The notes under the pieces were generated by a model that saw only the letters and a list, made by a program, of their open reading frames with translations, was not told where the DNA came from and searched no databases. A stretch of 36,326 nt of DNA from an uncultured Clostridia bacterium. Lineage in GTDB: Bacteria > Bacillota > Clostridia > Oscillospirales > Oscillospiraceae. The translations under genes were made by a program, and so were the position numbers. The stretch lies in contig CAMUZA010000013.1 of assembly GCA_947165085.1 (NCBI GenBank), positions 1 to 36,326 on the forward strand, written 5' to 3'. Positions 1-36,326 of the stretch are shown here, piece after piece; within the stretch, counting starts at the first letter, position 1, and every line of letters starts with the position of its first letter.

Positions 1-94
1 CGATGATTCCAAGCATGTGTTTCCCCTCTTTCTAAGATAATTGGTGATTATCCTGTATTCTTTACGTATACTTGACAACGTCTAATACAAAGCC

Positions 95-1630
95 TTAAGG
101 AATGATTGAAAGTTCACTACATAGTGCCGGATGAATAGCTAACTCCCATCCGTTTCCAGTCAATACTCCAGTATCTCCTTTGTGATTCCATCTCCATACG
201 TATTGCCCATTCGTGCGATTTACGTTTCCCCAAAAGCCGACCCTATAAAAATCCTCGAGAATATCATCCTGCCGCTCATCCCAAAATGCTCTTGCGCGGC
301 TTCCTTTCGCCGAGTTCTTCCGGATCTGTTCTGCTGTTGTAAACCGAGATCCTCCTCGTAGCAAACGCAACACCATCTCGATTTCATCGCTTGAATAAAG
401 CGACTGTAGCTCTTGCCTTATTTCAGTGAGGCTGTTTTTGGAGTATTCTTTTCTAAGGGTATCAAACGCTGCCTGTGAAAAGGCTTTGTCATCACAATGA
501 ATGCTATCATTCTGAGCTGCAATTAGCAGCCTGACAATGTCCCGAGGCTTGTTCCATCCATTATCAAGAATATAGTTAACTGTATCCTTGTTATTGATTT
601 TAGGAGGAAACCATTCCTCAAATTTTGGTGTTTTGCCATCACTTGCGACAGATATTCTCCTCATCAATATTTGAATAATTGGATGATCTGTGGATGTTGT
701 ATTACTATAGGTCCATCTAATCGGGACGCTATATCCATCAATAACCTTATTCAATTCATTTGTCTGGATAAATCTATCCATTGCAAAAATGATTTCATTC
801 CTGATAGCCGCAATTATGTGAGTTTTCCCATAGCTATTAATCCTATGAATCGTAAACAGCAAATCACGAATCAACGCAAGATCGCGTTTCAGTAGCTCTC
901 TATCGCCATAATACGCTTCCATCTCATCGACAAAAATGTAATATGGGGTTCCAGAAGGGATAAGCTTTTGAAACAGTTCTTCACATCTGTCAACAACTTC
1001 AACAAGCAGCCTAAATGCAGCATCACTCTTTGCAATTTCTTTATTAAAAGAGGCATTTAGCTCTGCGGAAACGCCAGAAACTGGTGATGCTTTCAGCGAG
1101 ACATTAAGTGATGACAGTGAAATCACGTGTTTGTTTTGCGACGAGAAGCTTATTTTATTCACCGTTTCCTCGAATTTGTCCCAGTCAGCATTCCTCTCAA
1201 AAAGACCGTAGTCTTTTTCAATAGAGTCTTCAACTATCTTTTTAAAAAACACCCATCTCCAAATATGTAAAAACTCAACCTTGCTTGGCTGAATTTCACC
1301 GCGTACATCGACAAATGCTGTTAACTTTTTTGCAACTGCATCAAAGTTACCTCTTCGAACTTCCTCATAATCACTTTTAAAATAAATAAATGAAGTGCAT
1401 GCAGATAGATCCCTATCCTGTACAACGCTCTGCAGATAGTAGAGGACAGATGTCTTCCCTACTCCCTTATATCCGGATATTAGATACTTTCGACCATCAA
1501 GAAGGTAATCAACAGGTAGCCCTGGAGGGACTATAAAGCTGCTAAGGAAACTATCAATTTGGTTTGTATTAATCTCATCTTTCGCATCAGGCATTCCGGC
1601 ATATATATCCTTGATTCTTATTTGAGACAT
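95..1630 (-). CDS. P-loop ATPase, Sll1717/FunZ-like
   Basis: This 511-residue soluble protein has a Walker A motif GYKGVGKTS at residues 53-61 and a Walker B-like strand YYIFVDEME with acidic residues at D235-E236, so it should bind and hydrolyse ATP. The N-terminal layout resembles the Sll1717-family P-loop ATPases, which are common in accessory regions and have no settled role; this assignment is from memory. The C-terminal third looks like a winged-helix domain (LRKEYSKNSL, then SSDEIEMVLRLLRGG). No membrane segment or signal peptide is seen. The ATG is preceded by AGAGGAG at 7-nt spacing. It stands alone next to 448 bp of intergenic DNA. Its GC is lower than the central block, which suggests transfer. 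A role in defence or element maintenance is possible but not shown. Confidence 0.7.
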   Translation of the reverse strand: MSQIRIKDIYAGMPDAKDEINTNQIDSFLSSFIVPPGLPVDYLLDGRKYLISGYKGVGKTSVLYYLQSVVQDRDLSACTSFIYFKSDYEEVRRGNFDAVAKKLTAFVDVRGEIQPSKVEFLHIWRWVFFKKIVEDSIEKDYGLFERNADWDKFEETVNKISFSSQNKHVISLSSLNVSLKASPVSGVSAELNASFNKEIAKSDAAFRLLVEVVDRCEELFQKLIPSGTPYYIFVDEMEAYYGDRELLKRDLALIRDLLFTIHRINSYGKTHIIAAIRNEIIFAMDRFIQTNELNKVIDGYSVPIRWTYSNTTSTDHPIIQILMRRISVASDGKTPKFEEWFPPKINNKDTVNYILDNGWNKPRDIVRLLIAAQNDSIHCDDKAFSQAAFDTLRKEYSKNSLTEIRQELQSLYSSDEIEMVLRLLRGGSRFTTAEQIRKNSAKGSRARAFWDERQDDILEDFYRVGFWGNVNRTNGQYVWRWNHKGDTGVLTGNGWELAIHPALCSELSIIP

Positions 1631-2032
1631 GTAAAAGCTCCTCTCTTTTAAGTCTTCCGTTAATTAACGCTTTAATCATTCAAAGTAAAGTCCAAATGTC
1701 GCCATGGATTCCAAACAAAACCGCTCGCGAGCAAACGAGTCTTTTCAGAACAACTTATGCTTCATTTTAAGAATCCAAAGTTAGTATTGCAAGTTCGTTA
1801 GCGCAAAAAGACATTTTGCGTGCGCAACTGGTCAAAGTTGACACAGGCAGCACGGTCACTATGCCAATAAACTGCACCGCAATACTTTGCAATTCAGTTT
1901 TTGTTAATTACAATCACAGAAGTGATATTATTGAAGGATTCTGATTCGGAGCAACATTTATCTCTTTCAGCAATTAATAGTAAAAATGTAGTTTTTTTAA
2001 ACGTATGACTAAATAGATCGGCGCAAAAAAGC
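1631..2032. other. intergenic region with palindromes
   Basis: No gene is supported here. It holds the leader of the ATPase gene (minus strand), a 10-bp palindrome GCTCGCGAGC at 1723-1732, and a small hairpin CGCAAAA/TTTTGCG at 1802-1820. A plus-strand promoter-like pair, TTGACA at 1838-1843 and TATGCC at 1860-1865 (16-bp spacer), is weak and far from the next start codon. Confidence 0.4.
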
Positions 2033-2041
2033 TGTTATAAT
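2033..2041 (+). promoter_or_regulatory. extended -10 promoter for the small Cys-rich gene
   Basis: TGTTATAAT is a perfect extended -10 element (TG-N-TATAAT) about 38 bp upstream of the ATG at 2079. No good -35 is seen at the usual distance, which is common for extended -10 promoters. A strong AGGGAGG ribosome site follows at 2067-2073. Confidence 0.55.
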
Positions 2042-2078
2042 ATTTAAAGTAATTATGCAATTTCATAGGGAGGCAATA

Positions 2079-2333
2079 ATGGAATACATAGAAGCAAACC
2101 CTCTGCCACAATGCTGTAAGAATTGCACAGAACCCGATGAGGGTTGCTGCGACGAATGCGACCATCTCGGCGAGCGATTTGTTCTTTCGGAAGCGGATCG
2201 GAAGCACCTGAATAAACTTGTTGAGCAGCGAATTAAGAAGCAGCAATGGTGTCGCCGCAGCCGATCAAATTGTCGGCAGTCGCCTGCACGTTCTCTGCCA
2301 CGAGGCGGCGTCCTTCTTCCATCGAACGAATGA
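2079..2333 (+). CDS. small Cys-rich hypothetical protein, probably 3'-rearranged
   Basis: The ATG at 2079 has AGGGAGG at 5-nt spacing and is preferred to the ATG at 2055, which has none. The first 56 residues look like a real small protein. They hold six cysteines in QCCKNC and GCCDEC, probably a metal site, followed by a charged helix (SEADRKHLNKLVEQRIKK). After residue 56 the product becomes arginine- and serine-rich. Here it reads antisense through the 3' end of the convergent SLH gene, with an overlap of about 100 bp. That suggests the original 3' end was lost at a junction near 2235-2247 and the tail is read-through. Function is unknown. Confidence 0.55.
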   Translation: MEYIEANPLPQCCKNCTEPDEGCCDECDHLGERFVLSEADRKHLNKLVEQRIKKQQWCRRSRSNCRQSPARSLPRGGVLLPSNE

Positions 2334-3093
2334 GGACTCTGTCGCCGGGATAGTAGCTAGAATTATCCAACGTCATCGTCGTGTCGATCGTAAAGCCGAG
2401 GGAAACAGCATACGCTTTGCCGTAATCTTCGAGCGCAGCAACATCGATCGTTTCATCGGTCGGTCGGCACAGATAGCGCATCAGGATCGCGGCAATCTGT
2501 GCGCGTGTGGCGAAGCCGTCCGGTCGGAGAAATACTTGCCCGATGACGACATCACCGGTGATGAACTGTTCCTGCACCGCCCATTGCATCGCGGGCAACG
2601 CCCATCCGCTGACGCTGCCGGCGTCATGATACGAAGACGCCCATCCATTCGCTGATACGGACACGCCCTTGTATGCGGAATATCGGTGGAGGATCGCGGC
2701 AAGCTGCTGACGCGTGATGCAATCTTGCGGACCAAATACTCCGTTGCCGTAGCCGTTCACAATGTTCTCTCTTGCTGCCCAGGCGACGGCGTCGGAGTAC
2801 CACTCACCGGCAGGAACGTCCGTGAAGGAGCTTGTGTTCCCAACGTCCGGAGAACCTTCCAGACGGTAGAGGATCGTGACGATCATTCCGCGCGTTGTGT
2901 TGGCATTGGGCGAAAACTCCGTTTTGGAAGTGCCGACCATAAGACCGTTTTCATAAACGTACTGAACGCCCTGCTCGTACCAACTGCCGGGTACGACGTC
3001 AGAAAAGGGATGTAATTCCGCCGCACTGACAGCAGCGGCAAAGCAGGTCACAACAAGAACAGCACAAGTCAGGATACAAATTACTTTTTTCAT
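2233..3093 (-). CDS. SLH-domain surface protein, probably C-terminally truncated
   Basis: The protein has a signal peptide (MKKVICILTCAVLVVTCFAA) and then three SLH repeats. Each has the F.DV...WY opening and a TR..(I/L)..IL.RY-type core (ITRQQLAAILHRY, ATRAQIAAILMRY). SLH domains bind pyruvylated secondary wall polymer and hold proteins on the cell surface. A short C-terminal segment with YGKAYAVSLGF and SSYYPGD follows and then stops abruptly at the junction with the convergent small gene. The start at 3093 is chosen over the upstream ATG at 3111 because GGAGG lies 6 nt before it and the signal peptide begins there. It is GC-rich relative to its neighbours. No enzymatic domain is seen, so its role beyond anchoring is unknown. 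Confidence 0.75.
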   Translation of the reverse strand: MKKVICILTCAVLVVTCFAAAVSAAELHPFSDVVPGSWYEQGVQYVYENGLMVGTSKTEFSPNANTTRGMIVTILYRLEGSPDVGNTSSFTDVPAGEWYSDAVAWAARENIVNGYGNGVFGPQDCITRQQLAAILHRYSAYKGVSVSANGWASSYHDAGSVSGWALPAMQWAVQEQFITGDVVIGQVFLRPDGFATRAQIAAILMRYLCRPTDETIDVAALEDYGKAYAVSLGFTIDTTMTLDNSSYYPGDRVLIRSMEEGRRLVAENVQATADNLIGCGDTIAAS

Positions 3094-3120
3094 AGCGTGC
3101 CTCCATTTCATTCTCTGTGT

Positions 3121-3152
3121 GGGCAGCCGACGCCGTTCGGTATCGGCTGCCC
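3121..3152 (-). promoter_or_regulatory. 10-bp stem-loop in the SLH gene leader
   Basis: GGGCAGCCGA at 3121-3130 pairs perfectly with TCGGCTGCCC at 3143-3152 across a 12-nt loop. It lies between the inferred promoter and the ribosome site of the SLH gene, so it would form in the 5' leader of that mRNA. On the plus strand it is followed by GTTGTTTCT, so a weak plus-strand terminator is an alternative. Confidence 0.45.
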
Positions 3153-3167
3153 GTTGTTTCTGTCTAC

Positions 3168-3196
3168 ATCATAATCGAAAACGAGAGAATACGCAA
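3168..3196 (-). promoter_or_regulatory. sigma-A-type promoter for the SLH gene
   Basis: On the minus strand TTGCGT (3191-3196) and TATGAT (3168-3173) are separated by 17 bp, which puts transcription start near 3161. The -35 box sits directly against the start region of the divergent ORF at 3199. Confidence 0.5.
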
Positions 3197-3198
3197 GG

Positions 3199-3660
3199 AT
3201 GCCGTTGCAGAACTGGGAAATAGATTTCGTAGAAAGAGGGCGGCAATTACTTGAACATACGCCGATTGTTGAACTAAAGAACTGTCGAATGGTTCTTTAT
3301 CTGCTCGAAAAGTTTAGTCCAGATTTTGTAACGGAACACATGAAACAAATACTAAATAGCCCTACTCGCATTATCCGTTATCTTGAGCACACAATTGCAA
3401 CATGGACCGGCGCGGGTGTATCATATGAGGTACAAAACGGTTATCAAAAGTATGTTAGCGAACAGCGAATACTAGATGCCATTGAGCAATGCAAAAGGGA
3501 CCGCTCGCTTTATAAGGAAAAGAAGCAAACCCAGTTTATGTGTGCTGTCTTTGTTCTTAATCACGACAAGGTTTTTACTGTTCCAAGACAAGTGTCTATC
3601 AAAGAAGCAGACAATCTCCTTGAAAAATGGAAAGCAGAAAGAGCGACTAACAACTCTTGA
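3199..3660 (+). CDS. hypothetical protein, 153 aa
   Basis: I do not recognise this protein. It is hydrophilic and mixed-charge, with no signal peptide, membrane segment or obvious catalytic motif; the C-terminus is Lys/Glu-rich and probably helical. Its composition and moderate GC look like real coding sequence. The start is uncertain. The ATG at 3199 has AAGGA touching it, which is too close to act as its ribosome site. A TTG six bases downstream (3205) has AAGGA at ideal 5-nt spacing and may be the true start. The reading frame is closed upstream by a stop at 3172-3174. It may be the 3' part of a longer gene or an element-borne accessory gene. Confidence 0.5.
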   Translation: MPLQNWEIDFVERGRQLLEHTPIVELKNCRMVLYLLEKFSPDFVTEHMKQILNSPTRIIRYLEHTIATWTGAGVSYEVQNGYQKYVSEQRILDAIEQCKRDRSLYKEKKQTQFMCAVFVLNHDKVFTVPRQVSIKEADNLLEKWKAERATNNS

Positions 3661-3702
3661 AATTGCACTTGCGTAAAACAGGAATTGAACGCCGAATCCT
3701 TT

Positions 3703-3759
3703 CACGTGTTATTGCAGTTGTTTCCTGTACGGCATATACTGGATATGCAACAGCACGTG
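3703..3759. repeat. imperfect 14-bp inverted repeat
   Basis: CACGTGTTATTGCA at 3703-3716 and TGCAACAGCACGTG at 3746-3759 are inverted copies matching at 12 of 14 positions, separated by 29 bp. They sit in a 246-bp stretch with no gene. The meaning is unknown: a protein-binding site or the relic of a small insertion are both possible. Confidence 0.35.
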
Positions 3760-3830
3760 ATTGACAACTACCCCATTATGGTGGAGTGGCAATATTGCTG
3801 ATACAAGATGTGATTATTTCGCTATTTTGG

Positions 3831-3877
3831 ACAGCAAGCGAGCCGATGAACTTTAATGCTCATCGGCTCTTTGCTGT
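3831..3877. terminator. long bidirectional terminator-like hairpin
   Basis: GAGCCGATGA (3840-3849) pairs with TCATCGGCTC (3860-3869). An outer stem ACAGCAA (3831-3837) with TTGCTGT (3871-3877) extends it. It lies between the 3' ends of the convergent 153-aa ORF and the AbiEii-type toxin, where a shared terminator is expected. The T-tract is weak. Confidence 0.6.
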
Positions 3878-3906
3878 ATTCGTTATTGCTTTCCGCTATC
3901 TCTGCT

Positions 3907-4620
3907 TCAATCGTTGGGAAGAATGTCTTTGATATACGATTTCGCGCTGTGATACACCTCGTCGAAGGGCGGCTTGGTTACATCCCCGGCGAAACGGAAT
4001 TTCTCGTAGGAATGATATAGTTCATCCGAACGATACAGGAAACCGTTGAAAACGTCCAACGCTCTGCCGTTGCTTTTCAGCGTTTCAAGAACGGCGGCAC
4101 GATCGAACGGAACGACGCGGGAGAGATAATAGAGATCGACCACATCCTTGATCCGTCTGAACACCTTGTCGGTAGAAATTGCGGCGACCTTGTCGGCAAT
4201 CATCTGGATCGGCGCTACGCCGCAAAAGCGGACGCCGGCGACCTCATAGATCTTCGTCTGCGGCTGCGGGCGGTTTACATCGACATCCATCGTAAACAGC
4301 ACTTCGCCGGAACTTCTGTCCGCCAATTCAAAGCCGGCAGATCGTCCTTCACCGTACATCCTGTAGATGCTGACGCTCAGACCGATTCCGTTTTTATCGA
4401 TCGCCTTTTGCAAAGACGCGACCATTTGCTCCGCTGTCGGCGGCGTGTCAGAATACCAGTTGGCGTCAATATCCACGGTGTGCCGCGTTTCGTCGTCATA
4501 TCCGGCTTCCATCAGGCAGGCCTTCAGGACCATCGACCCTTTGAAATTGACGGGAATGCCGCTGTCATAGATTGCCTTCATAACGTCGTACATCAGTTTT
4601 TCTTCTGCTGTTATATTCAT
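3907..4620 (-). CDS. AbiEii/AbiGii-type nucleotidyltransferase toxin
   Basis: The product is about 237 residues when started at the ATG at 4620, which has GAGG at 8-nt spacing. The nucleotidyltransferase signature is clear: FKGSMVLK (G28-S29) and then TVDID (D50, D52). A second acidic strand, FTMDVDVNRP, and a basic helix (DKVFRRIKDVVDLYYL) follow. These match the AbiEii/AbiGii family, whose members transfer nucleotides to RNA or protein and act as toxins in abortive-infection or type IV-like toxin-antitoxin systems. The upstream gene ends 10 nt before the start, so the pair is an operon. The upstream longer reading frame (start 4665) overlaps that gene and lacks a better ribosome site. The substrate cannot be told from sequence. 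Confidence 0.85.
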   Translation of the reverse strand: MNITAEEKLMYDVMKAIYDSGIPVNFKGSMVLKACLMEAGYDDETRHTVDIDANWYSDTPPTAEQMVASLQKAIDKNGIGLSVSIYRMYGEGRSAGFELADRSSGEVLFTMDVDVNRPQPQTKIYEVAGVRFCGVAPIQMIADKVAAISTDKVFRRIKDVVDLYYLSRVVPFDRAAVLETLKSNGRALDVFNGFLYRSDELYHSYEKFRFAGDVTKPPFDEVYHSAKSYIKDILPND

Positions 4621-4630
4621 CGATAATACC

Positions 4631-5281
4631 TCAATTTGTGTAATAATCTTTCGCTTCGTTTGCAAGCCGTTCGAAACGTTCCTGATACTCTGGAGCGACG
4701 AAGAGGCCGCTGAAACTCTCGTTGTTGGAATAATAATACCTGCTCACGGCTTCGGTGATGCCCTGCATATCCAGGATCGCTTCGTTGGCAAGCGCATCGG
4801 AGAGGGTTCTGTTGAAATTCGTATAGCGCAGGCCGTTCTTTTCCTCGATACAGTATTGGCTCACCTTGTTGCCGAGCAGAACAACGCCGTTATAATTTGC
4901 TGCCGCGTCGTCGCCGTAGACCCATACGATATATTCGTCGCTGCGCCCGCCGAAACTGCCCTGACACATCAGGGCTTCGTCCAAAGCAAAAACGATGTTT
5001 TCGCCGATCCGATCACGGACCGCCTTCAGCCACGAAATCGCGCCGACGTAATCGCTTCTCCTGGGGAGATTGTGCTTGTGCGGGTCGTACTTTGGCAAAG
5101 CCGCTGTCTTGCGGTTGACGAGATCCTCGCGGATGCGGCTTTCCAAAAGCTTTAAAATGTATTCCGGCGGCTTGCGAAGCCCGGTTTCCCAGTTTTGCAC
5201 GGTACGGAAAGGAATGTTATATCTGGCCGCGAACTCGCTTTGTGTATCGCCGAGCTGCGTTCTCATTTCACGTAGGTCCAT
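4631..5281 (-). CDS. HTH (XRE-like) antitoxin partner of the AbiEii-type toxin
   Basis: This 216-residue cytoplasmic protein has an N-terminal helix-turn-helix at about residues 5-50 (MRTQLGDTQSEFAARYNIP, then TVQNWETG), typical of XRE-type DNA binding. A roughly 150-residue domain without a recognised fold follows. Being encoded 10 nt upstream of the toxin, it is inferred to neutralise it and repress the operon. The start at 5281 is favoured by GAGG at 8-nt spacing; the ATG at 5308 lies upstream of the inferred transcription start. Classical AbiEi antitoxins are winged-helix proteins of different sequence, so this is a variant pairing. Confidence 0.75.
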   Translation of the reverse strand: MDLREMRTQLGDTQSEFAARYNIPFRTVQNWETGLRKPPEYILKLLESRIREDLVNRKTAALPKYDPHKHNLPRRSDYVGAISWLKAVRDRIGENIVFALDEALMCQGSFGGRSDEYIVWVYGDDAAANYNGVVLLGNKVSQYCIEEKNGLRYTNFNRTLSDALANEAILDMQGITEAVSRYYYSNNESFSGLFVAPEYQERFERLANEAKDYYTN

Positions 5282-5299
5282 AACAATCACCTCGCCACG

Positions 5300-5328
5300 A
5301 TAATACACCCAATGAGTGCATAAGTCAA
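5300..5328 (-). promoter_or_regulatory. promoter of the antitoxin-toxin operon
   Basis: On the minus strand TTGACT (5323-5328) and TATTAT (5300-5305) are separated by exactly 17 bp. Transcription should start near 5293, leaving a leader of only about 12 nt that begins at the ribosome site (5290-5293). Confidence 0.75.
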
Positions 5329-5401
5329 GAGCCGATTGAGACTTTTTTACAACATTTCTGTGTTATTTTCAATCGCATTTGCGCCACGAATGTGTTTTCG
5401 C

Positions 5402-5890
5402 TTATTTTATTGCAATTGCACCGCGGATGTATTTTTGAGTTGAGATACAATCTCTGCTCTTGATCGTTCGATGGAGTTCACCGGTCTCCAGCAGTGGGTT
5501 CAGAATAAGGCGGTAGAATATCTTTGGGCTTGAGAGATTGAGAAACTGCATCATTTCTTTTCTTGAACGGGGTTTCGAACAGAAAGCAAGCAGACGAAGC
5601 CGATATCCAATCACGTCTTCCTCTACGATTTTAGTTTGAATGTATGCCCGCTTTCTGTCTTTCAGCACTTGATACGCATCGCTGAGAACATAATCAATGA
5701 CGCTGGATTTGGGAGCGAGATACCGATTGCCAATCCTGAATGACTTGATTTCCGATCTCCAAAGCATCCCCCTAACCGTGCTGATGTTAACACCATCCAG
5801 CATTTTGGAAATATCAGCCGGCGTAACCAGGTCGTCATACCCGGCGAATTTGATTTCATAGTATTTTCTGTTTTCTTTGCTATTTGTCAT
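5402..5890 (-). CDS. excisionase-like HTH plus winged-helix DNA-binding protein
   Basis: The 162-residue protein appears to have two DNA-binding parts. Residues 20-70 (TPADISKMLDG, then FRIGNRYLAPKSSVIDYV) resemble the MerR/excisionase-type winged helix that reads an entry helix followed by an 'R.G..Y' wing. The C-terminal part (LLAFCSKPRSRKEMMQFL, then NPLLETGELH) looks like the winged helix often appended to Fic proteins. The ATG has GGAGGA at 7-nt spacing. It is the last gene before the tRNA-Leu attachment scar, where recombination directionality factors are often encoded, so a role in excision or element regulation is inferred. Confidence 0.6.
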   Translation of the reverse strand: MTNSKENRKYYEIKFAGYDDLVTPADISKMLDGVNISTVRGMLWRSEIKSFRIGNRYLAPKSSVIDYVLSDAYQVLKDRKRAYIQTKIVEEDVIGYRLRLLAFCSKPRSRKEMMQFLNLSSPKIFYRLILNPLLETGELHRTIKSRDCISTQKYIRGAIAIK

Positions 5891-6123
5891 ATTGATTCCT
5901 CCAATCGTATTGGTATTAGAGGTCCACGAACTCTCGTAGTTACCTCCTAATTACCTCCGTTTTCTTTTTCATCTGCATTTTGGCCGCATTCCCGCAAACT
6001 TTGACGCCACAAGATTTTTCGGGCAATCAATGCCGAAAGCCCTTGATTTTACGCGGTTTTCACCGTGTTTTATCTTCCGATGTCGGGGATCATATTCCAC
6101 CAACTTCAAAGTTCCCCTAATAA
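5891..6123. other. intergenic region at the element end
   Basis: No gene is supported. It contains the tandem octamer TTACCTCC at 5940-5947 and 5951-5958 (GGAGGTAA on the minus strand), and a short palindrome AACTTCAAAGTT at 6101-6112 just before the tRNA scar. Such repeats could be recombinase or excisionase arm sites; this is inference. Confidence 0.35.
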
Positions 6124-6178
6124 CTTAAAATCCCTCGCCGTAAAAAGCGTACCGGTTCGACCCCGGTCAGCGGCACCA
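6124..6178 (+). pseudogene. orphan 3' half of tRNA-Leu(UAA), likely attachment site
   Basis: The segment reads as a class II tRNA from the anticodon loop onward. It has loop CTTAAAA with anticodon TAA at 6126-6128, 3' anticodon stem TCCCT, long variable arm CGC...GCG, T arm ACCGG-TTCGACC-CCGGT, acceptor strand CAGCGGC, A73 and encoded CCA at 6176-6178. The expected 5' anticodon stem (AGGGA), D arm and acceptor strand GCCGCTG are absent upstream. Homology therefore breaks at the anticodon loop, a known crossover site for tyrosine recombinases. It cannot make a functional tRNA. Confidence 0.85.
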
Positions 6179-6179
6179 G

Positions 6180-6214
6180 AAAGCATACCGCCCCTTTGTG
6201 GGGCGGTATGCTTT
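6180..6214 (+). terminator. 15-bp intrinsic terminator after the tRNA-Leu fragment
   Basis: A perfect 15-bp stem (6180-6194 with 6200-6214) around loop TTTGT ends in a T-run at 6212-6216. It starts two bases after CCA and would terminate the original tRNA-Leu transcript. Confidence 0.85.
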
Positions 6215-6230
6215 TTATGATGTAGATGAA

Positions 6231-6348
6231 CGGGGTCGAATGGATATCGCGACTGCTCGGTGAGCAGTCGCTTCGACCAGTGCAAACACTGGTCGATACC
6301 TCAATTTTGCCGCAGGCAAAATGCAAGCGACCCCGGTCAGCGGCACCA
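6231..6348 (+). repeat. cloverleaf repeat copy 1, tRNA-Leu tail
   Basis: This 118-bp unit folds into a four-way structure. The outer stem CGGGGTCG (6231-6238) pairs with CGACCCCG (6328-6335). Hairpin 1 has a 10-bp stem (6249-6258 with 6262-6271), hairpin 2 a 10-bp stem (6273-6282 with 6287-6296) and hairpin 3 an 8-bp stem (6304-6311 with 6315-6322). It ends with the same 21 bases as the tRNA-Leu 3' end, CCA included. No coding potential is credible. Confidence 0.85.
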
Positions 6349-6384
6349 TACAAACAGGCCGCCCGTTCGGGCGGTCTATTTGTA
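6349..6384 (+). terminator. 16-bp hairpin directly after CCA of repeat 1
   Basis: The stem begins at the very next base after the CCA of repeat 1: 6349-6364 pairs with 6369-6384, with one mismatch and loop GTTC. Its sequence is unrelated to the first terminator although its position is equivalent. The T-tract is poor (it lies within the stem), so termination strength is uncertain. Confidence 0.6.
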
Positions 6385-6400
6385 TGTGCACAAAGATGAG

Positions 6401-6518
6401 CGGGGTCGAACGGGAATTGCGACAGTTCTGTGAACTGTCGCTTCGACCAGTGCAAACACTGGTTGATACCTCAATTTTGCCGCAGGCAAAATGCAAGCGA
6501 CCCCGGTCAGCGGCACCA
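6401..6518 (+). repeat. cloverleaf repeat copy 2, tRNA-Leu tail
   Basis: Also 118 bp, with the same outer stem and hairpins 2 and 3 as copy 1. Hairpin 1 has changed from GCGACTGCTC/GAGCAGTCGC to GCGACAGTTC/GAACTGTCGC. Both substitutions are matched on the opposite arm, so the stem is kept. The 21-base tRNA-Leu tail is unchanged. Confidence 0.85.
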
Positions 6519-6732
6519 CGTCGGAAGAAGGCTGATTCATTCCGTTTCCGCGGTTTCCGTAAGCGCCGCGAAAACTCCATATCCGCAGCCTCCTTCCTCC
6601 TTCTCCCCACGCGACCCGCTCCGCTGGGCTCGCGTGGGGCCCCTTTTCCCGCTCTGCCTGACGGTATCTTTTCTGGTCTACCCTTACAAGAATGAGGTCA
6701 CCCTTTGGGGGTGACCTCATTCTTGCGTCGAA
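6519..6732. other. spacer between repeats 2 and 3 with two strong hairpins
   Basis: No gene is supported. A 10-bp stem CCCCACGCGA/TCGCGTGGGG (6605-6614 with 6630-6639) is followed by CCCCTTTT. A second hairpin has a perfect 17-bp stem (6687-6703 with 6709-6725) and loop TTTGG, and ends a few bases before repeat 3. Confidence 0.7.
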
Positions 6733-6852
6733 CGGGGTCGAACGGCAATCGCGACTGCTCGGTGAGCAGTTGCATCGACCAGTGCGAACACTGGTCGATA
6801 CCTCAATTCTTGCCAACAGCAAAAATGCAGGCGACCCCGGTCAGCGGCACCA
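6733..6852 (+). repeat. cloverleaf repeat copy 3, tRNA-Leu tail
   Basis: This 120-bp copy keeps the outer stem, hairpin 1 (one pair becoming G-T) and hairpin 2 (loop CGAA instead of CAAA). Hairpin 3 is degenerate, with a mismatch. The 21-base tRNA-Leu tail ending in CCA at 6852 is identical. The bases just before it, GTCGAACGG, duplicate part of the repeat start. Confidence 0.8.
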
Positions 6853-6911
6853 CTTCAGAAGCTCGCAGCTCCGTTCCGCGATTCCGGCGATATTTGATTT
6901 TGACTCACACT

Positions 6912-6954
6912 GCGCACAAAAACGCAGCGCTTCCTGTGCCTCGTTTTTGTGCGC
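6912..6954. terminator. 13-bp hairpin downstream of repeat 3
   Basis: GCGCACAAAAACG (6912-6924) pairs perfectly with CGTTTTTGTGCGC (6942-6954) around a 17-nt loop. It lies 60 bp after the third CCA and just before the promoter of the next gene, so it may insulate that gene. There is no terminal T-run. Confidence 0.5.
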
Positions 6955-6987
6955 GAAAGCAGTTCGGAAAGAGCATATCCAAATGTC

Positions 6988-7016
6988 TTGTATTTTCCAT
7001 GATTTTACAGTATAAT
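6988..7016 (+). promoter_or_regulatory. promoter for the 1653-aa secreted protein
   Basis: TTGTAT (6988-6993) and TATAAT (7011-7016) are spaced by 17 bp. Start is predicted near 7023, giving a leader of about 76 nt. Confidence 0.7.
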
Positions 7017-7098
7017 ACTATTTTAATAGTGCTCCTATGATCCCGCATAAGCTGCAGCGCCGGACGCAGCGACGACATTCAAAAATGGAGAAACCGAT

Positions 7099-10000
7099 AT
7101 GAAAAAACGATTCCTTTCCATCCTCCTGGCTCTCGCCCTCCTCGTTACCCTCCTCCCCACGATGCCGCTATGGAGTTATGCCGCCACAATTGTCGGATAT
7201 TACAGCACAGACGGTCAAACCTGGACCTCCTTTACCGACACGAATGCTTTGATCAATAAGATCTATAAGAAAAACGGAACCCACTACGTAAAAATGGAAG
7301 CAGACTGGAATCTGAAGTCTGCCATAAACGATCGCATCACGATCAGTTCCTCCGCCAACGTGACGATCTATATGCAGGGGCACGTCATTGACCGCGGACT
7401 AACCAGTCAAGCTGCTTATGGAAATGTATTTCTTGTTGAAGCCGGCGCGGCGCTGGTTCTTGACGGCGGAACGGAAGCCGAAAAAGAGACAAGGCATCTG
7501 GACGGCAGCAATCAGCCAACCATCCGGGGTTACAACGTCAACACCTCCAGTCCGGGTACTTTGACAACGTTATCCGGCGCAAATGAGATCAAGGGCGCCG
7601 TCCTCACCGGCGCTTACACGAAAGCAGACGGCGGCGTGTTCGGAGCAGGCGCTTCCTATTACGGCGGCGCAATTCAGATGCTGGGGGCAGACACCTCGGT
7701 CAAGCTGATCAACGTGACGGTGGTCGGCAACCGTACCAATTTCGGCGGCGGCGCAATCAACGTGGATAACACGGGTAATACGGTCACGCTGGAAAACAGC
7801 AGACTGATTTACAACTATGCCGGCGAGCACGGCGGCGGCATTCGTATGAACGGCAGCCAGGTGGACAACATTCTGAATGCCTACACCTGCACCATAAAAA
7901 TGACGAACAGCTCCATCAGCAACAATTACTCCGGTCGAAATGGCGGCGGCATCGAAACGGACGCCGTTTTGACACTGCGAGGCGACGGCAACAGCGAGAT
8001 TTCCGACAATGTCTGCGCCGGCTACAACAACGGCAGTAATTACGGCGGCGGCGGCGGAATCGACGTTTATAAGGGCGCGGCTTCGATCAGCGGCGTCATC
8101 ATCGACAATAACAAGACGAACAGCTATCAAGGCGGCGGCGTTCTGATCGAGGGCTCTGCCGACAGTGAAATCAAAAACTGCACGATTACAAACAATCAGG
8201 CTCTTGGAAGCTACGGCAAGGGCGGCGGCGTTTTCCTGAAATACGGCGGAAGCACGATCTCCGACTGCACCGTTGCCGGCAACAGCGCCTCTTCCGGCAG
8301 CGGCGTGTATCTCGACGGCGCTGACGCCGATGCGACGGTGAATCTCGGCGGCATGCTGAATATCAGCGGAAACACGACCTCAAATCTCTATCTTTCCGCC
8401 GGTACATATATCACCCCGAACCAGACCGGCTCATCCACGATCGGCATCACTGCGGCCGGCATCAGCGGCGAAAGGCGGTTGAGCAAGGACGCCGGAACCT
8501 ATGCCACCGCCCCCTACGTTTATGACGGCGGCGGATATGGCTTCAAATGGTGCAACGATCCGACGGACGCACGGTATCGTTACCTTTATATCGTTTCTTC
8601 TGGGGCAGACGCCATGCCTCCCGACCGGCCGCTTGCTCTGGATTATGCGCAGGAAGTCAGCGGCGGGTACAGCAACGGCGCATATCAGCTGATCAAGGCG
8701 GCGTATTCCACTTCCTCGGCAGCAGATTCCTTCAACGAAAACGACGCGGTCTGCTTCTATTCCGACGGCTATTTCTTCGACGATCCCACGGTATACAACG
8801 AGCATCTTGCTTCCATGTCCATGGCGCTGGTGACCTCCGGCTTTACGACCAACTGGGGCAGTCTGAATACGCAGTATTATACCGGGACCTCACCGGACGC
8901 CGCGCTGACTGCGGTACACTACAACAACAAGCATGCCCATATTCGCCAGCTTCTGGCGAACATCGGCTTTTCAGACGCGGATTTCTACGCCAGCGAGATG
9001 GAGCTCTCCGAACCCATGATGGACACCATCGGCGTGGCGATCTCTCATAAATCGCTGAAAACTGCCGACAATCTGGACACCGGAAAGATCCTCGTGCCGG
9101 TCGTGGTGCGAAGCAACGGCTATGAGGACGAATGGGCGAGCAACTTTACGCTCGGCGGCGGCGGCGAGATGGCCGGAGGAGAATCCCTCGGCTTTGCGAT
9201 GGCAGCCAACATGGTTTACAGCGAGCTTCTGGACTATATCGACCATTACGGCTTAACCGACGCGGCGCAGCAGGGCAGGCTGATTCTCTGGGTCGTGGGC
9301 TATTCCCGCGGCGGCGCAACTGCCAACCTCGTGGCAAGACGGCTGATTGACGGCTCAAGTCCGACCATTGACGTCAGCACGGTCCTGTCCGACACGAACG
9401 CCGGCGCAGCCCTCTCTCAATATGTCACAGGCAGCTCCATGGAAGGCCGCGCCTTTGCCATCGGCGATAACCGGGTGATCAGCTACACCTTTGAGGCGCC
9501 GCAGGGCGGCACCGACGCAGCGCAGGCGTTCCTCGCCGACAATCCGGAAACGTACTTTACCCTGCATAACGCTATCAGCGCGATCGATCCCGTGCCTTAC
9601 GTTGCCATGACCGCCTTCGGCTTCAAACGCTACGGCGTCGACCACTATCTGCCCGGTCTTCCCACTCTGGCGACGACCGGCCTGCCTGCGGAGGAAGGCG
9701 CGTACACCTTCACCTATGCGGATTCTACCCACACTGTTGTAAAGAAGACAATCACTGCGGGCGGGCAAAGCATTACAACCTACCGGGACAACGACTACCT
9801 TGCGGTTCCGGTCGACACGACGGGCAGCAGCGCGGAAAACGCCGCATATTTGCCACAGCGCGCGGAAATGCTGCGGCAGTATCAGCTATTGAACCCGTAT
9901 CTGATCTATGACGATTATTTTGAATTTGCAGAGATCAACTATTCCAGCGCGGTATTCGGCAGCGGCTTCAATCCCACGGTGACCTGTTCGATGTCCCGGG

Positions 10001-12060
10001 AGGCTTACACCGCTTATCTCATTCAAAAAATCGTGGATTGGAAAGCAACCGACCGGACCGTATATACCAGCCCCTTCGTTCTGAACAACAAGACGCACAG
10101 CTCTTATCAAGGGACAATCCGTGACGTTTTCAGCACCATCTACGGCTTGACGCCGGAGCAGACCGAAGCGTTCAGCGACGCGCTGCGTACGACCATGAGC
10201 GGCGCAGGCATTTTAGGAAGCAACGTCGGTCTGTTCGGAAGCGCAATTAACCTTACGGATATCGGAACGATCATCAATACGCTCGAAAACTACGGCGGCT
10301 TGAATGAGGCAGGCAAAGAGCAGAATCTGGAGGATCTCTGGTCCAAGCTGGTAAAGCTGGGTCTGCTTGACGCCGTCCCGGCTGACGCAAGGGCAAGTCT
10401 GGCAGAGGACTGGTACACCCTCGGTGATTTGCTTCTGACCATGCTCTATCAGGATCGAAACGATCCCGACGTAAAAGCCAAAATGGGCGATAACCGCCGG
10501 GTGTTGGGAACTGCGCTTTACAATTACGGCCGCATGTTCCTCAACCATTATTCCGAGACGGTCATGGCATGGCTGCGGACGTATGACAGCTATTATGCGA
10601 ACGAAAACGCCCACTACGTCATCACCCGCCCGACATCTGTCGCGCAGCCTGCGGGTAAAGCGGTGAATGCGAACGGGATCGCTTTTACGGTGACTGCGGA
10701 TGCTGCGGCAACAGAGGTGCCCGGCACCGTCGCAACGCTGTATCTGGACATTGCAGACCTCGGCGGCGAGGCGATCTATTACACGGTCAGCGGTCTCTCC
10801 TTTGGGGAACGGACCTACAACGGCCGCGACGGGATCGCCCTCAGCGGCAGTGCCAGCGACACCGTGACAGTCAACGCCTACGCCATGTCCTACGGCGTCA
10901 AGAGCCGGACAGGGAGCTATCGAATCACATTCACGATCTGCTCGCATGAAAACGTCACGCTGACAGGCTTTGTTGCCGCGACCTGCACCGAGGCAGGCTA
11001 TTCCGGCGACTGCGTCTGCCGCGATTGTGGCGAGACGGTCAGCGCCGGCGCCGTCGTTTCCGCGCTCGGTCACACCGGCGTCTATGCCGACAACGGCGAC
11101 GGCACGCACGATGAGACCTGCTCCCGCTGCGGCGCGATCCTGACCGATAACCAGGCGCACACCTGCAGCGAGGGCGTCTGCACGCTCTGCGGCGCAAGGA
11201 CTCTGCATATCGTCTCCGGAGCGCTTGTGCTGAAGGGCAAGATCGACGTCGTTTACACCGTCAAGGTTCCCGAAGGCTACAGCAATCCGCGCATGGTATT
11301 CTCCTTCCACGGCGCGGAGACGGAGGTCACGGATTACGCGACCGACAACGGCAATCTGCAGTTTACGTTCACCGGCGTCAACCCGCAGTGCATGGGCGAC
11401 GAGATTTCCGCGACGCTCTACGCAACGAAGAACGGCACGGCGGAATCCGTCAGTGCGGCGAACTATTCCGTCCGGCAGTACTGCGTGAGCATGCTCGCAA
11501 GGAACGATATTTCCGCGAGCTTGCGCACCCTGCTTTCCGACCTGCTCGCCTACGGCGCGGCGGCGCAGACCTATATGAACTACAAGACGAACGCCCTCGT
11601 GACCGCCGGAAGCGATATCAGCAGCCCGAGCTACAGCACCTTCTCCGCGCTGTCCGGCAACGCCGCGAGCTTCGACGGCGCGGCGGACGCGGACACCTAT
11701 TGGATTTCCGCGGGTCTGACGCTGACCGACAGCGTTGCGATGCACTTCCGCTTCTATGCCGAATCCACTGCAAGCCTGTCCGTCACAGTCTCCGTCAACG
11801 GCAGATCGCAGACCTATACCTCATTTACGTCCGTCGGGGGCGGCATCTATGAGATTACTTACACCGGTATCAGCGCCGAGGAATTCAGCGATACCGTGAC
11901 CGCTGTTTTCGAGCGGAACGAAGCGTCGGTCGGAAACAAGCTGTCCTACACCGTCAATGCCTATGTCCAATCCAGGCAGGCGGACAGCACCGCAGCCCTT
12001 GCGGCGCTTGTCCAGGCGCTTTGCAACTACGGCGCAGCCGCCGCGGCGTACGCCGGATAA
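7099..12060 (+). CDS. giant secreted beta-helix / lipase-like protein
   Basis: The 1653-residue product starts with a signal peptide (MKKRFLSILLALALLVTLLP). Residues about 60-480 form a right-handed beta-helix rich in GGG turns. A lipase-class-3-like hydrolase follows: GYSRGG with nucleophile S736, DPVPY with D830 and GVDHYLPG with H849 give a plausible Ser-Asp-His triad. A CxxC zinc-ribbon-like stretch runs from C1281 to about 1367 with an LGH motif, then a roughly 280-residue C-terminal domain of unknown function. There is no SLH or LPXTG anchor, so it may be released or held non-covalently. GGAG lies 8 nt before the ATG. It may hydrolyse lipids, esters or glycan-linked substrates outside the cell; the substrate is unknown. 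Confidence 0.85.
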   Translation: MKKRFLSILLALALLVTLLPTMPLWSYAATIVGYYSTDGQTWTSFTDTNALINKIYKKNGTHYVKMEADWNLKSAINDRITISSSANVTIYMQGHVIDRGLTSQAAYGNVFLVEAGAALVLDGGTEAEKETRHLDGSNQPTIRGYNVNTSSPGTLTTLSGANEIKGAVLTGAYTKADGGVFGAGASYYGGAIQMLGADTSVKLINVTVVGNRTNFGGGAINVDNTGNTVTLENSRLIYNYAGEHGGGIRMNGSQVDNILNAYTCTIKMTNSSISNNYSGRNGGGIETDAVLTLRGDGNSEISDNVCAGYNNGSNYGGGGGIDVYKGAASISGVIIDNNKTNSYQGGGVLIEGSADSEIKNCTITNNQALGSYGKGGGVFLKYGGSTISDCTVAGNSASSGSGVYLDGADADATVNLGGMLNISGNTTSNLYLSAGTYITPNQTGSSTIGITAAGISGERRLSKDAGTYATAPYVYDGGGYGFKWCNDPTDARYRYLYIVSSGADAMPPDRPLALDYAQEVSGGYSNGAYQLIKAAYSTSSAADSFNENDAVCFYSDGYFFDDPTVYNEHLASMSMALVTSGFTTNWGSLNTQYYTGTSPDAALTAVHYNNKHAHIRQLLANIGFSDADFYASEMELSEPMMDTIGVAISHKSLKTADNLDTGKILVPVVVRSNGYEDEWASNFTLGGGGEMAGGESLGFAMAANMVYSELLDYIDHYGLTDAAQQGRLILWVVGYSRGGATANLVARRLIDGSSPTIDVSTVLSDTNAGAALSQYVTGSSMEGRAFAIGDNRVISYTFEAPQGGTDAAQAFLADNPETYFTLHNAISAIDPVPYVAMTAFGFKRYGVDHYLPGLPTLATTGLPAEEGAYTFTYADSTHTVVKKTITAGGQSITTYRDNDYLAVPVDTTGSSAENAAYLPQRAEMLRQYQLLNPYLIYDDYFEFAEINYSSAVFGSGFNPTVTCSMSREAYTAYLIQKIVDWKATDRTVYTSPFVLNNKTHSSYQGTIRDVFSTIYGLTPEQTEAFSDALRTTMSGAGILGSNVGLFGSAINLTDIGTIINTLENYGGLNEAGKEQNLEDLWSKLVKLGLLDAVPADARASLAEDWYTLGDLLLTMLYQDRNDPDVKAKMGDNRRVLGTALYNYGRMFLNHYSETVMAWLRTYDSYYANENAHYVITRPTSVAQPAGKAVNANGIAFTVTADAAATEVPGTVATLYLDIADLGGEAIYYTVSGLSFGERTYNGRDGIALSGSASDTVTVNAYAMSYGVKSRTGSYRITFTICSHENVTLTGFVAATCTEAGYSGDCVCRDCGETVSAGAVVSALGHTGVYADNGDGTHDETCSRCGAILTDNQAHTCSEGVCTLCGARTLHIVSGALVLKGKIDVVYTVKVPEGYSNPRMVFSFHGAETEVTDYATDNGNLQFTFTGVNPQCMGDEISATLYATKNGTAESVSAANYSVRQYCVSMLARNDISASLRTLLSDLLAYGAAAQTYMNYKTNALVTAGSDISSPSYSTFSALSGNAASFDGAADADTYWISAGLTLTDSVAMHFRFYAESTASLSVTVSVNGRSQTYTSFTSVGGGIYEITYTGISAEEFSDTVTAVFERNEASVGNKLSYTVNAYVQSRQADSTAALAALVQALCNYGAAAAAYAG

Positions 12061-12082
12061 GACCTTTGAATGAATAAGAAAG

Positions 12083-12111
12083 AACGCCCCTCCGAGTTGC
12101 GGAGGGGCGTT
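12083..12111 (+). terminator. intrinsic terminator of the giant secreted gene
   Basis: A 12-bp stem (12083-12094 with 12100-12111), loop AGTTG, followed by a short T-rich tail. It lies 23 bp after the stop codon. Confidence 0.8.
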
Positions 12112-12166
12112 GCTTGTCGTACAGCTTCCCTGCCCGAGCGTGTCAGGCGGCCGTAACGAACGAAGA

Positions 12167-12190
12167 CAGACCGCACAAACGTGCGGTCTG
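12167..12190. terminator. second, bidirectional terminator
   Basis: CAGACCGCAC pairs with GTGCGGTCTG around AAAC, followed on the plus strand by CCTTTTT. It sits just past the stop of the convergent SLH gene and could serve both strands. Confidence 0.75.
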
Positions 12191-12200
12191 CCTTTTTCAT

Positions 12201-13211
12201 TCAATTCGGGAACGGCTTGTACGCCTCGCAGAAGCGGTGCAGGATCGCGGCGATCTGGCAGCGGCTTGCGTTGTTCTGCGGATAAAGGAACTTGCCGTTC
12301 GCCTCGTCCACGCCGGTGATGATGCCGTGACCGAACGCCCAGCTCAGCGGCGTGTAAGCGTATTCGGAGATCGCCGCGTGGTCGGAGAAACCCGCGAGCA
12401 TCACGCCGCCCTCTACGTCTTTGTTGAGACTGTACGCAAAGCGGTAGAGGATCGCCGCGAGCTGCTCGCGCGTGACGGGCGTGTTCGGCTCGAAGGTCGT
12501 GGGCGTCATGCCGTTGACGATATTCGCATTCGCCGCCCACTTGACCGCCAGCGTGTACCATTCGTCCTCCGGCACGTCCGTAAACGGGCAGGGCACCGCG
12601 CCGCCCGGCTCTCCGAGCAGACGGTACAGCACGGTCACGACCATCGCTCTGGTGCAGGTGCCGTTCGGATCGAAGTTGCCCTCGCCGACGCCGTTCATCA
12701 TCATGCTGTAATACACGAACTCTACGTCATGGTAGAACCAATCGGTGGTCTTGACGTCGTGGAAGAACATCGAGGGCGGCACGACCTTGGGGATGCCGAA
12801 GTCAAGATTGAGGTAGAGCGAGCCGTCCTCCAGGACGCTGAGATCGGATACGGTGCACATATCGGGGACGGACATCGCCGGAAGGCTGCTGCCCGAGAAG
12901 ACCTGATACGGGTCGTTCGAGTAGATCCACAGCTCATAGCGATAGGCGATCCCCGCTTCAAAGTTCGGATGCTTTTCCAGATCGACCATCTTCCAGCCGT
13001 CGCCGGAATTGCTGCGGATGTTGCTGCCCTTGATCTCATAGTCCGCCGTAGGATACGCGCTGAGGCCAAGATCCTCGATCGGCTCGCCGACGGCGAAGCT
13101 GCCGCTGCAAACCAGCTGCACGTCCGTGATGACATCCGCTGCCGCGGCAGTCATGGCAAAGAGGGAGCACAGAATACAAATACATAACAATGCGCTGACG
13201 ACTTTTTTCAT
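12201..13211 (-). CDS. SLH-anchored surface protein
   Basis: Started at the ATG at 13211 (AAGGAGAT 6-7 nt upstream), the 336-residue product has a signal peptide (MKKVVSALLCICILCSLFAM). A roughly 120-residue extracellular domain of unrecognised fold follows (GSFAVGEPIEDLG, then AYRYELWIYSNDPYQVF). Three C-terminal SLH repeats complete it, with FFHDVKTTDWFYHDVEFV, FTDVPEDEWYTLAVKWA and a more diverged third copy. The SLH repeats would tether it to the cell wall polymer. The longer frame starting with TTG at 13286 is rejected because it runs through the promoter. The N-terminal domain's role is unknown. It shares its architecture class with the SLH genes at 2233 and 14512. Confidence 0.85.
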   Translation of the reverse strand: MKKVVSALLCICILCSLFAMTAAAADVITDVQLVCSGSFAVGEPIEDLGLSAYPTADYEIKGSNIRSNSGDGWKMVDLEKHPNFEAGIAYRYELWIYSNDPYQVFSGSSLPAMSVPDMCTVSDLSVLEDGSLYLNLDFGIPKVVPPSMFFHDVKTTDWFYHDVEFVYYSMMMNGVGEGNFDPNGTCTRAMVVTVLYRLLGEPGGAVPCPFTDVPEDEWYTLAVKWAANANIVNGMTPTTFEPNTPVTREQLAAILYRFAYSLNKDVEGGVMLAGFSDHAAISEYAYTPLSWAFGHGIITGVDEANGKFLYPQNNASRCQIAAILHRFCEAYKPFPN

Positions 13212-13253
13212 AGTAGTATCTCCTTTTCTGAAAAGTGAGGTTTTCCTACGATC

Positions 13254-13282
13254 ATTATAAAGGATGCGGCGCGGAATTGCAA
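13254..13282 (-). promoter_or_regulatory. promoter of the 336-aa SLH gene
   Basis: TTGCAA (13277-13282) and TATAAT (13254-13259) lie 17 bp apart on the minus strand, immediately after the terminator of the upstream YibE/F gene. Confidence 0.75.
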
Positions 13283-13286
13283 GCAA

Positions 13287-13313
13287 AAAGCAGACCGTCA
13301 GACGGTCTGCTTT
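13287..13313 (-). terminator. terminator embedding the YibE/F stop codon
   Basis: A 12-bp stem (13287-13298 with 13302-13313) has a CAG loop and ends on the minus strand in TTTTT. The TGA stop (13298-13300) lies in the loop and upper stem, so translation ends inside the terminator. Confidence 0.8.
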
Positions 13314-14461
13314 CTTTTCAGAATATGTGCGCTGAGGAAGGCGACGAGCGGTACGGCGAGGATCATGCCCAAGCTGCCGGCAATCGCGCGGATCAGCTCC
13401 ATGGACAAGAACTCCGCGTTCATGAGCTGTTCAAATGATGCGTCGTAGGCATAGATCAGCAGCATCGTGTTCAGTCCCGTGCCCGCAAACGCCAGCACGA
13501 GCGTATTCGCCATCGTGCCCATCGCGTCTCTGCCGATGTTCATGCCGGAGCGGAAGAGCTCTCTTGAAGAGAGCTGCGGATTGACCGCATGCAGCTCGTC
13601 CACCGCAGAGGCGACGCTCATAGAGATGTCCATGATCGCGCCCTCCGCCGCGATCAGAATCCCGCAGATCAGCAGTCCCTTGACCTTCAGGCCGCCGTCC
13701 GCCGCCGTCAGAAGCAGACTTTCCGCCTCGTCCATGTTCAGTCCGGAGATATGCACGATGCGTCCGGCGATAAAGGCGAACAAGCCTGCAAGCAGGACGC
13801 CGCCGAAGCTGCCCAGCGCGGCGACCATGGACTTCGTATGCAGGCCGCCGATGAAGACGTAGCTGACGAACATGGTCAGCGCCACGACCAGCAGCGTCGT
13901 CGGCACGGGTTGCCAGCCGCGCTGCACCAGAAGCGGCAGAAGGGCGAAGATCACGCCGCCCATCGTGAACAGGAGCCCGAAGACCGCGCTGATCCCCTGC
14001 CTGCCGCCGACAATCATCAGCACGAGCAGGAAAAACCCGACAAAGATCAGCAGCCAAGGCGTGCGCTCATAGTTGTAGACGGAAACGTCATACTGATTGT
14101 CCCCCGTCGTAAGGACGCGCACGGAGAGCGTCATGCCCGGCTCCGCGTGGATGCTGAAATAGGGACTGAGGTAATTTCTGACCGTGACCTGATCGCCGGT
14201 ATAGCGGCCGCTCGTGAGCTCCAGCTCCAGCTTCTGGGTCCCGACGAGAACGTTTTCCACGTCCGGATTGACCTGCGTGTCGTCCTCGAGCACCTCGAGC
14301 ACACGCGCGGTCTCATACTCGACGCCGGTGGTTCGGGTAGCCTCATACACAGACCGCCCCTGCACGGCATAGAGCCGCATTCCCAGCAGCAGCGCGAAAC
14401 CGATCACGCCGACCAGCACGCGCGTCAGCAGTTCTCTTTTGTCAAATCTCTTTCGTTTCAT
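13298..14461 (-). CDS. YibE/F family membrane protein
   Basis: The 387-residue integral membrane protein has one N-terminal membrane helix (VLVGVIGFALLLGMRLYAV), an extracytoplasmic beta-rich domain at residues about 45-130, and six or seven further helices. The conserved pattern GGRQGISAVFGLLFTM, then LLICGILIAAEGAIMDIS and GRDAMGTMANTLVLAF matches the YibE/F family. Members are multi-helix proteins, proposed but not proven to be transporters. Length and layout are normal for the family. It is co-oriented with the 2803-aa gene upstream. Its ribosome site (CAGG) lies within the 3' arm of a stable hairpin, so translation may be controlled. Confidence 0.85.
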   Translation of the reverse strand: MKRKRFDKRELLTRVLVGVIGFALLLGMRLYAVQGRSVYEATRTTGVEYETARVLEVLEDDTQVNPDVENVLVGTQKLELELTSGRYTGDQVTVRNYLSPYFSIHAEPGMTLSVRVLTTGDNQYDVSVYNYERTPWLLIFVGFFLLVLMIVGGRQGISAVFGLLFTMGGVIFALLPLLVQRGWQPVPTTLLVVALTMFVSYVFIGGLHTKSMVAALGSFGGVLLAGLFAFIAGRIVHISGLNMDEAESLLLTAADGGLKVKGLLICGILIAAEGAIMDISMSVASAVDELHAVNPQLSSRELFRSGMNIGRDAMGTMANTLVLAFAGTGLNTMLLIYAYDASFEQLMNAEFLSMELIRAIAGSLGMILAVPLVAFLSAHILKRKQTV

Positions 14462-14473
14462 AGCTTCGCAGCG

Positions 14474-14500
14474 CCTGCCCGAAGCGGCGCTTCGGGCAGG
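14474..14500 (-). promoter_or_regulatory. hairpin covering the YibE/F ribosome site
   Basis: A perfect 12-bp stem (14474-14485 with 14489-14500) with a 3-nt loop lies between the PHP gene stop and the YibE/F start. On the minus strand it ends in CAGG, the only SD-like sequence near the ATG, and no T-run follows on that strand. It could hide the ribosome site or stabilise an upstream 3' end. Confidence 0.45.
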
Positions 14501-14511
14501 TTTCTTTCAGT

Positions 14512-17500
14512 TTATTCTTTCGTCAGGAAGCGGCTGAGCATCGTTGCGCACTGTGCGCGGGTCGCGTTTCCGGTCGGGTCGAGGATCACGACGCCGTGCT
14601 CGAGCGTGCCGTTGATCACGCCCGCAGCGACAGCCCAGATCATCGCGTCCACAGCGTAGCCGCTGACCTTGTTCGCGTCCGGATACTTGCTCAGGCTGCC
14701 GGTGACCTTCTCGCTTCCGGAGTAGCGGTAGAGGATCGCCGCGATCTGCTCACGGGTGATGGCAACCATGGGCGCGAACGTGGTCGGGCTCATGCCCTTG
14801 ACGATGCCGTTGTCCGCCGCCCAGATGACCGCGTCGGTGTACCACTGTCCCGCGGGCACGTCCTTGAACGGATTGCGCAGACCGGTGACGGACGGACTTC
14901 CCTCCTGACGGTAGAGGATCGTGACGAGCATCGCGCGCGTCAGCGTGCCGTTCGGGTCGAAGATGCGGTCGCCGACGCCGTTCATCAGACCGTTCGCGAT
15001 GACGAAGTCCGTTCCCTCGTGATACCAGAGGGTCGGGTCGAGATCCTTGAACTGTCTGGACGGACACGGCACGGCCTCCGTTCTCGTCTCGCCGCAGAGC
15101 AGGCAGGTGTAGGTGTAAACGGGATCGTTCGCCTTCATCGCGGGTTTCGTGATCACGCCTTCATCCCACTGATGTCCGAGCGCCGCGATCTCCGCAAAGC
15201 TGGTGTAGCCGCAGCGGCTGCAGGTCTGGTAGGCGTTCCAGCCGGACGCCAGGCAGGTCGGCGCCTTTGCGGGATGGTCGATCAGATCGTGACCGAGGGC
15301 GGGCAGGATCGTTTCGGAAAGCACCTCGCCGCAGTTGTCGCAGATCATGCGCTCATAGCCCGCGTCAAGGCAGGTCGGCTCTTTCCGTTCGGGACGGGCG
15401 TGCTCGTGCGTGCAGGGCAGCTCGCCCGTTGCGGGAATGACCTCCGTTCTCGTCGCGCCGCAGCGCGTGCAGGTGAAGGTCCTCACGCCGTCGGTCGTCG
15501 CAGTGGCCGGCGTTGTCACCTTGCCCGTATCCCAGCTGTGTCCGAGCGCGGGAAGCTCCGCGTAGGTCGTGTAGTCGCAGCGGCGGCACGTCTGATAGGC
15601 ATTCCAGCCTGCGCTCGTGCAGGTCGGCGCCTTCGCCGCGTGGTCTATAAAGTCGTGACCGAGGGCGGGGATCTCCACATAGGTGCTGTAGTCGCAGCGG
15701 CTGCAGGTCTGATAGGCGTTCCAGCCGACCTCGGTGCAGGTCGCCGCCTTCGCCGCATGGTCTTCATAGTCGTGACCGAACGCAGGGATCTCCACGTAAG
15801 TGCTGTAGTCGCAGCGGCGGCACGTCTGATAGGCGTTCCAGCCGGCCTCGGTGCAGGTCGCCGCCTTCGCCGCGTGGTCTTCATAGTCGTGACCAAGGGC
15901 GGGCAGGATCGTTTCGGAAAGCAGCGCGCCGCACAGGTCACAGATCAGCTTGTCGTAGCCCGCTGCCGTACAGGTCGGTTCCCTGCGATCGTGGTAGGTG
16001 TCCTCGTGGCTGCAGGGAAGCTCGCCCGTCGGCGGGATCTGCTCCGTCTTCGTCGCGCCGCAGCGCGTGCAGGTAAAGGTCTTCACACCCGGCTCGCTGA
16101 CCGTCGGCTCGACGGTCACGACGCCTGCATTCCACGCATGTCCGAGGGCGGGCAGGATCGTTTCGGAAAGCAGCTCGCCGCACAGATCGCAGATCACGCG
16201 GTCATAGCCCGCTGCAATGCAGGTCGGATCCTTATGCTCGGGATAGGTGTCCTCATGCGTGCAGGGCGGTATCTCGATCGGCGGGATCGGCTCTGTCTTC
16301 GTTTCGCCGCAGCGCTGGCAGGTGTAGGTCATCAAGCCGGCGTCGGTCGTCGTCTGCTCGACCGTCACAACGCCGCTGTTCCACAGATGGCCGAGCGGGT
16401 CGACCTCGTCGCCGACGTAGGAATAGCCGCAGATTTCACAGGTAAAGGTGGTGTAGCCGCCTTCCGTGCAGGTCGGCTCCGTGACGGTTTCGTCATACTC
16501 GTGCTCGCACTCCTCGGCGATCAGCACGACCTCGTCGCAGTCGCGCACGCGCAGGCAGCAGGTCGAAACGTCGCTGCCCGCCTCCGGGTGCATGAAGCAA
16601 AGACCGACCGCGCTGACGACCGCGCCCTCCGTGCAGAAGTCGGCAAGGTCGTTGCGCCCCGTCGTGCCGGAGTAGATATAGCCGTCGATAAAGATCGTCG
16701 CCACGCCGGTTTCGTCCCTCAGACGGATCTGGGTGACCGCGTCGCCCTGATAGAGCACCTCGGTGATCACGCCCTGCGTCTTGAGAAGCTGACCGCCGTT
16801 TTTGGCGTAGTTCATCGAATCTTCGCACTTGACGCTCTTCGGCGCAAGAACGTTCAGATTCTCGCCGTCGAGGATCGTGCAGCGGAGCACCTGGATCTCG
16901 ATATCGTCCTGATAGGCGTCCTTATAGCCGACGATCCGCACCTTCGTGCCGATCTGCAGACCTTCGGCGGAGTACGGGTAGACCGTGACGCCGCCGGTCG
17001 CGTCCTGGACGTAGATCGTATCGAAGAATTTGGTCTTGTCGTTGGCGGTGCCGTTGGTGACCCAGCCTTCGATGCAGAAGACCTCGCCCGGCTTGCCCTG
17101 CCGCATATCCGCGATCGGGGTCACGGGCAGCGGTGCGCCGGTGCCGGCAAGGATGTTCTGCATCAGAATGCCGTTGAGCTTCAGCTCGTTTTCATCGGTC
17201 TCCATGTTGAAGTCGGACATAAACACGCCGCCGGAGACGAAGACGTGGCCGCCCGCCTTGGTATCCTGCACGACGGTCTCGATCACGTCGCCGGGCTGCT
17301 GGACGTAGAGCAGCTCCTCGGAGTTGACGGAAACGCCGGCGTCAGTCTTGGTATCCAGCGAGAAGGTGTCCGCGTTGCCCCAGACGAGCTTCTGCGCGGG
17401 GAACACGGCGGCGGTCTCCGCGTTATTGCTGATGTTGACGGAGCAGGCGGAATAGACCTCGAAGCCCATATCCGCTCTCGCGCCCGCCATCCACTGCGAG

Positions 17501-20500
17501 GTGATGTAAAAGTTTTTCAGCTCCGGCGCGTAGTTGACCGTGCCGTTCTCGCGCAGCTCGCCGACCTCGTCGGAACGGAGGCGGACGGTCGAACCCATCG
17601 CGGTCAGGAGCTTGTTCATCTCCGTATGCGTCTGGCAGGCGGTGGAATCGTTGAAGTCCGCGCTGCCGCACAGAAGCACGGAGCCGCCGCCCGCGACGTA
17701 GTCTGCTACCATGGAAACGAAGGAATCCTCAAAATGGCTCGTGTAGTAGCCGGACATCGTGCGCTTCGCCGGCGAGGTGATGATCAGCAGCTGGCAGTCG
17801 TCCAGCATCGCTTTCGTGATCTTATTGCTTTCCACGCGAACGCGGGCGAAGTTGTCCACGCCGAGCTGCACGACCTTCGAGACGTTTCCGGAATAATTGC
17901 CGGTCACGTAGTCGTTATAGTGCGTGCCGTCGATGATGACGTTGGAGATCATGGCGTCAGGCAGGAATTCCATCTGCAGAACGCCGTTGTACTGCTTATC
18001 CACGCCGTTGTACACGCCGTTTACCGTGACGTTGAGGATCATCGTGCCGATGCCGCTGTAAGTGAACGGGAAGCTGTAGGACGCCGTGCTGTGAGCCTCC
18101 AGCACGCTCAGACCGTTCGCCGCCAGATTGACCGTATGGACGGTCTGTCCGTCCGCGGTAAAGACGATGGAATCGATCGTCAGATCGAGATCTTCGTCGT
18201 TGTAGAGGTTCAGCGTGATATTCATTTCCTCGTTCTGGATCGGGATATCGGCGTCGGTCGTGACGTCCTTGATGCCGATCGCTTCCACCTCGCCGATCCA
18301 GACCGGCGCGGTGACGGCGATATTGCCGTCCGCCTGCGTCAGTCGCAGGTAGTAGTAGGAATAGCTCGCGCTGAGGTCAAACTCCACGGTGGATTCTCTG
18401 ACCGGAACGGACTTAGTCGCAGCGACGATGCCGCCGTTGACCAGAACGTCGACCTTGACGGAGCCGGTGTCGGTCGGGTCGGAGAGAACAGCCTTGAGGT
18501 GGACGGTGTCCTCCACGTCCTCGCTCGTGAGGATCGCGCCCATTTCGTAGTTATCCAGCGTGTAGTAGATGCTGAAATCGTTGTCCTCCGTTGCGTAGAC
18601 GCGGCGGTTGCGGATCGCGTCGTAGATGTTGTTCCTCGTCAGGCTGTCCGCCATGACGACGGTGCGCGCCGTATTGGAATCGCCCCAGTGACCCTTGTGG
18701 TTGTCCTGATTGTTGGTCGGCGCGACATGCCAGCCGAGGTCGAGCGCGCGGGTGTATTCCTGGTAGGACGGGAAATAGCCGGACGAGCCGATCGTGCCCT
18801 CGCCGTTGCCGACCTCGATGATGGTGATGAGCTCGTCAATGACCTCGTCGTAATAGGCGTAGTCTTCGAACGTGCCGAAGGTCGTGCCGGGATGGTTGAA
18901 CTGGCTCAGGGAGTTCGCGTCGCTCTTGAGCGCGGAATAGTAGCTGCTCAGCGCGGTCGCGTAGGAGGCAAACTCCGTCTGCGTTCTGCTCTGAAAACCG
19001 GCGGTATTGTAGGTGTTAATATGACCGAGGCCGTTCGACCACGTCATTTCAAAACCGTAGATACCGATGAAGTCCTCCCGCGTGTACTTGTCCGCAAGCT
19101 CGTGACCGTAGACCCACTTGGAGGACATCGAGCCGTCGTGCAAGGACGCGGCAAGGTCGTTATCAAATGCGTTGGAGTGATCGGTGACGGCAAGGAAGTC
19201 CAGATTATCCACCTCGTTCGCGGCGTGGTAGAAGGCCTCCTCGCAGGAGCCTGCGCCGTCAGAGAGGTTGGTGTGGCTGTGGAGCTGCCCGAAATAGAGG
19301 TTATAATACTCGTTCATGCGGCGCGTGAAGGTCAGAATGGAGATCGGGCTGTTGACGCAGCCCTCCTTCGTGCCCATGACCATCACGGTGCAGTCGTTCT
19401 CCAGAAGCGCTTCCGTCAGCACCGGCTTATTCGCCGGGTCGTAGACTTCCCAGTTCTCGCCGCCGTCGAAGGAATACTGAATGGCCGCGCCCTCCGTCGC
19501 GCAGGTGAATTTGATCTCCGTTCCTGCGGGGACCGCGCCGCCGTTCGGCTTCGCCTTGACGGGAGTGACCTGCGCCTGCATGAAGTAATAATAGGTTTTG
19601 ACGGAGTCGTATTCGGTGTGCGGGCTGTCCGACCAGACCTTGACCAGCGCGGGGAAGGTATCGAGCGCCGGCGGATTGCCCGGGTCGTAGACTTGGACCG
19701 TTTTTCCGTAGTCAAGAGAATAATAGATCGTCGCGCCGGGTGTGCTGCAGTGGAAGATGAGCTGCTGTCCTGCGGGGACGCTGCTCGGCAGATCGCTGCG
19801 CACCCAGTCGGAAATCTCCGGATGGATCATCGGACATCCGGTCAGCTCTACCGTGTCAATACGGACGGAGGAGATCTTGCTGACCGCGGTGACTGTTTCG
19901 CCTGCAGCGTTGACCGTCGGGGTCTGACGGGTGCGCGAGGCGTAGAGACGGATGTAGAGGGTCTCGGCGTTTTCACATCCCTTGGGGACGTCCAGCTCGA
20001 CCGAGACGTAGCTGCCGCCGACGTCCATCGGAATGAAGCCGCCGACGATATCGCCCTCGCCGGACACGTCGTAAGTCGCGCCGCCGTAGCCGTAGCCCGT
20101 ATAGGCGTAGCTGTAATGACCGTTTCCGAAGTTTGTGAATTCCTCGCCGTCCGTGGAATAGCGGGCGGTGAAGCCGCTGGGACCTGCATTGGAAACACGC
20201 AGACGGAAGGAAAGATCCAGCGCTGTGTACTTTGCCGTGGAGACCTTCATCTGCAGGTAGTCGTCGGTCGGGACCAGGATCTCGACGGCGTTGCCGTCTT
20301 CATCCGTCTCGGTATCCGGCGCGCCGTCTCCGTCCTCGTCCACCGTCGTCATGCCGGAACCCATGCAGGGGCTCTTGCTGCCGAGGTAGTAGTTGGTGGA
20401 GTTGGTCGAAGAGGTGGAGAAGCCCGGCGTGATATCAACGCCGCCGACGTTGACGGTCATGACCGCCTGTCCGTCCATGCGGTCGTTGGCAGTGATCAGA

Positions 20501-22923
20501 TCGCCGTAGACCTTGAGGTCGCCGGCATAGTTCGCGTTGCCGCCCCAGGAGGCGATCACGCGGCGGTCGTTTTCGATATAAGTAAAGCCGGTCACGTCCG
20601 CGGAGGCGTCGTCGGTCGGAACGAACACGTCGTCGGCATGATAGGTCAGCGGCCACGACCAGTCGGCGGGATACTGCGCCTCGGCGGGGTCGCTCTGATG
20701 TCCCGCGCCGGTCAAGCCGAAAATCGCGACGTTGTTGATCTTGTTGCTGCCGCCATTCTTGATGACGTCGCCCTTGATGGATTCATCGTCTGCAACGACG
20801 ACGCGGATCACAAGATTGGTACTCTGCGCGGCGTCGGGCAGGTCGACGATGTAGTTTTTCAGCGAGCCGGTAATCGTAAGCTGCGCGAATTCCACCCACG
20901 TCTCACCGAGGTCGGTGGAGTAGCGCAGAGACAGATTCTTCGGACCGGTCGAGGACGAGCCCGTGCGGAGCTGAAAGGTCATCGACGTGCAGCCGGATGT
21001 GTTGGCGACGACCTGCCAGTAGGCGTTGGTCGTCCAGCCGGTCTGGCTGAGCGCCTTGGAAACGTAGGAGCAGTAGGCGCTCGTGACGTGCGACAGCGTG
21101 CCCCAGCCGGTCGTGGCGTCGGCGGGCAGGGTCGAGGCGTCTTCAAATTTCCACGCCGCGATTGGCTCGCCGATCACGTCGGCGTTGATGAAGCCCTCGT
21201 CGATATCCTCCTGCGCGGGCTTGAAGTCGGCAGGATAGGTCGGAGCCGCGGGATCGGTCGCGTGCGCGCCGGTCATCGAGCCCGTCATGTAGACCATGTT
21301 GATCTTGCTGTTGCCGCCGGAGGCGATCGTCGCTGGCGTCGCGTCGGTCGCCTTGACGCTCTGATTGCTCGTCACAATCAGGCGGAACATGCAGTTTGCC
21401 GCCTGCGCGTCGTCCGGAACGGTGAACGTATAGTTTTCCAGCGCGGAGGTCAGACGGATATCGCCGCCCGCCTGCGTCCACGTCGCGCCGTTATTCGTCG
21501 AATACTGAAGGGCGAAGTCTCTCGGGCCGGTCGAGGAGGAGCCGAGCTTCGCCGTCAGCTTCATGCCGGTATAGCCTGTGGTATTGGCGATCAGCAGCCA
21601 GCTGGAGCCGACCTCCCATCCCTTGATCGCCAGACCGCCGCCGGTATAGGCAGGGCCGGTCGTAATGGAGTTTGCAAGGTAGCCCCAGCCCTTGACCGCG
21701 CCGGCAGGCAGGGATTTCGCTTCCTCGAAGTTCCAGCCGACGAAGGCGTCCGACGGGATCGCGTCCGAGGCAGTGTCGCCGTAACCGTCCGGCCACGAAG
21801 GCGCGGCAGGATTCGGCGCGTGATTCTCGCCGGGACAGCCGGTCAGGGTCACATGGTTGATGCGGCTGGTGCACTGCGTCTTATTGATGCTGCCGCCGTT
21901 CAGTGCGGTATCGCTGTCCACGCGGAAGCGGACGAGCAGGTTCGCGCTCTGCGCTTCGGGAGGCAGATGGATCGTCTGATGCTGCAATTTTGTCGTGCTG
22001 TTCGCCAGATGGTAGCTCTGCACCCAGACCCAGGTTTCGCCGAGATCGACAGAATACTCCACCGCCCAGTCCGCAGGACCGGTACCGGAGGACAGCACGT
22101 CCGCTTCCAGTACGAGGTCTGTGCAGTCGGTGGTGTTAAAGACCATACACCAGTTGTGCCCGACGCCCCATTTTTTCACACTCATTGCGATGAGCTTTTC
22201 GTCCTTCTCACTGACGAGCTTGACTTCGCCCGAAGCGGTGGTGTTCAGATAACCCCAGCCCTCCGTCGCGGGCGTGGGGAAGGTCTCCGGATGATCGTCG
22301 GCGGTAAAATGAAAGGCGGCAAGCGTCTGATAGCCGGATTCCATCACATAAAGGCGGATGAAGGAAATCTTGTTCGTGCCGTTGCTGCCGACCGTCGTAT
22401 AGGCGCTGCTGATCGGCGTGCTGTCCGCAGGCGTCAGACGGATGATCAGATTCTCGCTGATCGCGTCCTCCGGAAATTCGATGGACGGCTTCTCCGTAGC
22501 GCTCGCGTTCGCGATGGCGTAAGAGCCCGCCGTCTTCCAGGTATCGCCCGCATCGGTGGAATAGATCACGTTCCAGTTCTTCGGACCGGTCGCGGAGCCC
22601 TGCGCGCGCAGCTCAAGCACCAGATGACTTTTGCCGCTGGTGTCAATGCCCGAAAGCTGCCAGTAGGAATTGGGCGTGTTCCATTTGTTATGGGAAAAAT
22701 AGCCTGTGGAATTGGCGGCAAGCGCGTCGCCGGAGGAATGGGACAGATAGCCCGTTCCCGTCGTCGCCGGAACGTCGACCTTTTCCGCCGTCTTGTCGTT
22801 GTACTCCCACGCAACGATGATCTTCGATGCCTCGACCGCGATCGCAGAAATCGGCAGCATTGTCAAAAGGATCGTCAACAGCAGCACAAGCGCAAGGACT
22901 CTTCTGTGCAAACCGCGTTTCAT
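14512..22923 (-). CDS. giant SLH-anchored PHP-family metallohydrolase
   Basis: This 2803-residue extracellular multidomain protein begins with a signal peptide (MKRGLHRRVLALVLLLTILL). Five related beta-sandwich-like units of about 180 residues fill roughly 35-1030 (motifs S.STGP...YSTD.G.TW). Two chitobiase-C-like modules follow at about 1040-1195. A PHP domain occupies about 1207-1460, with metal-ligand candidates H1215/H1217 (HSHTNLSD), D1248/H1249, E1292, H1344, D1407 and H1409. Next come a GATase/ThuA-like domain (about 1690-1880), OB-fold modules (about 1950-2130), a CxxC...LGH repeat region (2139-2618) and three SLH repeats (2620-2803). PHP enzymes, including CehA/McbA-like ones, hydrolyse phosphoesters or esters; the substrate here is unknown. 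GGAGG lies 7 nt before the ATG. From 14596 to 22923 the coding strand contains no TTA, CTA or TCA codons. Confidence 0.85.
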   Translation of the reverse strand: MKRGLHRRVLALVLLLTILLTMLPISAIAVEASKIIVAWEYNDKTAEKVDVPATTGTGYLSHSSGDALAANSTGYFSHNKWNTPNSYWQLSGIDTSGKSHLVLELRAQGSATGPKNWNVIYSTDAGDTWKTAGSYAIANASATEKPSIEFPEDAISENLIIRLTPADSTPISSAYTTVGSNGTNKISFIRLYVMESGYQTLAAFHFTADDHPETFPTPATEGWGYLNTTASGEVKLVSEKDEKLIAMSVKKWGVGHNWCMVFNTTDCTDLVLEADVLSSGTGPADWAVEYSVDLGETWVWVQSYHLANSTTKLQHQTIHLPPEAQSANLLVRFRVDSDTALNGGSINKTQCTSRINHVTLTGCPGENHAPNPAAPSWPDGYGDTASDAIPSDAFVGWNFEEAKSLPAGAVKGWGYLANSITTGPAYTGGGLAIKGWEVGSSWLLIANTTGYTGMKLTAKLGSSSTGPRDFALQYSTNNGATWTQAGGDIRLTSALENYTFTVPDDAQAANCMFRLIVTSNQSVKATDATPATIASGGNSKINMVYMTGSMTGAHATDPAAPTYPADFKPAQEDIDEGFINADVIGEPIAAWKFEDASTLPADATTGWGTLSHVTSAYCSYVSKALSQTGWTTNAYWQVVANTSGCTSMTFQLRTGSSSTGPKNLSLRYSTDLGETWVEFAQLTITGSLKNYIVDLPDAAQSTNLVIRVVVADDESIKGDVIKNGGSNKINNVAIFGLTGAGHQSDPAEAQYPADWSWPLTYHADDVFVPTDDASADVTGFTYIENDRRVIASWGGNANYAGDLKVYGDLITANDRMDGQAVMTVNVGGVDITPGFSTSSTNSTNYYLGSKSPCMGSGMTTVDEDGDGAPDTETDEDGNAVEILVPTDDYLQMKVSTAKYTALDLSFRLRVSNAGPSGFTARYSTDGEEFTNFGNGHYSYAYTGYGYGGATYDVSGEGDIVGGFIPMDVGGSYVSVELDVPKGCENAETLYIRLYASRTRQTPTVNAAGETVTAVSKISSVRIDTVELTGCPMIHPEISDWVRSDLPSSVPAGQQLIFHCSTPGATIYYSLDYGKTVQVYDPGNPPALDTFPALVKVWSDSPHTEYDSVKTYYYFMQAQVTPVKAKPNGGAVPAGTEIKFTCATEGAAIQYSFDGGENWEVYDPANKPVLTEALLENDCTVMVMGTKEGCVNSPISILTFTRRMNEYYNLYFGQLHSHTNLSDGAGSCEEAFYHAANEVDNLDFLAVTDHSNAFDNDLAASLHDGSMSSKWVYGHELADKYTREDFIGIYGFEMTWSNGLGHINTYNTAGFQSRTQTEFASYATALSSYYSALKSDANSLSQFNHPGTTFGTFEDYAYYDEVIDELITIIEVGNGEGTIGSSGYFPSYQEYTRALDLGWHVAPTNNQDNHKGHWGDSNTARTVVMADSLTRNNIYDAIRNRRVYATEDNDFSIYYTLDNYEMGAILTSEDVEDTVHLKAVLSDPTDTGSVKVDVLVNGGIVAATKSVPVRESTVEFDLSASYSYYYLRLTQADGNIAVTAPVWIGEVEAIGIKDVTTDADIPIQNEEMNITLNLYNDEDLDLTIDSIVFTADGQTVHTVNLAANGLSVLEAHSTASYSFPFTYSGIGTMILNVTVNGVYNGVDKQYNGVLQMEFLPDAMISNVIIDGTHYNDYVTGNYSGNVSKVVQLGVDNFARVRVESNKITKAMLDDCQLLIITSPAKRTMSGYYTSHFEDSFVSMVADYVAGGGSVLLCGSADFNDSTACQTHTEMNKLLTAMGSTVRLRSDEVGELRENGTVNYAPELKNFYITSQWMAGARADMGFEVYSACSVNISNNAETAAVFPAQKLVWGNADTFSLDTKTDAGVSVNSEELLYVQQPGDVIETVVQDTKAGGHVFVSGGVFMSDFNMETDENELKLNGILMQNILAGTGAPLPVTPIADMRQGKPGEVFCIEGWVTNGTANDKTKFFDTIYVQDATGGVTVYPYSAEGLQIGTKVRIVGYKDAYQDDIEIQVLRCTILDGENLNVLAPKSVKCEDSMNYAKNGGQLLKTQGVITEVLYQGDAVTQIRLRDETGVATIFIDGYIYSGTTGRNDLADFCTEGAVVSAVGLCFMHPEAGSDVSTCCLRVRDCDEVVLIAEECEHEYDETVTEPTCTEGGYTTFTCEICGYSYVGDEVDPLGHLWNSGVVTVEQTTTDAGLMTYTCQRCGETKTEPIPPIEIPPCTHEDTYPEHKDPTCIAAGYDRVICDLCGELLSETILPALGHAWNAGVVTVEPTVSEPGVKTFTCTRCGATKTEQIPPTGELPCSHEDTYHDRREPTCTAAGYDKLICDLCGALLSETILPALGHDYEDHAAKAATCTEAGWNAYQTCRRCDYSTYVEIPAFGHDYEDHAAKAATCTEVGWNAYQTCSRCDYSTYVEIPALGHDFIDHAAKAPTCTSAGWNAYQTCRRCDYTTYAELPALGHSWDTGKVTTPATATTDGVRTFTCTRCGATRTEVIPATGELPCTHEHARPERKEPTCLDAGYERMICDNCGEVLSETILPALGHDLIDHPAKAPTCLASGWNAYQTCSRCGYTSFAEIAALGHQWDEGVITKPAMKANDPVYTYTCLLCGETRTEAVPCPSRQFKDLDPTLWYHEGTDFVIANGLMNGVGDRIFDPNGTLTRAMLVTILYRQEGSPSVTGLRNPFKDVPAGQWYTDAVIWAADNGIVKGMSPTTFAPMVAITREQIAAILYRYSGSEKVTGSLSKYPDANKVSGYAVDAMIWAVAAGVINGTLEHGVVILDPTGNATRAQCATMLSRFLTKE
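15538..15888 (-). repeat. three tandem 117-bp coding repeats
   Basis: Three near-identical units of 39 codons (15538-15654, 15655-15771 and 15772-15888) encode the pattern D..DHAAKA.TCT..GWNAYQ and then TC.RCDY.TY.E.PA.GH. Diverged relatives flank them up to about 16510. High nucleotide identity implies recent duplication or gene conversion, and copy number may vary between strains. Confidence 0.85.
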
Positions 22924-22955
22924 AACGTTGCCTCCGTTTATAGTTATTCAAAATA

Positions 22956-22964
22956 ATTATACCA
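22956..22964 (-). promoter_or_regulatory. extended -10 promoter of the PHP giant gene
   Basis: TGGTATAAT on the minus strand is an extended -10 element, 33 bp before the ATG. No clear -35 is seen. Confidence 0.6.
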
Positions 22965-23042
22965 CAGTTTGCATATTTATGTAGTCTTTTGTATGCGCGT
23001 GCTTGTAGATTTTTCGGGCAGTTTCTTATGCAAAAACAACAA

Positions 23043-23068
23043 AACGGCCGCCATAAACGGCAGCCGTT
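23043..23068 (-). terminator. terminator of the small repeat-peptide gene
   Basis: A 10-bp stem with one mismatch (23043-23052 with 23059-23068) is followed on the minus strand by the U-rich tail TTGTTGTTTTTG. It lies 15 bp past the stop codon. Confidence 0.75.
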
Positions 23069-23082
23069 CTGCAAGTATTCCT

Positions 23083-23292
23083 TTAGCCGAAGGTATCTTC
23101 CGGCAGGACGATGCCGCCCCCGCCGTTGGTCGAGGCGGTCGCCTCGGTCGGATCGGTCGGATCGGTCGCTCTCGTCGGATCGGTCGCTCTCGTCGGATCG
23201 GTCGCCGTGGTGGGACCGACGCCGCTGGCGGTCAGAACGTCTCTGACCTGAAGGATCTCGAATGCAAGCTCCGGTGCATGATAGTGTTTCAT
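23083..23292 (-). CDS. 69-aa peptide with TRATDP repeats
   Basis: The ATG at 23292 has AAGGAG at 8-nt spacing; the frame upstream (to 23322) overlaps add and is not favoured. Residues 1-25 (MKHYHAPELAFEILQVRDVL, then TASG) follow a pattern I associate with short clostridial peptides of unknown function: K.Y..PE...... then DV.T.SG. The middle is a Thr/Pro/Asp repeat (TRATDP twice plus partial copies) and the tail is GGGGIVLPEDTFG. There is no signal peptide or membrane segment. A leader-like charged N-terminus with a low-complexity core is reminiscent of ribosomally made modified peptides. However, no modifying enzyme or exporter is adjacent, so this is only a possibility. The gene ends with its own terminator. 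Confidence 0.6.
   Translation of the reverse strand: MKHYHAPELAFEILQVRDVLTASGVGPTTATDPTRATDPTRATDPTDPTEATASTNGGGGIVLPEDTFG
23151..23204 (-). repeat. 9/18-bp coding tandem repeat
   Basis: GATCGGTCG recurs at 23151, 23160, 23178 and 23196. Two full 18-bp units encode the TRATDP repeats of the 69-aa peptide. This is a typical slippage-prone array that keeps the reading frame. Confidence 0.8.
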
Positions 23293-23314
23293 CGTGTTTG
23301 CTCCTTTCCGAGTA

Positions 23315-24286
23315 TCAGGCAAGCCTTTTCAGCAGTTCTTTCTTCTCGTTTTCCGGGATGAACGCGCCGTTGATCGCGTTCTCGTCCATGCGGAGGAATT
23401 CCTCGTCCGTGAAGCCCATCGCGCCGGCGATGACCTCATGCTCCCGCTGCAGGGTCGTGTTGGAGCAGGACATGTTGTCTGTGTTGACCGTCACGGCGAT
23501 GCCGCGGTCGAAGAACGGGCGGATTGGGTGATCCTTCGCGTCCAGCACCACCTTGGTCTGCAGGTTGCTGACGACGCACGCCTCCACAACGGTCTGCGTC
23601 CGAACGAGCAAATCCATGACGGCTTCGCTCTTGATCGCGCCGCAGCCGTGACCGACGCGCTTTGCGCCGAGCTCGATCGCCTTGCGGACATTCTCCGGAT
23701 CGCCGCACTCGCCCGCGTGGATCGTGTACGGCACGTTTTCACGCTGCAGTCCGCGGAACAGGTCATAGTACGCCTCGATCGGCACCATGCCCTCCGCGCC
23801 GGCGAGGTCGGCGCCGACGACGCCGTTTCCGACGTATTTCTTGGCAAGCTCCACCGTCTCTTCATTGGCGTCGCCGCCGATCATGGAGCAGAGCAGCAGT
23901 CCCGCGCGGATCGACGGATAGTCCGACTGCGCCTGACGGACGCCGCGGATCGTGCTTTTCAGTACTTCCTCCTGCGAAAGACCGCGGCGCGTATGCAGCT
24001 GCGGGGCAAAGCGGATCTCCGCGTAGATCAGACCGAGCTTTGCCAGCCGCTCCACCAGATCGTATGCCGCGCGTTCCATCGCATATTCCGTCTGCAGAAC
24101 CTGCGTCGGCAGCTCAAATCGTTTTAAGTATTCCACGAGACTGGTGCAATGATCCGGCACGCGGATCGCGTCATGGATCTCTTCCAGGGGCATCGTCCGT
24201 CCGTCGCGCGCCAGAAGCTCCGTGATCACGGATTCCGACAACGATCCGTCCAGATGCAGATGCAGATCGACCTTGCCCTGATACAT
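23315..24286 (-). CDS. add: adenosine deaminase
   Basis: The enzyme deaminates adenosine (and deoxyadenosine) to inosine in the cytoplasm with a zinc ion. Visible motifs are the zinc ligands HLHLDGS (H9, H11), HAGE with H190 and catalytic E193, VGHG, and NTDN, where the aspartate is a zinc ligand. The usual NTDD second aspartate is asparagine here; I believe this variant is common in clostridial members. Its 323-residue length is normal. The start at 24286 is fixed by GGAGGA at 7-nt spacing; the longer frame crosses its promoter. It lies downstream of selD with its own extended -10 promoter. The context suggests feeding of inosine and hypoxanthine into a selenium-dependent xanthine or purine hydroxylase. 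Confidence 0.93.
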   Translation of the reverse strand: MYQGKVDLHLHLDGSLSESVITELLARDGRTMPLEEIHDAIRVPDHCTSLVEYLKRFELPTQVLQTEYAMERAAYDLVERLAKLGLIYAEIRFAPQLHTRRGLSQEEVLKSTIRGVRQAQSDYPSIRAGLLLCSMIGGDANEETVELAKKYVGNGVVGADLAGAEGMVPIEAYYDLFRGLQRENVPYTIHAGECGDPENVRKAIELGAKRVGHGCGAIKSEAVMDLLVRTQTVVEACVVSNLQTKVVLDAKDHPIRPFFDRGIAVTVNTDNMSCSNTTLQREHEVIAGAMGFTDEEFLRMDENAINGAFIPENEKKELLKRLA

Positions 24287-24323
24287 CTTAATTCCTCCCG
24301 CGCCGATTTCGGCAGTTTTCGTC

Positions 24324-24332
24324 ATTATATCA
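24324..24332 (-). promoter_or_regulatory. extended -10 promoter of add
   Basis: TGATATAAT on the minus strand lies about 38 bp upstream of the add start, in the 93-bp gap after selD. It allows add expression independent of the selD operon. No clear -35 is seen. Confidence 0.55.
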
Positions 24333-24379
24333 CAAATCGCGCGGTTTTCATAGCAAAACTTTTGCGTATCCGGCAAAAA

Positions 24380-25414
24380 CTATTTGAGGAAGATGTATTT
24401 CCCGCCGCGGTAGGGACGCACCGTACCGATCCGCTGCGCCGACGGCACCGCCGATTTCAGTTCCTCGAACATCGCGTCGGCGTCGTCCGGATGCACCGCG
24501 ATCAGAAGACCGCCGGAGGTCTGCGGGTCGTAGAGCATGTCCTGAATATAGAGCGGCACGTCGCCCGCGTCGACGTGGCGCTCCGCAAAGTTGCGGTTGC
24601 GGTACATGCCCGCCGGCAGGATGCCCATTTTCGCAAATTCCTTGGAGTCTTCGATCAGATCGATCGCAGCGGTGTCGATCTCCAGCTCCATGTCGCTGCC
24701 CTGCGCCATTTCCAGACCGTGTCCGAGCAGGCTGAAGCCGGTCACGTCCGTGCAGGCGTGGACGCGGTAGTTGACCATCACGTCGCGCGCGCCCTTGTTG
24801 AGCGTGGTCATCAGCTTCTTGGCGAGCGCGAGCGTCTGCTCGGAGACGAGGTCGACCTTTGCCGCCGAGGTCAGAATGCCGATACCGATCGGCTTGGTCA
24901 GAAACAGCACGTCGCCCGCCTGCGCGCCGCAGTTTTTGAGCATCTTGTCCGGATGGACGAAACCCGTGACGGCAAGTCCGTATTTCGGCTCGTCGTCCAG
25001 AATGCTGTGACCGCCGGTGATGATCGCGCCCGCCTCGTAGACCTTGTCATAGCCGCCGCGCAGCAGCGCGTGAACGGCTTCCTTCGGCAGGCTGTCCGGG
25101 ATCGCCATGATATTCAGCGCGAGCTTCGGTTCGCCGCCCATCGCGTAGACGTCCGAGAGGGCGTTGGTCGCCGCAATCTGCCCGAAGGTGTAGGGGTCGT
25201 CGTCGATCGGCGGGAAAAAGTCCACCGTCTGCACCAGCGCGAGCTCGTCGGAAATCTTATAGACCGACGCGTCGTCGGACTTGTCGAAGCCGACGAGCAG
25301 ATTGGGGTCATGATGTACCTTGATCCCGTCGAGGAGCTTTGCCAGCACGCCCGCGCCGACCTTCGCGCCGCAGCCGGCGCACTTGGCAAGTTTTGTCAGT
25401 TTGATGTCTTCCAT
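24380..25414 (-). CDS. selD: selenide, water dikinase
   Basis: SelD makes selenophosphate from selenide and ATP, the selenium donor for selenocysteine, selenouridine and the labile selenium cofactor of molybdenum hydroxylases. The catalytic loop is CAGCGAK, with catalytic Cys at C15 and Lys at K18; Cys is used rather than selenocysteine. Family blocks FDKSDDASVY, TVDFFPPIDDDPYTFG, TNALSDVYAMGG, GGHSI, ACTDVTGFSLLGH and DPQTSGGLL are all present. The 344-residue length is standard. It starts one nucleotide after yqeB ends, with CGGAGG inside the yqeB 3' end, so it is translationally linked to the yqeC-yqeB operon. Confidence 0.96.
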   Translation of the reverse strand: MEDIKLTKLAKCAGCGAKVGAGVLAKLLDGIKVHHDPNLLVGFDKSDDASVYKISDELALVQTVDFFPPIDDDPYTFGQIAATNALSDVYAMGGEPKLALNIMAIPDSLPKEAVHALLRGGYDKVYEAGAIITGGHSILDDEPKYGLAVTGFVHPDKMLKNCGAQAGDVLFLTKPIGIGILTSAAKVDLVSEQTLALAKKLMTTLNKGARDVMVNYRVHACTDVTGFSLLGHGLEMAQGSDMELEIDTAAIDLIEDSKEFAKMGILPAGMYRNRNFAERHVDAGDVPLYIQDMLYDPQTSGGLLIAVHPDDADAMFEELKSAVPSAQRIGTVRPYRGGKYIFLK

Positions 25415-25415
25415 G

Positions 25416-26201
25416 TTATACCTCCGAAAACCTGAGAATTGCTTCCAATACGCCGCCGCCGATCGCGAGCGCCTTATCGGAAACCTGATAGCAATAGGAC
25501 CGCTCGCCGCGCGGGTCGACGTCTCCCGCCTTCATGCCTTTATGCACCGGGGTGCCGTCGGCGAGCAGTCCGCGCAGGACGCCCGAGATCTGGCAGAGCA
25601 TCGGCGCGTCGCCGACGTAACCCGCCGCGTCGCCCTGCTCGACCATGTCACCGATCTGGCGGGTCTGGCGGAAAATGCCATCCGCCGGCGCGCGCAGCAC
25701 GCGCTCTCCGGCAAAGCCGCCGATCAGCCCGGGAACCGCAGTGTTGGGAATGGGCGAGCCATCGGTGATGACTCTGCCGAGGGTGTGTCCGCGCATCGTC
25801 TCTATGCAGGCGTGGCAGTCAACGCCCGCCGTAAAGCCGGGTCCCACGCCGATCACGCAGGGCGCGTCCGTAATGCGCGTGCCGAGATTGCGCTTGGCCA
25901 GAATTGCATCGACCACGGCGTCCGGCTTCAATTCCGCAATGCAGGCGGCTTCCGGATCTGGCATTACGGCGATATTCCCCTTTTGGAGGATCGCAAGCGC
26001 CTCCTGCGGCGAGTCGGCTCTTTCCGCCGTCACGTCCTCGACGGTCGCCGTTCCGAACAGGATCGCCTGCGAAAAGCAGACCGTCCGGCGGATCGCCGTC
26101 GGCTTGGGGAGGTCGGTCATCACGACCTGCAGCCTCGCGTGGTGCAGACGCATGGCGATGCCGGACGCCAAATCGCCCGCGCCGCGAATCAAAACAAGCA
26201 T
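25416..26201 (-). CDS. yqeB: selenium-dependent molybdenum hydroxylase accessory protein YqeB
   Basis: The 261-residue protein opens with a Rossmann-like stretch, MLVLIRGAGDLASGIAMRLH, and carries VIGVGPGFTAGVDCHACIET and HTLGRVITDGSPIPNT. These are features of the YqeB/EF2563 family. In other genomes the family co-occurs with selD, yqeC and selenium-containing molybdenum hydroxylases, and is thought to act in maturing the labile selenium cofactor; the exact reaction is unknown. Cysteines in VDCHAC are candidate selenium or sulfur carriers (inference). Its start overlaps the end of yqeC by 13 nt, and selD follows after one base, so the three form one operon. Confidence 0.9.
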   Translation of the reverse strand: MLVLIRGAGDLASGIAMRLHHARLQVVMTDLPKPTAIRRTVCFSQAILFGTATVEDVTAERADSPQEALAILQKGNIAVMPDPEAACIAELKPDAVVDAILAKRNLGTRITDAPCVIGVGPGFTAGVDCHACIETMRGHTLGRVITDGSPIPNTAVPGLIGGFAGERVLRAPADGIFRQTRQIGDMVEQGDAAGYVGDAPMLCQISGVLRGLLADGTPVHKGMKAGDVDPRGERSYCYQVSDKALAIGGGVLEAILRFSEV

Positions 26202-26848
26202 ACGATCTCTCCTTTTTGCAGCGACGCGACCGTGACCGGGCAGGTCAGCAGCGCCGCCAGTTCCTTCGCCGCGGCGATTCGCTGCGGCGTATCCGCTTGG
26301 TTGATGAGCACGCGGTCGTGCAGGTGTTCCTGATTCAGCACCGCCGCGATCGCTTCGGGGTCGGCAAGCGTCCGCCCCGACAGCGCCGTGAAGATCTGCG
26401 GTCGGTGAACAGCCTCCTCGACCGCTTTCCCGATGCCGGACGCGCCGACGACGCAGATTACCTGATTCGCGTTTGCCGGAATGACCGGCTCGTGCGTATC
26501 GTGCGCCTTCAGCGGTCTGCGGGCTGCGCCGTCCGCCTCGATCAGAACGTAGTCCGCAAGCTGCGCCAGCTCCTCAAAGGACTGCTCCGGTGCGGTCAGC
26601 TTGCCATTCTCGCACGGCGTGCCGACGCAGAGCAAGCCGCTCACCCGCCCCGTGCGCAGGACGCACGGGATATGCTCCGGCGGGAAGATGTGCGTGGAGG
26701 TCGCGACGATCACGGAATTTTCCTCCGACAGCTCCTGCGCCAGACGGTACAAAAGCGTCGTCTTTCCGCCGCCGCCGATGATCGCCGTCACGCCCGGGCG
26801 GATATTCAGTTGCTTCGCAAACTCAGCCACAGCGTGCTTCACTTCCAA
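26189..26848 (-). CDS. yqeC: selenium cofactor biosynthesis protein YqeC
   Basis: This P-loop protein (219 residues from the TTG start) has Walker A GGGGKTT at residues 25-31 and conserved ATSTHIFPP and LIEADGAARRPLKAH blocks typical of YqeC (family TIGR03172). YqeC is a predicted partner of YqeB and SelD in selenium-dependent molybdenum hydroxylase maturation, probably an ATPase or nucleotidyl enzyme. The start is uncertain: TTG at 26848 lies about 18 bases downstream of the -10 box, with only weak SD-like GAAGA before it, and GTG codons at 26842 or 26830 are alternatives. It is the first gene of the operon and is transcribed divergently from the ModE-like regulator. Confidence 0.88.
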   Translation of the reverse strand: MEVKHAVAEFAKQLNIRPGVTAIIGGGGKTTLLYRLAQELSEENSVIVATSTHIFPPEHIPCVLRTGRVSGLLCVGTPCENGKLTAPEQSFEELAQLADYVLIEADGAARRPLKAHDTHEPVIPANANQVICVVGASGIGKAVEEAVHRPQIFTALSGRTLADPEAIAAVLNQEHLHDRVLINQADTPQRIAAAKELAALLTCPVTVASLQKGEIVCLF

Positions 26849-26866
26849 TATCGTTATTCTTCAAAT

Positions 26867-26895
26867 AGAATAGCACAACCCGCCGGTATCGTCAA
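26867..26895 (-). promoter_or_regulatory. promoter of the yqeC-yqeB-selD operon
   Basis: TTGACG (26890-26895) and TATTCT (26867-26872) are spaced by 17 bp on the minus strand. The -35 box lies 9 bp from that of the divergent regulator gene. Confidence 0.75.
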
Positions 26896-26904
26896 CTCCG
26901 ATTA

Positions 26905-26933
26905 TTGACGAAGGCGGCGCGCAGTGCTATAAT
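26905..26933 (+). promoter_or_regulatory. promoter of the ModE-like gene, giving a leaderless mRNA
   Basis: TTGACG (26905-26910) and TATAAT (26928-26933) are spaced by 17 bp. The ATG at 26940 falls six bases after the -10 box, at the expected transcription start, and no ribosome site precedes it. Confidence 0.8.
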
Positions 26934-26939
26934 TGCGGT

Positions 26940-27287
26940 ATGGACAAGATATTCAGACCGGTGCTTTCCATCCGCATCTTCGGAGAGGATAAATGCTTCG
27001 GACCGGGCGTGGCGGAGCTGCTGCGCCGCGTGCAGAAGGAAAAGTCTCTTCGCGCCGCCGCGATCTCGATCTCGATGGCGTATTCCAAGGCGTGGAAGGT
27101 CATCAAAAACGCGGAAGCCGAGCTTGGCTTCAAGCTATTGGTATCCACCACCGGCGGCAAAAACGGAGGAGGTGCGGTTCTCTCGCCAGAGGCCGAAAGG
27201 CTACTCGCCGCCTATGATGCATACTGCGGCGCGGTGAAGGACTTCGCCGCCGCCGAATTCGAACGCCGTTTTGAGGGCATATTGTAA
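26940..27287 (+). CDS. ModE-like winged-helix regulator
   Basis: The 115-residue protein matches the DNA-binding domain of ModE: a LysR-type winged helix with VAELLRRVQKEKSLRAAA, ISMAYSKAWKVIKNAEAEL and STTGGKNGGGAVLSPEAERL. The molybdate-binding TOBE domains of full-length ModE are absent; stand-alone versions are common in clostridia. It is divergent from the selenium-molybdenum hydroxylase accessory operon, so it probably responds to molybdenum status and controls that operon and itself. The likely site is the inverted -35 region between them (inference). The mRNA appears leaderless. A strong shared terminator separates it from the convergent aminotransferase gene. Confidence 0.88.
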   Translation: MDKIFRPVLSIRIFGEDKCFGPGVAELLRRVQKEKSLRAAAISISMAYSKAWKVIKNAEAELGFKLLVSTTGGKNGGGAVLSPEAERLLAAYDAYCGAVKDFAAAEFERRFEGIL

Positions 27288-27290
27288 GCA

Positions 27291-27321
27291 AAAGACCCGC
27301 TGCGTTGCGCAGCGGGTCTTT
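27291..27321. terminator. bidirectional terminator
   Basis: A perfect 14-bp stem (27291-27304 with 27308-27321) with loop TTG has A/T flanks on both sides. It lies between the convergent ModE-like and aminotransferase genes. Confidence 0.9.
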
Positions 27322-27324
27322 GCG

Positions 27325-28605
27325 TTATTCCTGCGTGAATTTCTCCAGCGCAGCCAAGCGCAGGCAGGCGCAGAAGATCTCCATCGCCTGCTCCAGCTCC
27401 TCTACGGGCGGCATCGTCGGCGCGATGCGGATATTGGAGTCGTTGGGATCGACGCCGTAGGGGAAGGTCGCGCCGGCGGCGGTCATCGTCACGCCCGCCT
27501 CCTGGCACAGCGCAAGCGTGCGCTTGGCAAGTCCCGGCAGGGTGTTGACCGAGACGAAGTAGCCGCCCTTCGGCTTCTGCCACGCCGCTATTCCCAGCGG
27601 CGCGATCTCTTCCTCCAAATGCCGCAGGACGCAGCGGAACTTCGGGCGGATGATCGCCGCGTGCTTCTGCATCAGCTCCAGCGTGTGCGCCTTGTCGCGC
27701 AGGAACTTCACGTGGCGGAGCTGGTTGACCTTGTCGTAGGAAATGATCTGGATGCTTTCCAGCTTTTCCAGATACTTGAGGTTATCGACTGACGCCGCCA
27801 TGACCGAGATGCCCGCGCCGGGGAAGGTGATCTTCGAGGTCGAAGCGAATTCAAAGACCATGTCGGGATTTCCCGCCTCCCGGCAGAGCGACAGAATGTC
27901 CGCAAACGGGGCAAAATCGCCCTCGAATTCGTGGATGCAGTAGGCGTTGTCCCATACCAGCGCAAAATCCGGCGCGGCAGGTTTCAACGCGGCGAGCCGA
28001 CGTACCGTCTCGTCGGAGTATACGATGCCGTCGGGATTGGAGAACTTCGGCACGCACCAAATCCCCTTGACCGCGGGATCGCGTACCAACTCCTCCACCA
28101 GATCCATATCCGGTCCGGTCGAGATCATCGGCACGGTGATCATCTCGCAGCCGAAGGACTGCGTGATCTTGAAATGGCGGTCATAGCCTGGCGCGGGACA
28201 GAGCCACTTGACGCGCCCGCACTTGCTCCACGGCTGCACGGAATGCAGAAGTCCGTGGGTGAATGCCTTGGAAATCAGGTCATACATGAGCTGCAAGGAT
28301 GCGTTGCCGCCGACGAAGCACTCCTCCGGCTTGCATCCGAGGATGTCCGCGAACAGCCGTTTCGCCGCGGGCAGTCCCGTCAGTTCGCCGTAATTGCGCA
28401 CGTCCACGCCGTCACAGATGCAGTCGTCCGGATCGGCGACCACAGTCAGCAAGCCGCTGACGAGGTCAAGCTGCGCCTTGCCCGGCTTGCCGCGCGCCAT
28501 ATTCAGCTTCATGCCCTTCGCTTTCAGCGCTTCGTGCTGTTTCCGTACTTCCGTCAGTTCTCTGCACAGTTCCTCCTGCGTCCGCTTCCGGTATGCAAGT
28601 TCCAT
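27325..28605 (-). CDS. class I gamma (aspartate-type) aminotransferase
   Basis: This PLP enzyme of 426 residues is of the class I gamma aspartate aminotransferase type (PF12897-like). PLP lysine K258 lies in ASTSKITFPGAG. Other blocks are LNMARGKPGKAQLDL, the NYGELTGLPAAKRLFA substrate-domain entry, VGGNASLQ for phosphate binding, CPAPGYDRHF, CVPKFSNPDG and the C-terminal arginine region NIRIAPTMPP. It probably interconverts aspartate or a related amino acid with its keto acid. The ATG at 28605 is chosen over the TTG at 28626; AAGGGA lies 9 nt upstream and the promoter fits. It is monocistronic, between two terminators. Confidence 0.9.
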   Translation of the reverse strand: MELAYRKRTQEELCRELTEVRKQHEALKAKGMKLNMARGKPGKAQLDLVSGLLTVVADPDDCICDGVDVRNYGELTGLPAAKRLFADILGCKPEECFVGGNASLQLMYDLISKAFTHGLLHSVQPWSKCGRVKWLCPAPGYDRHFKITQSFGCEMITVPMISTGPDMDLVEELVRDPAVKGIWCVPKFSNPDGIVYSDETVRRLAALKPAAPDFALVWDNAYCIHEFEGDFAPFADILSLCREAGNPDMVFEFASTSKITFPGAGISVMAASVDNLKYLEKLESIQIISYDKVNQLRHVKFLRDKAHTLELMQKHAAIIRPKFRCVLRHLEEEIAPLGIAAWQKPKGGYFVSVNTLPGLAKRTLALCQEAGVTMTAAGATFPYGVDPNDSNIRIAPTMPPVEELEQAMEIFCACLRLAALEKFTQE

Positions 28606-28637
28606 AATCTGCCATCCCTTTTCCAATCGTTTTTCCT

Positions 28638-28666
28638 ATTATACCCATACTGCTTGCCGTTGTAAA
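28638..28666 (-). promoter_or_regulatory. promoter of the aminotransferase gene
   Basis: TTTACA (28661-28666) and TATAAT (28638-28643) are spaced by 17 bp on the minus strand, 33 bp before the ATG. Confidence 0.75.
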
Positions 28667-28677
28667 GCAAAAAAATG

Positions 28678-28705
28678 CGCTCCCTGTCGGCAATGGCAGG
28701 GAGCG
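28678..28705 (-). terminator. terminator of the MscS gene
   Basis: CGCTCCCTG and CAGGGAGCG form a 9-bp stem with a 10-nt loop, followed on the minus strand by CATTTTTTTG. Confidence 0.85.
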
Positions 28706-28721
28706 TTCAAATGAAAGAGTA

Positions 28722-29531
28722 TCATTCGTCCTTCACAATCCGGACGGCGATGCGCTCCTCCGGATCGTCGATGCCGTTCGCCGCCAGCGCGTCCGTGCAG
28801 TTTTCCAGCAGGACGTAGTAGACGTTCCAATAATCCTCGTTTTTGACCCAGGCGCGAACGGTGAAGATATAGGTGTCGTCATCCACCGCTGTCATACGCG
28901 CAAAGGGCGCGGGGTCTGTCAGGACCTTGTCCGTATTCTCCGCCGCCTGCAGCAGCACCCGCTGCGCGAGCTTGGGATCGCAGTCGTTCGTCAGCTTGAA
29001 CGGCAGGTCGATCCGACGGGTCGGCTCGGTGCTGTAATTGGTGACGTTGGCGTTCATCAGGTCGCCGTTCGGCACAGTGACGCGCTTATTGTCGATCGTG
29101 ATGATGGTGGTATAAAACACGCTGATATCGCGCACCGTACCCTCTGCGCCGGACGCCTCGATATAGTCGCCGACGCGGAAGGGCTTGAAAATCAGGATCA
29201 TCAGTCCGCCCGCAAAATTCCCCAGCGCGCCCTGCAGGGCAAGACCGACCGCCAGGCCGCAGGAGGCGAGCACCGTGACGACGGAGGTCATCGGGATGCC
29301 GAGAATGCCGATCACGGTGATGATCAGGACGATGTGCAGCAGGATGTTGACCAGATTCTTCACGAAGCTCTGCACGGTCTTGTCGAGCTTTGAAACGCGA
29401 TCGGCCCGCGCCATCGCCTTCTTGACGCCTTTGATGATAAAATGGCCGATGATCAGAACGACGATCGCCAGCAGGATCTTCCCGCCGATGTCCACGCCGT
29501 AATTCATCAGCTTGGACAGTAGTTCTTTCAT
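28722..29531 (-). CDS. small-conductance mechanosensitive channel, MscS family
   Basis: The 269-residue protein has three N-terminal membrane helices. The pore helix TM3 is Gly/Ala-rich (LASCGLAVGLALQGALGNFA), followed by the signature PFRVGDYIEASGAEGTVRDI and VPNGDLMNANVTNYS of the beta domain. MscS channels open under membrane tension and release solutes during osmotic downshift; the protein should form a heptamer in the cytoplasmic membrane. Length is close to E. coli MscS. The start at 29531 has GAGGAG 5-6 nt upstream; the longer frame to 29657 has no hydrophobic or conserved extension. It follows the YdcF-like gene after 161 bp that contain two hairpins. Confidence 0.92.
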   Translation of the reverse strand: MKELLSKLMNYGVDIGGKILLAIVVLIIGHFIIKGVKKAMARADRVSKLDKTVQSFVKNLVNILLHIVLIITVIGILGIPMTSVVTVLASCGLAVGLALQGALGNFAGGLMILIFKPFRVGDYIEASGAEGTVRDISVFYTTIITIDNKRVTVPNGDLMNANVTNYSTEPTRRIDLPFKLTNDCDPKLAQRVLLQAAENTDKVLTDPAPFARMTAVDDDTYIFTVRAWVKNEDYWNVYYVLLENCTDALAANGIDDPEERIAVRIVKDE

Positions 29532-29571
29532 AACGTCTCCTCTTTTCTGTGTATTGCGTTGATAAGCTGTC

Positions 29572-29624
29572 GTCTTCCCTCGGGAAGACTCCATCTCCTC
29601 GCAGGCGATGAGCTGATCGCCTGC
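29572..29624 (-). promoter_or_regulatory. two hairpins in the MscS leader
   Basis: GTCTTCCC/GGGAAGAC (29572-29579 with 29582-29589) and GCAGGCGAT/ATCGCCTGC (29601-29609 with 29616-29624) lie between the YdcF-like stop and the MscS start. Neither has a T-run on the minus strand, so they may be leader structures or processing sites rather than terminators. Confidence 0.4.
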
Positions 29625-29692
29625 GCCGAAGCACGGATGCGCCGGCGCGGGGAGCATTTTTGTCTTTCTTCCCTTGTATTGATCCGTTCTTC

Positions 29693-30913
29693 TTAAAGCT
29701 GATATGCAAGCAGGGTCAGTCCGATATAGATGAGAGCCATCGTGCCGAGAACAGCTGCCTGCTTTAATTTATGCTTTGTCAGAAGCCCGATGAATTCGCG
29801 CACCGCGGCGTTCGGCCAGAAGTACCATTTCGTCTTCGCGCCCATGCCGATCGCGCGCATTTTCACGCGGCGGGCGAAAACGCCGCTGCGGAAAACGTGA
29901 TAATTCGTCGTGGAAAAGGCGATGTTTCCTTCGGGTCCGAGCTTTTGAATGATCTCCCTGGAGAATTTCATATTCTCGAAGGTATCGGTCGAGCAGTTTT
30001 CCTCCAGGATCCGTTCCTCGGGGATCCCGCGCTCCATCAGATAGCGCTTCATGGCGAGGCTCTCCGGAACGATCTCGTCCGCGCCCTGACCGCCCGAGGT
30101 GATAAACGTCAGCTCTTTCCCGGTTTCTTCCTTCTGGCGTTCATAAAAGCCGATCGCGCGATCCGCGCGCCCCTTCAGAAGCGGGGTTAGCGTGCCGTCC
30201 TTCCTGAGACCGCAGCCGAGGATGATCAGAAAATCGACGTTCTTCTCCGGCTCGTATTTCGCGGCGAAGGCGCCCGCGACGATCGTGCCGATCAGCATGC
30301 ACTCAAAGTACAGATAGCCGGCAGCGAACAGATTCGTGAGCAGGTCATGGATCATCACTTCGGTCTGACTGCCCGATACCGAATAATCAACTCGAAAGAG
30401 GAAAACCTCCCCGGCAACAAGCAGGAACGACAGCACAATGCCGAGCAGATTGACCAGCCGTTTCCCCTCATGCATGATCAGCGCGATATTGGACACGCAC
30501 AGCGCGACGGAAAACAGCAGGATAAACGGCGCGGAGAACAGCATATAGTTCTTCGCGGAGCCCGTAACCGTCATGATGAGATAAGCGTTGGAATAAGCCG
30601 CGTGATCCGTCAGGATCCGCACTGCAAGAATAACATGGGTGACCATCACCGAAAGCGTGAACAGCGCAAAGCCGAAATAAATAATCGTATTATAGGAATA
30701 CGGGTTATAGCGGATCTGCTCACGGAACGAATACAGCAGGATGACAGCCGCCGCAAGGCAGTACGCCGCGACAATGACACACAGGACGGGGACATCGTGT
30801 GCCGGCCGGCACAGAATGATCAGCCCCACGACGAGCGCGGCCGCAACCGTCAGGAACAGCAGATTATACAGCTTCGGCTTTTTCAGCCGCGTGTTGACCA
30901 AATAACGCTTCAT
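29693..30913 (-). CDS. YdcF/SanA-like DUF218 membrane protein
   Basis: The product is about 406 residues. The N-terminal half has six or seven membrane helices (from LLFLTVAAALVVGLIILC onward). The C-terminal half is a DUF218 domain: VDFLIILGCGLRKDGTLTPL, RADRAIGFYE, FITSGGQG, MKRYLMERGIPEERILEE, TDTFENMKFSREII and TTNYHVFRSG. DUF218 proteins such as YdcF, SanA and ElyC are linked to envelope integrity and cell-wall precursor metabolism; the reaction is unknown. The start at 30913 has AAAAGG 6 nt upstream and is preferred over ATG 30934, which has none. Confidence 0.85.
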   Translation of the reverse strand: MKRYLVNTRLKKPKLYNLLFLTVAAALVVGLIILCRPAHDVPVLCVIVAAYCLAAAVILLYSFREQIRYNPYSYNTIIYFGFALFTLSVMVTHVILAVRILTDHAAYSNAYLIMTVTGSAKNYMLFSAPFILLFSVALCVSNIALIMHEGKRLVNLLGIVLSFLLVAGEVFLFRVDYSVSGSQTEVMIHDLLTNLFAAGYLYFECMLIGTIVAGAFAAKYEPEKNVDFLIILGCGLRKDGTLTPLLKGRADRAIGFYERQKEETGKELTFITSGGQGADEIVPESLAMKRYLMERGIPEERILEENCSTDTFENMKFSREIIQKLGPEGNIAFSTTNYHVFRSGVFARRVKMRAIGMGAKTKWYFWPNAAVREFIGLLTKHKLKQAAVLGTMALIYIGLTLLAYQL

Positions 30914-30956
30914 AAAAAACCTTTTCCGTCTCATATCGCCATGCTTTATCAGCAAA

Positions 30957-30985
30957 ATTATAAAGCATTCCGAAAGCTGTTGCAA
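30957..30985 (-). promoter_or_regulatory. promoter of the YdcF-like gene
   Basis: TTGCAA (30980-30985) and TATAAT (30957-30962) are 17 bp apart on the minus strand. Confidence 0.75.
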
Positions 30986-31024
30986 GCATTATTTCTGCGA
31001 TCCGCCGACGGCAAGCCCGCAAAA

Positions 31025-31053
31025 AGGCGGGAGGCACAACGTGTCTCCCGCCT
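31025..31053 (-). terminator. terminator of the DUF1295 gene
   Basis: AGGCGGGAG and CTCCCGCCT form the base of a stem that extends by four more pairs, one a G-T. TTTTT follows on the minus strand. Confidence 0.85.
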
Positions 31054-31059
31054 CTTAGC

Positions 31060-32028
31060 TTACTTTTCGCGGAGGAATCTGCGCAGCGGCAGGTATTTGA
31101 ACACCTGACGGACGTAAGACGGATACTGCGGATACTTCTTCGCAGAGATCGACTCGCCCAGAGATGAGCTGCCCATAAACAGCAGGATCAGCAGCAGCGG
31201 TCCGATCATCGACCAGTGGAAGACGCAGCAATTCGTCACCTTCGCGCCGACCGCAACGAAGTACAAAGACAGCCATATCCCCTGCTCGCCCAGATAATTC
31301 GGATGGCGCATTTTTGCCCAGAGTCCGGTCGTGTTGAAGCCGAGATCGTAGGGCGCGGGGAGCTTGCTCAGCTCCGGCTGATCTGCAAGCAGCTTCTTTT
31401 TGGTCTCGAAGAACCGCCATTGCTGCTCGTCTGCGAAGGTTTCGAGCGTCAGGAAACCCGCGGCAAAGCAGAGCGCGAGCGCGTCGATCAGCCCGAACGG
31501 GGTCGCCGCATCCATGCTCGCCAGCGCGGGCAGGCAGATCGCCAGCACCAGCGCGTTCTGATAAATGCTGACGAAAAACAGGTCGAACAGCATCCACAGC
31601 GGGCGATGCCGGAGGATCGAGCTGCTGCGCACGATCGCCCAGCGGTAGTCCTCCACGCCGTCCCAGAACCTCCAGCTATACGCGCCCTTGCGCGCAAAAT
31701 TGACGGTCAGTCGGATGCCCCAAGCCGTGACGAGCAGCGCGTAGAGCACCAGCCGCGGCTGCATGCCGCCGCGCACGGCGATGATCCACGTGTAGACGAT
31801 GGGCAAAAGGCTCCACAGCTTATCCATCTGTGAAAAGTTGTTTACCAGCTCGCCGACGATAAAGCAGTACGCGGCCGCGCAGCCGCAGACGATCAGCAGG
31901 ATCTTCAGCGTGCCTGTTTGATTCTCCGTCAGTTCAAACTTGCTGCATACCGCCGCCAGGACGCAGAGGGTCAGGACCACTGCGGCCGCGACCGCAGTGG
32001 CCAGATACTTTTTCCAATTTGCTTTCAT
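31060..32028 (-). CDS. DUF1295 / steroid 5-alpha-reductase-like membrane protein
   Basis: The 322-residue integral membrane protein has about seven helices. The signature MRHPNYLGEQGIWLSLYF near residue 235 matches the C-terminal reductase/methyltransferase-like motif of DUF1295 and the ICMT/5-alpha-reductase clan, where RHPNY.GE binds the cofactor. The block FWDGVEDYRWAIVR is also typical of DUF1295. The lipid-like substrate is unknown. The ATG at 32028 is chosen because the membrane protein start (MKANWKKYLATA) is natural there. The ribosome site is weak (AGAGAAAAGAGA), and the upstream extension is only charged residues. Confidence 0.82.
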   Translation of the reverse strand: MKANWKKYLATAVAAAVVLTLCVLAAVCSKFELTENQTGTLKILLIVCGCAAAYCFIVGELVNNFSQMDKLWSLLPIVYTWIIAVRGGMQPRLVLYALLVTAWGIRLTVNFARKGAYSWRFWDGVEDYRWAIVRSSSILRHRPLWMLFDLFFVSIYQNALVLAICLPALASMDAATPFGLIDALALCFAAGFLTLETFADEQQWRFFETKKKLLADQPELSKLPAPYDLGFNTTGLWAKMRHPNYLGEQGIWLSLYFVAVGAKVTNCCVFHWSMIGPLLLILLFMGSSSLGESISAKKYPQYPSYVRQVFKYLPLRRFLREK

Positions 32029-32073
32029 TTCTCTTTTCTCTTTCTCTCTTTTTTTGATTTTCGGCGGAAAGAG

Positions 32074-32103
32074 CGCAGCCCCCTGCACGTCAAAGGGGCT
32101 GCG
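32074..32103 (-). terminator. terminator of the small membrane-anchored gene
   Basis: CGCAGCCCC (32074-32082) pairs with GGGGCTGCG (32095-32103), followed on the minus strand by CTCTTTCC. Confidence 0.65.
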
Positions 32104-32132
32104 GCTTGATGCTCCTTTGCGCCGGCGACGCT

Positions 32133-32456
32133 TCAGTCGGCGTCCGCCGCCTTTTCAAGGACTTCCTCTGCTGCGTCAGTGAGCTTGTCGACCGCTTCGC
32201 CGACGGCTTCGGCCGCTTCTTCCACAAGCTCGTCCGCGGTTTCTTCGCGCTCCGCTTCGACCTGGCAGTCCAGCCCGGAGGGCGGGATCGCAAACGCATA
32301 GTTGTCCTTTTCAGCGCCGGGCGTTTTTCTCCACGCCCAAAGCAGACTGCGCATCGAAACGATGCCGTTCTCCTCGTCCCGCTTGATCTCGTAGGGGATC
32401 GCGCTTGCCACGAGCGCGCCGACGGCCAAGCCGCCGATGAATGATCCGAGTTTCAT
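32133..32456 (-). CDS. small acidic membrane-anchored protein
   Basis: This 107-residue protein has one N-terminal hydrophobic segment (FIGGLAVGALVASAIPY) followed by a polar region. Its C-terminal 45 residues are strongly acidic and Ala/Glu-rich, probably coiled coil (ADELVEEAAEAVGEAVDKL). The layout recalls YtxH-like general-stress proteins, but the sequence match is not strong enough to name it. It has a good AGGAGG site 6-7 nt before the ATG, its own promoter at 32483-32512 and its own terminator, so it is a real monocistronic gene. Function is unknown. Confidence 0.75.
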   Translation of the reverse strand: MKLGSFIGGLAVGALVASAIPYEIKRDEENGIVSMRSLLWAWRKTPGAEKDNYAFAIPPSGLDCQVEAEREETADELVEEAAEAVGEAVDKLTDAAEEVLEKAADAD

Positions 32457-32482
32457 GGGAATACCTCCTAATCGTTTCTTCC

Positions 32483-32512
32483 ATTATACCCCACGCGCGG
32501 AGGGCATGTCAA
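32483..32512 (-). promoter_or_regulatory. promoter of the small acidic protein gene
   Basis: TTGACA (32507-32512) and TATAAT (32483-32488) are 18 bp apart on the minus strand. Confidence 0.8.
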
Positions 32513-32621
32513 GCGGACAGCGAAAGCAAATGAAGCAGAAACCAGACAAATTCAAATGCCCGATGCAGGTCTTTGATGTATTCTGTCTGATCCGTTTGTT
32601 CAAAACGGACCTTAACACAAA

Positions 32622-32654
32622 GCGAGCGCCTGTAAATCCGTTACAGGCACTCGC
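32622..32654 (-). terminator. terminator after the tRNA-Pro fragment
   Basis: A 14-bp stem (32622-32635 with 32641-32654) includes one G-U pair on the minus strand. It starts two bases past the CCA of the tRNA-Pro fragment and is followed by TTTGTGTT. Confidence 0.8.
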
Positions 32655-32656
32655 AG

Positions 32657-32701
32657 TGGTCCGAGTGACAGGATTCGAACCTGCGGCCTGATGGTCCCAA
32701 A
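32657..32701 (-). pseudogene. orphan 3' half of tRNA-Pro(UGG), likely attachment site
   Basis: On the minus strand this reads as anticodon loop TTTGGGA (anticodon TGG), 3' anticodon stem CCATC, short variable loop, T arm GCAGG-TTCGAAT-CCTGT, acceptor strand CACTCGG, A73 and CCA (32657-32659). The bases upstream (ACGCC) cannot form the 5' anticodon stem GATGG, and no D arm or acceptor partner CCGAGTG is present. The break is again at the anticodon loop, as in the tRNA-Leu fragment. Confidence 0.8.
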
Positions 32702-32846
32702 GGCGTTCGAACATGGTGTTACATGCGCATGAACTCCATTTGGACCTTTCCGCTCGGAAAAAGATGCTCTCCGCCGGTCTTGTATCCGCTGTCTCCGTGT
32801 TCTCCGACGGCCGTTGTGGTCAGATATGTGGTCCCTCCGCAGAACG

Positions 32847-32879
32847 CCCGTGGGGCGGCTCCCAAAGCCGCCCCACGGG
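32847..32879 (-). promoter_or_regulatory. 14-bp hairpin just after a promoter
   Basis: CCCGTGGGGCGGCT (32847-32860) pairs perfectly with AGCCGCCCCACGGG (32866-32879). It begins about 3 bases after the predicted start of transcription from the promoter at 32889-32917, so it would cap the 5' end of that RNA. No T-run follows on either strand. Confidence 0.6.
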
Positions 32880-32888
32880 TGTGTTGTC

Positions 32889-32917
32889 AGTGTAACTCTG
32901 CCGCGTGGGATTGTCAA
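32889..32917 (-). promoter_or_regulatory. strong promoter with no downstream ORF
   Basis: TTGACA (32912-32917) and TACACT (32889-32894) are separated by 17 bp on the minus strand. It points toward the tRNA-Pro fragment and its terminator. Confidence 0.7.
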
Positions 32918-32925
32918 GTCCGAAC

Positions 32926-32970
32926 TTGGAGCGCCGGGCATAGACCCTTTGGAGTACCGGGCACAGACCC
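32926..32970. repeat. two 22-bp direct repeats
   Basis: Units at 32926-32947 and 32949-32970 match at 19 of 22 positions (TTGGAG..CCGGGCA.AGACCC), with a 23-bp period. They lie just upstream of the promoter at 32889-32917 and may be an insertion-element end or operator. Confidence 0.6.
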
Positions 32971-33060
32971 CCTGTCAATAATTGCGCCGCAGTAGACAAA
33001 GACTAACGACGCTATAGAAATGGGCGGTGCTTACACTTTCGCCAGGTATTCCTTGATACG

Positions 33061-33225
33061 CTACCAATCCTTCTTTTGAAGCTCGATCCCGATTTCTCCG
33101 TCGGGGCCCTTCAAACGGCTGCGGTTCAAGGTCCCCATGGCACCGCAATGAGCCTCTGCAAAAACATACGCGGTTTTGCCGGAAGCGAGGGAAATCTCTA
33201 CCGGGTTTTCTTTGCTGACGATCAT
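33061..33225 (-). CDS. 54-aa ORF coupled to the Phd-type antitoxin
   Basis: This small ORF begins with MIVSKENPVEISLASGKTAY and ends KKDW. Its ATG overlaps the antitoxin stop as ATGA, the usual arrangement for a translationally coupled partner. It is too short for a normal RelE, Doc or PIN toxin, and I do not recognise it. The stop is TAG and the frame then continues for nine sense codons (RIKEYLAKV) to TAA at 33031-33033. The encoded protein may once have been 64 residues, with the TAG a nonsense mutation of, for example, CAG. Confidence 0.6.
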   Translation of the reverse strand: MIVSKENPVEISLASGKTAYVFAEAHCGAMGTLNRSRLKGPDGEIGIELQKKDW

Positions 33226-33464
33226 TTCGCCAATTCCTCAAACACAACCCTATGTTCACGCAGAATCCGAACAGCAACAAATTCCAGTTTTTCATCCTCT
33301 GTCATATCGATTTGCGGCTCCGTATCAAGATCTATCACGAGCAGTTTTGGGCGGTTGTTTTTAAATACCACGACGCGCCCCTTCTTCTCCGCCAGCTTTG
33401 CCACGCGGGAGAAGTTCTGATTTGCCTCCGTTGCAGTCACGATGGCGTTGGTATCAATCGTCAT
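33222..33464 (-). CDS. Phd/YefM-family antitoxin
   Basis: The 80-residue protein has the Phd/YefM N-terminal DNA-binding fold: TATEANQNFSRVAKLAEKKG, then VVVFKNNRPKLLVIDLD. The 'AR..F..(V/L)......G.V.I..N.RP..V(L/I)' pattern is clear. The C-terminus is acidic and would bind a toxin. Such proteins dimerise, repress their own operon and block a partner toxin. The start has CGGAGG at 8-nt spacing and an extended -10 box just upstream. The downstream partner is the unusual 54-aa ORF instead of a recognisable toxin, so this may be an orphan antitoxin or a novel pair. Confidence 0.85.
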   Translation of the reverse strand: MTIDTNAIVTATEANQNFSRVAKLAEKKGRVVVFKNNRPKLLVIDLDTEPQIDMTEDEKLEFVAVRILREHRVVFEELAK

Positions 33465-33483
33465 TGTTATCGCCTCCGCCTAT

Positions 33484-33492
33484 AGTATACCA
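33484..33492 (-). promoter_or_regulatory. extended -10 promoter of the antitoxin gene
   Basis: TGGTATACT on the minus strand lies just upstream of the ribosome site, so the leader would be about a dozen bases. No good -35 is seen. Confidence 0.55.
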
Positions 33493-33538
33493 CAAATTAG
33501 GCGAAAATCAGCCTATATTTTATCGGAATAGACTTATA

Positions 33539-33574
33539 CCAATGTACTGTTTCCCGGTTCCAATGTCCTGTTTT
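33539..33574. repeat. 21-bp-phased direct repeat
   Basis: CCAATGTACTGTTT (33539-33552) and CCAATGTCCTGTTTT (33560-33574) differ at one base across 14 positions and start 21 bp apart, two helical turns. They lie upstream of the gene at 33665 and could be an operator. Confidence 0.4.
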
Positions 33575-33664
33575 ACAGTCAAAAAAGACGTTTTTGGGTA
33601 TGGACTTTTGAGAAAAAGTGTGGTAGTTGTTGTGCTGCCAACCAAACGGAAGGAGGCACAGCAC

Positions 33665-34021
33665 ATGGCAAGAATATCCATCAGCGACCTGTACCGGGAC
33701 GAGGGCCCGGGCGAAAAGTACGGCGGATTTTTGAACGCCGTATTCCGGGAGGTCTTCACCAACGGCATCCCGGAGGGGTGCGACGAGAGAACGTGGATCG
33801 AGCTGCTGATTGTCAAGCACACGTTTCTCGCGGCAAAGAAAATGGCAGAACAAGGCGACGTTGTTTCGGATCTGACCGAAGCGGCGTCGCCTTTCTGCAT
33901 CGCAGAACATAGCGCAGAAGCATGTAGCGGCGCACACCAGAGCACCACGATACCATCCGGCAGCGGCGCACAGTGTGCGCCACCGTCCCAAAACGATCTT
34001 AGGAAGGAGGTGGAGAAATGA
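33665..34021 (+). CDS. hypothetical protein, 118 aa
   Basis: The ATG at 33665 has AAGGAGG at 8-nt spacing; the frame is open further upstream (to 33398) but lacks a ribosome site and covers the antitoxin promoter. Residues 1-65 look like a folded domain (ISISDLYRDEGPGEKYGGFL, then RTWIELLIVKHTFLAAKKMA). Residues 70-110 are low-complexity, rich in Ser/Ala/Gln/Cys, and are encoded by DNA with repeated AGCGGCGCACA (near 33927 and 33961). I do not recognise the family. Its stop overlaps the next start as ATGA, so the two are coupled. Function is unknown; a membrane segment is not evident. Confidence 0.65.
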   Translation: MARISISDLYRDEGPGEKYGGFLNAVFREVFTNGIPEGCDERTWIELLIVKHTFLAAKKMAEQGDVVSDLTEAASPFCIAEHSAEACSGAHQSTTIPSGSGAQCAPPSQNDLRKEVEK

Positions 34022-34308
34022 GCATGCTGGAAGAGCTCTGGATCAGCGGTTTGGACTACCAGGGGCGGCCCGTGAAGAAGGGCTCCGCCATGGAGCGCAA
34101 GATGTGCCTTTACGCGAAGAACGCGGAGAAGATGAAGGGAATGCTGACCGGTCCCCAGGCGGAGCAGTACGAAAAAACGATCGACGCCTTCAATGACGTC
34201 CTCACCCAGTCCGAGATCGAAGCCTACGAATTTGGCTTCACCCTCGCCGCCCGCCTCATGATGGACGTCGTGCAGACCATGGAACTTTCGTCCATAGACG
34301 AAGCTTAA
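34018..34308 (+). CDS. DUF6809-like small protein
   Basis: The 96-residue, probably all-helical protein begins MSMLEELWISGLDYQGRPVK and ends with FTLAARLMMDVVQTME. The opening 'LEELW..G' and the closing 'F..G..L...(L/M)M.(E/D)' helices resemble DUF6809, a small family frequent in Oscillospiraceae mobile elements; this is recalled, not searched. It overlaps the upstream gene by four bases (ATGA), with AGGAGG inside that gene's 3' end. Function is unknown. No clear terminator follows within 60 bp. Confidence 0.7.
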   Translation: MSMLEELWISGLDYQGRPVKKGSAMERKMCLYAKNAEKMKGMLTGPQAEQYEKTIDAFNDVLTQSEIEAYEFGFTLAARLMMDVVQTMELSSIDEA

Positions 34309-34546
34309 AGTGTAATACCTTTGAACTAATAATCAGAATGCTGATTAGCATCGGCAAACTAAAGATGAGCAGTGAAAAAACCTATAGCATTTTGTAGATT
34401 TTGGTAGAAAAAAAGATTTTTATGTGTATAATAGAAGCATAGCAGAAATAAACTATCTCTATACTTAGCTTGACGTCATACAGGCTGAAACGTAGTTTCA
34501 GCCTGTATGACCATAACTACTACTCCATCAATAAGGGAAATAAAAC
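34309..34546 (+). promoter_or_regulatory. leader region of the DNA methyltransferase gene
   Basis: AT-rich DNA with a -10 box TATAAT at 34427-34432 (weak -35). A perfect 17-bp inverted repeat with a 3-nt loop lies at 34475-34491 and 34495-34511, followed by AAGGGA near the ATG. The hairpin would lie in the 5' leader, about 35 nt before the start codon. It is not followed by a T-run, so control of translation or protein binding is more likely than termination. Confidence 0.55.
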
Positions 34547-36148
34547 ATGTATAAAACGATAGATCTCTTTGCGGGTGCTGGAGGCTTGAGTTTGGGCTTC
34601 AAGCAAACCGGCAAGTTCACACTTTTAGCTGCTGCTGAAATACAAGAGTCTGCAAGAGAAACCTACAAGAGAAATATTCCAGACAACCCAGAAACATTCG
34701 TGTTCATAAAAAACGTGATTGGTTATGACTTTAAAAAGTTAAGTGAATCCCTTGGCGGAATTGACATCGTGATCGGCGGACCACCTTGCCAAGGCTTTTC
34801 CAATGCGAATCGTCAGAAAAACCATCTGATCAGTTTGAACAATGCATTGGTGAAAGAATTCTTCCGAGCCATAAAAGAAATTCAGCCCAAAGCATTCGTG
34901 ATGGAAAACGTCAACATGCTTGAATCTAATACGCATCGTTTCTATGATTCAGAGAAAGATCATGATGTAATCACAGCATTAATCGAAAAAGGATACAAGA
35001 TTCCGCTAAAAGAAGACAAACTTTTTATTACAAAGGATGCGATTAATGAGTTTGACATACTAAGCACAGTAAGCGATTGTAAAAAGGTGCAAGCGTTTCT
35101 CCTTCCTAAAAAGTTGTTCCAATTACTTCACACAATGAAAAAACACAAAGGAAATAAAGAACGGCTTAAATCATTTCTTGAGAAAAACAGTAAAACATTA
35201 ACGAAAAAAATTGATGAATATTATAACTCCGCAAAAGCAGAAGATGTTTTGGCGCAGTGGAACTGCAGAAAACTAAAGCACATCAGAGAAGCGATAAGTT
35301 CTATCGAAAGTGTGGCAAACTGTGTAGAATTGTCTGAACTAATAGAACTTCAAAAGAATATGCTTGCCGCTCTTGAGATTTACCAGAACAAGCTTATTGG
35401 AGACTTCCTACGCACAGATTCAGGCACAATAGTGTTTAAAACAAACTCATATGCAGTGATAGATTATGTCAGCGCAATTCTTGGGGATGACTATTTTCAG
35501 CGGGGAGCAACAGTAAATGCAAAGTGGTGCGGAGTTCCCCAGGAAAGAAAACGGCATATCGTTATAGGTATACACAGGAGAGAAGGAGCCGAGCCTATCA
35601 TTGCGTTTCCGACAGAAGATCCGGCCAGTAAAATCTATACTGTAAAAGATGCAATTTATGATCTGAAAGATTGTGAAGTCTGCTATGATCTCCCATGCCT
35701 TCCGGTCCCTTATTCTCCTACTGAAGACATTTCTTCCTATGCGCAGCAAATGAGAGAAGGAAGCGAAACTGTAAAAAACCATATTGCAACTAACACGACT
35801 CCTACAGCGAAAAAACGATTTAACGCTATTGAACCCGGCCATAATTTCCATAGTTTATCTCAAGAAATGAAATCCACATATTCAAAACCTGAGCGAACTC
35901 AAAATACTATATATTTAAAACTTGACCCTCAAAAGCCGAGCGATACGGTAGTCAATGTCCGGAAATCGATGTGGATTCATCCAACGCTCTCAAGAGCAAT
36001 TTCAGTAAGAGAAGCTGCGAGACTACAATCATTTCCTGATACGTTCGAGTTTTGGGGATCAAAGGGTTCTCAATATCAGCAAGTTGGAAACGCGGTTCCA
36101 CCATTATTGTCAAAGGCAATTGCAGAGAAATTATTACAATTGATTTAA
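34547..36148 (+). CDS. DNA (cytosine-5-)-methyltransferase
   Basis: The enzyme transfers a methyl group from S-adenosylmethionine to C5 of cytosine in a specific DNA site. Motifs in order are I (DLFAGAGGLSLGF, residues 6-18), IV (GGPPCQGFS with catalytic C81), VI (ENVNM, E120), VIII (QERKR, 332-336), IX (REAARLQSFPD) and X (QVGNAVPPLL). At 533 residues it is longer than typical Dcm enzymes because of a Lys-rich helical insert of about 190 residues between motifs VI and VIII (about 130-320). This insert is ahead of the usual target-recognition region after VIII. Its GC is much lower than the central block, indicating recent transfer. No restriction endonuclease is in the window; one could follow past the right edge. 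The site methylated is unknown. Confidence 0.95.
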   Translation: MYKTIDLFAGAGGLSLGFKQTGKFTLLAAAEIQESARETYKRNIPDNPETFVFIKNVIGYDFKKLSESLGGIDIVIGGPPCQGFSNANRQKNHLISLNNALVKEFFRAIKEIQPKAFVMENVNMLESNTHRFYDSEKDHDVITALIEKGYKIPLKEDKLFITKDAINEFDILSTVSDCKKVQAFLLPKKLFQLLHTMKKHKGNKERLKSFLEKNSKTLTKKIDEYYNSAKAEDVLAQWNCRKLKHIREAISSIESVANCVELSELIELQKNMLAALEIYQNKLIGDFLRTDSGTIVFKTNSYAVIDYVSAILGDDYFQRGATVNAKWCGVPQERKRHIVIGIHRREGAEPIIAFPTEDPASKIYTVKDAIYDLKDCEVCYDLPCLPVPYSPTEDISSYAQQMREGSETVKNHIATNTTPTAKKRFNAIEPGHNFHSLSQEMKSTYSKPERTQNTIYLKLDPQKPSDTVVNVRKSMWIHPTLSRAISVREAARLQSFPDTFEFWGSKGSQYQQVGNAVPPLLSKAIAEKLLQLI

Positions 36149-36158
36149 ATAATGTGAG

Positions 36159-36187
36159 AACCAGGAGCAGTACTACTGCCCCTGGTT
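36159..36187 (+). terminator. terminator of the methyltransferase gene
   Basis: AACCAGG pairs with CCTGGTT, with a further GCAG/CTGC inner stem and one mismatch, followed by a run of T. It lies 10 bp after the stop. Confidence 0.85.
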
Positions 36188-36326
36188 TTTTTCGATTTGT
36201 TTCGCATATTTTAAAAATATTGATTATATTTTTAAAATATCAGAAATATTTGAAGATTATTAGTTGACACGGATGAGGTACAATAAATTGCGCAAATTCG
36301 AAAAAAGATAGAAATAGACATAGTTT

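What the first reader, a model, noticed from the sequence alone, without database searches (positions are those of the whole stretch)
6231..6852. Three cloverleaf repeats with covarying stems, each ending in a tRNA-Leu 3' tail with CCA
Copies at 6231-6348, 6401-6518 and 6733-6852 fold into a four-way junction: an 8-bp outer stem CGGGGTCG/CGACCCCG and three hairpins of 10, 10 and 8 bp. Between copies 1 and 2, two base pairs of hairpin 1 change on both arms (T-A to A-T and C-G to T-A). Copy 3 and part of copy 2 show G-T pairs, and loops vary freely. That is selection on structure, not sequence. Each ends in the same 21 bases as the tRNA-Leu 3' end. They could be tRNA-mimic RNAs, single-stranded DNA recombination substrates, or a miniature mobile element that regenerates a tRNA end. 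I know of no described family with this form.
Basis: partly seen in the sequence, partly recalled or inferred. Interest (0 to 1): 0.88.

Follow-up and report, generated by a model that had tools for sequence, protein, structure and literature searches.

The report
Small palindromic cassettes copying tRNA ends
In some gut bacteria, short stretches of DNA made almost entirely of hairpins have inserted just behind many different tRNA genes, each ending in a copy of that tRNA's own tail so the tRNA stays intact; this looks like an undescribed kind of tiny mobile DNA.

Summary
Three units follow the 3' half of a tRNA-Leu(UAA), with four exact copies of a 21-bp tRNA end (C56 to CCA) at spacings of 170, 170 and 334 bp. 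They are not unique: a covariance model finds 11 strong units in this genome and units in 31 of 400 genomes (15 of 106 genera) of the same family. They lie 47-57 bp behind tRNA genes of many kinds (also tmRNA), on the same strand. Each has an inverted copy of its host tRNA's T-arm on the left and a direct copy of that tRNA's 3' end on the right. Orthologous tRNAs in sister species show precise empty and filled sites: 167, 157 and 142 bp inserted right after CCA, with the old terminator untouched. The stems covary but are strictly Watson-Crick, with no G-T over A-C excess, unlike nearby tRNA terminators, so the structure looks DNA-level, not RNA. The tRNA-mimic reading is not supported; the miniature mobile element reading is. 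Most likely these are protein-less insertion cassettes mobilised in trans, with ends taken from the target. The enzyme is unknown: Y1, reverse transcriptase and IS110 families are absent from several unit-rich genomes. No match in Rfam or phage records, none meaningful in plasmids.

The parts
6123..6178 (+). 3' part of tRNA-Leu(UAA) (anticodon loop to CCA), cut off from its 5' half by the mobile element on its left
   Evidence: Same letters as the intact tRNA-Leu(taa) of G002 in L122; ARAGORN finds no full tRNA in the window; the same left flank and junction occur in G010 L123
6158..6178 (+). 21-bp tRNA 3' end, C56 to A76 (first of four exact copies)
   Evidence: the repeat finder family D2
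6180..6214 (.). terminator hairpin T1 of unit 1
   Evidence: 15-bp perfect inverted repeat
6231..6240 (+). unit 1 left end: reverse complement of the tRNA T-arm 3' half (CGGGGTCGAA)
   Evidence: sequence; part of inverted repeat I2 with 6156-6182
6249..6271 (.). unit 1 hairpin HP1
   Evidence: fold
6273..6296 (.). unit 1 hairpin HP2
   Evidence: fold
6304..6322 (.). unit 1 hairpin HP3
   Evidence: fold
6328..6348 (+). tail of unit 1 = tRNA-Leu C56 to A76
6350..6384 (.). terminator hairpin T1 of unit 2, different letters from that of unit 1
   Evidence: sequence
6401..6410 (+). unit 2 left end: reverse complement of T-arm 3' half
   Evidence: sequence; cmsearch 6400-6506, 96.5 bits
6419..6441 (.). 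unit 2 hairpin HP1
   Evidence: fold
6443..6466 (.). unit 2 hairpin HP2
   Evidence: fold
6474..6492 (.). unit 2 hairpin HP3
   Evidence: fold
6498..6518 (+). tail of unit 2 = tRNA-Leu C56 to A76
6519..6732 (.). spacer between units 2 and 3, 98% identical in G010; ends in a terminator hairpin (6687-6725)
6733..6742 (+). unit 3 left end: reverse complement of T-arm 3' half
   Evidence: sequence; cmsearch 6732-6840, 99.9 bits
6751..6773 (.). unit 3 hairpin HP1, with one G-T pair
   Evidence: fold
6774..6798 (.). unit 3 hairpin HP2
   Evidence: fold and the repeat finder
6810..6822 (.). unit 3 hairpin HP3, partly decayed
   Evidence: fold
6832..6852 (+). tail of unit 3 = tRNA-Leu C56 to A76
6925..6955 (.). 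probable ancestral terminator of tRNA-Leu, pushed downstream; resembles the one behind the last tail in G010 and G002
   Evidence: flank comparison

Best explanation
The units are short protein-less DNA insertion cassettes. SHOWN: a cassette of 142-167 bp, sitting between the CCA end of a tRNA gene and its old terminator, is present in one sister species and absent in others, with the flank unchanged. It consists of a new terminator hairpin, an inverted copy of the tRNA's T-arm 3' half (with traces of the acceptor), a hairpin body, and a direct copy of the tRNA from T-loop to CCA (whole in the dated insertions and in the window, shortened in some older copies), so the tRNA stays whole. The same body occurs behind different tRNAs with the end sequences of each. 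INFERRED: cassettes move among tRNA genes by a trans-acting recombinase or transposase that recognises the hairpins (conserved HP1 and HP2 loops) in a folded single-strand or cruciform form and joins at the T-loop; the tRNA-derived ends come from the target and are not inherent in the cassette. The window array arose by repeated insertion or duplication behind tRNA-Leu(UAA). A benefit to the host is not needed to explain it.
For: Covariation: 23 of 33 pairs compensated in 26 units. Position: in G002, G010, G012 and G142, 31 of 49 units within 400 bp downstream of a tRNA on the same strand, most at 47-57 bp, p 1e-10 to 1e-25 per genome. Ends match the own tRNA in 29 of 84 free-ended tRNAs; arms of other tRNAs match in 1.7%. 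TTCAA tRNAs (Met, Ser) give CTTGAA...CAAG ends. Empty/filled: Glu(ttc) 167 bp, Ala(ggc) 157 bp, Tyr(gta) 142 bp, empty base 1 after CCA aligning to the base right after the tail. Many tRNAs differ in occupancy among three sister species. Bodies about 89-90% alike behind different tRNAs of one genome; 60% of nearest neighbours have another tail. GT 8 against AC 12 in hairpins, 22 against 3 in ordinary tRNA terminators, Fisher p 0.0012. Patchy: 15 of 106 genera.
Against: No enzyme found: Y1 transposase, reverse transcriptase and IS110 families are missing from G000, G006, G142, G314 and G405 among others, and in G002 tyrosine recombinases beyond XerC/D are only two at tRNA-borne integrase loci. 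No larger gene-bearing relative with the same ends was recognised. Transposition itself was not observed; tandem duplication accounts for some copies (G010 Met). 40% of nearest neighbours do share the tail, so much of the spread is within one tRNA locus. Only three insertions have both flanks clean; in other pairs the flank is rearranged. Genomes are draft metagenome bins whose contigs often end in these repeats.
Confidence: 0.6

Rival explanations
1. No dedicated enzyme: replication-fork template switching. A strand snaps back at the tRNA terminator hairpin, copies the tRNA 3' end in inverted form, switches at the near-palindromic T-loop (TTCGAA) to another hairpin repeat and then back to the T-arm.
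For: T-arm, acceptor, terminator and inverted copy form one large imperfect palindrome; stems are perfect Watson-Crick with whole-stem changes, as expected if arms are copied from each other; no common enzyme found; unit stems differ more than the 98% identical spacer beside them.
Against: Hairpin bodies and loops are conserved across genera and tRNAs, and ends recur at the same base (T55/C56, and the tail at CCA in the dated insertions), which random switching would not give; absent from most genera, although every genome has tRNA terminators.
Confidence: 0.17
2. Remnants or satellites of ordinary tRNA-targeting integrative elements: each unit is an attachment-site module used by various T-loop tyrosine or serine integrases.
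For: The 21-bp identity block from T-loop to CCA is what classic tRNA integration leaves; integrase genes lie next to some units (G006 C8, G002 C14, G000 C38); serine recombinase genes end at units in L116, and apparently L126.
Against: Few integrases per genome (G002: two besides XerC/D) against many tRNA specificities; unit size is about constant; bodies are shared between tRNAs with different T-stems; G028 has a unit but no PF00589 match.
Confidence: 0.13
3. A structured RNA made from the tRNA 3' trailer (tRNA mimic, regulator, or processing element).
For: Strong predicted fold and covariation; always in tRNA orientation.
Against: Lies behind a terminator; no G-T excess; sister species do without it at the same tRNA; no Rfam match.
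Confidence: 0.06

Closest known systems
REP/BIME repeats with RAYT (TnpA-REP, Y1) transposases
   Same: Short non-coding palindromic DNA repeats, many per genome, between genes, presumably moved in trans
   Different: Units target tRNA 3' ends with ends that follow the target; Y1 transposases are absent from several carriers; the GTAG mark of REPs was not looked for systematically
Integron attC sites and gene cassettes
   Same: Folded hairpin sites with variable stems, stacked behind a fixed attachment point, recombined as single strands
   Different: No cassette gene, no shared dedicated integrase found; the attachment point would be any tRNA T-loop, and ends differ by target
tRNA-targeting genomic islands (tyrosine integrase, T-loop subclass)
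   Same: Insertion leaves a direct repeat from T-loop to CCA and keeps the tRNA whole
   Different: About 160 bp, no genes, an added inverted copy of the tRNA end, one body used at many tRNAs
MITEs
   Same: Small non-autonomous elements with terminal inverted repeats
   Different: The terminal inverted repeats are those of the target tRNA, not of the element; no constant target duplication

Membership tests
REP/RAYT system | Resident Y1 (RAYT) transposase | tested here: not met
   PF01797 absent from G000, G006, G010, G142, G314, G405, G211, G173
REP/RAYT system | Palindromic non-coding repeats in many copies | tested here: met
   11 strong units in G000, about 16 matches each in G010 and G142
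Integron cassette array | Dedicated integron integrase beside the array | tested here: not met
   PF00589 search: G002 has XerC/D plus two others, G028 none; G142 and other genera not searched
Integron cassette array | One strand preferred for folding | tested here: inconclusive
   No strand asymmetry in G-T against A-C
tRNA-targeting integrative element | Direct repeat of tRNA 3' end and precise insertion | tested here: met
tRNA-targeting integrative element | Encodes its integrase | tested here: not met
   units are 100-170 bp, no gene of their own
Structured RNA family | Compensated stems with G-U tolerated over A-C | tested here: not met
   GT 8, AC 12 of about 3160 stem pairs against 22 and 3 in terminators
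Structured RNA family | Transcribed | not testable with these tools
   no RNA data
Retro-inserted element | Resident reverse transcriptase | tested here: not met
   PF00078 absent from all five unit-rich species of the genus and from G142, G314, G405
IS110/IS1111 with bridge RNA | Resident DEDD recombinase | tested here: not met
   PF01548 absent from G000, G002, G006, G142, G314, G405

The most novel reading that the evidence does not exclude
A new class of mobile DNA: 140-170 bp protein-less hairpin cassettes that can enter nearly any tRNA or tmRNA gene and take both ends from the target, an inverted and a direct copy of the tRNA 3' end, through an unknown structure-recognising recombinase.
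Probability: 0.45. Interest if true: 0.88.

Novelty: new variant of a known kind. Interest (0 to 1): 0.77.

Why it matters
tRNA genes are the favourite landing sites of bacterial mobile DNA. A protein-less cassette that behaves the same way at many different tRNAs, and whose ends are rewritten to match each, does not fit known integration chemistry and points to an unrecognised recombinase or copying mechanism. The cassettes also supply extra copies of tRNA 3' ends, the attachment sites of other islands, and probably break metagenome assemblies at tRNA loci.

Tried and rejected
Rfam gave nothing even at E 5 beyond chance. Phage records: no match; plasmids: one 32-bp match in Tritonibacter. The one viral contig hit is a tRNA-Lys flank beside phage-like genes. 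The idea that the 361-aa tyrosine recombinase near ssrA marks carriers was dropped: it is the XerD-like gene of all relatives. Reverse transcriptase (suggested by 5'-shortened copies), Y1 and IS110 were tested and not found in several carriers. Paper searches found no description of such a family; one query failed on syntax (56). CM hits of 82 nt are probably tRNAs themselves and were not counted.

Full report
WHAT IS THERE. The three copies are real. In 6100-6900 there are four exact copies of the 21 letters CGACCCCGGTCAGCGGCACCA at 6158, 6328, 6498 and 6832, three of them closing a unit with an outer stem and three hairpins. The letters are the end, from C56 of the T-loop to the CCA, of tRNA-Leu(UAA): the sister genome G002 has the intact gene followed by one unit (L122). 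In the window the tRNA is cut at its anticodon loop by another element on its left; the same junction exists in G010.

A FAMILY BEHIND MANY tRNAs. A DNA search of the same genome already found units behind the tmRNA, tRNA-Gln and tRNA-Gly and behind other tRNA ends. A pattern scan of 84,980 genomes gave 35 loci, all Oscillospiraceae or other Clostridia bins (one labelled only 'uncultured bacterium'), mostly from ruminant gut. In most of them a tRNA gene lies directly upstream on the same strand, and reading them shows one plan: tRNA, terminator, inverted copy of that tRNA's T-arm 3' half, HP1, HP2, HP3, TGCAAR, direct copy of that tRNA from C56, for a variable length. An alignment of 26 units shows compensation on both sides in 23 of 33 pairs. 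The model built from it finds 11 strong units in this genome, similar numbers in G002, G006, G010 and G012, none in most other species of the genus, 31 of 400 genomes and 15 of 106 genera of the family, and none outside the family in a 394-genome sample of the order. Carriers in the genus form one clade by their XerD-like protein (92-97% identity, against 73-83% for non-carriers).

POSITION. In four genomes, 31 of 49 units lie within 400 bp downstream of a tRNA on the same strand, most at 47-57 bp. The rest lie mostly at contig ends, in arrays or behind interrupted tRNAs.

THE ENDS FOLLOW THE TARGET. tRNAs with TTCAA instead of TTCGA in the T-loop (Met, Ser-GCU) have units with CTTGAA or TTTGAA on the left and CAAG or CAAA on the right. 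In a census of all tRNA 3' flanks of G002, G010 and G012 (three G012 stretches were not fetched), 29 of 84 free-ended tRNAs have an inverted copy of their own T-arm at the expected place; arms of other tRNAs match in 32 of 1896 trials. Yet bodies are shared: 60% of nearest neighbours by body carry another tail, and in one goat-gut bin a tRNA-Ser unit and a unit behind a different tRNA (probably His) are 89% alike. One case was apparently caught before adaptation: in G012 a unit bearing the T-arm of another tRNA sits right behind the tmRNA CCA. In G010 the tRNA and both tails have changed together to CGAGTCCGG, while the left ends keep the older GGGGTCGAA, so the outer stem is broken. The outer stem is thus best read as a trace of the target, not a maintained helix.

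INSERTION. At tRNA-Glu(ttc), G010 and G012 have CCA followed at once by the terminator region; G002 has 167 bp in between, ending in the 21-bp copy CGAGTCCCGTACGGGTCACCA, after which the flank continues unchanged. At tRNA-Tyr 142 bp and at tRNA-Ala(ggc) 157 bp are inserted in the same way, with other body types. Between tRNA-Phe and the next tRNA, G002 and G012 carry a unit without a terminator, where G010 has a 37-bp spacer. That the terminator belongs to units at operon ends only rests on this one locus.

DNA RATHER THAN RNA. A strand-neutral hairpin count over 114 units gives 3138 Watson-Crick pairs, 8 G-T and 12 A-C. Ordinary terminators behind empty tRNAs, counted the same way, give 22 G-T and 3 A-C (Fisher p 0.0012). 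Stems therefore vary freely in letters but stay perfect on both strands, while the loops of HP1 (C-NGN-G) and HP2 (CNNA) are conserved. This fits a DNA palindrome recognised in folded form, or arms that are copied from each other; it does not fit selection on one RNA strand. The number of mismatches is small, and units are related to each other, so this is strong but not final.

WHAT MOVES THEM. Unknown. Y1 transposases, reverse transcriptases and IS110 recombinases are absent from several carriers; tyrosine recombinases beyond XerC/D are few and tied to ordinary islands in G002. The enzyme could have been lost, could arrive with passing elements, could be of a class not tested (serine and DDE enzymes were not), or may not exist (template switching). 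I put the cassette reading at 0.6 overall, lower for any particular enzyme.

KNOWN OR NEW. Nothing in Rfam, no match in phage records, one 32-bp chance-like match in plasmids, no paper found (open-access papers only). It resembles REP repeats in being palindromic, integrons in its folded sites, and tRNA islands in its direct repeat, but misses a defining feature of each. I file it as a new variant of small mobile palindromic DNA; if transfer among tRNAs with rewriting of the ends is confirmed, it would be a new class.

Noticed in passing
L200, L201, L202, L262, L116, L121: A second body type (GGTTCGAACACRAG ... GAAGTGTCACGGAGGCGGC ... GGAGTAT) behind tRNA-Leu(caa), tRNA-Ala(ggc) and behind some type I units; in Ala its join is about two bases further into the T-loop.
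   Followed up: partly
L216, L246, L249, L252, L255, L270, L303, L305: Third and fourth body types (about 73 bp from left to right end) at Tyr, Pro, Phe, Val; the types I looked at share a hairpin with a CCGGTGG-like loop and variable stem.
   Followed up: partly
L195 (G002 tRNA-Gly unit), L055, L060, L079: Another repeat, GGGGACGTTTGCGACCGCCGCCTGTGGCGGAGRCAAGGGAGCAAAAAGGAGTGGCAGC, inserted in HP1 of a unit and found behind several tRNAs.
   Followed up: no
window 3907-5890, minus strand: AbiEii-like toxin gene next to an HTH gene, probably part of the mobile element that split tRNA-Leu(UAA); its junction at about 6122 is shared with G010.
   Followed up: partly
L117 2979-6312: In G012 a foreign-arm unit and clpB lie between ssrA and the ssrA-type unit that directly follows ssrA in G000.
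   Followed up: partly
L210, L208, L216: In G142 tandem arrays of shortened units at tRNA-Gly, Arg and Tyr; the Gly and Arg copies keep the 3' end and lose the 5' side.
   Followed up: partly
window 34547-36148: C5 cytosine DNA methyltransferase gene at the contig end, possibly part of a restriction or defence system.
   Followed up: no
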